In this document: positions 1 through 41,725 of the stretch, piece by piece
How the letters are laid out: each line of letters opens with the position of its first letter
Numbering within the stretch: the stretch's first letter is position 1
Assembly (NCBI GenBank): GCA_029262835.1
Contig: JAJCYQ010000074.1
Location: forward strand, 1-41,725
Source: Bacteroidota bacterium
Lineage (GTDB): Bacteria > Bacteroidota > Rhodothermia > Rhodothermales > UBA10348
Reading direction: 5' to 3'
DNA: 41,725 nt
The notes under the pieces: generated by a model
What the model saw: the letters and a program-made list of their open reading frames with translations, nothing else
Told to the model about the DNA's origin: nothing
Databases searched by the model: none
Position numbers and translations under genes: made by a program

Positions 1-261
1 GGGGGAGGCTGGGCACACTTTTTCGACGCCGGTATGAATGACATCGCAAAGAGAGCCAATCCAGTCAACCAATGACACAAGCAGTCGACATTTTCAGGTC
101 AGCAACCTTAATCGCGGACTCAAGTCCGACGGACTCCTAGAAGCGGGTTAACTCGCCCTGATTTGGCGGACCAGCCGAGGCGTCTTCACATGCCGCCGTC
201 GGATCCGTTCGTATGCTGCCGGGTACACGCGGCGCTGACAGCCACCGAATAACAAGTAGCC
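1..261. other. Left-edge stretch, no gene recognised
   Basis: I see no convincing coding frame or RNA gene here. Short imperfect hairpins occur near 116-127 and 143-156, but they do not assemble into a tRNA cloverleaf or a terminator with a T-tract. The stretch presumably carries the promoter of the lipoprotein gene that starts at 277. No good match to the Bacteroidota -7 element TAnnTTTG is visible. Confidence 0.4.
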
Positions 262-276
262 ATGCACGTGCCTTCC

Positions 277-1647
277 ATGAACCGTCTTGTCCCTCTTCTG
301 GCTCTGCTCCTTGCCCACACCATGATGGCGTGTGGACAGTCGGAACCGCCGGTTACGAGCTATGTGGAGGGAACGCTCCGTGTACGGGGCGATGTGGGCG
401 ATACCGGTGACTACAGGGGGTTTCTGATATCCGTGCTGAACCAGGTTGATGGGGACGTGGATACGCTTGCCACGGCCGTTACCGACTCGACCGGCTTTTT
501 TTCCATGACGGTGCACGCGCCGGACTCCGGGATTTTCCCACTCCTTGTAGAGCGTTCCGGGGAGCAGATGTCTCTTGACCAGCTGGTCCTGGTGGACGGC
601 GACTCGGTGAGCGTGTCGGGGACCTATCCGCTCGGTAATCGCCCGCTGATCATACGCTCACCCGAGAATGCTTCCTGGTCCGCCTATCGGAACACGAAAG
701 CTGTGCACACGGACAGGCTCTCGGCGTTGGCCGCGGCTGGTAACCCGGCCCCCACGGATGTACGGGCCCAGGTGGAACAGACCGCATCCATCCTCTGGGG
801 AATTGGCGACACGTACCCGCAGACCATGGGCGCGCGCGTTGCACGGGCCGAATCGATCCTGATGGTCGAGGGTTGGAACGATTCGCTCGTTGTGGCCCGC
901 TACCCGCAGATCGGTCTGGAGAATCCGAGTATTGCGGAGGTCGTACGTGCAGCGCGGCGCGCCGTCGCGCGCGAGAAGGGCCAGGAAGCGGCGCTCGCCG
1001 TCGTATCCGGCTACCTGGAGCGCGTTCCGCGCGACGAGCAGAAGGCCGGGCTGCTGTCTGAACTTGTCGTGGCGTACTCGGACAGTGGAAACGTGGAGAA
1101 GGCCATTGAGACGGCATCGCTGCTGAGGAGCACGTATCCAGAGTCATCGTGGGCCGACTGGGCGTCCAGGGCCACGTACGACCTCGAGAACCTGCAGCCC
1201 GGCATGCTTGCCCCTGGATTCGATGTTACATCGCGCGAGGGCGAACGGGTCGTGCTCGATGATCTGAACGGCGTTTTTGTGATTCTGGAGTTTTTCGACC
1301 CGCTCGACACCGCCTACCGGCAGGATATGCCCATGCGCGACGGTCTCTTCTCGGCGTTGCAGGACAACGTGTTCCGCGTCGTGTCCTTTTCCCTGGAGGC
1401 CGACGAAGATGTAAACGAAGCCCTGTTCGATGGCGATGCGGACCATCCGGGTACATTTGTCTGGTTGCCGTCCGGGGCGGACAGCCCGGTCGTTACGGCA
1501 TATAATGTACACGCGACGCCCACACGTTTTCTGATTGATCCGGACGGACGCATCGTGTCCAAATACGTGGGCCGAACACTGGTCGAACTCCAGGACGACC
1601 TGATTTCCATTGTTACCCGTCTCAACGAACTCGCCGGGGGCGAATAG
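277..1647 (+). CDS. Thioredoxin-fold (TlpA-like) lipoprotein lacking CXXC
   Basis: The predicted protein has about 456 residues and begins with a short basic, hydrophobic leader ending in a lipobox-like MMAC, so it is probably a lipoprotein. An upstream in-frame ATG at 262 is possible, but 277 gives the better signal peptide. The order is an N-terminal beta-rich domain (about 25-125) resembling the DUF4369-type domain that precedes TlpA domains in Bacteroidota, a helical middle (about 135-300), and a C-terminal AhpC/TSA-TlpA-like domain (about 305-455). The thioredoxin fold is supported by the PGF segment at its start, the cis-proline motif ATPTRFLIDPDG and the closing strand IVSKYVG. The redox CXXC site is replaced by a DPLDTAY segment, and the only cysteine in the mature protein is the lipidated one. 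It therefore cannot act as a classical disulfide reductase and may be a binding or structural member (inference). tpiA starts 4 bases after its stop, suggesting co-transcription. Confidence 0.8.
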   Translation: MNRLVPLLALLLAHTMMACGQSEPPVTSYVEGTLRVRGDVGDTGDYRGFLISVLNQVDGDVDTLATAVTDSTGFFSMTVHAPDSGIFPLLVERSGEQMSLDQLVLVDGDSVSVSGTYPLGNRPLIIRSPENASWSAYRNTKAVHTDRLSALAAAGNPAPTDVRAQVEQTASILWGIGDTYPQTMGARVARAESILMVEGWNDSLVVARYPQIGLENPSIAEVVRAARRAVAREKGQEAALAVVSGYLERVPRDEQKAGLLSELVVAYSDSGNVEKAIETASLLRSTYPESSWADWASRATYDLENLQPGMLAPGFDVTSREGERVVLDDLNGVFVILEFFDPLDTAYRQDMPMRDGLFSALQDNVFRVVSFSLEADEDVNEALFDGDADHPGTFVWLPSGADSPVVTAYNVHATPTRFLIDPDGRIVSKYVGRTLVELQDDLISIVTRLNELAGGE

Positions 1648-1651
1648 AGCC

Positions 1652-2413
1652 ATGCTGATTGCAGGAAACTGGAAAATGAATCTTGATATGTCGACGGCCC
1701 GTCAACTTGCCGGCTCCATCCGCAGCAGCCTGGAAGACCCCGGGCCTGTCGAGGTCGTATTGTGTGCTCCGTTTGTGTATCTGGATGCGGTCTATGGGCT
1801 GGTTCACGGTTCACCCATCTCGGTCGGGGCGCAGAACATGCACGCCGAGGATGCAGGGGCGTACACGGGCGAGATTTCGGCGTCCATGCTGCGGTCCGTC
1901 GGTTGCAGTCACGTGATTCTAGGGCACTCGGAGCGCCGCCAGTATTTTGGAGAGACCGACAAATCGGTGCGGGACAAGGTGGTACAGGCTGTTCGTCACG
2001 GGCTCGTGCCTGTTGTTTGCGTGGGCGAACTGCTGGATGAGCGCGACAAGGGAGAGGCGGAAGCCGTCGTTGCCCGCCAGGTCCGCGGGGCGCTCGAGGG
2101 TGTGGCGTATCCGGGTCGGGGGAAGCTCGTCATTGCCTACGAGCCGGTCTGGGCCATAGGTACGGGCCGCACCGCGAGTCCCGAACAGGCGCAGGCCATG
2201 CATGCACACATCCGCACGGAGCTGTCGGGCCTCTTTTCGGAAGGAGATGCCGCCCGGATCGATATCCTCTATGGCGGCAGCATGAAGCCCGCCAACGCCG
2301 ATGACCTGCTGTCGCAGCCAGACATCAACGGCGGACTCATAGGCGGTGCAAGCCTGGAAGCCGCGCCGTTTCTGTCCATCGTACGTGCGGCCATGCGTGC
2401 AGACAGGCCCTGA
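1652..2413 (+). CDS. tpiA: Triosephosphate isomerase
   Basis: This 253-residue TIM-barrel enzyme interconverts dihydroxyacetone phosphate and glyceraldehyde 3-phosphate in cytosolic glycolysis and gluconeogenesis. The family signatures are all present: AGNWKMN at the N-terminus with the substrate-binding Lys8, catalytic His92 in ILGHSERR, catalytic Glu164 in AYEPVWAIGTG followed by the mobile loop, and phosphate-binding YGGSMKP and GGLIGGASL near the end. Length matches the usual 250-255 residues. The ATG at 1652 is chosen because the family starts just before the NWK motif; an upstream frame extension overlapping the previous gene is not needed. It sits 4 bases downstream of the lipoprotein gene and converges on the fmdB-like gene with only 15 bases between the stop codons. 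Confidence 0.97.
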   Translation: MLIAGNWKMNLDMSTARQLAGSIRSSLEDPGPVEVVLCAPFVYLDAVYGLVHGSPISVGAQNMHAEDAGAYTGEISASMLRSVGCSHVILGHSERRQYFGETDKSVRDKVVQAVRHGLVPVVCVGELLDERDKGEAEAVVARQVRGALEGVAYPGRGKLVIAYEPVWAIGTGRTASPEQAQAMHAHIRTELSGLFSEGDAARIDILYGGSMKPANADDLLSQPDINGGLIGGASLEAAPFLSIVRAAMRADRP

Positions 2414-2428
2414 CATCGTCCGGCCGCG

Positions 2429-2707
2429 TCAGTCGGTCGAGGCCGTGCTGCCTGACGCCTTCTTTTCGGTCTTCTCTGTCTTTTCGGGCTTGGATGCCGT
2501 TTTGTCCGATTCCCTGGATTCTCCAGACGGACGGACGTAGTCGGTCTGGTAAAAGCCGCTTCCCTTGAAGACAAGGCCGCCGCCGCCTGAAATCAGGCGT
2601 TCAACAGATTGTCCAGTCGTAGGGCACGTCGTGAGGCGGTCGTCTGTAATCCGCTGTTCGATGTCGAACGTCGTGCCGTCTTCCCGTCGATACGTATATG
2701 TAGGCAT
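2429..2707 (-). CDS. FmdB-family small protein with lost zinc ligands
   Basis: The 92-residue product begins MPTYTYRREDGTTFDI and contains RLISGGGGLVFKGSGFYQTDYV, which together identify the FmdB/putative regulatory protein family (a zinc ribbon of unknown role). Family members normally carry two CxxC pairs. Here the first pair is replaced by RRED and the second by CPTT, leaving a single cysteine (Cys28), so zinc binding is doubtful. The C-terminal 30 residues are a low-complexity Lys/Glu/Thr tail. The start at 2707 is preferred over an in-frame extension to 2755 because MPTY is the family N-terminus. It lies 54 bases downstream of the GH3/beta-lactamase gene on the same strand and may be co-transcribed with it. 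Confidence 0.85.
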   Translation of the reverse strand: MPTYTYRREDGTTFDIEQRITDDRLTTCPTTGQSVERLISGGGGLVFKGSGFYQTDYVRPSGESRESDKTASKPEKTEKTEKKASGSTASTD

Positions 2708-2761
2708 TTTTGAGGGCACGGCGCTGGGCCGCTGTTGGTGGAACCGGCCGTTCAAGTCTTC

Positions 2762-5689
2762 TCAGCACGCGCCGGTTCCGCTCTCCGCTGAACATTCGGA
2801 AAACGTCTGTCCAGATGAAGGTGCGCCGGGTCTCAGCAGGCTCTGGAAGGCGAGGTCGGCTACGGCTGGACGGATGGGAACATGCCGGCTGTTGTTTCTT
2901 GTGGGATGCACGCGGTTCGTAAGCAGGATCACGTAGAGCCCCTGGTCCGGATCGATCCAGAGCGACGTGCCGGTGTATCCGGTGTGTCCGTAGGACCGGG
3001 GACCGAAATGGGCACCGGCGGAGGAGTAGCCCGAGAGGCTGCGCGTATCCCACCCAAGGGCTCGCGTGCCGGGACCTGCCGGATTGACGCGCGTCGTGAA
3101 GGCGCGGATGGTTTCCGGTCGGAGGAACTGGCGGCCGCCAATGCGTCCCTCGCTGGCCATCATGGATGCGAAAATGGCGAGGTCTTCAAGGGTCGAGAAC
3201 AGGCCGGCATGTCCGGCCGTGCCGCCAAGAATCCATGCATTCTCGTCGTGCACTTCGCCGCGAAGCAGGCGATTCCGGAAGTAGTCGTCGCGCTCGGTGG
3301 ATACGATATCCTCGCGTGAAGAGGGCCTGTTTGGGCGGAATCCGGAATTGAACATCCCGAGCGGCTCGAAAATGCGCTCCGTGACGAGCTGGTCGAACGG
3401 CGTTTCCGTGATCGATTCCATGACCCAGGCGAGAGTGATGGGTCCGAAGTCCGAGTAGCGGACGTCGTCGCCCGCGGCGTAGACCAGGCTGTCGCCAAGA
3501 ATGCGCTCCCGTACACCGCGGGCTGTGCGCACCCCTTCGGCGTAGAACGGAACGAATGGAATGAGTCCGGACTGGTGGGCCAGCAGATCCCGCACGGTGA
3601 CGAGGCCTTTTCCAGCGGCGCCGAAACCGGGTAGATATTCGGCAACGGGCCGGTCAAGTTCGAGGAGCCCTTCTTCCACAAGCAGCATGGCCATGGTGGT
3701 TGTCGCCACGACCTTGGTCATGGAGGCGAGATCAAACAGATCACGCGAGGTGACACGCCGATCTGTTTCCCAGGACGGCGTTCCGACGGCTTCAGCAAGG
3801 GCGATGTCCGTGCCACGGCCTACCAGTACCGCCGCGGCAGAAAAGGCGCTGTCGGCCCGGGCTTCATGAAGCATGGTTTCGATCCGGTGCAGTTCGTCCC
3901 CGTTCATATCCGCCGATTCAGGCGGGACCATCCGGGGACGCGACACGTGGAGCGTCTGGCCTGTGCCACGCGGAAATTCGTCGGACACATGTACTGGAAG
4001 TCTACCCTCTGTCCCAGCGCGTCCTGTGAGCACGTCAGCGAGGGCAGAAAGCGTGGGTTGGTGCCGGTCGTACGCTACAAGGACGGTCGGGACATGCGCG
4101 GCCATGTCAGCCGCCAGCCAGGGGTTTTCGAGCGCGATTCCGATGATGGATGGCGCCCGTGCCGCCTGTGCGCCGCCGTCCGCGACCATCCGGGCAAGGC
4201 GCGCGGCGAACGCGGGAGCATTCCAGCCTGCAACGGGAACCGTTCCGACCACGTCGAGCCAGATGATGGTTTCAGCGCGTGAGAGCGCTGGGCGCGCGGC
4301 CGCGAGGCCGCGCGCCCAGCCACGCGCCGATACGCGCACGAGTTCTATTTCCCGGCTGGTATGTCGCTCGAGTTGACGATTCAGCGTGGCCACGGGATCG
4401 GCCGTCTGACTGGACGCGCCCGGCTGCAGGCGGAAATCGGTCTGAACCAGGACAATCGGTCCACCCGTCGTGGAAAGTGGAAGCGCGCTCTGGGGCGGCG
4501 CGGGCGCCGTGACGAGTGTCACGGCGCGGCGCGCGGCGTGCTGCGCCAGGAGATCGGTCTCTGTCATTCGATGGGTCAGCGCGCCCAGATCCGGCCACGC
4601 GCGTCCCGCCGCGCGCCGTGCTTCCAGCACCCGCGCCGCCCCCTCGATGAGCCGCTCCTCGGGCAGCGTACCCTGGCGAACCGCCCCGACAATCGCGGCC
4701 CGGGTGGCCGCCGGGTCGGGAGACATGAGCAGGATGTCCGCACCCGCCTTGACCGCGGCAAGCCCCACTTCTGAAGGAGTTCCAAACGCGGTCGCTCCCG
4801 TCATGTTGAGCGCGTCGGTTACGAGCAGGCCCGTGAAGGACAGGGAATCGCGCAGGAGGCCCGACGAAACACGGTGCGACAGCGACGATGGCAGGGAATC
4901 GGCCCAGACAATATGTCCACTCATGAGCGCGGGCGCTCCTGTATCCACAAGATGTCGGAATGGAAGCAGGTCGTGCGGCCCGATGTCGGCTCTGGTGACG
5001 CCCGTGTGCGAATCTGTCGTGGTCGAACCGTGACCAGGGAAATGCTTTGCTACGCCAAGGACACCGGCATCGCCGAGGCCCTCCATGAAAGCGGACGCAT
5101 ACTGGGCCGTGGAGTCTGGATGGTCCGACCATGCCCGCGTGCCGATGACGGGATTACGGGACTCCGTGTTTACGTCGGCAATGGGCGCGAAGATCATGTT
5201 GACACCCGCGGAGAGGGCATCTTCTCCTGTTCGTTGGCCAAGCCTGCGGGCAAGTGCATGGCTTCCCGCCGCCGCGATACCCATGGCTCGCGGAAACACG
5301 GGCATGCCCTCCATACGCATTCCTGCGCCCCATTCGGCATCCATGGCGACCAGCAGCGGCTCATCGGATGCCTGCTGAAGCCAGGCGACGGCCGCCGCCT
5401 GCTGCAGCGGATCGCCCCTGAAGAGTACAACGCCGCCTGCACCGAATTCAATCACCTCGCGTTGCAGCCAATTTCTGTCCGCCTCGACGCGGATATCGAT
5501 GTCCGCTGGCAGAGGGACCATGAAGAGGGACGAGGCCTGCTTTACCAGCGAGTAGAGAGCGACTTCCTCCTCGAGGGAAGGTCCATCGCTGTCGGCCGAC
5601 GTGGCGGACGGGTCGCATCCACCCAGCAGAAAGGAGACGAGTACGAGCGGCAACGCCCAGCGAAAAGCCGGCAAAGTTGAGATCATCAT
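2762..5689 (-). CDS. GH3 glycosidase fused to serine beta-lactamase-family domain, lipoprotein
   Basis: This 975-residue protein carries two enzymes in one chain. Residues 1-25 form a lipoprotein signal ending LLGGC. Residues about 45-370 are a glycoside hydrolase family 3 domain of the NagZ (beta-N-acetylhexosaminidase) type: KHFPGHG at 215-221, the His-Asp general acid/base motif DSH at 226-228, and nucleophile Asp292 in LLVTDALNM. Residues about 380-590 resemble the GH3 C-terminal sandwich. Residues about 595-950 are a class C beta-lactamase/penicillin-binding fold: SMTK at 656-659 (the SxxK site), YSD at 745-747 (YxN-like) and HTG at 902-904 (KTG-like). GH3-beta-lactamase fusions are known in Bacteroidota and are thought to act on cell-wall muropeptides. 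That role is inferred here, probably at the periplasmic face of a membrane. Two adjacent ATG codons are possible starts. The MFS gene at 5768 is divergent. Confidence 0.9.
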   Translation of the reverse strand: MMISTLPAFRWALPLVLVSFLLGGCDPSATSADSDGPSLEEEVALYSLVKQASSLFMVPLPADIDIRVEADRNWLQREVIEFGAGGVVLFRGDPLQQAAAVAWLQQASDEPLLVAMDAEWGAGMRMEGMPVFPRAMGIAAAGSHALARRLGQRTGEDALSAGVNMIFAPIADVNTESRNPVIGTRAWSDHPDSTAQYASAFMEGLGDAGVLGVAKHFPGHGSTTTDSHTGVTRADIGPHDLLPFRHLVDTGAPALMSGHIVWADSLPSSLSHRVSSGLLRDSLSFTGLLVTDALNMTGATAFGTPSEVGLAAVKAGADILLMSPDPAATRAAIVGAVRQGTLPEERLIEGAARVLEARRAAGRAWPDLGALTHRMTETDLLAQHAARRAVTLVTAPAPPQSALPLSTTGGPIVLVQTDFRLQPGASSQTADPVATLNRQLERHTSREIELVRVSARGWARGLAAARPALSRAETIIWLDVVGTVPVAGWNAPAFAARLARMVADGGAQAARAPSIIGIALENPWLAADMAAHVPTVLVAYDRHQPTLSALADVLTGRAGTEGRLPVHVSDEFPRGTGQTLHVSRPRMVPPESADMNGDELHRIETMLHEARADSAFSAAAVLVGRGTDIALAEAVGTPSWETDRRVTSRDLFDLASMTKVVATTTMAMLLVEEGLLELDRPVAEYLPGFGAAGKGLVTVRDLLAHQSGLIPFVPFYAEGVRTARGVRERILGDSLVYAAGDDVRYSDFGPITLAWVMESITETPFDQLVTERIFEPLGMFNSGFRPNRPSSREDIVSTERDDYFRNRLLRGEVHDENAWILGGTAGHAGLFSTLEDLAIFASMMASEGRIGGRQFLRPETIRAFTTRVNPAGPGTRALGWDTRSLSGYSSAGAHFGPRSYGHTGYTGTSLWIDPDQGLYVILLTNRVHPTRNNSRHVPIRPAVADLAFQSLLRPGAPSSGQTFSECSAESGTGAC

Positions 5690-5767
5690 GGGGACAAAAT
5701 AGGTCGCTGCGTGTAAAGTGGCGCTCCTTGTACACGCGCTCCGTCCCGAAATTCCACCTGCAATCCT

Positions 5768-7108
5768 GTGAAACGCATTCTTTTTGTTCTGTTTCTGGGT
5801 GTTCTGATGGCAGCGCTGGATATTGCCATTCTTGGCCCCGTAATCCCTGCCATCAGGGAGACCTTCGAACTCGGTGAGCGTGGCGTGTCCTGGGTTTTTA
5901 CGATCTGGGTCCTGGCCAACCTGGTGGGCGTCCCGATCATGTCCAAGCTGGCCGACGGATACGGCCGAAAAAGAATTTACCTGCTGGATCTGGGACTTTT
6001 TGGCATGGGGGCCGGCATCGTGGCCCTGTCGTGGTCCTTTCCGGTCCTGCTCGTGGGGAGGGCGCTACAGGGTTTCGCCGTGTCCGGTCTGTTTCCCGTG
6101 GCAGGTGCGTTTGTCGGCGACAGTTTTCCGCCAGAGCGTCGCGGTAGAGCATTCGGTGTCCTCGGATCCGTTTTTGGTGTCGCATTCATTATTGGGCCTA
6201 TTCTGGCAGGTATCCTGCTGCTCGTCGGCTGGCGCTGGGTCTATGCGCTCTTCGTGCCACTCTCCATACTGATAGCCTGGTTCGGAACGCGGAATCTGCC
6301 ACGGACAGAAACCGAGCGCGGCCGGCCGTTCGACGCTGCAGGACTGATTGCGCTCGCGCTGTTCCTGCTCGCGCTCGCGGCTGGGATCTCACTCGATCAG
6401 CTTCCGCTCATCGGAGCGTCTGCTCTCCTCCTGGTACTCTTTGTTTTCACCGAGCGTCGCGGTGAGCGACTGGGACATGATGTGATTTTGCGTCCCGGCC
6501 TCCTCAGAAACCGGCAGGTGTCCATCGCGTGTGTACAGGCCACGGGGGCAGGAATCAGCGAGGCCGCATTCATCTATTTTCCGACGCTCGCCGTTCTGGC
6601 CTTCGGAGTGACAAAGTCCGAAGCCTCGTTCATGCTGCTGCCACTCATGCTGGCTGTTGCCCTTGGTTCACCGCTGGTAGGGCGGCTGCTGGACGTGTGG
6701 GGATCACGCCGCGTCGTCGTCCTGTGCAATGTGCTGCTGGCGGCGGGCATGTTTGCCGTGTCCTACGCCCCGGGACAGGCTGTCTGGTTCTACGGCGGAA
6801 GCATCCTGATTGGTGTGGGCCTGGCCGGACTCATGGGTTCCGCGCTCAGCTACATCCTGATCCACGAAGCCCGCAAGGCCGAGCGGGCTGTCTCGCAGGG
6901 GCTGATCACGCTGTTCATATCGGTGGGCCAGCTCATTACGGGAGCCGCGGTTGGCGCCGTTGCCGCCTCCATGGCCGACCCCATTGCAGGCTACACCTCG
7001 GCATTTACTGGTATAGGAATCCTGACGCTTGGTATGGCGGGCATCGGATTCATGCTCAAACGAGCGCCTGCCGAACGCGCCAACCTGTACCACCACGCGG
7101 ACAACTGA
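5768..7108 (+). CDS. Major facilitator superfamily transporter (drug exporter-like)
   Basis: The 446-residue product is very hydrophobic, with about 12 predicted membrane helices. LDIAILGPVIPAI in the first helix resembles motif D1 of the DHA drug:H+ antiporters, KLADGYGRKR (loop 2-3) is the MFS motif A, and GPILAGILL in helix 5 matches the antiporter motif C. This supports a proton-driven exporter in the inner membrane, substrate unknown. The start is GTG at 5768 in the context GTGAAACGC; I see no better ATG that keeps the first helix. It is divergent from the GH3/beta-lactamase gene and converges on mscS, with 26 bases between the stop codons. No regulator gene is adjacent. Confidence 0.88.
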   Translation: MKRILFVLFLGVLMAALDIAILGPVIPAIRETFELGERGVSWVFTIWVLANLVGVPIMSKLADGYGRKRIYLLDLGLFGMGAGIVALSWSFPVLLVGRALQGFAVSGLFPVAGAFVGDSFPPERRGRAFGVLGSVFGVAFIIGPILAGILLLVGWRWVYALFVPLSILIAWFGTRNLPRTETERGRPFDAAGLIALALFLLALAAGISLDQLPLIGASALLLVLFVFTERRGERLGHDVILRPGLLRNRQVSIACVQATGAGISEAAFIYFPTLAVLAFGVTKSEASFMLLPLMLAVALGSPLVGRLLDVWGSRRVVVLCNVLLAAGMFAVSYAPGQAVWFYGGSILIGVGLAGLMGSALSYILIHEARKAERAVSQGLITLFISVGQLITGAAVGAVAASMADPIAGYTSAFTGIGILTLGMAGIGFMLKRAPAERANLYHHADN

Positions 7109-7134
7109 CGTACGTTCAACCCGCGGGACACGCC

Positions 7135-7941
7135 CTACTTGTCCAAATGAACATCCATCTGCGGGTAGGGGATGCCGATTCCGGCCTCGTCGAGTTTTTC
7201 CTTGACGCGCTGCGTGACGGCCTCCTTTACACCCCAATAATCCTCTGAGTTCACCCAGACGCGAACGACCCAGTCAATGGAGGAGTCGCCGAGGCCCGTG
7301 AGGACGGCAGCAGGTGCCGGGTCGGCGAGCACGTTCTCCACGTCAGCGACGGCTGCAAGCAGCACCTGACGCGTGTCGGCAATGCTCGCCGGATAATCCG
7401 TGCCTACCGTCACGTCAACGCGACGTGTCGGATGGTAGGAGATATTTTCAATGGTCGATCCGTAGATGGAACCATTTGGAACCGTAAAACGACGGTTGTC
7501 GAACGTGTCGATTTCCGTACTGAAGAGTCCGATGTCGGCCACTTTCCCGGTTACCCCGCCCGAACTGACCACGTCGCCCACCTTGAACGGCCGGAAGGCC
7601 AGCAGCATGATGCCCGACGAAAAATTGCCAAGCGTGCCCTGTAGAGCCAGACCAATGGCCAGACCCGCCGCACCGATGACTGCGGCGAAGCTCGTCGTGC
7701 CAACGCCGAAGATCTGGAGTACGCTGAGCAGCGCCATGATGAGCACGGCATACTTCGTAAGGCTACCAAAAAAGTTGGCAATTGTCTGGTCAATTCGCGC
7801 CCCGATGGCGCGTCTCACGCTGCGCCCGAGCCATCCAGATACGATCCAGGCTACCACGAGCAGTGCAATGACGCCCGCAACCTTGGGCACAAATTCAGTC
7901 AACAGCGCAACGAGCGCCTCATCAATACTTGAGAGATCCAT
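7135..7941 (-). CDS. Small mechanosensitive channel, MscS family
   Basis: The 268-residue protein has the standard small-MscS plan: three hydrophobic segments (about 16-37, 58-80 and a third pore-lining helix near 85-115), then the beta domain and C-terminal alpha/beta domain. The pore helix is Gly/Ala rich (AVIGAAGLAIGLALQG), followed by NFSSGIMLLAFRPFKVGD, the most conserved block of the family. The end GIPYPQMDVHL is also typical. It should sit in the inner membrane and release solutes on hypo-osmotic shock. The start overlaps the stop of the 83-residue membrane protein gene by 20 bases, so the two are probably coupled in an operon led by rlmN. Confidence 0.93.
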   Translation of the reverse strand: MDLSSIDEALVALLTEFVPKVAGVIALLVVAWIVSGWLGRSVRRAIGARIDQTIANFFGSLTKYAVLIMALLSVLQIFGVGTTSFAAVIGAAGLAIGLALQGTLGNFSSGIMLLAFRPFKVGDVVSSGGVTGKVADIGLFSTEIDTFDNRRFTVPNGSIYGSTIENISYHPTRRVDVTVGTDYPASIADTRQVLLAAVADVENVLADPAPAAVLTGLGDSSIDWVVRVWVNSEDYWGVKEAVTQRVKEKLDEAGIGIPYPQMDVHLDK

Positions 7942-8173
7942 TATCGGTGGGTGTTTTGTTGGATTCCGTGGGATCCGGGCTTACAATCCAGTGGGCGAGC
8001 CGCTCGGTCAGCCAGGTGGCCGCTGCTACAACCAGTACTTCCCGGATCGTACGCGTAAAAATACGGCGCACGAGGAAAGAAAACGTACGGGGAATGAGCG
8101 CACCGATGATGAGCGCGGACAGAAATCCAGCCAGGGATTGGACGAGCGGACTATCTATGGATTTTCTGTTCAT
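7922..8173 (-). CDS. Small membrane protein of unknown function
   Basis: This 83-residue protein has two hydrophobic stretches (about 11-27 and 45-60) separated by basic residues, and a short polar tail. I do not recognise a family. It is likely to be real because it is tightly packed: its ATG overlaps the rlmN stop in an ATGA arrangement, and its 3' end overlaps the mscS start by 20 bases. A membrane role related to MscS is possible but is inferred only from position. Confidence 0.65.
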   Translation of the reverse strand: MNRKSIDSPLVQSLAGFLSALIIGALIPRTFSFLVRRIFTRTIREVLVVAAATWLTERLAHWIVSPDPTESNKTPTDNGSLKY

Positions 8174-9249
8174 GCTGGCGGGGACGTCGTTTCGTTTTTC
8201 GCGGCGAGCTGACCGCAGGCTGCATCAATGTCCTGGCCACGACTGCGGCGGACCGTAACTGTAACGCCACGTGCAACAAGTCGTTCAATAAAGGCGTGGA
8301 GGTGTTTCTCGGGCGTTCGGTCGAACCCGAGCCCATCCACCGGGTTATACATGATCAGGTTTACTTTGGACGGGGCCTTGGCGCAGATCGCGGCCAGCGC
8401 TTCTGCATCGTCCAGGCTGTCGTTGTGACCGTGAAACATACAGTACTCGTACGTTATGGCACTCCCGGTTTTGTTGGTGAAATAGGCAATGGCCTCGACG
8501 AGCGCCGACAGGTCGGTCCGCTCGCTCCGGTTGACGGGCATGATGGCTGAGCGTTTTTCCTGCGTGGGGGCGTGGAGCGAAACGGCGAGTCGCGATCGGA
8601 AGCCGGCGTCGGCGAGCGCACGGATGCGACCGGCCAGTCCTACTGTCGAAACCGTGATGCGCCGTGCACCCAGCCCAAGGCCGTCCTCGGACGTGAGCTT
8701 CTCGATGGCGTCCACAACGTTGGCCGTGTTGAGCAGCGGCTCGCCCATACCCATGAAGACCACATTCGTAACACCCATTCCAAAGTGCTCCCGGGCTTTC
8801 TGACCGGCCAACCAGACCTGGTCGAAGATGTCTCCGCTGGACAGATTCTCTTTGAAGCCCATCTTCCCCGTGGCGCAGAACGTGCATCCCATGGCGCACC
8901 CTACCTGTGAGGACACGCAGACCGTCATGCGGCGCGGTGCACCCGACGGATTGAAGTCCGGGATGAGTACGGTTTCAAACTTGTTTCCAGACGGCAGTTC
9001 GAACAGCATCTTGATGGTCTTGTCGCGCGATTGTTGCTCGGCGACAAGATGTTGTTCGGAGAGGTCATACGACGAGGACAGAGCCGTCCGGAGTGCAGCC
9101 GGCACATTGGTCATCCCGCTCCAGGACCGGACGCCCTGGTGGTAGAGCCAGCGGTAGATCTGGGCGGCCCGCCATGCCGGCGCATGTTCGGCGACGGCTT
9201 CCTCAAGAGCCGCGCGTGAAAGAGCAATCAGCGAGGAGCCAGAAGCCAT
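8170..9249 (-). CDS. rlmN: Dual-specificity RNA methyltransferase RlmN
   Basis: This is a radical SAM enzyme that methylates C2 of adenosine 2503 in 23S rRNA and, in studied species, adenosine 37 of some tRNAs. The 359-residue length fits the family. The radical SAM cluster motif is Cys118-x3-Cys122-x2-Cys125 (CAMGCTFC). The two catalytic cysteines are also present: Cys111, seven residues upstream of the cluster motif as in the E. coli enzyme, and Cys345 in the C-terminal AACGQL. Other family blocks include FMGMGEPLLN, RITVSTVGL and VSLHAP. It heads a coupled three-gene run with the small membrane protein and mscS. The ctaB stop lies only 2 bases upstream of its ATG, so the heme A genes may read into it. 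Confidence 0.96.
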   Translation of the reverse strand: MASGSSLIALSRAALEEAVAEHAPAWRAAQIYRWLYHQGVRSWSGMTNVPAALRTALSSSYDLSEQHLVAEQQSRDKTIKMLFELPSGNKFETVLIPDFNPSGAPRRMTVCVSSQVGCAMGCTFCATGKMGFKENLSSGDIFDQVWLAGQKAREHFGMGVTNVVFMGMGEPLLNTANVVDAIEKLTSEDGLGLGARRITVSTVGLAGRIRALADAGFRSRLAVSLHAPTQEKRSAIMPVNRSERTDLSALVEAIAYFTNKTGSAITYEYCMFHGHNDSLDDAEALAAICAKAPSKVNLIMYNPVDGLGFDRTPEKHLHAFIERLVARGVTVTVRRSRGQDIDAACGQLAAKNETTSPPA

Positions 9250-9251
9250 GA

Positions 9252-10163
9252 TCAGGAGGACAGGAAGCGGTCAAGTACGATGATCGCCAGGAGAAGTGGA
9301 ATGTAATATACACTGACTTTCAGCACGCGTCGAGCATCCTCGGACGTCCGAGTCCTGTAGAACCGGACGACACGCGCCATGAACCAGGCGCCCAGGAGAA
9401 GCGCGGCCGCGCCATACCACATGCCGAGCAGCCCGAGCCAGACCGGTGCCACGCTGAAGAGGATCATCGCCGCCGTCCAGGCCAGCATCTGGATGGCCGT
9501 CGATGTGCCCTCCCTGTCCGTCACGGTCGTCATGGCGTACCCCGCACGTGCGTAGTCCTTTCTGTACATCCAGGCCAAAGAAAAGAAGTGAGGCATCTGC
9601 CAGCAGAGCAGTACTCCGAACAGTAGCCACCCACCCATACCAAAACCACCCGATGCGGCGGTCCAGCCGCCGAGTGCGGGAAGCGCTCCAGGAATGGTTC
9701 CTACAAGCGTATTCAGTGGGGTGAGGCGCTTCAGGGGGGTATACACGAAAAGGTAGAGAAGGACCGTTCCGGCGGCCAGCACGCCGGTCAGCGGATTTGT
9801 CAGCGGACACAGGATACCGACGCCAGCGCCAACGAGGACAATCCCGAACCACATGGCGGCTTTCGGAGATATCCGTCCGGACGGGAGAGGCCGGTTCGCG
9901 GTTCGCTTCATGTCACCGTCCAGGTCGCGCTCCAGGAAGTGGTTCAATGCGCACCCGCCAGCAGATGCCATGGGAATGCCAACAAGGGCCCACAGGAGTG
10001 TCCAGCCTTCGACGGCATCGGGCGATGCCAGGACGAAGCCCGCGAGCGCGGAAATGGTCACTAAAAACGTTATTTCGGGCTTGGTCAGCGAAATCCAGTC
10101 CTTGAGCGAGGGGGACGGCGCGCTCAGGCCCGCTGCGGAATCCAGGGTTTTGATGTCGGACAT
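9252..10163 (-). CDS. ctaB: Protoheme IX farnesyltransferase (heme O synthase)
   Basis: The 303-residue UbiA-family membrane prenyltransferase adds a farnesyl group to heme b to make heme O for cytochrome oxidase. About nine hydrophobic helices are visible. The allylic-diphosphate/Mg2+ motif is NHFLERDLDGDMKRT (Asn74, Asp80, Asp82, Asp84), followed by RPLPSG, and the second conserved loop is YRKDYARAGYAM...TDREG. The start at 10163 is preferred to an in-frame upstream ATG at 10211: the ATG shares its A with the TGA stop of ctaA (TGATG), giving translational coupling without a long overlap. It forms an operon with ctaA, which performs the next step. Confidence 0.95.
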   Translation of the reverse strand: MSDIKTLDSAAGLSAPSPSLKDWISLTKPEITFLVTISALAGFVLASPDAVEGWTLLWALVGIPMASAGGCALNHFLERDLDGDMKRTANRPLPSGRISPKAAMWFGIVLVGAGVGILCPLTNPLTGVLAAGTVLLYLFVYTPLKRLTPLNTLVGTIPGALPALGGWTAASGGFGMGGWLLFGVLLCWQMPHFFSLAWMYRKDYARAGYAMTTVTDREGTSTAIQMLAWTAAMILFSVAPVWLGLLGMWYGAAALLLGAWFMARVVRFYRTRTSEDARRVLKVSVYYIPLLLAIIVLDRFLSS

Positions 10164-11074
10164 CAGGTCGCGGTATGGGAGACGTGTAGGGTGCGGGTTG
10201 TCATGATACACAGGACGACAACGCCAGCGAAGAGCAGTGCCCCTGTAACCATATGTGCCGTATTCAGAACCACCTGCAGGTTACTGGGAAGTAGCAGACC
10301 ATTTTCATTGATGGTAACAAAGTAGGCCAAAATGCCGAGCAGAACCTGCAAGGAAACGAGCCCCACTACCACGCGTGTCCAACTCACGACCGGAATACCG
10401 GTCCGGAACAGACTCCGGACGCGCATTGCCAAGAGCACGATGAGCACGGTTACAACAAACGCCCACGTCATGTGCAGGGCAGCAAGAAATGCATCGATAC
10501 CGGCTCCTGGGTGGCGCAACAGGGCGCCGAGGATTATCTGGAGGTAAAGTGCAATGGGGGTCAGGATGAGTAGCGGGCGAACGCCCATTTCCCGATCCAG
10601 ATCTGCGGCCAGCGGGAAAACAGGACGCGACGACCAGGACGGCGACGTGAATACGATCATGGCGGAGAGGAGAGCAAAGTACAGTTGGGCCGTACCAGCA
10701 TGCACGATGGCCAGGTCGAGAGAGACGAAAACGACGCGTAGCCCACCCAGAACACCCTGGAGCGAAACGAGGATGAGTGCGCCCAATCCGGTCCATTTCA
10801 TCCATCGTCTTTCGTCAGAGGCCCACGTCCAGACGGCCAATACAAGCGTGAAAATCCCAACAAGCGCTCCGATGAGACGATGACCGTGCTCGGCAAGGAC
10901 GGGCGTTACGGTCCACCAGTCTGGCCAGGGATTGAATGGATCGTACGAATTGAACGAAGAAGGCCAGTCAGGGACGGCCATGCCAGCGTTTATACTCGTG
11001 ACGAATGCGCCCCACGACAGGAGCACGATGGCGACCATCCAGGTCAGTATGGTAAAACGATTGCGGCGCTTCAT
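10163..11074 (-). CDS. ctaA: Heme A synthase (CtaA/COX15 family)
   Basis: The 303-residue integral membrane protein converts heme O to heme A by oxidising a methyl group. Eight hydrophobic helices are visible. The conserved histidines occur in expected contexts: EHGHRLIGALVG, LAIVHAGTAQLYFA, LRHPGAGIDAF...LHMTWAF and LNTAHMVTGALLF. The frame is open with a GTG at 11080, but the ATG at 11074 (MKRRNRF) is a more natural start. The presence of ctaA and ctaB together implies an aa3-type cytochrome oxidase encoded elsewhere. A good Bacteroidota-type promoter lies about 40 bases upstream. Confidence 0.93.
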   Translation of the reverse strand: MKRRNRFTILTWMVAIVLLSWGAFVTSINAGMAVPDWPSSFNSYDPFNPWPDWWTVTPVLAEHGHRLIGALVGIFTLVLAVWTWASDERRWMKWTGLGALILVSLQGVLGGLRVVFVSLDLAIVHAGTAQLYFALLSAMIVFTSPSWSSRPVFPLAADLDREMGVRPLLILTPIALYLQIILGALLRHPGAGIDAFLAALHMTWAFVVTVLIVLLAMRVRSLFRTGIPVVSWTRVVVGLVSLQVLLGILAYFVTINENGLLLPSNLQVVLNTAHMVTGALLFAGVVVLCIMTTRTLHVSHTAT

Positions 11075-11111
11075 GGGCACACCAACAATGGGGTGGGTGG
11101 TTTCGTTCTTT

Positions 11112-11145
11112 CAAATATATCAAGAGCGCGCGAAATGCCCCCCAA
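11112..11145 (-). promoter_or_regulatory. Putative promoter of ctaA-ctaB
   Basis: On the minus strand, TATATTTG (11119-11112) is an exact match to the Bacteroidota -7 consensus TAnnTTTG. A TTG (11145-11143) lies about 23 bases upstream in the -33 position. The element is about 38 bases before the chosen ctaA start. The same octamer occurs upstream of the acyltransferase gene at 36132-36139. No transcription start data are available. Confidence 0.6.
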
Positions 11146-11235
11146 TGCTTCTACAGTGGAATGGATGGGTATGATGACGTATATTCTCGGGCTATAGATT
11201 CGTCTTGAAACAGAACCTGTTCAGCGGGCATCGGA

Positions 11236-11640
11236 TTGACCTTGTTCAGACACATATGGACTGTTCGGCTGTGCGCCGGCCTGCTGCTCGTGGGTACGGT
11301 ACTGTGGCTGATCGTCCCGCAGGCATTCGCCGCTTCCACATCGTCTGACACGGGTGGGTGGGTCCAACACTTCATCCAGGGACAACCTGAACCGTCGTCG
11401 GTCCCTGATGGCGGTATGCAGTCCACGTCTGATTTGTCGAATCTTCTTATCCAGCCGGTCCTGGTTGCTGGTAGTGCGCCGACGCTCTCTGCCCCACGGA
11501 GCGACATACACGCCCGCCAGGAGAAAACCAGTGAGGTCGCCGTACTCTCCTTTGTGGCTGGCCAGCAGCTATGGGAACGGGCCGCCGGCGGTGCACACGT
11601 TCCGACACTTCTGTGCAGCCTGCGACCCCAGGGACCGTAG
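11236..11640 (+). CDS. Short secreted protein upstream of secD; candidate Sec-monitoring leader peptide
   Basis: The 134-residue product starts at a TTG (no ATG precedes the signal peptide in frame). It has a well-formed signal peptide: basic n-region RHIWTVR, hydrophobic core about 12-28, and cleavage motif AFA before Ala33. The rest is low in hydrophobicity and matches no family I recognise. The C-terminus runs through FVAGQQLWERAAGG to LRPQGP and stop. SecM, VemP and related arrest peptides are secreted or membrane-targeted proteins encoded just upstream of secA, secDF or yidC, and their C-terminal ends stall the ribosome. SecM ends its arrest motif with IRAGP. The position, size, signal peptide and Pro/Gly-rich end fit that class, but there is no demonstrated homology. 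The last codons (11631-11637) can base-pair with the leader at 11670-11676. Alternatively it is an ordinary small secreted protein, or a chance open frame. Confidence 0.55.
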   Translation: MTLFRHIWTVRLCAGLLLVGTVLWLIVPQAFAASTSSDTGGWVQHFIQGQPEPSSVPDGGMQSTSDLSNLLIQPVLVAGSAPTLSAPRSDIHARQEKTSEVAVLSFVAGQQLWERAAGGAHVPTLLCSLRPQGP

Positions 11641-11772
11641 CGGGAATCTCCTGTCCGGATTCTGACCCGCGGTCCCGGGAAATCCCGGCCCGCTCTGGAA
11701 TAGCCTTTCCCGGCATGTACCCGGGACTACTGGTACTTCCGATTATTTCATCGCGTCCCGGAATCACGGGAC
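11631..11772 (+). promoter_or_regulatory. Structured secD leader with mutually exclusive stems
   Basis: Between the small secreted-protein gene and secD, complementary GC elements recur. GGGACCG (11631-11637, last codons of the small gene) is perfectly complementary to CGGTCCC (11670-11676). GTCCCG at 11672-11677 can instead pair with CGGGAC at 11722-11727 or 11767-11772. GTCCCG at 11755-11760 forms a perfect 6-bp, 6-nt-loop hairpin with CGGGAC at 11767-11772, only 16 bases before the secD ATG. TCCCGG occurs four times (11673, 11683, 11708, 11756) and CCGGGA twice (11675, 11721). The competing pairings resemble an attenuator or translation-sensing leader. No T-tract follows, so a simple terminator is unlikely. 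Function is inferred. Confidence 0.5.
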
Positions 11773-11788
11773 AAAACGCGCATCCATC

Positions 11789-13663
11789 ATGCAAAAAAAC
11801 GGATTCAAGATATTCCTGGTCGCATTTTTCTTTGTGCTGACCGGGTACTATCTCTACCCAACCATCCAGAATTACTTCATCAGTTCGAAGCTCGATTCCA
11901 TGACCGTAGAGGAGCGGTCAGAGTACGAGGCGGAAAATGCAGCGACACTCAATTCCGTCAGGGAGCGCTCGCTCAAGCTTGGGCTTGACCTCCAGGGCGG
12001 CATGCACGCTACGCTCGAGGTTCGCGTTGATGCCCTCATCAGTGCCCTTGCCGTTGATACGGACGAGGTGTTCGAGGAAGTCCTTGCGGAGGCGCAGGCC
12101 GCTTCATTCGATTCTGACGTCTCGGCCATCGATGCCTTCGTCGACGCGTTTGAAGCGCGCGACCCGAACGCCCTGCTTTCCCGTTACTTCCGAAATGAGG
12201 CGGCTGGAATAACCAGGCGCTCGTCCAACGAGGAAGTCGCCGCCTATCTCCGTACGGAAGCCGATGAGGCCGTACTCAGAGCCATCGAAATCATTCGTGA
12301 CCGCGTGGACCGGTACGGTGTGACCGAGCCGGCCATCCAGCGGCAGGGGAGCCGGCGGGTCGTGGTCGAACTTCCGGGTGTAGATGATGAGGAGCGTGTA
12401 CGCGGCCTGCTTCGCGGTACGGCCCGACTGGAGTTCCGTCTCATGGCGGAGCCCGCCGATCTGACACGTGCCCTGCAGCGGGTCATTGAATTCTACGAGG
12501 CGACGGCGCCAGATTCCACCGAGGCAGATTCCCTCGGAGACGCTGCCGCTGAGCCAGACACCACCTTCGATATCAATGCGCTTCTTGAAGGAGACGACGC
12601 CGGTTCAGGTAATGAATTCCTGGACGTGTTCCAACCCATTGGTCAGGAGGTCATTTTTGGATCGGTTGCCGTGCAGGACACGGCCCGGGTCAATGATCTG
12701 TTGAACCGTCCGGAAGTCCGGGAGCTGCTTCCACCGGGCGTAGAGCTGATGTATACGGCCAGTCCGGCGGGTACTACGGCCGACGGCACGGAGGTCTTTT
12801 ACCTGCTGGGTGTGCGGGATACGGAAGAGCTGACAGGAGAAGTAGTGACGGACGCGCGCGTCGAGTTCGATCCGTTCACGAACGTTCCGGAAGTTTCGAT
12901 GACCATGAACTCAGAGGGGGCGCGCACGTGGGCGCGTCTTACTGGCGCAAATGTCGGGAAATCTGTGGCGGTGGTGCTTGATGGCGTTGTGTATTCCTAT
13001 CCGGTCATCCAGGAGCGTATTTCTGGTGGTCGGACCAATATCAACGGACTCGACTCACGGGAGGAAGCTTCCGACATCGTGACGGTCCTCAAATCGGGTG
13101 CTCTGCCCGCACCGGTCGATATTGTCCAGGAGCGGACTGTCGGGCCGAGCCTCGGCGCACGGTCCATTCAGTCGGGCCTGAACTCTGTACTGCTCGGGCT
13201 GACACTTGTGGCGCTGTTCATGATGTTCTATTACCGCACCGGAGGCGGGATAGCGAACCTGGCGCTCATCCTGAACCTGATATTCATTCTCGGAATCCTT
13301 TCCGGGTTCAATGCCACGCTGACGTTGCCTGGCATTGCGGGTATCGTACTGACCATCGGTATGGCGGTCGATGCCAACGTGCTCATATTTGAGCGGATAC
13401 GGGAAGAACAATCGACGGGGAAGACGCTGAAAGCGGCCATCGAAGGTGGCTACGCGAAGGCTCTATCCGCCATTTTCGATGCGAACATCACCACGTTCTT
13501 TGTCGGTGTGATCCTGTACTCGTTCGGTCTTGGACCCATCCAGGGCTTTGCCGTCACTCTCATGGCAGGCATTCTGTCGTCCATGTTTACGGCCATCGTC
13601 TTTACCCGCATCATTTTTGACTACATGATCGCCGAGCGTCGTATGACGGTCTCTTACGGCTGA
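11789..13663 (+). CDS. secD: Protein translocase subunit SecD
   Basis: SecD works with SecF to pull proteins out of the SecYEG channel on the periplasmic side using the proton gradient. The 624-residue protein has TM1 at about 8-28, the conserved LGLDLQGGMH at about 64-73, a large periplasmic P1 domain up to about 455, and five more helices (about 465-620). The proton-pathway motif GMAVDANVLIFERIREE is intact, with Asp528 matching the essential aspartate of E. coli SecD. The P1 domain carries an acidic insertion (about 232-285), which I believe is common in Bacteroidota SecD. The ATG at 11789 lacks a Shine-Dalgarno sequence and is preceded by a GC hairpin (11755-11772). secF follows after 17 bases. 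Confidence 0.97.
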   Translation: MQKNGFKIFLVAFFFVLTGYYLYPTIQNYFISSKLDSMTVEERSEYEAENAATLNSVRERSLKLGLDLQGGMHATLEVRVDALISALAVDTDEVFEEVLAEAQAASFDSDVSAIDAFVDAFEARDPNALLSRYFRNEAAGITRRSSNEEVAAYLRTEADEAVLRAIEIIRDRVDRYGVTEPAIQRQGSRRVVVELPGVDDEERVRGLLRGTARLEFRLMAEPADLTRALQRVIEFYEATAPDSTEADSLGDAAAEPDTTFDINALLEGDDAGSGNEFLDVFQPIGQEVIFGSVAVQDTARVNDLLNRPEVRELLPPGVELMYTASPAGTTADGTEVFYLLGVRDTEELTGEVVTDARVEFDPFTNVPEVSMTMNSEGARTWARLTGANVGKSVAVVLDGVVYSYPVIQERISGGRTNINGLDSREEASDIVTVLKSGALPAPVDIVQERTVGPSLGARSIQSGLNSVLLGLTLVALFMMFYYRTGGGIANLALILNLIFILGILSGFNATLTLPGIAGIVLTIGMAVDANVLIFERIREEQSTGKTLKAAIEGGYAKALSAIFDANITTFFVGVILYSFGLGPIQGFAVTLMAGILSSMFTAIVFTRIIFDYMIAERRMTVSYG

Positions 13664-13680
13664 TCCATAAGGAAACCATC

Positions 13681-14583
13681 ATGAGAATATTTGAAAATGC
13701 CAACTATGACCTGGTAGGCAGCCGTAAAATCGGATACATCATATCGGGTGTACTGCTTACCCTGAGTCTCTTTTCGCTTGTATTCAACGGCCTCGAAGTC
13801 GGAATCGATTTTCGGGGTGGTATGGAATTCATCGTTGAGCTCGACGACGTGCATACGGCTACAGAGGTACGATCTGTGCTGGCAGATGTACTTGACCAGG
13901 AGCCGGAAGTCAAGACGTTTGGTTCGCCGAACGACCTGCTTATCCGGACGGCCGATACACGGGACATGCGCGAGGTCCAGGCGCTCATTGTGAGCACCAT
14001 GGAACAAGCCTTTCCCGGGTCGAACCCGGAGGTGCTCAAGACGGATATTGTGGGACCGCGCTTCGCAAAGGACCTGCAGCAAGGTGCCATCTACTCCATC
14101 CTGGGCTCGCTACTGGTCATCTTCGTATACATTCTGATCCGTTTCGAGTGGCGTTTTGGCGTCGGCGCGGTGGCCGCACTCTTTCATGACGTGCTCATCA
14201 CGCTCGGCGTGTTTTCGCTGCTCCGGTTCATTGTCCCGTTTTCACTCCAGGTTGATCAGACGATCATCGCGGCCTTCCTGACTATTGTCGGGTATTCGCT
14301 GAACGATACGGTGGTCGTTTTCGACCGGATACGGGAGTATACCGGCCTGTTCAAGGCAGAGAAATACGCGACCATCGTCAACCGATCCATCAACAATACC
14401 CTCAGCCGCACGGTCGTAACGTCCGGTACCACCTTGATCGTGGTACTCATCCTGTTTATATTCGGCGGCGAGGTATTGCGCGGATTTGCGTTTGCGTTGA
14501 TGATTGGTGTCGTCATTGGTACCTATTCGTCAGTTTTTGTAGCGTCACCCGTTGTGCTGGCCCTTCGCCAGCGAACCACCTGA
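13681..14583 (+). CDS. secF: Protein translocase subunit SecF
   Basis: The 300-residue partner of SecD has TM1 at about 17-37, the family motif GIDFRGG at 41-47, a short periplasmic domain, and five further helices from about 135. GYSLNDTVVVFDRIREY (205-220, with Asp209 and Asp215) is the SecF counterpart of the SecD proton motif. It is encoded as a separate protein, not as the SecDF fusion found in many Bacteroidetes. It sits 17 bases downstream of secD, with a modest AAGGAAA ribosome-binding site before the ATG. It is presumably co-transcribed with secD and with the STAS gene 15 bases downstream. Confidence 0.97.
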   Translation: MRIFENANYDLVGSRKIGYIISGVLLTLSLFSLVFNGLEVGIDFRGGMEFIVELDDVHTATEVRSVLADVLDQEPEVKTFGSPNDLLIRTADTRDMREVQALIVSTMEQAFPGSNPEVLKTDIVGPRFAKDLQQGAIYSILGSLLVIFVYILIRFEWRFGVGAVAALFHDVLITLGVFSLLRFIVPFSLQVDQTIIAAFLTIVGYSLNDTVVVFDRIREYTGLFKAEKYATIVNRSINNTLSRTVVTSGTTLIVVLILFIFGGEVLRGFAFALMIGVVIGTYSSVFVASPVVLALRQRTT

Positions 14584-14598
14584 TATACTGGAGGAAGC

Positions 14599-14940
14599 AT
14601 GAATTTCAATCTGGACGAACGCTACAACAGCGTCGTAATTACTCTGAAAGGTAACGTAATGGGCGGCCCGGACGGGTCAAAACTCCATGACAAGTTGCAT
14701 GAACTCAAGGAAGCGGGAAAGACGAACATTGTTGTCGATCTCTCGAAAGTGAAGTTCATGAACTCGAGCGGTCTCGGCATGCTCATAAGCGCGATGACGA
14801 CCATGCGCAATGCGGGCGGGGACCTTCGTCTTGCCAACGTGGCAGACCGGATCCAGTCCCTGCTGGTCGTGACGAAGCTGATTACCGTGTTCAAGCACTT
14901 TCCATCAGTCGAAGAAGCGGCCAAGAGCTTCGACGCGTAA
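14599..14940 (+). CDS. STAS-domain anti-sigma factor antagonist
   Basis: This 113-residue single-domain STAS protein resembles SpoIIAA/RsbV. The phospho-acceptor region is KVKFMNSSGLGMLISAM, with Ser56 or Ser57 in the position phosphorylated by anti-sigma kinases. Proteins of this type bind serine-kinase anti-sigma factors in their unphosphorylated state and so free a sigma factor or other partner. No cognate RsbW-type kinase or phosphatase is encoded in the window. It has one of the clearest Shine-Dalgarno sequences here (GGAGGA at 14590-14595, four bases before the ATG). It lies 15 bases after secF and is followed by a strong terminator, so it is probably the last gene of the secDF unit. 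Confidence 0.92.
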   Translation: MNFNLDERYNSVVITLKGNVMGGPDGSKLHDKLHELKEAGKTNIVVDLSKVKFMNSSGLGMLISAMTTMRNAGGDLRLANVADRIQSLLVVTKLITVFKHFPSVEEAAKSFDA

Positions 14941-14963
14941 TTGCGCTCACCGTACGTAAGTTG

Positions 14964-14994
14964 AAAGGCGGCGGATGTATTATCCGCCGCCTTT
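14964..14994 (+). terminator. Rho-independent terminator after the secDF-STAS unit
   Basis: A perfect 13-bp stem, AAAGGCGGCGGAT (14964-14976) with ATCCGCCGCCTTT (14982-14994), encloses a 5-nt loop GTATT and is followed by CTTGTGTTTC. It lies 23 bases after the STAS stop and about 30 bases before the purA start, separating the two units. The A-start and T-end of the stem would allow function on either strand. Confidence 0.85.
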
Positions 14995-15024
14995 CTTGTG
15001 TTTCACTGTTTACAGGTAACGTAT

Positions 15025-16311
15025 ATGCCCATCAGCGTCGTAATCGGCAGTCAATGGGGAGATGAAGGAAAAGGCAAGATTGTCGATCTTCTCAGTGAGA
15101 ACGTCGACATAGTAGCGCGCTATCAGGGAGGGGCCAATGCGGGACATACCATCTGTTGGGGGGACGAAACCTTCGTTCTTCACCTGGTTCCGAGCGGCAT
15201 TTTCCAGAAGGACGTAACCTGCGTGATCGGAAACGGTGTCGTTATTGATCCCGTGGCTGTCATGGAGGAAATCCGCATGATCAAAGACCTGGGTTATGAT
15301 GTGGAGGGCCGCCTGCTCATCTCGCACAATGCCCACATGATCATGCCTTACCACAAGAAGGTGGAGGAGGCCCGTGAACGGTGGCGTGATGCCGGTGCCA
15401 TCGGCACAACGGGCCGTGGCATAGGTCCAGCGTATGTCGACAAATTCGCCCGTACGGGTGTGCGTGTGGTCGACCTGCTGGACCGGGACGTGCTTCGCCG
15501 CAAGATGGAACTCGCGCTCGAAGAGAAGAACTCCATTCTGAAGAACGTGTACGGCGCAGATGAACTCGATGTGGATGCCATGATCGAGGAGTATGTCGAG
15601 TTCGACAAGCAGATAGACCCGTACATCACAGACACGACGCAGTATCTCTGTAACGCGCTGAAAGAAGGCCAGCGCGTGTTGGCCGAAGGTGCCCAGGGCT
15701 CCCTGCTGGATGTGGACTTTGGTACGTATCCATTCGTGACGAGCAGCCATCCGACGGTCGGAGGCTGTTGCACGGGTCTTGGTGTTCCTCCCATGGAGAT
15801 AGATCGCGTTATCGGCATTGTAAAGGCGTATTGTACACGGGTTGGCAATGGGCCTTTTCCCACGGAGTTGGATAACGCCGCGGGCGACGAACTGCGCGCT
15901 GCAGGCCATGAATTCGGGGCTACAACCGGAAGGCCCCGGCGCTGTGGCTGGCTCGACCTGGTCGCCCTCCGATACACATCGATGATCAACGGCTTCACGG
16001 AACTGGCCATCACGAAGCTCGACGTACTCTCGAATCTTACGGAGATCAAGGTTTGCACGGCCTATGAACTGGACGGCAGGCGGACGCAGCGCTTTCCGAG
16101 CGATTTGCACACGCTTGAGCGCGCGGTCCCGGTCTATGAAACGCTGCCAGGCTGGAACAGGGACATTTCAGGTATCACATCGTACGAGCAGCTCCCGGCG
16201 GAGGCGCGCGATTACCTGGACTTCATATCCCACTTCCTGGAAGTTCCGTCAATCATTGTGTCATCGGGACCGAAGCGCGAAGAGACGATTTTGCGTTCGC
16301 ATACAGCATAG
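15025..16311 (+). CDS. purA: Adenylosuccinate synthetase
   Basis: The 428-residue cytosolic enzyme joins IMP and aspartate with GTP hydrolysis, the first committed step from IMP to AMP. The N-terminal GSQWGDEGKGK carries the catalytic Asp13 and phosphate-binding loop. NAGHT holds the catalytic His41. Further signatures are GTTGRGIGPAYVDK, GCCTGLGVPP, GNGPFPTE and the GTP-binding TKLDVL. The frame is open to 14998, but that would place the transcription terminator inside the gene; MPISVVIGSQWGDEG at 15025 is the family start. No other purine genes are nearby. A histidine kinase gene follows after 11 bases. Confidence 0.97.
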   Translation: MPISVVIGSQWGDEGKGKIVDLLSENVDIVARYQGGANAGHTICWGDETFVLHLVPSGIFQKDVTCVIGNGVVIDPVAVMEEIRMIKDLGYDVEGRLLISHNAHMIMPYHKKVEEARERWRDAGAIGTTGRGIGPAYVDKFARTGVRVVDLLDRDVLRRKMELALEEKNSILKNVYGADELDVDAMIEEYVEFDKQIDPYITDTTQYLCNALKEGQRVLAEGAQGSLLDVDFGTYPFVTSSHPTVGGCCTGLGVPPMEIDRVIGIVKAYCTRVGNGPFPTELDNAAGDELRAAGHEFGATTGRPRRCGWLDLVALRYTSMINGFTELAITKLDVLSNLTEIKVCTAYELDGRRTQRFPSDLHTLERAVPVYETLPGWNRDISGITSYEQLPAEARDYLDFISHFLEVPSIIVSSGPKREETILRSHTA

Positions 16312-16322
16312 AACGACTCCGT

Positions 16323-17684
16323 ATGAAAGCGTACCGCATATCGATCAACCTGAAGTTGGGGCTGATTGTTTTCGCGGTAGTGATTTCCCTGGCGTCGCTC
16401 TGGTATACGAATTTTCTGGTAGAGCGACTCAGGGAGCGGGAAACGGTGATTGCACAGCTGTGGGCAGCAGCCCTGGCCGAGCTTCCCAAGGGCGCCGATG
16501 TCATGAATCCGTACCGGGAGGACCTTCAGTCTCTCGAGGGCATGGTTACGTCTTCGGCCGACCTGGACCTTAGGCGCGACGAGCGGGAGCGGCTCCGACA
16601 GGCGCTGGTCTGGGCCCAGTCCATGCCAGCATCGGGTCAGCCGGAGTTTATTTATGAGGCGTTCCTGAAGCCCAATGTATTCGGCATTCCCACACTCGTC
16701 TACGACTCAACGCGAAGCACGTTTTACAGCTGGCTGAATATTGACGTCCCGCATGACAGCTTTGTTGATCTCGATAGCACGCAGGCGGCCCAGCTTGAGG
16801 AGGAGTTGCAGCGGGTCCGGGCGGAAATGGCCGGACAGTATGACCCGATCGAGTTTATTGTGGACTTTGGTGAAGCCAGCGATCAACGACTCGTGCAGAC
16901 GCTCTACTATGGCGAGTCGGACATGGTACGCTATCTGCGCTGGTTTCCTTTTGTGCAACTCGTTTTTGTGGGCCTGTTCGCTTTCGTTGCCTACGTCGGG
17001 TTTTCGTACGTTCGCAAGAGCGAGCAGAGCAGTCTCTGGGTAGGAATGGCGAAGGAGGCGGCGCACCAACTCGGGACGCCAATTTCTTCGCTCATGGGAT
17101 GGCTCGAGATGCTGCGTATGCAGGACGATGCATCTGGCTCCCTGCGTCAGATTTCCAGTGAGATCGAGGCGGACATCGAGCGGTTGGAACGCGTTACGAA
17201 TCGGTTTTCTGACATCGGGTCGCTTCCGAAGTTGGACGTCCAGCCGCTCCGCCCCATCCTGGAGGAAACGGTGGAGTACATGCGCCGCCGACTTCCGAGT
17301 CGGGGTACGCTTGTGCGCATGACGGTTTCAGCTGCGCCGGAGCTGAAGGCGCCCCTCAACGCGGAGCTCTTCGAGTGGGTGATCGAGAACCTGCTCAAGA
17401 ACGCGATCGACGCCATGGATACAGACCGGGGTCGTATTGACGTGGTTGCGACGCGGCGCGGTGACCAGATACAGATCGATGTGAGCGATACCGGGCGAGG
17501 TATTGACCGTCGCCAGCACAAGAATATTTTCCGTCCGGGTTATTCAACCAAGAAGCGTGGGTGGGGCCTGGGCCTCTCGCTTGCCAAGCGTATCGTGGAA
17601 GACTATCACGGTGGTCAGCTCGCCCTGCTATACTCCCGTCCAGGCGAAGGCACGGCTTTCCGGATACGAATTCCGATCGTGTAG
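16323..17684 (+). CDS. Orphan membrane sensor histidine kinase
   Basis: The 453-residue protein has TM1 at about 10-29, an extracytoplasmic sensor region of about 175 residues with no recognised family, and TM2 at about 208-229. There is no clear HAMP domain: the H-box EAAHQLGTPISSLMGW, with phospho-acceptor His248, follows within 20 residues of TM2. The HATPase domain is complete, with N-box NLLKNAIDAM (Asn360), G1 DTGRGID, F-region NIFRPGYSTK and G2 GWGLGLSLAKRIVEDYHGG. It autophosphorylates and presumably passes phosphate to a response regulator, none of which is encoded here. It is 11 bases downstream of purA and may be co-transcribed with it. Confidence 0.92.
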   Translation: MKAYRISINLKLGLIVFAVVISLASLWYTNFLVERLRERETVIAQLWAAALAELPKGADVMNPYREDLQSLEGMVTSSADLDLRRDERERLRQALVWAQSMPASGQPEFIYEAFLKPNVFGIPTLVYDSTRSTFYSWLNIDVPHDSFVDLDSTQAAQLEEELQRVRAEMAGQYDPIEFIVDFGEASDQRLVQTLYYGESDMVRYLRWFPFVQLVFVGLFAFVAYVGFSYVRKSEQSSLWVGMAKEAAHQLGTPISSLMGWLEMLRMQDDASGSLRQISSEIEADIERLERVTNRFSDIGSLPKLDVQPLRPILEETVEYMRRRLPSRGTLVRMTVSAAPELKAPLNAELFEWVIENLLKNAIDAMDTDRGRIDVVATRRGDQIQIDVSDTGRGIDRRQHKNIFRPGYSTKKRGWGLGLSLAKRIVEDYHGGQLALLYSRPGEGTAFRIRIPIV

Positions 17685-17690
17685 GATCTG

Positions 17691-17705
17691 CCAGGACGCT
17701 CCTGG
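17691..17705. terminator. Weak hairpin between convergent genes
   Basis: CCAGGA (17691-17696) and TCCTGG (17700-17705) form a perfect 6-bp stem with a 3-nt loop, placed between the histidine kinase stop and the stop of the convergent gene at 17722. There is no T-tract on either side, so terminator function is uncertain. Confidence 0.3.
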
Positions 17706-17721
17706 GTAGTTCCAACACACC

Positions 17722-18804
17722 TCAGTAGGAGAACCGCGGTCGAAGAGAAAGGGCATCGCCGTTCGTAAAGGCAATATATATGTCGTCCCGGTGGCGCCAT
17801 ATGACCCGGTGCCATGTATCTCCTGTATGGATATCTACGCCGTCGGGCGCCGCAATCTGGTTCAAAATGTCGGCCGGGAACGGCAAAACGCGGCGGTTGG
17901 CGTTGAGCACGTTGTAGGACAGAATGAAAACATGAACCGACTGGCCGTCGCCGTCAGCATATGTCAAGGCCGGGATGTCGATGCGGGCGATCTCTGCTGA
18001 CCACAGCTGCTGCAGGGAGCCATTGGCCATCTCAGGAACGGCGGCACGCGTGGCAAAGCGTTCTTCGAGCATGCGCTCTGCCTGCGATGTGCTTCCCCCT
18101 GAAAAAACCGGGTCTCCACCTCTGTCCACCTGCCTTTCCAGGAGTAGCAGGAGCTCTTCGCTTTCCTGTCCTGATGCATCCGGAACCGGGGCCGGGCGGC
18201 CCAACCACATGCCCAGGAAAGACGCGGCCACGATGACCGCCACGGCCATTGCGAAACGAACGGCGGCGCGCCGCGATGTGGCAGCAGGTACATGCTCCTG
18301 GTCCGGTGGTTCTCCGTCCCGGCGCGCCTCGATGGCGTCGCGCAGTTCCTCGGGGACGCGAAGTGCAGCGCCAGAAATGGCCCGCCGCAGCGCATCGGAA
18401 ACCTGTTCGGCGGAGGTCTGACCTGGCATCGAGGTGTCCATTCTCCGCTGAACAGCATAGAGAAACACCGTACGTTCCGAGCGCTCCCCATCTGTGGCTG
18501 GTACGCCTGCTCCCAGGAATGCTCTGTAGACCAACAGGCGGCGCTCCGCAGGCAACGCGGCGAGCGCGCGTTGCACAACGCTGTCCAGGTGTTCACGCTG
18601 CAGACGATCTGCCAGCAGTCCCGTACGACGCGCGTTCATTCCGGCTGCCAAATTGGACAGGCGTTGCAAAGCTTCTTCGGACGTAGATGGTGCGGGGAGG
18701 GCGAAGACCCGCTCAACGAGTCGCGCAGCTTCATCCAGATCGTCGGCCACGAGTTGCGCCGCCGTGTACGTGATCTGCACCAGGTCTTCCGGATCCTGCT
18801 TCAT
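17722..18804 (-). CDS. Single-pass membrane protein with ECF-sigma-like N-terminus
   Basis: I cannot place this 360-residue protein in a family with confidence. Residues about 10-105 (QLVADDLDEAARLVERVFAL and later ALAALPAERRLLVYRAFL) recall regions 2 and 4 of extracytoplasmic-function sigma factors in helix pattern and key residues, but are degenerate. Residues 110-178 are polar. A single helix spans about 182-201 (FAMAVAVIVAASFLGMWLG), followed by a coiled, acidic linker and a soluble C-terminal domain (about 245-360) rich in aromatic residues and ending DALSLRPRFSY. By orientation this domain could be periplasmic. The layout resembles a membrane-tethered regulator or an anti-sigma-like protein (inference). 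Its ATG overlaps the stop of the adenosyl-hydrolase gene (ATGA), so the two are coupled. Confidence 0.75.
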   Translation of the reverse strand: MKQDPEDLVQITYTAAQLVADDLDEAARLVERVFALPAPSTSEEALQRLSNLAAGMNARRTGLLADRLQREHLDSVVQRALAALPAERRLLVYRAFLGAGVPATDGERSERTVFLYAVQRRMDTSMPGQTSAEQVSDALRRAISGAALRVPEELRDAIEARRDGEPPDQEHVPAATSRRAAVRFAMAVAVIVAASFLGMWLGRPAPVPDASGQESEELLLLLERQVDRGGDPVFSGGSTSQAERMLEERFATRAAVPEMANGSLQQLWSAEIARIDIPALTYADGDGQSVHVFILSYNVLNANRRVLPFPADILNQIAAPDGVDIHTGDTWHRVIWRHRDDIYIAFTNGDALSLRPRFSY

Positions 18805-19616
18805 GCGATGAGGTCTTCGGTAAATAGGATATTTATGGGGGCTCCTCGTTCAAGGCCGAGCAGTCGCTGCGCCGAACCGCTGTTGACCGCGATTTCAAGC
18901 AGTTCCTGACTGTTGATGAGCATGGCGGGTTCCCCTTCTGAGACATCAGAGTAGGTGTTGACGACGTGGGATACAATGGTATTGCCTGCATAGCACTTGA
19001 CATCCCGTCGCTCCCGGAGGCGCTCGAGTTCCTGGCGCGTAATGTTGGTAATGCAGTTTCCGAACCTGTCCACGTGCACGACCCATCCCCGTATACCCTC
19101 ATGATCGGAGATGGGCAGGGCCCAGCTCATACGCCCGAGCTCCCGTGTTTCGGTGCCTGCGTCAATCAGGGGCAGGCCCATGGCCAGTCGGGCAGCTACC
19201 GGGGCAAAGATATCGCGACCATGAAACGTGGTGCTCGGCTGCGGAGCGCGCCACAGGCCCGGTTTGTCCAGCGTGGCGATGGCCTGCGGCTCCTGTCCGC
19301 TCAGAACGAGCGAAAACAGGCCATTGTCCGGGCCAATGAATGTGTGCCCGTCGTGCTCGAGGGCAATTGCACGCCTGGCCGACCCGACGCCGGGGTCAAC
19401 TACCGCCAAATGAACGCTTCCTTCCGGAAACGAACGGTACGTGCGGAGCAGAACGAATGCAGCCGTCATGATGTCCTGTGCAGGAACGTCGTGCGTGATA
19501 TCAACCAGGCGGACATCCGGCGCCATACCCAAAATGACGCCCTTCATGGCAGCTACATAGCCATCCTGCAGACCGAAATCCGTGGTAAGGGTGATGATTC
19601 GCGGGGTTATGGACAC
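18801..19616 (-). CDS. SAM hydroxide adenosyltransferase (DUF62 family)
   Basis: The 271-residue protein belongs to the DUF62/fluorinase-chlorinase superfamily. Family signatures are ITLTTDFGLQDGYVAAMKG at the N-terminus, VDITHDVP, HLAVVDPGVGS and FIGPDNGLFS, with the C-terminal domain starting near YVVHVDRFGN-like residues (WVVHVDRFGNCITNI). Most bacterial members use water to split S-adenosyl-L-methionine into adenosine and methionine; halogenating members are rare. I would expect the hydrolase activity here. The start is a GTG at 19616, required because the family begins within a few residues of TLTTDFG. It is coupled to the membrane protein downstream by an ATGA overlap and is divergent from the YraN-like gene. 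Confidence 0.9.
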   Translation of the reverse strand: MSITPRIITLTTDFGLQDGYVAAMKGVILGMAPDVRLVDITHDVPAQDIMTAAFVLLRTYRSFPEGSVHLAVVDPGVGSARRAIALEHDGHTFIGPDNGLFSLVLSGQEPQAIATLDKPGLWRAPQPSTTFHGRDIFAPVAARLAMGLPLIDAGTETRELGRMSWALPISDHEGIRGWVVHVDRFGNCITNITRQELERLRERRDVKCYAGNTIVSHVVNTYSDVSEGEPAMLINSQELLEIAVNSGSAQRLLGLERGAPINILFTEDLIA

Positions 19617-19688
19617 GCGGACTTTGTGTTGAGTGGGTGCAAGATAGCCACGAACACACTTTGCGTCCGCGCGTTTCCCAGCACCTTC

Positions 19689-20075
19689 ATGCCATCCAAA
19701 AAACAGATGACCGGATACAGAGGAGAGCAGTATGCCGCCACATTTCTCGAGCGAAAGGGCTATGTCATACTCGAGCGGAACTACCGTTTCATGCGCTCAG
19801 AGGTAGATCTGGTAGCCTTTCTTCCAACCGAGGAGTACGATCGGGGAGGCGACCTGGTTTTCGTCGAAGTCAAGTGGCGCAGGCACAGTGGGAGCGGGTC
19901 TCCTGAGGCTGCAGTCAATGCAGCGAAGCGCCGGAACCTGACCGAGGCGGCCGAAGCCTACCTGCACGAACGCAAGATGGAGGGGACCCCGTGTCGTTTC
20001 GATGTAATCGCGCTCCGCGGTGAGCCGCCCAATCTGGACATCCAGCACTATGAGAATGCCTTCATGGCGATGTGA
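19689..20075 (+). CDS. YraN/UPF0102-family nuclease-fold protein
   Basis: The 128-residue product matches the UPF0102 family: GYRGEQYAATFLERKGY at the start, NYRFMRSEVDLVAF with the active-site-like Asp, and DLVFVEVKWRR with the Glu-x-Lys typical of the restriction-endonuclease fold. AAVNAAKRRNLTEAAEAYL and CRFDVIAL are also family blocks. Biochemical function is not established for the family. The frame is open far upstream (to 18966), but that part is antisense to the DUF62 gene; the ATG at 19689 gives the normal length. An internal ATG at 19707 is an alternative start. It converges on the gene ending at 20084, with 8 bases between the stop codons. Confidence 0.88.
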   Translation: MPSKKQMTGYRGEQYAATFLERKGYVILERNYRFMRSEVDLVAFLPTEEYDRGGDLVFVEVKWRRHSGSGSPEAAVNAAKRRNLTEAAEAYLHERKMEGTPCRFDVIALRGEPPNLDIQHYENAFMAM

Positions 20076-20083
20076 GCCATCTG

Positions 20084-21214
20084 TCAGCGCCCCGGTCGGT
20101 ATTCCCGCGGCACATCATCGGCAACGCGTTGCCATGCCAGGTACCCCATGAACGTGACGCCGTACGGATCCAGCGTGTCCCCCTTGTAGTCCATGACGGT
20201 CGGTCCGTTGTCCATCGTGATCCATGAGGTCTGGAAACCGGGTCGAGCCCGCCCAGCGCCCGTTCGCCACTTCAGGAATGCTTCGTCTTCCTCTTCACCC
20301 ATGTAGACGATCTCCACGACACCGTCAATATCCAGAATGTATTCGTTCGGGTTCTCTCCGGGCCGGATTATATTCGATGGATCGAGCGGGAAGCGTTGCT
20401 GGCCCTGCATGGCGCCACCCCCGAACGTCCCCCCGTTGACTCGTTGAACGGAGGGACGCGTGAAGGTCTTGAATCCCTGCGGCTCGGTCCGCCCGGCAAT
20501 GAGCGCCAGCGCGAAATGTCGGAAAGAGCCCATGAACGAATCGCGGCGTTTTTTCTCCCACTCGGCCGCCTGCTCAGGCGATTCCGGCTTGAGTTCCTCG
20601 TACAGGGGCTCTCCGTCATACTGCACCCGATTGGGCGTTGACTGGAAATCCCGCAGGAAATACTGGATGCGGTATCCGAGTGCCCGATTTTCTATGATCA
20701 GCGGCTCGGAGGCGACAGCGGTGAATGTCCCCCGGCTGACTTCAAAGTCCAGGACTTCCGGATTCATGATCTCCGTCTCGAGTGCGTTTGGCGTTTCTCC
20801 GATGAACATCTCCTCGAAACGCCTCAGCCGATCCAGCCACTTGTCATCCCTTTCCGCTTCGACGACGATTTCACCCGCCTGTATGATATCCTCAGCCAGT
20901 TCGAAGTCGAAGGTGTAGACACGGGGAGATCGTAACATGATGTCCCGGAAATCGGGACGGAAACCCAGCATGGAGACATAGAGCCGATGCGCTCCCATGG
21001 GAACGCGCTCCAGTGTGTAGCGCCCCTCGCTGTCTGTTATACTGCCAGTCATGGAACCAGCAATGAAAACGTGCGCGCCCTGAAGCGGCAGCCCGGTCGT
21101 GGAGTCGGTGACAACACCCTGAAGTCTGGCAGGAGCACCCTGCTGTCGTGCCCACCCGATCTGGGAAGTCACAAGAATCAGAAGGCTCAGGATAAAGATC
21201 AGTTTTCGGGTCAT
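20084..21214 (-). CDS. Secreted protein with carboxypeptidase-regulatory-like domain
   Basis: The 376-residue product has an N-terminal signal peptide (about 1-22) and a CarboxypepD_reg-like domain at about 29-105: GVVTDSTTGLPLQGAHVFIAG, then DSEGRYTLERVPMGAHRLYVSMLGF. This domain precedes TonB plugs in SusC-type receptors, but no barrel follows here. The remaining 260 residues are a soluble domain seen in other Bacteroidota surface proteins, with motifs such as LGYRIQYFLRDF, that I cannot assign. Role unknown; probably periplasmic or surface-exposed. The start at 21214 is preferred to 21241, which would overlap the upstream gene. It lies 16 bases downstream of the acyl-CoA synthetase gene and may be in its operon. 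Confidence 0.82.
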   Translation of the reverse strand: MTRKLIFILSLLILVTSQIGWARQQGAPARLQGVVTDSTTGLPLQGAHVFIAGSMTGSITDSEGRYTLERVPMGAHRLYVSMLGFRPDFRDIMLRSPRVYTFDFELAEDIIQAGEIVVEAERDDKWLDRLRRFEEMFIGETPNALETEIMNPEVLDFEVSRGTFTAVASEPLIIENRALGYRIQYFLRDFQSTPNRVQYDGEPLYEELKPESPEQAAEWEKKRRDSFMGSFRHFALALIAGRTEPQGFKTFTRPSVQRVNGGTFGGGAMQGQQRFPLDPSNIIRPGENPNEYILDIDGVVEIVYMGEEEDEAFLKWRTGAGRARPGFQTSWITMDNGPTVMDYKGDTLDPYGVTFMGYLAWQRVADDVPREYRPGR

Positions 21215-21230
21215 GGGAATGATTGGCCGG

Positions 21231-23213
21231 TTATTGGGCATTACGAACCGCGTCCATGGCGGCTGGGTCTTCCAGGCTCGTTACGTCTCCGGCCGGAAGG
21301 TCAAGATGGACCGCCTTGACCACGCGCCGCATGATTTTCGCGTTGCGGGTTTTGGGGAGTTGACTACAGAATTTCACGAACCGTGGACGGAGTGGCTTTC
21401 CAAGCTCGGATGCAACGGCAGCAATGATGTTACTTCGAAGATTCTCTGTTGGAGAAGTGCCCCGCGAAGGGACACAGTAGATCCCGATTTCTTCTCCTTT
21501 GACGTTGTGGGGTATGCCAATGGCGGCACTCTCCAATACGCCCTCGACTGCGTTCACCACGGCTTCGACCTCGGCAGGTCCTACACGTTTGCCGGCAACC
21601 TTGATGGTGTCATCACTACGGCCCAGGATATACCACAGTCCATCCTTGTCTATGGCGGCAAAATCACCATGCATCCAGACGCCTTCAAGTCGCGACCAGT
21701 AGGATTCAAGGTAGCGGTTGGAATCGTTCCAGAAGCCACGCGTCATGCCAATCCACGGCGAGCGGATAACAAGTTCTCCGACCTGGCCCCGCACACTCTG
21801 GCCCAGTTCGTCAACCACATCGGCGTCCATTCCCGGGACCGGCCCCGAAAAGGAGCAGGGCTTGAGGGGTTTGAAGAAATTGCCGCAGACAATGCCACCA
21901 CTGATTTCTGTTCCACCCGAATAGTTGAGGACGGGCTTTTGTGCTTCGAGCACGTGCCGAAAGACCCAGTTCCAGGATTCCGGGTCCCACGGACTGCCTG
22001 TCGAGCAGACGGCCCGCAGCGTGGACAGGTCGTGACGTTCGACAGGCCCGGTACCGTGCGGCATGAGCGCGCGCACGAGTACTGGTGACAGGCCGAAGTG
22101 GGTGACCCCGTGCCTTTCCAGCAGCTGCCAGACGCGGTCCACGCTGGGCGTGTCCGGTGCTCCGTCATAGAACACCATGGTCGCTCCTATGGTCAATGTG
22201 CCAAAAACGAGCCAAGGGCCCATCATCCATCCCATGTCCGTCATCCAGTACATGACGTCCCCGGGTTTGACATCCATGGCATGGAACATGTCCTGGGCGG
22301 CCTTGATGGGGAAGCCGCAGTGGGTATGCACGGCGCCTTTGGGCCGTCCCGTGGTTCCGGACGTGTAGATGATCATGGCGACATCTTCAGCCGCCGTGCT
22401 GACCGTACCGGGGTCGCTGCCGTCGCCCTTGTCAAGCGAAGACCATGCATGGTCGCGCCCGGCGGTCATGGGCACATCTGCTCGATCAGCATAGTCGTGG
22501 ACGAATACATGCCGTACACCACCGTACAACCCGAGCGCCTCATCGGCCGTCTCTTTCATCTCAAGAAGCGATCCCCGGCGATGAAACCCATCTGCCGTAA
22601 ACAGCACAGTGGCGCCCGCATCCTCCAGTCGGGTGGCAATGGCCGACGGGCCATAACCGGAGAAAAGTGGCAGTATCGTGGCGCCCACCTTCAGCACGGC
22701 CAGGAACGCTATGGCCAGTTCTGGCGACATGGGCATATAGAGCCCCGCCACATCTCCCGGACCAATTCCGAGCTTCTGCAAATGCCGGGTGACATTACAG
22801 ACGCGTGCGTTCAACTCCTCGTAGGAATACGTTTGGACAGATCCATCCTCACCTTCCCAGATCAGCGCTGTCCGCGTCCTGGTTTCCTCGGCCGCCTGCC
22901 ACTTGTCAAGCAGGTTGTGGACAATATTCATGCGGCCGCCGACGCACCACTCCGTGAACGGGATGCCACGCGACGTATCCATGATCGATGTGTAGGGAAT
23001 CTCAAACCGGATGTCCAGATCGTGCATGACAGCATCCCAGAACCACGCCGGATCGGCGGCTGCCCGGTCAACAAGGTGATCAACGGAATCCAGACTGTGC
23101 GTGTCCATGAAGCGCTGCAGGTTTGACTCGCGAATCCACTCCGGATTGGGCTCCCAGGCCATTTTCTGGTCGAACGGGAACGTCGGATGGGTCGTCTTGG
23201 GCATGTCGGGCAT
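21231..23213 (-). CDS. AMP-forming acyl-CoA synthetase (acetyl-CoA synthetase-like)
   Basis: The 660-residue protein has the ANL-superfamily layout. An N-terminal ACAS-type cap (about 25-100) is followed by the AMP-binding domain with P-loop YTSGTTGRPKG (283-293), YSGGTEISGG (A5-like) and HGDFAAIDKDG with GRSDDTIKVAGKRVGP (A7-A8 hinge). The C-terminal lid has PKTRNAKIMRR, in which Lys626 is the adenylation lysine often regulated by acetylation. It forms an acyl-AMP and then an acyl-CoA in the cytosol. Length and the ACAS-type N-terminus point to a short acid such as acetate, propionate or acetoacetate. Tyrosine catabolism genes lie about 1.4 kb away, and their pathway yields acetoacetate, so that acid is a candidate (inference). 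Confidence 0.9.
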   Translation of the reverse strand: MPDMPKTTHPTFPFDQKMAWEPNPEWIRESNLQRFMDTHSLDSVDHLVDRAAADPAWFWDAVMHDLDIRFEIPYTSIMDTSRGIPFTEWCVGGRMNIVHNLLDKWQAAEETRTRTALIWEGEDGSVQTYSYEELNARVCNVTRHLQKLGIGPGDVAGLYMPMSPELAIAFLAVLKVGATILPLFSGYGPSAIATRLEDAGATVLFTADGFHRRGSLLEMKETADEALGLYGGVRHVFVHDYADRADVPMTAGRDHAWSSLDKGDGSDPGTVSTAAEDVAMIIYTSGTTGRPKGAVHTHCGFPIKAAQDMFHAMDVKPGDVMYWMTDMGWMMGPWLVFGTLTIGATMVFYDGAPDTPSVDRVWQLLERHGVTHFGLSPVLVRALMPHGTGPVERHDLSTLRAVCSTGSPWDPESWNWVFRHVLEAQKPVLNYSGGTEISGGIVCGNFFKPLKPCSFSGPVPGMDADVVDELGQSVRGQVGELVIRSPWIGMTRGFWNDSNRYLESYWSRLEGVWMHGDFAAIDKDGLWYILGRSDDTIKVAGKRVGPAEVEAVVNAVEGVLESAAIGIPHNVKGEEIGIYCVPSRGTSPTENLRSNIIAAVASELGKPLRPRFVKFCSQLPKTRNAKIMRRVVKAVHLDLPAGDVTSLEDPAAMDAVRNAQ

Positions 23214-23275
23214 GGGTTGGTTTGGATGTCGTAAACCTTACACGATGTAATTCGTTCTGAACGGCCCGTGAAACC

Positions 23276-24628
23276 ATGAATGTGCGAAAATCCATGAAGA
23301 GTCGTGTTACCGTTGTTCTCTGTTGTGTAATTCTGTCCGCGTGTGGAAGTGTCGAGGAGCCGGATGGCATGGTGGCTGATCTGCTGGAGGGTCCCGATGC
23401 CGGAAACCCGATGGAAATTACCCGGATTGGCGATGCGCTCTATATGTCGCTCAACGACGGTACGTTCGGGTCGGAAGTCTGGACGTACGGCGGCCGCGAG
23501 CTGCGGCGCCTGACCGACCTGGAGCCGGGGGGAGGACACGCGGTTCCGAACCGCTTCCACGTGTTCCAGGACCGGTTATATTTTTCCGCTTCCCGCACGC
23601 CCTATGGCCGCGAGATGTTCAGGCTCGATGGGGATGAGGCAACACTTATCAAGGATTTCGGTGGCACGGCTGGAGGGGGGGATCCTCGCAGCTGGGCAAC
23701 CTTCGGCGACCTGTTGCTGTTTGCGGCCAACGACCACGAGACGGGCTTCGAGCTGTGGAGCTATGATGGAACGGACGTGCGGCAGCTCGCCGACATCGAG
23801 CCGGGAAGTGGCAGCTCGAATCCCCGCGAAATGACAACGATGGACGGTCGGGTCTATTTCGCGGCAACGACGCGCGACGCTGGATCTGAGCTCTACGCGT
23901 GGGATGGAGAGGGCGACGTGGTGCTCGTCTCGGACTTGAATCCAGGCGATGGCTCGTCCCGCCCCGAGTATCTGTCTGTGGTCGACGACCATCTCTATTT
24001 TTCGGCCTATACCGAAGATACGGGCATTGAGCTCTGGGTGTACGATGGGGAGGACGTGCGCCTGGCATCGGATATAAGTGAGGGAACATCGAGTTCGTCG
24101 CCGCGGGCGCTGACGCCGCACGGCGGGCATATTTATTTCTCGGCGGCTTCCGATTCTGTAGGACGCGAGCTTTTCCGAACAACGGCCGATCACGAGGGCG
24201 TCGAACTGGTGTCCGACATCAGGCCGGGTCTCGGTGGCAGTACGCCCGACAATCTGGCCTCGATCGGGGGGAGGTTGTACTTCGCAGCCAATGACGGGGA
24301 GCACGGACTCGAGCCCTGGGTGCTTGACGCGTCGGGACCGCGCATGCTCGTCGATGCAGACCCCGGGACCGCTTCGTCTTCGCCGAATAATTTCTTTGCC
24401 TTCTCGGAAGACGTGGTCTTCTTCTCCGCACGGACCGAAGCCACAGGTACGGAATTGTGGAAAACCACGGCTGGGGGCGCGGAGTTATTCAGGGACCTGT
24501 TTCCGGGAGAGGGAGGATCCAGCCCGGGTCCGTTCGAGCGGATTGGAAATCAACTCTGTTTCGGCGCATCGGACGGCGATCACGGTCGGGAGCTCTGGTG
24601 CCTTCAGGTCCGCCAGGACAACATGTAG
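23276..24628 (+). CDS. ELWxxDGT-repeat lipoprotein
   Basis: The 450-residue product starts with a lipoprotein signal (VVLCCVILSAC). The remainder is eight or nine repeats of roughly 45-50 residues, each with a motif like FELWSYDG, IELWVYDG, RELFRTT or TELWKTT, and each preceded by a segment such as LYFSA or VYFAAT. This is the ELWxxDGT/hyalin-like repeat, expected to fold as a beta-propeller on the cell surface. Such proteins are frequent in marine Bacteroidota; the ligand is unknown. A second in-frame ATG at 23294 is an alternative start. The last 25 bases overlap the 3' end of hmgA on the opposite strand. Confidence 0.88.
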   Translation: MNVRKSMKSRVTVVLCCVILSACGSVEEPDGMVADLLEGPDAGNPMEITRIGDALYMSLNDGTFGSEVWTYGGRELRRLTDLEPGGGHAVPNRFHVFQDRLYFSASRTPYGREMFRLDGDEATLIKDFGGTAGGGDPRSWATFGDLLLFAANDHETGFELWSYDGTDVRQLADIEPGSGSSNPREMTTMDGRVYFAATTRDAGSELYAWDGEGDVVLVSDLNPGDGSSRPEYLSVVDDHLYFSAYTEDTGIELWVYDGEDVRLASDISEGTSSSSPRALTPHGGHIYFSAASDSVGRELFRTTADHEGVELVSDIRPGLGGSTPDNLASIGGRLYFAANDGEHGLEPWVLDASGPRMLVDADPGTASSSPNNFFAFSEDVVFFSARTEATGTELWKTTAGGAELFRDLFPGEGGSSPGPFERIGNQLCFGASDGDHGRELWCLQVRQDNM

Positions 24629-25758
24629 CCAGGATCCTCGTTGTCCAGGGCCTCCTGGGTAAGACGCAGCGGCCGGAATGTATCGACCATGACAGCCAGT
24701 TCATTGGTGGCGTCCTTGCCAATGGAGGCTTCTACCGTGCCCGGATGGGGGCCATGCGCAATTCCGCCTGGGTGCAGAGTGAATGAACCTCGGTCTATAT
24801 CTTTGCGACTCATAAAGTTACCCTCGGCATAATACAGCACCTCATCGGAGTCGATATTCGAGTGGTTGTATGGCGCCGGGATGCTCTCGGGGTGGTAGTC
24901 GTACTTGCGCGGCACGAAGGAGCAGATCACAAAGTTGCGCCCTGCGAAGTGCTGATGGACCGGCGGGGGCTGGTGGATGCGGCCCGTAATGGGCTCGAAA
25001 TCGTGGATGGACGTGGCGTACGGGTACATGTATCCGTCCCAGCCTACGATATCGTACGGGTGATACCTGTACACCAGTCGGTGCAGGTAATCGTGCTTGG
25101 CTATCCGGACCTCGAACTCGCCCTCTTCGTCGATGGTTACGAGGTTCGAGGGGGGGCGAATGTCCCGCTCACAGTAGGGGCTGTGCTCGAGAAGTTGGCC
25201 GAAGGCGTTCCTGTACCGCTTCGGGTATTCAATTTCAGAAAAGCTTTCGATGACGAGAAAACGACACGAGGCGCTCTCGACGCGCCAGCGGTGCGTGATG
25301 GTGCGCGGCACATGGACATAGTCGCCCTGGCGGAAGGGGACCTCGCCGAAGGGCGACTCAAGGATACCTTCTCCGTCGTGCACGAACACCATCTCGTCAG
25401 CGACGGCGTTGCGGTAGAAATAGGACATGGGCTCGGTCGGCGAGGCGAGCGCCAGGCGGACATCTTCATTGCCCATGATGTAGCGGCGTGCAGCCAGCCA
25501 GTCTCCGGATGAGGCGACCTCTGCACCTTTCACATGGCGATGCTGCAGGAAGTCCAGGTCGGCGTACGGGACCTTCCAGGGAAGGGGATCCTCCACACGT
25601 TCTACGACAGTCGGTGGGTGGATGTGGTACGCAATGGTCGAAATACCGCTGAACCCCTCCGCGCCGACTACTTCCTCGCTGTAAAGCGCGCCGTCGGGGC
25701 GGCGAAACTGCGTGTGCCGTTTATGGGGAATATTGCCAAGACGGGTGTAATGAGGCAT
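24604..25758 (-). CDS. hmgA: Homogentisate 1,2-dioxygenase
   Basis: This non-heme iron enzyme opens the aromatic ring of homogentisate to maleylacetoacetate in tyrosine and phenylalanine catabolism. At 384 residues it is shorter than the human and Pseudomonas enzymes (about 430-445) but similar to a common bacterial type. The iron ligands can be assigned as His299 (PYNHSN), Glu306 (DSDEVLYYAEG) and His335 (HPGGIAHGPHPG), with the family blocks FVPRKYDYHP and EVLYYAEGNFMSR nearby. It follows hppD by 27 bases on the same strand, so the pair is an operon making and then using homogentisate. Its 3' end overlaps the ELWxxDGT gene on the opposite strand. Maleylacetoacetate isomerase and fumarylacetoacetase are not in the window. 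Confidence 0.94.
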   Translation of the reverse strand: MPHYTRLGNIPHKRHTQFRRPDGALYSEEVVGAEGFSGISTIAYHIHPPTVVERVEDPLPWKVPYADLDFLQHRHVKGAEVASSGDWLAARRYIMGNEDVRLALASPTEPMSYFYRNAVADEMVFVHDGEGILESPFGEVPFRQGDYVHVPRTITHRWRVESASCRFLVIESFSEIEYPKRYRNAFGQLLEHSPYCERDIRPPSNLVTIDEEGEFEVRIAKHDYLHRLVYRYHPYDIVGWDGYMYPYATSIHDFEPITGRIHQPPPVHQHFAGRNFVICSFVPRKYDYHPESIPAPYNHSNIDSDEVLYYAEGNFMSRKDIDRGSFTLHPGGIAHGPHPGTVEASIGKDATNELAVMVDTFRPLRLTQEALDNEDPGYMLSWRT

Positions 25759-25785
25759 GATGCGTCAGTGGGCTTGTAGAGAGAG

Positions 25786-26883
25786 TCAGAGATTGCCGCG
25801 ACGTTCCTGTTCGCGTTCAATGGCTTCGAAGAGCGCCTTGAAATTGCCTTTTCCGAAGGAGCGGGCCCCCTTGCGCTGAATGATTTCATAGAACACAGTG
25901 GGGCGGTCCTGGACCGGACGGGTGAATATCTGCAGCAGGTATCCTTCCGGATCCCTGTCAACCAGGATACCCAGCTCCCGGAGCGGAGCTATATCCTCGT
26001 CGATTTCGCCCACCCGATCCGGCAGGATGTCATAGTAGGTCTTCGGGACCTGCAGGAACTCAACGCCCCGGCTGCGCAGGTCGGTAACCGTACGGATGAT
26101 GTCGTCCGTTGCCATGGCAATATGCTGCACCCCGGCGCCCCGGTAGAAATCCAGGTACTCCTCGATCTGGCTCTTCTTCTTGCCAGCCGCCGGTTCATTG
26201 ATCGGAAATTTGATGCGGTCGTTGCCGTTGGCCATGACCTTCGACATGAGGGCCGTGTACTCCGTGGAAATGTCCTTGTCGTCAAAGGAGAGCAGGTTCC
26301 GGAAGCCCAGCACGTCGGCATAGAAATCCACATACTTGTTCATGTCGCCAAGGTGGACGTTGCCTACACAGTGATCAATGTATTTAAGTCCAACGGGCGA
26401 AGGCGTATACCACTCATTGGACCAGGCCTCGTACCCCGGCATGAATACCCCGCTGTACGCCTTGCGCTCGACGAAGGTGTGAACGGTCTCCCCATACGTG
26501 GCAATGCTGGCCGTGACAACCGTGCCATATGCGTCGGTACGCGTATGGGGCTCGGCTACACTGCGGGCGCCGCGACGGGTGGTTTCCTCCCACGCCGAAC
26601 GCGCATCGTCGACCCACATGGCCAAATCCTTGACGCCGTCGCCGTGCTCACGTACATGTGCTGCCACGTCCGAATCAGGAACCAGCGCTGACGTCAGAAC
26701 GAAGCGGATTTTTCCCTGACCGACAACATAACTGGTTCGCTCCTTGTTGCCCGTCTCCAGACCCGAATAGGCAATGGGCCGAAAACCGAATGCCGACATG
26801 TAGAAGTGGGCGGCCTGCTTGGCGTTTCCGACGTAAAACTCGACGTGGTCGGTGCCGCTGATGGGGAGGAAATCTTCAGTCAT
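25786..26883 (-). CDS. hppD: 4-hydroxyphenylpyruvate dioxygenase
   Basis: The 365-residue Fe(II) enzyme converts 4-hydroxyphenylpyruvate to homogentisate in the cytosol. It has the two-glyoxalase-fold layout of the family. The iron ligands are His171 (YIDHCVGNV), His254 ([12 protein letters not shown]) and Glu333 ([28 protein letters not shown], read as separate blocks [10 protein letters not shown] and [10 protein letters not shown]). Length fits bacterial HPPD. The frame is open to a TTG at 26910, but the ATG at 26883 ([10 protein letters not shown]) is the better start. It is the first gene of the hppD-hmgA pair and is divergent from the Nudix gene. Confidence 0.96.
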
Positions 26884-26981
26884 TGCCTGCGTGGTGAATT
26901 CGTAAAACAATGTTACCCGGCAGGGTCCGCATGCGTTCCACCTCCGGGATCAGTCGGCCCGGGTTCGTGTTCGAGTGCAGT

Positions 26982-27524
26982 ATGAAACCTGAACCGTGGA
27001 AAATCCTGTCCCAGAACGTATTGCTGGACCGTTGGTGGATGAAATTACGGGTCGATGCGGTCGCGCTGCCAGACGGTCAGGTGCTGCCTGAATACCACGT
27101 ACTGGAATACCCGGACTGGACGCTGTCATTGTGTGTGACCTCGGACGATACGTTCGTACTCGTAGAGCAGTACCGGCATGCTGTGGGCCGAGTCTCGCTG
27201 GAATTCGCCTCAGGCATGCTGGAGCAGGGGGAAGACCCCGAAGCCGGTGCGGCGCGTGAACTCGAGGAGGAGACCGGCTACATGGCGCAGGATTGGTCGC
27301 ATCTTGGCACCTGGGCTCCCGATCCATCCCGTCACAGCAACAGCGGCCACGTTTTCCTTGCACGCGGCGCCGAGCCGACCGGCGTCCTTGAACGGGATGA
27401 AACAGAAGACCTGCAGGTTGTGCTCCTGGACCGGGACGGTGTCATGGACGCTATCCGGGATGGACGTATTCTGCACGGCATGCACGTGGCGGCATTTTAC
27501 AAGGCGCTGGCGGAGGGGTTATGA
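26982..27524 (+). CDS. Nudix hydrolase (ADP-ribose pyrophosphatase-like)
   Basis: The 180-residue protein carries a complete Nudix box at 78-100: Gly78, x5, Glu84, x7, Arg92-Glu93-Leu94, x, Glu96-Glu97, x, Gly99. The N-terminal part (WKILSQNVLLDRWWMKLRVD...EYHVLEYPDW) is typical of the NudF/ADP-ribose pyrophosphatase branch, which cleaves nucleoside diphosphate sugars such as ADP-ribose. Substrate is inferred. The frame extends to an ATG at 26910, but the ATG at 26982 gives the normal N-terminus and leaves room for a divergent promoter with hppD. Its TGA overlaps the ATG of the next gene (ATGA). Confidence 0.9.
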   Translation: MKPEPWKILSQNVLLDRWWMKLRVDAVALPDGQVLPEYHVLEYPDWTLSLCVTSDDTFVLVEQYRHAVGRVSLEFASGMLEQGEDPEAGAARELEEETGYMAQDWSHLGTWAPDPSRHSNSGHVFLARGAEPTGVLERDETEDLQVVLLDRDGVMDAIRDGRILHGMHVAAFYKALAEGL

Positions 27525-28609
27525 AGCGTGCTGCGGGTGTACTTCTACTGGGAGCTGTACTTGGTCTCAGTGCGTGCGATGGCCGTCTTGCCCGGATTGA
27601 AGCAACCGCGCTGCGCGTTGATCGCTCGACCTGGGATTCCTTGACGGTGGTGTCAACGTTCATCCGCGACCCACTTTTCGGAGGCGTCGAGGCGGTTCCC
27701 ACCGATTCGCTGCGCGTGACCGTATTCCGGGCCAACTATGATACGCTTTATCATGGTGCGCCCGGGCAGATAGGCATTGACGACCGACCGCTTTTCAGTG
27801 AAGAGCGGCTTCTCGTGGAAGTCTGTGCCACATGGCGCCGCCAGACGGCCTGTGATCAGACGGGCGTCCGTGCTTCGCGCAAGCGGGCCATCGTAGAGCG
27901 GGCGACTGTTTTTCCGGTGTCCGGGACCGAGTACGGCTCGGCGCGCTACCGCTTTGGACTGCAGCGCGAGCGTCAGGGGTTCTCCGACTCGTCGTGGAGC
28001 GCCATCGAGTCCCGGATCTCGCACGACACCATGCTGCGCGTTTACGTGCCGGGCGGATCGGCCGCCGCTCTCGAAGTCCCCGTTCGATCGGGAGTGAACC
28101 GCGTGGACTTCAGTCGGCGGCCCGGATTCCGCGACTTCCGCTATGATATCCAGTCCGGACTTCTGGACAACGACTCGACACTGGTCCTGTTTGAACTCCA
28201 CGGACGTATTGCCCCGCAACGGACGCTTCTGACCCGCGACTCCGTGATGGTCCGGACTCGGACGCGGGAGGAGCGCAAGGAGGAACTGGCGTGGCTGGTG
28301 GAGTCGGCAGGCGAAGTGCTGCTCGACGAGCTCCAGGGGCGCCTCTCTTTCCGCCGGGCGTTCGTATTCATCAACGAATGGTCCTACGCCTCACTGGACA
28401 GGACCTATGACGCCGAAATCGAGTTGCAGTGGCAGGACGGACTGAGGCAGCGCTGGTCCGATGTGACGCTGCGCCTGTCCATCCGATTTGACGGTTCGCG
28501 CGGCGTTGCGCGGCTCGTCCGAGCCAGTTCCAGAGCACACGACAAGTGGTTTTCGGCCTGGCCCGACTCAACCGTTCTTCTGGATAGCCTGTACATTACG
28601 TCGCCATGA
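27521..28609 (+). CDS. Lipoprotein of unknown function
   Basis: The 362-residue product has a lipoprotein signal ending LGLSAC at about residue 19. The rest is a soluble, mostly beta-strand protein with many charged residues and no motif I recognise. Segments such as TVVSTFIRDPLFGG and DGLRQRWSDVTLRLSIRFDG suggest extended strands. It is translationally coupled on both sides: its ATG overlaps the Nudix stop and its stop overlaps the start of the oxidoreductase gene, each as ATGA. It probably sits in the periplasm or outer membrane; no function can be assigned. Confidence 0.78.
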   Translation: MKRAAGVLLLGAVLGLSACDGRLARIEATALRVDRSTWDSLTVVSTFIRDPLFGGVEAVPTDSLRVTVFRANYDTLYHGAPGQIGIDDRPLFSEERLLVEVCATWRRQTACDQTGVRASRKRAIVERATVFPVSGTEYGSARYRFGLQRERQGFSDSSWSAIESRISHDTMLRVYVPGGSAAALEVPVRSGVNRVDFSRRPGFRDFRYDIQSGLLDNDSTLVLFELHGRIAPQRTLLTRDSVMVRTRTREERKEELAWLVESAGEVLLDELQGRLSFRRAFVFINEWSYASLDRTYDAEIELQWQDGLRQRWSDVTLRLSIRFDGSRGVARLVRASSRAHDKWFSAWPDSTVLLDSLYITSP

Positions 28610-29610
28610 CTTTTCCTGCGCTTTTTGTTCACGAGCACGCGCCGCGTGTTCGCATTCGGCATATCTCCGGCGAAGACCTGCCCGGCGGTGGAGATACGCT
28701 CGTACGCGTGGCATGGAGTGGCATCAACTACAAGGATGCCTTGGCGGTGACCGGCGAAGGGCCCATCATCCGCGGAGCGCTACCCTTCATTCCCGGTATT
28801 GACCTCTGTGGAGAGATCCTCGAAACTACCGCCACCGAATGGCGCCGCGGTGATTGTGTCGTGCAGACGGGATGGGGCCTTGGAGAGACCGAGTGGGGTG
28901 GATACAGTGGCCAGCAGCGCGTCCATGCCCGGCATCTGATTCGTCTGCCCGCTGGCCTGTCGTCGCGGCATGCCATGATCGCGGGAACAGCGGGGCTGAC
29001 GGCTATGCTTGCCATCCTGGCGATCGAAGACGCGGGCATCACGCCCGATTCGGGAGACATCCTCGTCACGGGCGCCTCGGGCGGCGTCGGTACGTTTGCC
29101 ATCATGGCGCTTGCGCAGGCCGGGTACCGTGTCGTTGCGTCGAGCGGCTCCTCAGCCAATCATGCCTATCTGGAGAGCCTGGGAGCACATCGCGTGATGG
29201 ATCGCGCGGAGCTCGGCCATGGCGCGGCGCGTCCGCTGGACTCGGGGCGCTGGGCAGGGGCGGTAGATGCCGTCGGGGGGAAGACGCTCGAGGCAATACT
29301 GAGTCAGACGCGGCGACACGGATGTGTGGCGTCCTGCGGCCTTGTGGGAGGCGAGGGCTTCACATCCACCGTATTTCCGTTTATTCTGAGGGGTCTGCGC
29401 TTGCAGGGTATTGACTCGAATACATGCCCGAATCGCGTGCGCATGAAAGCCTGGAAGCGGATTGCGGCGCTTACCGAAATCTATGATTTCGACTCGCTCG
29501 CCGAAGAGGTCGCCCTTGAGGACACGGAGGCCGCATGCCGGCGCGTTCTTGCCGGCGGGCACACAGGCCGGATCATCGTGTCGCCAGTGGTTAACCCGCA
29601 CGGAAATTGA
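28606..29610 (+). CDS. AcuI/YhdH-family NADPH-dependent alkene/quinone reductase
   Basis: The 334-residue zinc-free medium-chain dehydrogenase matches the YhdH/AcuI group (acrylyl-CoA reductase in DMSP catabolism, quinone reductase-like in other hosts). Diagnostic blocks are VAWSGINYKDALAVTG, PFIPGIDLCGEI, GWGLGETEWGGYS, the Rossmann glycine motif VTGASGGVGTFAIMAL, and ASCGLVGG. It should reduce the C=C bond of an acrylyl-CoA-like or related alpha,beta-unsaturated substrate with NADPH in the cytosol; the actual substrate is unknown. It is the third gene of the coupled Nudix-lipoprotein-oxidoreductase run. Confidence 0.9.
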   Translation: MTFPALFVHEHAPRVRIRHISGEDLPGGGDTLVRVAWSGINYKDALAVTGEGPIIRGALPFIPGIDLCGEILETTATEWRRGDCVVQTGWGLGETEWGGYSGQQRVHARHLIRLPAGLSSRHAMIAGTAGLTAMLAILAIEDAGITPDSGDILVTGASGGVGTFAIMALAQAGYRVVASSGSSANHAYLESLGAHRVMDRAELGHGAARPLDSGRWAGAVDAVGGKTLEAILSQTRRHGCVASCGLVGGEGFTSTVFPFILRGLRLQGIDSNTCPNRVRMKAWKRIAALTEIYDFDSLAEEVALEDTEAACRRVLAGGHTGRIIVSPVVNPHGN

Positions 29611-29624
29611 CCGATACTCCGCGT

Positions 29625-30257
29625 ATGGGAGTATCCAATACCATATCCAAATGGGCGGGGCGCCGTGGCGACGCCGCCTGGACCGCCGCTGATCTTGCCC
29701 GGATTCAGCATTTCATGGACGACGGGGGCGCGGTAGCGCTCCCGGACCGGGTGCTCACGGCGGCCGTCAACGCAGGAATAATGGCAGCCAGCCATGTGCC
29801 TGCCAGTGGAGCATGGCGCGATGCGGCCACGGCTCATCCGGACTTGTACAATGTGCTGCACCGACTTGCAGCCGATACGTATGGCTACCGAAAAGTCCTG
29901 ATCTGCGAGATGAGCAGTGTCGTACAGGCCGATCTGCTGACCGTCCGGTTTTCGGCTTCCGAATGGAAGGAGCTCTTCGAGGCAGGCCACGTTCCGGTCG
30001 TTGAGCACGGACAGGCACCGCTACAGGACGGGCGTGTGGCGTTCGCGTCCCATGACCCGGGTAGCCCCGACGTCCGCGCTGCGGCGGAACGCATTCGGAG
30101 CGTCAAGCCGCAACTGGTGTACGCCGATCGGGACATCGTCTCGTCATTGCAGCGCGTACTCATCGAAAACATCCAACTTCCTGTCACGCTCTCCGCACCT
30201 GCTACGCTGAAGAAAGTACATATTGAGGCCGATACCAGTATGGGACGAGCCGCCTGA
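29625..30257 (+). CDS. Protein of unknown function upstream of GspE-type ATPase
   Basis: The 210-residue soluble protein has no signal peptide or membrane helix and matches no family I can name. It has an alpha/beta look: TYGYRKVLICEMSS, then AGHVPVVEHGQAPLQDG, then LVYADRDIVSSLQRVLIENIQLPVTLSAPA. The ATG at 29625 (MGVSNTIS) is preferred to a TTG at 29607 that nearly abuts the previous stop. It lies 14 bases after the oxidoreductase gene and 29 bases before the GspE-type gene, all on the same strand, so it may be co-transcribed with them. Confidence 0.7.
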   Translation: MGVSNTISKWAGRRGDAAWTAADLARIQHFMDDGGAVALPDRVLTAAVNAGIMAASHVPASGAWRDAATAHPDLYNVLHRLAADTYGYRKVLICEMSSVVQADLLTVRFSASEWKELFEAGHVPVVEHGQAPLQDGRVAFASHDPGSPDVRAAAERIRSVKPQLVYADRDIVSSLQRVLIENIQLPVTLSAPATLKKVHIEADTSMGRAA

Positions 30258-30286
30258 TCGGCCCGGAAACGGGGACACAGCCTCCC

Positions 30287-32122
30287 ATGCAACGAATCGA
30301 AACCACATCATCGACATCCTTTGAGCAGGCGCTCGTACGCGACCGGGTTGTGATGCGTCTGCGGAAAATGGGGCTCGTCGAAGACGATGTCCTGCGTTCG
30401 GCCTGGAGCGAATGGGAGTCGCTCAAGAACGACGGTGTACACGTTCCATTCTGGCGTGTCCTGGCTACGTCTGATATTGCCGAACCGGCTACGGTGTTCG
30501 AGCAGGCTGCCCGCGTCTATGCCTTCGATTTTGCAGAGGTCAATGAGGACGCGGCCATAGCATTCATACGTCGACATGAGGAGACGTTCGATGACGAGGC
30601 GTGGGACAGCATGGTCGAGCTGTTCGTAATTCCCGTCGCGCGCGAAATGGATCCCTCACTCGGCGAACCCCGCTGGATCTTCGTGACCCACGATCCGACG
30701 CGTCCCGAAGTCCACCAGCTCATCCAGGGCATGCGGCTTCGGCGGTTCGAACTCCAGTATGCCGATGAATCGGTAGTCGGACGACTGATCAGCGAGACGC
30801 TGGGCCAGAAGAACGAGTTCCTGGATAAATTGGGCGATTCAGACGGAGCGCTCGACATGGGCTCGACCTTCGAACAGGACCACAGCGATCTGGACGAGGA
30901 TGCGCTTGAAGCGGAGATGAGCCGGTCGCGGCTGATCAACCTCTTCGAGGCCGCGCTGACCGACGCCGTCAAACTGGGAGCCTCGGACGTTCATATCTAT
31001 CCGAATGCAGATGGTAAAGTCGAAATCCACCTTCGGGTCGACGGGGAGCTGCAGGAGTGGCACGTAGACGGGACCATTCGGCCGGAGGCTTTCCTGGCGG
31101 TCGTAAAGGACAACACAACCAATGTAGACCGCTTCGACCGTGATATAGCCCAGGACGGTGCCATCCAGCGGTGGATTGACAACACACTCATCCGGTTTCG
31201 CGTCTCTGTGTTGCCCATCGCGAGCCAGCAGGAGGGGCTCCATGCAGAGAGCGTGGTCATACGTGTCCTGGATGACCGGAAGGTGCTGACGGACCTGCGG
31301 CAGATCGGTCTGCAGGAAGATGCGTTTGCCCGGTTCCAACAGGCCATTCGGCAACCCCACGGCATGGTCATCCTGACCGGCCCAACGGGCAGTGGAAAGA
31401 GTACCACCCTGGTTGCCGCGCTCCATGAAGTCGTCACGCCCAAGGTAAACGTACTCACCGTTGAAGACCCGGTGGAATACCTCATGCGGGGAATCCGTCA
31501 GATTAAACTCGGCCCGCGGCTGGACCTTGAGGGCGCACTGCGCGCCATCCTGAGGCACGACCCGGACGTCGTCATGGTGGGGGAGATGCGTGATCGTCCG
31601 ACGGCCGAACTGGCCATCAAGCTGGCCAATACCGGCCATATCACCTTCTCAACCCTGCATACGAACGATGCGCCGAGCGCCGTTTCACGCCTCTTCAAAA
31701 TGGGTGTTGAGCCCTTTCTGATTGCGTACGCCATCAATATCGTGGTGGCTCAGCGCCTTGTTCGCAACCTGTGCCCGGCATGCAAAATCCCGGATCCGAA
31801 TCCCGACTTCACGTTTCTCGAGCACATCGGGTTCAAGTCGTCCGACGTGTATGGAGCCACGTTCTATCAGGCGGGTGGACACGAAAGCTGCCGCACCTGC
31901 AAAGGAGCTGGATACAAGGGGCGCCGGGCCATCGCCGAAACCATGCTGTTTACGCCCGAAATCCGATCCATCATCATGGGCTCCGGTGAGATGGTGGACG
32001 AGGAAAAACTTCGCGATGCCGCCGTGGCCGATGGCATGACAACGCTCATCGATGCCGCCCGCCGTCTTGTCACGCTCGGCGAGACGAGCGTCGAGGAGGC
32101 TATCCGCGTAACGGGAACCTGA
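30287..32122 (+). CDS. GspE/PilB-type secretion or pilus assembly ATPase
   Basis: The 611-residue protein is a type II secretion/type IV pilus extension ATPase homologue. The N-terminal ~200 residues form a divergent regulatory region. The N2 domain (about 215-330) carries ASDVHIYP. The ATPase core has Walker A GPTGSGKST (365-373), an Asp box (VEDPVEY), Walker B HDPDVVMVGEMRD and a His box (TGHITFSTLHTNDAPSA). The zinc-binding tetracysteine domain is present (CPAC at 496-499, CRTC at 535-538), which marks GspE/PilB and not PilT. No other secretin, pilin or inner-membrane platform gene lies in the window, so it is an orphan here. It would drive assembly of a pseudopilus or pilus at the inner membrane. 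Confidence 0.9.
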   Translation: MQRIETTSSTSFEQALVRDRVVMRLRKMGLVEDDVLRSAWSEWESLKNDGVHVPFWRVLATSDIAEPATVFEQAARVYAFDFAEVNEDAAIAFIRRHEETFDDEAWDSMVELFVIPVAREMDPSLGEPRWIFVTHDPTRPEVHQLIQGMRLRRFELQYADESVVGRLISETLGQKNEFLDKLGDSDGALDMGSTFEQDHSDLDEDALEAEMSRSRLINLFEAALTDAVKLGASDVHIYPNADGKVEIHLRVDGELQEWHVDGTIRPEAFLAVVKDNTTNVDRFDRDIAQDGAIQRWIDNTLIRFRVSVLPIASQQEGLHAESVVIRVLDDRKVLTDLRQIGLQEDAFARFQQAIRQPHGMVILTGPTGSGKSTTLVAALHEVVTPKVNVLTVEDPVEYLMRGIRQIKLGPRLDLEGALRAILRHDPDVVMVGEMRDRPTAELAIKLANTGHITFSTLHTNDAPSAVSRLFKMGVEPFLIAYAINIVVAQRLVRNLCPACKIPDPNPDFTFLEHIGFKSSDVYGATFYQAGGHESCRTCKGAGYKGRRAIAETMLFTPEIRSIIMGSGEMVDEEKLRDAAVADGMTTLIDAARRLVTLGETSVEEAIRVTGT

Positions 32123-32146
32123 TGTTTCCGTCTCTCTCGGGCTGGG

Positions 32147-32707
32147 TCAGTGCACCATGATGGGAACGGCGACTTCGGTACGGTCCCAGGCCAGCACCAT
32201 TTCGTGACCGGAGCCTGCTTCGCGGAAACTGATCGTAAACGCTTCGTGCAACGAGTCGATCTGACGGGAAGGAGCCGTGATTCGATGTACGTCTTTCTCC
32301 GGGTCGTGGGAAAACTCGCCCCACATACCCAGTTCACTATTCAGCAGAATGGCCCACTCTGCTTCACCGGGGACCGTGAACAGGGCATACGTGCCAGCCT
32401 GGACGTGTTCGCTGCCGAGCATGACGTCGCGTGTGAAAGTTATTTCAGTGGCTTCGTTTGCGCCGGTCCGCCAGGTCTCACCGAACGGCACCAGACCGCC
32501 GAAAATGTCCCTGTCCCGTTTGCGGGGCGAGCTGTAGACCACCTTGATGTAGGCGTCGCCTATCGTGGTGGCCGCGAGGGCCATGGGACTTGCCCGGGCT
32601 TCCGGCGCGGGCACAGTTTCAACCTGCGCCTTTGCGATGGGGGCCAGCGCTGCCAGAAACAGCGTGACAAGCAAGGGTGTAGCGAAAAAACGAGTGGACA
32701 GGGTCAT
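32147..32707 (-). CDS. DUF2911 secreted protein (first of two)
   Basis: The 186-residue product has a Sec signal peptide (cleavage near AKA/Q at about 27) and one DUF2911 domain. Family features are VVYSSPRKRDRDIFGGLVPFG, WRTGANEATEITF and AGTYALFTVP. DUF2911 proteins are common in Bacteroidota; function is unknown and location is probably periplasmic. It starts 1 base after the TGA of the upstream lipoprotein gene (TGACATG), so the two are coupled. A second DUF2911 gene lies at 37662-38285. Confidence 0.87.
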   Translation of the reverse strand: MTLSTRFFATPLLVTLFLAALAPIAKAQVETVPAPEARASPMALAATTIGDAYIKVVYSSPRKRDRDIFGGLVPFGETWRTGANEATEITFTRDVMLGSEHVQAGTYALFTVPGEAEWAILLNSELGMWGEFSHDPEKDVHRITAPSRQIDSLHEAFTISFREAGSGHEMVLAWDRTEVAVPIMVH

Positions 32708-32708
32708 G

Positions 32709-33509
32709 TCAGTAGGGGGTTACAGTGATGTTTTCAAGGCGAATTTCCGAGACGAGTCGAAGGCTGTCTGCGTCGAACAGCTCGTCATAGCGGTCTATGG
32801 TCTCGACCGTCAGGTCGTCATACGTCCAGTTCAGTTCGTCGCGAAGCCGGGCGCCGCCCACCTCGTGGATGACATCCATGCTGCGGAATCGGGATCCGGT
32901 CTCGTCGGTGAAATACCAATATGCGTAGTAGTCCATGGTGTGGTTGTCGGCATGGATCCAGACCAGGAAGCGGTCCTGGTAGTCACGTCCACCACCTTCC
33001 TGGCGGTACGTGATACCAATCTTGTGGTAGGGAGCGCCCTTTATGGTAACTTCTCCCATGTATTCTTTGATGACGGCGGGGTCGTTCAGGTTGACCGGCA
33101 ATAACGTGAAGTACGCCATCGAGTTGACGTTGTCTCCAATACGGCGCCGATCAAGCGAGTCGAGTTCGACAGCCTGGCCATTCACATCGCGAAAAAAACC
33201 ATCATTGTTGAGACCTTCCCGAACATGTGCTCCGTCGTCGCCCGTGAACCGGCGCTCATACTGGAAGCGACCATTTTCCCTCTCCAATACGAACTCGAAG
33301 CCGCGAAAGTCGAACGTGATGCGGCTGTTGTCAATGATGTCGCCACCATGCGCTGCAATGGCCCTGTCAATGGCCAACTGGGCCGGACCGACCTCAGCGG
33401 AAGCATCCGGATTACCGGCCGAATCACCGGTCTGGTCACCGTCTCCGGACGAACAGCCGGCAAGAACGACGAGCGCAAAAAGCAGTAAGGGCACGAAACG
33501 ATGGGGCAT
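32709..33509 (-). CDS. DUF6503-type lipoprotein
   Basis: The 266-residue product starts with a lipoprotein signal (LLLFALVVLAGC) followed by an acidic Ser/Gly/Asp linker. The mature part (AQLAIDRAIAAHGGD, ITFDFRGFEFVLERENG, VWIHADNHTMDYYAYWY) resembles the DUF6503 family, which overlaps with LolA-like outer-membrane lipoprotein-sorting folds in general shape. No activity is known. The start at 33509 is chosen for the signal peptide; the open frame extends to 33581. It lies about 84 bases downstream of the GltS-like gene and is coupled to the DUF2911 gene. Confidence 0.78.
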   Translation of the reverse strand: MPHRFVPLLLFALVVLAGCSSGDGDQTGDSAGNPDASAEVGPAQLAIDRAIAAHGGDIIDNSRITFDFRGFEFVLERENGRFQYERRFTGDDGAHVREGLNNDGFFRDVNGQAVELDSLDRRRIGDNVNSMAYFTLLPVNLNDPAVIKEYMGEVTIKGAPYHKIGITYRQEGGGRDYQDRFLVWIHADNHTMDYYAYWYFTDETGSRFRSMDVIHEVGGARLRDELNWTYDDLTVETIDRYDELFDADSLRLVSEIRLENITVTPY

Positions 33510-33593
33510 GGCGAGAGCGGGTCTGTGGTAGGCACGGGACTGCGAACGACCCATCGTGAACCCTCGTTCCCTCACACGCATGTCGCCCTCGTG

Positions 33594-34952
33594 TCACGCT
33601 CTCGGTTGCCGGCGAGCAAAGAGTGTCCAGCATACAAGAAGGACGGCAAGGTACACGAGCAGAATGCCACCAAGAATGAAAAAACCGGTTGTTGAGCCTT
33701 CGAAGAGGGTAAATGGGAGGTTGATGGCAAGAAGCAGCGGGAAACCCATACCAAGTGCCATGCCGCTCGCAAGTACGAGTTCCTCAGCCACCGGCGTCCG
33801 ATACTCGGGGTCCGTTACACGAAGCAGCGCTAGGCCCGAACTGATGGTCCCGGTCATCTGGGCGAACATACCAATGAATCGCTCGAACAAATGTGCGCCG
33901 AAGACGCGTCGTACCACAAACTTCAGGAAAACGTACGTGACCAGTGTTCCGCCAGCCGATATGGCAAGGACCGGGCCCACAAAGCGCCACGATACACTGA
34001 GGCTGATTCCTACGATGGATGCCGTGATCAGGTAATCGGCAAATGTGCCCGTCATGCGGTGCAGCATCCCCTCGTCCAGCCAGTTTCCTGCCCACCCGCG
34101 CAGCACAAAACGACGCGTGGCCACGGCCACGATGTTGGCGAGAATGAAATGAAAGGACCATAGAATGGGTACTTCCTGGACCAGGCCGGCGGCGACGAGA
34201 AGAGAAGCCAGCCCCGTGACAAGTAGAAATGTGAGGTAGTATATGCCGCCGACAAGCGCCACGTGTACAGCGAGAGGCTCAATGGCAGCACCAGAAAACG
34301 AGAGCCGGGATCCGACGGGCCGATTGGCATCGGGGAGGAATCCGGAGTCCAGTCCGGGCGCTGTGGAGACGTCCGTTCGCGACCGGTTAACCAGATACAT
34401 GCCCAGGAAGTACGCAACGAGGAACCCAACGGCGGCAATGGAGAGCCCGGCGTTACCGGCATCCTCGAATCCGAATACGGCCCACGACTGACCAACGGAA
34501 TAGGCAATACCGGGCCCCATGGCAAAGCCGAGCGGGAGGAGCAGGCCCATGGCCGGGTTCAGTTCTGGAATCAGGATCCATGCAGCGGTGAGGGCAATCC
34601 CGACCCCGATAATGCCCTGTATGAGCATGATGCTGACCTGCATGAAACCCAGGTGGATGGCACCGACCGTATGCCGGTTTGACGACGGGTGCAGTCCGAT
34701 ACCAATGAAGGTTATGGCAAGTAGGTGATACACGTAGGCCCCCATCCGCTCGGGCTCCAGTGGCAACACGTTGAAAAGCTCCGATCCAAGGAAGAGGCCC
34801 AGGAAGCCAGCAATCAGGCTGTTCGGTACCATGTACCGCTGAAAGAAACGGACCTGCCGCCTCAGCACGGTACCGGCTATGAGTAGTGCCCCAAGGATGG
34901 AAATATCCAGGAGCAGTTCTCCGACCGTAAGTTCCAGTGTCCATGCGTCCAT
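33594..34952 (-). CDS. GltS-like sodium/glutamate symporter family protein
   Basis: The 452-residue, highly hydrophobic protein has about 12 membrane segments and resembles the GltS (ESS) sodium:glutamate symporter family. Matching features are the MVPNSLIAGFLGL block after the first helices, the re-entrant-like LGFAMGPGIAYSVGQSWAVFG followed by AGNAGLSIAAVGFL, and the second-half repeat ITASIVGISL...MFAQMTGTISSGLALLRV. It would import an acidic amino acid or related anion with sodium in the inner membrane; substrate is inferred and the glycine-rich loop (GPG) differs from GltS of E. coli. It starts 16 bases after the stop of the acyltransferase gene. Confidence 0.72.
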   Translation of the reverse strand: MDAWTLELTVGELLLDISILGALLIAGTVLRRQVRFFQRYMVPNSLIAGFLGLFLGSELFNVLPLEPERMGAYVYHLLAITFIGIGLHPSSNRHTVGAIHLGFMQVSIMLIQGIIGVGIALTAAWILIPELNPAMGLLLPLGFAMGPGIAYSVGQSWAVFGFEDAGNAGLSIAAVGFLVAYFLGMYLVNRSRTDVSTAPGLDSGFLPDANRPVGSRLSFSGAAIEPLAVHVALVGGIYYLTFLLVTGLASLLVAAGLVQEVPILWSFHFILANIVAVATRRFVLRGWAGNWLDEGMLHRMTGTFADYLITASIVGISLSVSWRFVGPVLAISAGGTLVTYVFLKFVVRRVFGAHLFERFIGMFAQMTGTISSGLALLRVTDPEYRTPVAEELVLASGMALGMGFPLLLAINLPFTLFEGSTTGFFILGGILLVYLAVLLVCWTLFARRQPRA

Positions 34953-34968
34953 ATTCGTCGGAGGAAGG

Positions 34969-36111
34969 TCAGGCGTTTATTTCCGGGTTGATACGGAGCA
35001 GCGTGTCGTACCAGGCCAGCGTGCTGCATGAGTCGGGAAAGCGGCTGTATACATGCCTCTCGTTGTCTACCAACCAGATACGATCACTCCGCTCAAGTCC
35101 CATGTAGCGGATTTTCTCAACTGGAATAGTGAAATCTCCCAGGCGCACACGGTCGGTGTACAGCTCGGCCCGGCCCGACTGGAGACCGTTGGTGCGTACC
35201 CAGGCGTCGTGCCGAATGAGCGCTCCGTTGCCCTCTGGCGAAAGCGGCATGCGGCGGGCTATTTCACGGAAATCGCCAGAGGGCACGACATCGCCGTTCG
35301 CGTCGACCAATGTGCTGTCGTGCTGCATGGTCCACCGCGCGACTCCCGCCCCATCTTCGATGCGCCTTCCATCGGGGCTGCGGACGGCATTGAAAGCTCC
35401 GGTCGTTGGGCAGCGGTAAGCCAGTCGGTTGAACCCGTCTGCTGGGCGATATGACCAGGCGGGAGCACATCCATGACTACCTCCGGGTGCGTCCTCGCAT
35501 TCGGAAATAGGTTCTTTCAGCCGATCGAGGGCATGCTGAAGCGTCTGGCATCCAGTGAAATCTATGGCGGGAAGCGGCTGAACCGTCACGCGGGCGGGAC
35601 GTGGCCAGCGGGCCCATCGAGGCCAGGATACATACGATCCGTGGATGCGCACCGGGTAGACGGGCACACCCATGCGCCAGAACAGCTTGGCCGTAGCCGC
35701 AATCCAGGGTGCGGGCCGGCCATCCCATCGGCGGCCACCCTCGGGAAAAATAACGACCCGACGGCCTTCGTCGAGCATGCGATGGATGCGCCGGACAAGA
35801 TGCGGCTCCGGCACAGATTTGTGCGTACCTATAACCCCCGTCGCCCGGAAAATGGAACCGACCAGCCCGCGGCCCGCGAACTCCATTGTCATGACGCCCG
35901 TCGTAGCCTCGCCCCACTCGGTGAACCTGTTCAGTATGAACGGGTCGTAATTATTAGAATGGTTGCCGTAGAGAAAACAGGGACCTTCCGGAAGCCACTC
36001 CTGACCACGGATTGTCACATCCCACGCGATCCGGGATGCAGCGCAGACCGTGGCGCGCAGGAGTACTTCGGCGGCCGCATGGGACGGACCGGGAGATGAC
36101 TGGGTGGGCAT
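34969..36111 (-). CDS. PlsC-like acyltransferase with extra C-terminal domain
   Basis: The 380-residue protein has an N-terminal lysophosphatidic-acid acyltransferase fold (about 15-190). The catalytic HX4D is His51-Asp56 (NHSNNYDPF), FPEGGR at 122-127 is the substrate-binding motif, and the block AKLFWRMGVPVYPV is family-like. This enzyme class transfers acyl chains to glycerophospholipid or related acceptors at the inner membrane. The remaining 190 residues are unusual: a Cys-containing linker (Cys188, 205, 215, 234) with YRCPTTGAF resembling a decayed zinc ribbon, then a beta-rich segment (about 315-375, LYTDRVRLGDFTIPVEKIRYMGL) reminiscent of PH/GRAM-like folds. I cannot name this domain. 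An exact -7-type promoter element lies about 20 bases upstream. It appears to head the operon leading to the GltS-like and lipoprotein genes. Confidence 0.8.
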   Translation of the reverse strand: MPTQSSPGPSHAAAEVLLRATVCAASRIAWDVTIRGQEWLPEGPCFLYGNHSNNYDPFILNRFTEWGEATTGVMTMEFAGRGLVGSIFRATGVIGTHKSVPEPHLVRRIHRMLDEGRRVVIFPEGGRRWDGRPAPWIAATAKLFWRMGVPVYPVRIHGSYVSWPRWARWPRPARVTVQPLPAIDFTGCQTLQHALDRLKEPISECEDAPGGSHGCAPAWSYRPADGFNRLAYRCPTTGAFNAVRSPDGRRIEDGAGVARWTMQHDSTLVDANGDVVPSGDFREIARRMPLSPEGNGALIRHDAWVRTNGLQSGRAELYTDRVRLGDFTIPVEKIRYMGLERSDRIWLVDNERHVYSRFPDSCSTLAWYDTLLRINPEINA

Positions 36112-36131
36112 GAGAACGTCGTGGGTGCGGC

Positions 36132-36164
36132 CAAATATACCGACGGGAGCGGATCAAGCCACAA
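36132..36164 (-). promoter_or_regulatory. Putative promoter of the acyltransferase operon
   Basis: On the minus strand TATATTTG (36139-36132) matches the Bacteroidota -7 consensus exactly and lies 20 bases before the acyltransferase ATG at 36111. A TTG at 36164-36162 (22 bases upstream) or at 36157-36155 (15 bases) could serve as the -33 element. The same octamer precedes ctaA at 11112-11119. Confidence 0.6.
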
Positions 36165-36223
36165 TGCATGGCGTAATGTCTTGCTCGGCAACTACATAGA
36201 CAGCCATCCAATGGGTGATCATC

Positions 36224-36508
36224 GTGACAAAAGCTGATATTATCGACAAGGTATCCTCTGGTACCGGGCTCACAAAACTCGAAACAGAAGCCGTTGTCAA
36301 CGGCTTTATTTCCGTCGTGAAGGAAGAGTTGCTCGAGGGAGGTCGCGTTGACCTGCGCGGCTTCGGTGCATTTACCGTGCAGCACCGGGCGGCACGTACG
36401 GCCCGTAATCCCCGGACGAACACGCCCGTTCCGGTGCCTGCATCGACCATTCCTGTCTTCAAGGCATCCAAGGAGTTCCGCAAGGAAGTGGACGAGAAGC
36501 AAAGCTGA
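36224..36508 (+). CDS. HU/IHF-family DNA-binding protein
   Basis: The 94-residue protein has the full HU/IHF fold: helical dimerisation part TKADIIDKVSSGTGLTK, the conserved DLRGFGAFTVQHRAARTARNP (read as DLRGFGAF and RTARNPRT), and the beta-arm end VPASTIPVFKASKEFRKEV. It binds and bends DNA as a dimer in the nucleoid. The start is GTG; the GTG at 36224 gives (M)TKADI, the usual family N-terminus, while a GTG at 36215 would add three residues. The zinc-ribbon/TPR gene begins 1 base after its stop, so the two are coupled. Confidence 0.93.
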   Translation: MTKADIIDKVSSGTGLTKLETEAVVNGFISVVKEELLEGGRVDLRGFGAFTVQHRAARTARNPRTNTPVPVPASTIPVFKASKEFRKEVDEKQS

Positions 36509-36509
36509 C

Positions 36510-37619
36510 ATGAAGCAGACGTGCCTTTCCTGTGGGGCTTCCCTACCCGAAAATGCCAGCATGTGTGATCTTTGTGGCACCCCTGTCGGTGAATCAGGGA
36601 GCAGGCCGTCAGCCGCGGAGACCCCCGCAGAGACTCCGGGGAGCCAAGACGTGTCCGCGCCGGATGGCCGGGCCGATATCCGGTTCTGTCCAGAATGTGG
36701 CACAGAAGCGCTCGAGGGCGCCAGGTTTTGCCATTCCTGTGGCCATGCACTGCGTGCGCAAACCAGTGCGCCCCAGCCGGCTGCGGGAGGGGCACGCCCA
36801 TCCGGCTCTGGCAGGGCGCCCGTCGCGTCCGGCCAGGCCTCGGCTCCGGACTCGTCCGAAACACAGGGGGGCCGCCGCAAGTCCGATGCCGCCGTCGGGC
36901 GACAGGTAGGAATTATTATCGGCGCGGCCATCATGGTGGTCGTAGCCCTGTATCTGATTACGACCATGTCGCTGCAGGGCCAGTCCGAAGCGCCGGGCGA
37001 CGTAGCGGCCGATACGGCTGTGTCGGGTCTGTTCGATGAAGGGCCCCTTCCGGCTCAGTTTGCTGAGCAGGAGGCTGAAATCCGGGCGCAACTCGATGCA
37101 TCGACCGACAACACAGACCGGGAGCGGCTGCACCGGCGGCTCGTGGATATTTATCTCTCCGCTGCGCGACTCGATCTTGCGGCCCGCGAAACGCGGGATC
37201 TCGCGGAACTCACGAACCGGGAAGCGGACTGGGTAGCGGCTGGCAATATGTTCTATGACTGGATGGAGACGAAGCCTGTGGAGACGCGTACGCCGTGGGC
37301 CAAAGAGGCCATAGCGGCCTATCAGAAAGCGCTCGCATTGAATCCAGACAACAATGATGTGCGCACGGACATGGCTATCGCCTACATGTATGACCCGGAG
37401 AACCCCATGCAGGCAATCCAGGAAACGAATACGGTGCTGAGCCGTGATTCACTGCACGTGCAGGCCAATTTCAATCGGGGCGTGATGCTTATGCAGATCA
37501 ACCGCATGGAGCAGGCCCGGCAGCAGTTCGAGAAAGTGAAGCGCCTTGTCGGTGATCCCGAGAGTCCAGTCTACCAGCGGGCGGAAGATGCGCTCCGTCA
37601 GCTGACGTCAGGAGCATAG
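36510..37619 (+). CDS. Zinc-ribbon and TPR membrane protein
   Basis: The 369-residue protein has two N-terminal zinc ribbons (Cys5/8/19/22 and Cys60/63/74/77), a Ser/Pro/Gly-rich linker, one membrane helix at about 132-153, and an extracytoplasmic region of tetratricopeptide repeats (about 165-365). The clearest repeats are AIAAYQKALALNPDNNDVRTDMA (split at the helix turn) and the block starting VQANFNRGVMLMQINRMEQA. Similar double-zinc-ribbon plus TPR proteins occur in Bacteroidota and probably act as scaffolds; function is unknown. Translation is likely coupled to the HU gene one base upstream. Confidence 0.82.
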   Translation: MKQTCLSCGASLPENASMCDLCGTPVGESGSRPSAAETPAETPGSQDVSAPDGRADIRFCPECGTEALEGARFCHSCGHALRAQTSAPQPAAGGARPSGSGRAPVASGQASAPDSSETQGGRRKSDAAVGRQVGIIIGAAIMVVVALYLITTMSLQGQSEAPGDVAADTAVSGLFDEGPLPAQFAEQEAEIRAQLDASTDNTDRERLHRRLVDIYLSAARLDLAARETRDLAELTNREADWVAAGNMFYDWMETKPVETRTPWAKEAIAAYQKALALNPDNNDVRTDMAIAYMYDPENPMQAIQETNTVLSRDSLHVQANFNRGVMLMQINRMEQARQQFEKVKRLVGDPESPVYQRAEDALRQLTSGA

Positions 37620-37650
37620 AAAGCGTGTTGTTGACCGAGCCTTCAACCGT

Positions 37651-37678
37651 CGCTGGCTGAGCTATGGGGTAGCCAGCG
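37651..37678. terminator. Hairpin at convergent gene ends
   Basis: CGCTGGCT (37651-37658) and AGCCAGCG (37671-37678) form a perfect 8-bp stem with a 12-nt loop. It spans the stop region of the DUF2911 gene and lies 31 bases after the stop of the convergent zinc-ribbon/TPR gene. There is no clear T-tract, so it may be a weak bidirectional terminator. Confidence 0.4.
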
Positions 37679-38285
37679 TAACGGGAACTTGCCTGTCGGC
37701 CCATTCAAATACGAGTGCCGCCGTGTCACCGGGCGGCTCGGAGAACGTCACAGTGAAGGATTCCACGAAGGTGCCCGACGGAAGCACCGGAGCCTGGACG
37801 CTGCCAATTTCCTGTTCGCGAACATTCCGGGTAATCATGTTGCCCCAGTGGTTCGTTGACTCGGACACGAAAATAGTCCACAGGGTGGAGTCCGGGAGCG
37901 CGTAGAGGCTGTAGCGCCCAGCATCGAGAGAAAGACCGCCGAAATCGAGGGGACCGTCTACGAAAAGGCGCGTCGGCTCATTCGCACCGAGGCGCCAGAG
38001 CGATCCCTGCGGCACCAGGTTGCCATATACTTCCCGCCCTCTCGCCGAGGGGCTTCCGTAGCAGATGAGTCCCCGCGTATTTCCGGCCGTAAATGCGGTT
38101 GAGCGCAGCGGCGACGCCCGCTCGCCGCGCCACGTCGTGGGACTCGTATAGTCGGGCAGACACGGTCCAAGAGCGACGCCGGTAGGCCAGAAATAGGGAC
38201 CGCGCAGCGCGACGGCCAACAGGAAGCCAAGCAGGAACATGGCCAGAAGACCCACCATGCGCCACGGACGGAAGATGTGCTTCAT
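37662..38285 (-). CDS. DUF2911 membrane-anchored protein (second of two)
   Basis: The 207-residue product begins with a basic stretch and one hydrophobic helix (about 11-30, [18 protein letters not shown]) that may be an uncleaved anchor. The DUF2911 domain follows: [34 protein letters not shown] and [20 protein letters not shown]. It shares the domain order of the protein at 32147-32707 but is clearly diverged, so they are paralogues and not a recent duplication. Its ATG overlaps the ettA stop (ATGA), suggesting coupled expression. Confidence 0.86.
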
Positions 38286-39955
38286 CGCGTGAGGTGTCGG
38301 TACTTGATCCGGTGGGGCTGATCGGCCTCAATGCCGAGTCGCTCCTTGCGGTTTTTCTCGTACTCCGAGTAGTTGCCGTCAAACCAGACCACTTCGCTGT
38401 TTCCTTCAAAGGCCAGGATGTGCGTCGCCAGCCGGTCCAGGAACCAGCGGTCGTGCGATATCACGACCGCGCATCCGGCGAAATCCTGGAGCGACTCTTC
38501 GAGAGCGCGCAATGTGTTTACATCCAGATCGTTGGTCGGCTCGTCGAGAAGCAGCACATTGGCTCCTTCCTTGAGCATCTTGGCCAGGTGCACGCGGTTC
38601 CGCTCGCCACCGGAGAGCTCCGTCACCAGTTTCTGCTGGTCCTGCCCTCCGAAATTGAACCGGCCCACGTAGGCGCGCGAGTTCAGGTCGCGGTTGCCAA
38701 TGCGGAGCATATCGGCGCCCTCTGAAATTTCCTGCCAGACGGTTTTCGACGCGTCCAGTGGGCGTTCCTGGTCAATGTACCCGAGCTTGACGGTCTGGCC
38801 AATCCGGAACGTGCCTTCATCGGGCGTTTCCTGGCCCGTGATCATGCGGAAGAGCGTCGTCTTGCCGGCGCCGTTCGGACCGATGATGCCAATAATGCCA
38901 CCAGGGGGAAGGGAAAAGGTGAGGTTGTCATAGAGCAGCCGGTCGCCGTATCCCTTGGCCACGTTCTCTGCCTGGATGACCACATCCCCGAGGCGCGGAC
39001 CCGGCTGGATGGGGATTTCCATCTCCTCGTTGCGTGCCTCTTCCTGGTCTTCGACCATTTTTTCGTAGGACGTGATGCGCGCCTTGCTTTTTGCATGCCG
39101 TCCCTTTGGCGAAAGTCGCACCCATTCGAGTTCGCGCTCAAGGGCTTTCTGGCGCTTGGACTCCTGCTTCTCTTCGACTTCAAGGCGCTTCTTCTTCTGC
39201 TCAAGCCACGACGAATAGTTGCCTTCGAACGGAATACCCGTGCCCCGGTCGAGCTCCAGGATCCACCCGGCTACGTTGTCCAGGAAGTAGCGATCGTGGG
39301 TGACAGCGATGACCGTACCCTTGTAGCGCGCCAGGTGCTGCTCAAGCCAGGCCACGCTTTCCGCATCGAGGTGGTTCGTGGGCTCATCGAGCAGCAATAC
39401 GTCCGGCTCCTGGAGCAGCAGCCGGACCAGGGCCACCCGGCGTTTTTCACCCCCGGAAAGGATTCCTGTTTTCTGATCCGCTGGCGGACAGCGGAGTGCG
39501 TCCATGGCCATCTCAAGCCGGCTCTCCAGATCCCACGCATTCATGGCATCGATCTTGTCCTGGAGCTTCGCCTGCTCGGCCATGAGCGCCTCATAATCGG
39601 CGTCAGGCTCTGCAAACTTCGCGTTCACGGCGTTGTAATCATGCAGCAGTTTGACGGCTTCGCCAGCGCCTTCCTCCACAATTTCCAGCACAGTCTTGTC
39701 GGGATCGAGTGTCGGCTCCTGGGGCAGGTACCCAAAACGGATGCCCTTCTGGGAGTCGATCTGCCCACTGTAGTCCTCGTCAAGCCCGGCAATAATGCGC
39801 AGCAGTGTACTTTTACCGGAGCCGTTCAGGCCGAGAACGCCAATTTTGGCGCCGTAATAGAAGGACAGATAGATATCCTTGAGGACCTGCTTGTTGGTGG
39901 ATCGGTACGTCTTGCCGACACCGACCATGGAAAAAATGATTTTCTGATCAGACAT
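38282..39955 (-). CDS. ettA: Energy-dependent translational throttle protein EttA (ABC-F)
   Basis: The 557-residue soluble ABC-F protein has two ABC domains. The first has Walker [10 protein letters not shown] (42-50), signature [11 protein letters not shown] and Walker [16 protein letters not shown]. The second has Walker [10 protein letters not shown], signature [15 protein letters not shown] and Walker [13 protein letters not shown]. Both catalytic glutamates are present. Length and the [28 protein letters not shown] region match the EttA subgroup. EttA binds the ribosomal E site and couples the energy state to translation initiation. It overlaps its neighbours on both sides (TGATG with the membrane protein upstream, ATGA with the DUF2911 gene downstream). 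Confidence 0.95.
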
Positions 39956-40791
39956 CAGGATAATGGACTTTGTGGATGCGAGAGCCCGACCGCCAGGACA
40001 GCGGCCCAGAACGGAATAAACGCATCAAATCCGTCTTTTCCTGCGAATGATAGAATAAGAATGCACGTCACAAGGCCAAGGCCCTGTGAGGCGCGCAGGC
40101 GGCCCCCGGAAATGGGAGCGGCTCCCTCGTCGTCGAGGCTTGTTACAGGCCCCAATTTCACTATGGATGCGACGAACAGCGCGCTGGCCGCGCCGACTGC
40201 AAGCAGTAGCCACCAGTGGAGCGGCTCGGCTCGGCCGGCGACGTGGCCAGAGGTGACGGCAAGCGCGGACGTGACGGCGAGCGCCAGTGCCAGACCCGGG
40301 ATGAAGTTGGACGGGCGACCGTCCAGGCGGTAGTTGAGCCACAATGCGGCACCAGTCGCGGCGGCTGCAAGGGGAAGTAGGGTCGCCTCGATCCAGACGC
40401 CGAGACCCACAAACAGCAACAGGTCTGTCAGGCGCGGCGCAAGACCCGTCGTCCGGTTTACCACGCGCAGTAGCAGTAGAAGCCAGAACATGGGCAGAAC
40501 GGGCGGCGGCGCGCCGGTGAAAGCGACGCCGGCGAGTGCCAGTCCAGATGCCATGAAAGCGGGTGGCTGGTGATCCGGGTCGAGTTCGCGCGCCGCCGCC
40601 CATGCCAGGAAAACGGCGGCAGCAGTACGGAAGGCCAGGCCGGCAGCCACCTGGATGGCCATGCCGCCCCACAGAACGAGCACGCTGGCAGACAGCATGC
40701 CTACGAGCAGGGAGATGACGGCAATGGCCCGGTTCGTGGGCCAGGCGGGATCGATTGGGCGGCCAATATGGGTAAAGCGGCGCATATCCAT
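39955..40791 (-). CDS. Polytopic membrane protein of unknown function
   Basis: The 278-residue protein has about eight hydrophobic helices in an Ala/Leu/Val-rich sequence, with short loops and no signal peptide. I recognise no family motif. It is coupled to ettA: the ATG of ettA shares its A with this gene's TGA stop (TGATG). Two in-frame ATGs (40791 and 40785) are possible starts. A role linked to EttA is not implied; transport or energy functions are open. Confidence 0.7.
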
Positions 40792-40827
40792 GGACTAAGC
40801 GGGATGGGCTACGGGCGTCGGGGAGCG

Positions 40828-41577
40828 TTACCGGTCAGCGAATACACGCTGCAGCAGGGCCGTCGTGCGCGCCGCGGGGTCGGCACGGATGCGCGCTTCT
40901 TCGACGGCGAGCTCGGTGAAGAGTGCATTCGTAGCGCGCTCGGTGATGTAGGCGGTCAGGTCGAGCGATGGGGCATTGGCAATGGGGAGCGCGTTGTAGC
41001 GCGACGTAAGCTCTGTATAGACCTGGTAAACGCCCGCTTCCATCATGACGCGATCTACCTCTGGTCGGAAGGCAGAGAGAAGCGCCGCGCGGGTTCGTTC
41101 CTCAAAGAATTGTGTCGCCGCGTCCGGGGGCCCGTTCAGGATGGAAAAGGCATCCTGGATGGTCATGTCGCGGGCCGCCTCGGAAAAGATGGCAACCGCA
41201 TGGGGGACTGCCGCCTCGGCGGCCCGGTTCATGCGCAGCTCGAACGTGTCCACCTGGTCGCCGAGCCCAACCTGCCGCAGCCGACGGGCGACACCGTCCA
41301 GTTCGTCGGGCAGGCCAATTCGGCGCGCCGCCACGCCCGCGAATGCATCGGCTATCGATAAGCGGTCGGCGGCGCGCCCGGTGCCGACCGCGAGGGCTTC
41401 GCGAAGGCCCGATGCCACGGTCTCTTCATTGAGGGGCCGAGCCGTGTCGAGCAGCTCTTCCAGGTTGACAGATGCGCAGCCCGACACAAAGAGTCCCAGG
41501 GCCAGAAAAAGACCCGTGACCAGGAAAAAAAAGGAGCGGCGGGCGATAGCGCAGTAGCGCGCAGAGTTCAGGAGCAT
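40828..41577 (-). CDS. DUF4197 lipoprotein
   Basis: The 249-residue product has a basic N-terminus and a hydrophobic lipoprotein signal (FLVTGLFLALGLFVSGC). The remainder fits DUF4197, with VASGLREALAVGTGRAADRLS, RMNRAAEAAVPHAVAIFSEAA (split as RMNRAAE and AVPHAVAIF), MTIQDAFSILNG and TAYITERATNALF, and a normal family length of about 230 residues. Function of the family is unknown; it is a helical periplasmic or outer-membrane lipoprotein. The open frame extends to 41709, but 41577 is the start that exposes the signal peptide and places the -7-type promoter and hairpin upstream. The polytopic membrane protein gene starts 36 bases beyond its stop. Confidence 0.88.
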   Translation of the reverse strand: MLLNSARYCAIARRSFFFLVTGLFLALGLFVSGCASVNLEELLDTARPLNEETVASGLREALAVGTGRAADRLSIADAFAGVAARRIGLPDELDGVARRLRQVGLGDQVDTFELRMNRAAEAAVPHAVAIFSEAARDMTIQDAFSILNGPPDAATQFFEERTRAALLSAFRPEVDRVMMEAGVYQVYTELTSRYNALPIANAPSLDLTAYITERATNALFTELAVEEARIRADPAARTTALLQRVFADR

Positions 41578-41602
41578 GGGAAACGTGAATGGGGGGTGGG
41601 CA

Positions 41603-41610
41603 CAAAAATA
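41603..41610 (-). promoter_or_regulatory. Putative -7 element of the DUF4197 gene
   Basis: On the minus strand the octamer TATTTTTG fits TAnnTTTG exactly and lies 25 bases before the ATG at 41577. The expected -33 position falls in a GC-rich hairpin, so no TTG partner is seen. The same T-run could instead be the T-tract of the terminator just upstream. Confidence 0.4.
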
Positions 41611-41615
41611 AGGGC

Positions 41616-41637
41616 GGGGCCGCGCACGCGCGGCCCC
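41616..41637 (-). terminator. Putative terminator of an off-window minus-strand gene
   Basis: GGGGCCGCG (41616-41624) and CGCGGCCCC (41629-41637) form a 9-bp GC stem with loop CACG. Read on the minus strand it is followed by CGCCCTTATTTTTG, so a T-rich run comes a few bases after the stem. It would end transcription entering from beyond the right edge. I see no gene between it and the end of the window. Confidence 0.5.
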
Positions 41638-41725
41638 CCCCCAAAATACAACCTTTTCGTGCAGCCAGCCCCGCCGGGGCAGCGGCGGTTCGCCGGGTGT
41701 CAGACACACGTGTCGAATTACATTT

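Follow-up and report, generated by a model that had tools for sequence, protein, structure and literature searches.

A small coding open reading frame (ORF) with a signal-peptide-like N-terminus, conserved C-terminal amino acids, and a near-invariant UAG stop codon occupies a fixed place before secD in the window (the whole 41,725-nt stretch of DNA analyzed here) and in most genomes of the order Rhodothermales. The best reading of this upstream ORF (uORF), which we consider probable, is an arrest peptide that monitors Sec export and acts at termination: it probably serves as a sensor, through which a failure of export would jam the ribosome at the uORF stop codon and switch secDF on. This would explain why a domain-less protein sits before secD, and would widen the range of the stop-codon arrest layout known for SecDF to include most genomes in an order of environmental bacteria.

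A coding uORF with a signal-peptide-like N-terminus upstream of secDF

The uORF (11236–11640, + strand) comprises 134 codons, with a TTG start and a TAG stop. An untranslated spacer of 148 nt (11641–11788, +) separates it from the ATG of secD (11789–13663, +; PF22599, PF21760, and PF02355), which is followed by secF (13681–14583, +; PF02355), and these two genes are the proposed targets. The upstream neighbor is a divergent COX15/CtaA gene. The source contig (C74) is part of a 3.45-Mb genome, and the SecD proteins of two environmental Bacteroidota MAGs (L088 and L089) are 92–93% identical to that of the window. A second TTG at 11242 may be used as an alternative start; the resulting M-F-R-H-I-W would resemble the starts of many relatives.

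The encoded protein reads MTLFRHIWTVRLCAGLLLVGTVLWLIVPQAFA-AS...SLRPQGP, and then TAG. Its N-terminus, MTLFRHIWTVRLCAGLLLVGTVLWLIVPQAFA|AS (signal peptide, 11236–11331), includes an n-region, a hydrophobic core, and an AxA site as read from the sequence, with a hydropathy peak of 2.84, and is kept within the genus; 102 residues lie past the cleavage site read in this way. The original prediction, i.e., a 134-residue ORF with a signal peptide and no recognizable mature domain on the same strand upstream of secD, holds on each of these points, and searches of Pfam, NCBIfam, and PDB with the uORF protein returned no match at E-values up to 1. The predicted coding pattern was also found, and the ORF is confirmed as real and coding: NG86 dN/dS was 0.165 between the window and its congener G003, and 0.257 between G003 and G001 (for the third within-genus pair, synonymous sites were saturated and the ratio undefined), compared to 0.031–0.036 for secD. 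Differences between the window and G003 were distributed as 30/24/72 across the three codon positions, i.e., with a third-position excess, and, in each pair, both alternative frames were interrupted by stops in one or both sequences, with ratios >1.

The congener copies of the protein are 65, 60, and 44% identical to that of the window (the last over residues 13–88), and when 60 genomes were searched with the whole uORF sequence, the only clear relatives came from 3 genomes of the same genus (E ≤ 7.3e-13). Conservation within the genus covers the signal peptide and following stretch (first ~70 residues), a mid-segment (QSTSDLS.LL.QPVLVA.SAP, kept in 3 of 4 members), and the tail, which reads LRPQGP in two members and LQPKGP and IQALGP in the others. 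Two C-terminal segments had been singled out in the original prediction. For LRPQGP (11620–11637), the last ~five residues and the stop codon are conserved, whereas FVAGQQLW varies in the genus, with a partial match in G003 (FVVAQLRW) and none in the two other congeners.

Distribution and C-terminal motif across Rhodothermales

The uORFs of the order were collected by position before secD, not by similarity. From 114 genomes, 6 without a secD match at E 1e-60 and one with only a C-terminal piece (G261) were set aside, leaving 107 counted genomes, two of which had short upstream DNA (192 nt in L315 and 486 nt in L314). A same-strand uORF with a hydrophobic N-terminus, ending in [G/A/T]-P-stop before secD, was identified in 87 of these 107 genomes and in 14 of 15 families; in a preliminary look at 30 loci, a P-ending same-strand ORF had been found upstream of secD in 30/30. 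The census rule was loosened after the first pass (hydrophobic cut-off of 1.3, Thr accepted at position −2), and ORFs ending in RIAP, RISP, or RITP, which represent the end of a neighboring gene in family f14 (with a TGA stop), were removed before counting. Controls under the same rule were near zero, with 6/435 detections in shuffled upstream DNA and 1/87 on the reverse strand (both from the 87 positive loci), and 0/89 inside secDF regions (from 30 loci). Hence, a conserved small ORF with a signal peptide and a conserved C-terminus does recur upstream of secD in related genomes, as had been anticipated.

The C-terminal consensus of these 87 uORFs is [QR]-P-[LRM]-G-P. Position −1 is Pro in 87/87, and position −2 is Gly (67), Ala (18), or Thr (2). 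Position −3 is mostly Leu (41), Arg (22), or Met (18), with Asn in 1/87; Pro occupies position −4 in 71 uORFs, and Arg and Gln are each found 30 times at position −5. Among 53 uORFs, the shortest has 87 aa and the longest 229 aa. By blastp, 63 of the 87 uORFs join one cluster, and parts of the protein besides the tail are thus kept in many families of the order. A candidate homology between the body of the window genus uORF and those of other families was dropped, as decoys scored nearly as well: the full HMM gave 2.0e-7 for the window protein vs. 4.1e-7 for a body-shuffled decoy, and a body-only HMM gave an E-value of 2.1. By these tests, homology between the body region of the window protein and the uORFs of other families is undetectable.

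The uORF was absent in 20 of the 107 genomes: a single genome in f12, 6/6 in f14, and 13/14 in f15, where one genome had just 192 nt of upstream DNA. Together, f14 and f15 (L064–L066, L071, L072, L267–L276, and L312–L315) are without the uORF in 19 of 20 genomes, and these absences are apparent losses, or else reflect a later gain elsewhere. At L285 (G253; f12), KPRAP is followed by two further codons (NR) before TAG, i.e., the motif is displaced from the stop. Upstream of secA and yidC in the genome of the window, no P-stop uORF was found among ORFs of at least 40 codons within 800 nt.

Selection on tail amino acids and on the UAG stop

Across 53 uORFs, the terminal Pro is encoded by all four codons (CCC 23, CCG 13, CCT 9, and CCA 8), as is the Gly that precedes it, and selection therefore acts on the amino acids. 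The opposite pattern was observed for the stop codon (11638–11640 in the window), which is TAG in 86/87 uORFs, the sole exception being a TGA in L087 (f10). UAG is recognized by RF1 only. For ORFs of at least 250 aa, stop codons were TGA in 83, TAA in 28, and TAG in 25 cases (n = 136; 3 of those TAG are uORFs), i.e., TAG in 22/133 once uORFs were removed. By family, the stop was TAG in 13 of 14 uORF-positive families; a family-level binomial was computed for 12 of these 13, and since genomes are related, its values are used as a guide and none as proof.

We compared these patterns to loci outside the order. In the same class (mostly Balneolales), we considered 36 distinct loci (5 duplicates dropped) from 20 of 24 same-class genomes and from named Balneolales, omitting L117, whose contig begins inside secD. 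A P-stop was found at 35/36 loci (the single miss being L109), with TAG in 30 and TAA in 5, and with tails reading N-A-P or G-A-P in 33 and R-A-P in 2. Outside the class, none was detected in 20 loci of split-secD groups, and 7/65 loci of a fused set had P-ending ORFs, two of which (PKP and VKP; 339 and 366 aa) are neighboring genes. Among 18 loci of another order with fused SecDF, i.e., those matching near the SecD N-terminus from 40 distinct genomes (4 of the 18 overlap another sample of this analysis), 16 displayed P-stop uORFs, with TAA in 7, TAG in 6, and TGA in 3. The stops of this other order are thus mixed, and in this sample the UAG preference is strong within the class and absent outside of it.

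At the level of sequence, the fresh element is thus a near-invariant UAG coupled to a freely recoded Gly-Pro end across the order, and RF1 selectivity can thereby be tested directly. As a natural series in which the amino acids may change codon but the stop is locked, these uORFs could be used to study the blocking of release factors by nascent chains, and they also bear on a possible difference between RF1 and RF2 in this respect. We tentatively propose, as a possible rather than a probable extension, that the order uses an RF1-selective termination-arrest sensor, in which [QR]-P-x-G-P and UAG would have evolved together, since release by RF1 alone would be open to blocking (or slow enough), and in which the identity of the stop would be part of the signal setting SecDF levels.

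Proposed mechanism and alternative readings

A Pro tail selected at the amino acid level, together with a near-invariant UAG, points to an arrest at termination. The signal peptide of the uORF would target the growing chain to the Sec machinery, and once Pro occupies the P site and UAG the A site, the [QR]-P-x-G-P end would hinder RF1-mediated release and stall the ribosome at the stop. Normal export would then pull on the nascent chain and let termination proceed, while under weak export the ribosome would stay parked at the uORF stop, which may alter the fate of the 148-nt spacer (through RNA structure or transcription through the spacer) and raise secDF expression. We infer that the ribosome stalls, that it does so at termination and in dependence on RF1, that export releases it, and that secDF is induced; a connection between arrest and secDF expression is suggested by analogy to uDF_RQH_Enterobacterales, for which arrest induces secDF2 (PMC10987492). 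The original prediction was of a SecM-like arrest-peptide layout. Its core idea is supported by the comparison across the order, and a terminal Pro followed by UAG is a better fit to termination than to an elongation arrest of the SecM type.

In an elongation arrest of the SecM/RAPP type, Gly would occupy the P site and Pro-tRNA the A site, with the stop codon being incidental. The R/Q near the end and the Gly-Pro step do resemble the RAGP of SecM, stalling in the RQH family occurs at the third residue of motifs resembling R-A-P-P (PMC10987492), and L285, with PRAP two codons ahead of the stop, would be better accounted for in this way. However, because R/Q is found chiefly at −5 (60/87) and Pro at −4 (71/87), the RAGP register misfits most members, and such an arrest would leave unexplained both the Pro before the stop in all 87 uORFs and the near-invariant stop itself (86/87), so that we consider it unlikely. 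The uORF could instead be co-transcribed with secDF and simply encode a small exported protein of an ordinary kind, whose C-terminus is involved in structure or binding and causes no arrest. The signal peptide, the conservation of the first ~70 residues in the genus, and the single blastp cluster holding 63 of 87 uORFs would all be compatible with this, yet between the window genus and the rest of the order, similarity in the body is undetectable and the last residues persist. In addition, length varies widely (87 to 229 aa in 53 uORFs), and the function of a protein would not favor UAG over UAA or UGA in 86 of 87 cases, which makes this explanation quite improbable. Finally, stop codons can undergo recoding, and a conserved UAG might also mark a leader for which the TAG is read through or recoded to yield an extended protein. 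We regard this as extremely improbable, since the in-frame extension past the stop has a median of 29 codons vs. 33 and 36 in the other frames (87 uORFs), and is dissimilar among the four genus members. Arrest at termination is thus our preferred reading.

Relation to known arrest peptides

TnaC, a tryptophan sensor, is arrested at termination when Pro is in the P site and a stop codon occupies the A site, and a long untranslated spacer precedes its structural gene. The proposed arrest at the uORF would share this configuration and the long spacer, but the uORF has a UAG stop and a signal peptide, whereas TnaC uses UGA and RF2 and has no signal peptide. SecM is a secretion monitor with a signal peptide, and VemP has a different arrest sequence. 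The uORF resembles SecM in carrying a candidate arrest sequence with a Gly-Pro step, but differs in register and stop adjacency, as the arrest of SecM occurs during elongation, when Gly165 is in the P site (PMC10987492), at an RAGP located inside the ORF, before secA. Its P-Q-G-P end departs from the SecM/RQH motif, (R/Q/H)-(A/G/D)-(P/G/S)-(P/G). Similar to the uORF, VemP is a secretory protein encoded before secD2-secF2 that monitors transport, although in Vibrio (PMC11470409).

Within Bacteroidota, uDF_NAP-stop (Fujiwara et al. 2024, PMC10987492) includes 396 uORFs with a shared terminal Pro, mainly from three orders, which may include Rhodothermales. For a tested member, peptidyl-tRNA accumulates, residues −3 and −1 are needed, and the stop codon occupies the A site of the ribosome stalled in vitro (PMC10987492). 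Because P-stop arrest peptides before secDF were already published for Bacteroidota, the uORF of the window is not new in kind, and the original suggestion that a stalling leader for SecDF would be new was too strong. Like uDF_NAP-stop, it is a Bacteroidota uORF before secDF, with an N-terminal localization signal and Pro directly before the stop. It differs in having Q-G in place of N-A at positions −3 and −2 (Q-G-P), and in the consensus of its order, [QR]-P-[LRM]-G-P with a near-invariant UAG. Hence, it falls outside of NAP-stop by motif, and likely works in the same way judging by its layout and likely mechanism. A terminal Pro and stop are also shared with uA_NSP-stop, which is likewise arrested while its stop codon occupies the A site, requires residues −3, −1, and −5, and differs in preceding secA in Sphingobacteriaceae and in its N-S-P motif with Lys at −5 (PMC10987492). 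More generally, the uORF displays the sequence-level features expected of Sec/YidC monitoring substrates: it is a small uORF, function-less by database, directly before a sec gene, with an N-terminal secretion signal (from hydropathy and sequence reading), a C-terminal sequence conserved among homologs, and >30 residues between signal and arrest site (102 after the cleavage site) (PMC10987492). A word search of the main text of PMC10987492 returned no mention of UAG, amber, or release factor. Our literature search yielded no paper on arrest peptides in Rhodothermales or Cytophagales, nor on secD stalling in Salinibacter.

A separate ORF of 135–145 aa with a hydrophobic N-terminus was observed 88–130 nt before secDF in L118, L122, L127–L130, L133, L134, L136, and L138, which we take to be Prolixibacteraceae. 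These ORFs have a loosely common acidic-then-Pro tail and a TAA stop (TGA in L122), two examples matched no confident Pfam or NCBIfam family, and they possibly represent another monitor.

The spacer and the step downstream of arrest

Spacer length across the order ranges from 67 to 453 nt, with a median of 145. A SecM/VemP-style unmasking of the secD start was evaluated and rejected: the change in accessibility was 0.016 vs. 0.003 for shuffled spacers (53 uORFs), and 0.011 vs. 0.000 for controls in same-class uORFs (n = 27), i.e., near controls, and thus provides no general support for this step. A rut-like spacer for TnaC-style Rho antitermination was also discarded, with C>G in 47/53 spacers vs. 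18/21 other gaps. No sigma-70 promoter or terminator was found at 11080–11800, no Rfam match at 11000–12000, and no convincing RNA fold shared within any of eight sets of genus or family sequences.

For the 83 of 87 spacers of ≤300 nt, the best hairpin fell in the top bin relative to shuffles in 42/83 members (40/83 on repeat), for ~13 expected; 2/7 other gaps did so as well, and 7 gaps are too few to call the spacers special. The best hairpin in the spacer of the window was not above shuffles (67% of 200 fold as well), although its 231-nt segment folds at z = −2.0. A small hairpin before the secD start (GTCCCG-GAATCA-CGGGAC, 11755–11772, +) is weak and seen in few sequences: five pairs are unchanged in two congeners (G001 and G003), the sixth is changed on both sides in G001 and broken in G003, and G002 lacks this segment. 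GGACCG (11632–11637), which forms the end of the uORF coding sequence, can pair with CGGTCC (11670–11675), and by eye this pairing is absent in the aligned congeners. In four members of the same family (L042, L050, L052, and L037), a terminator-like hairpin and U-run are located ~30–35 nt before secD, an arrangement that would fit attenuation in these members.
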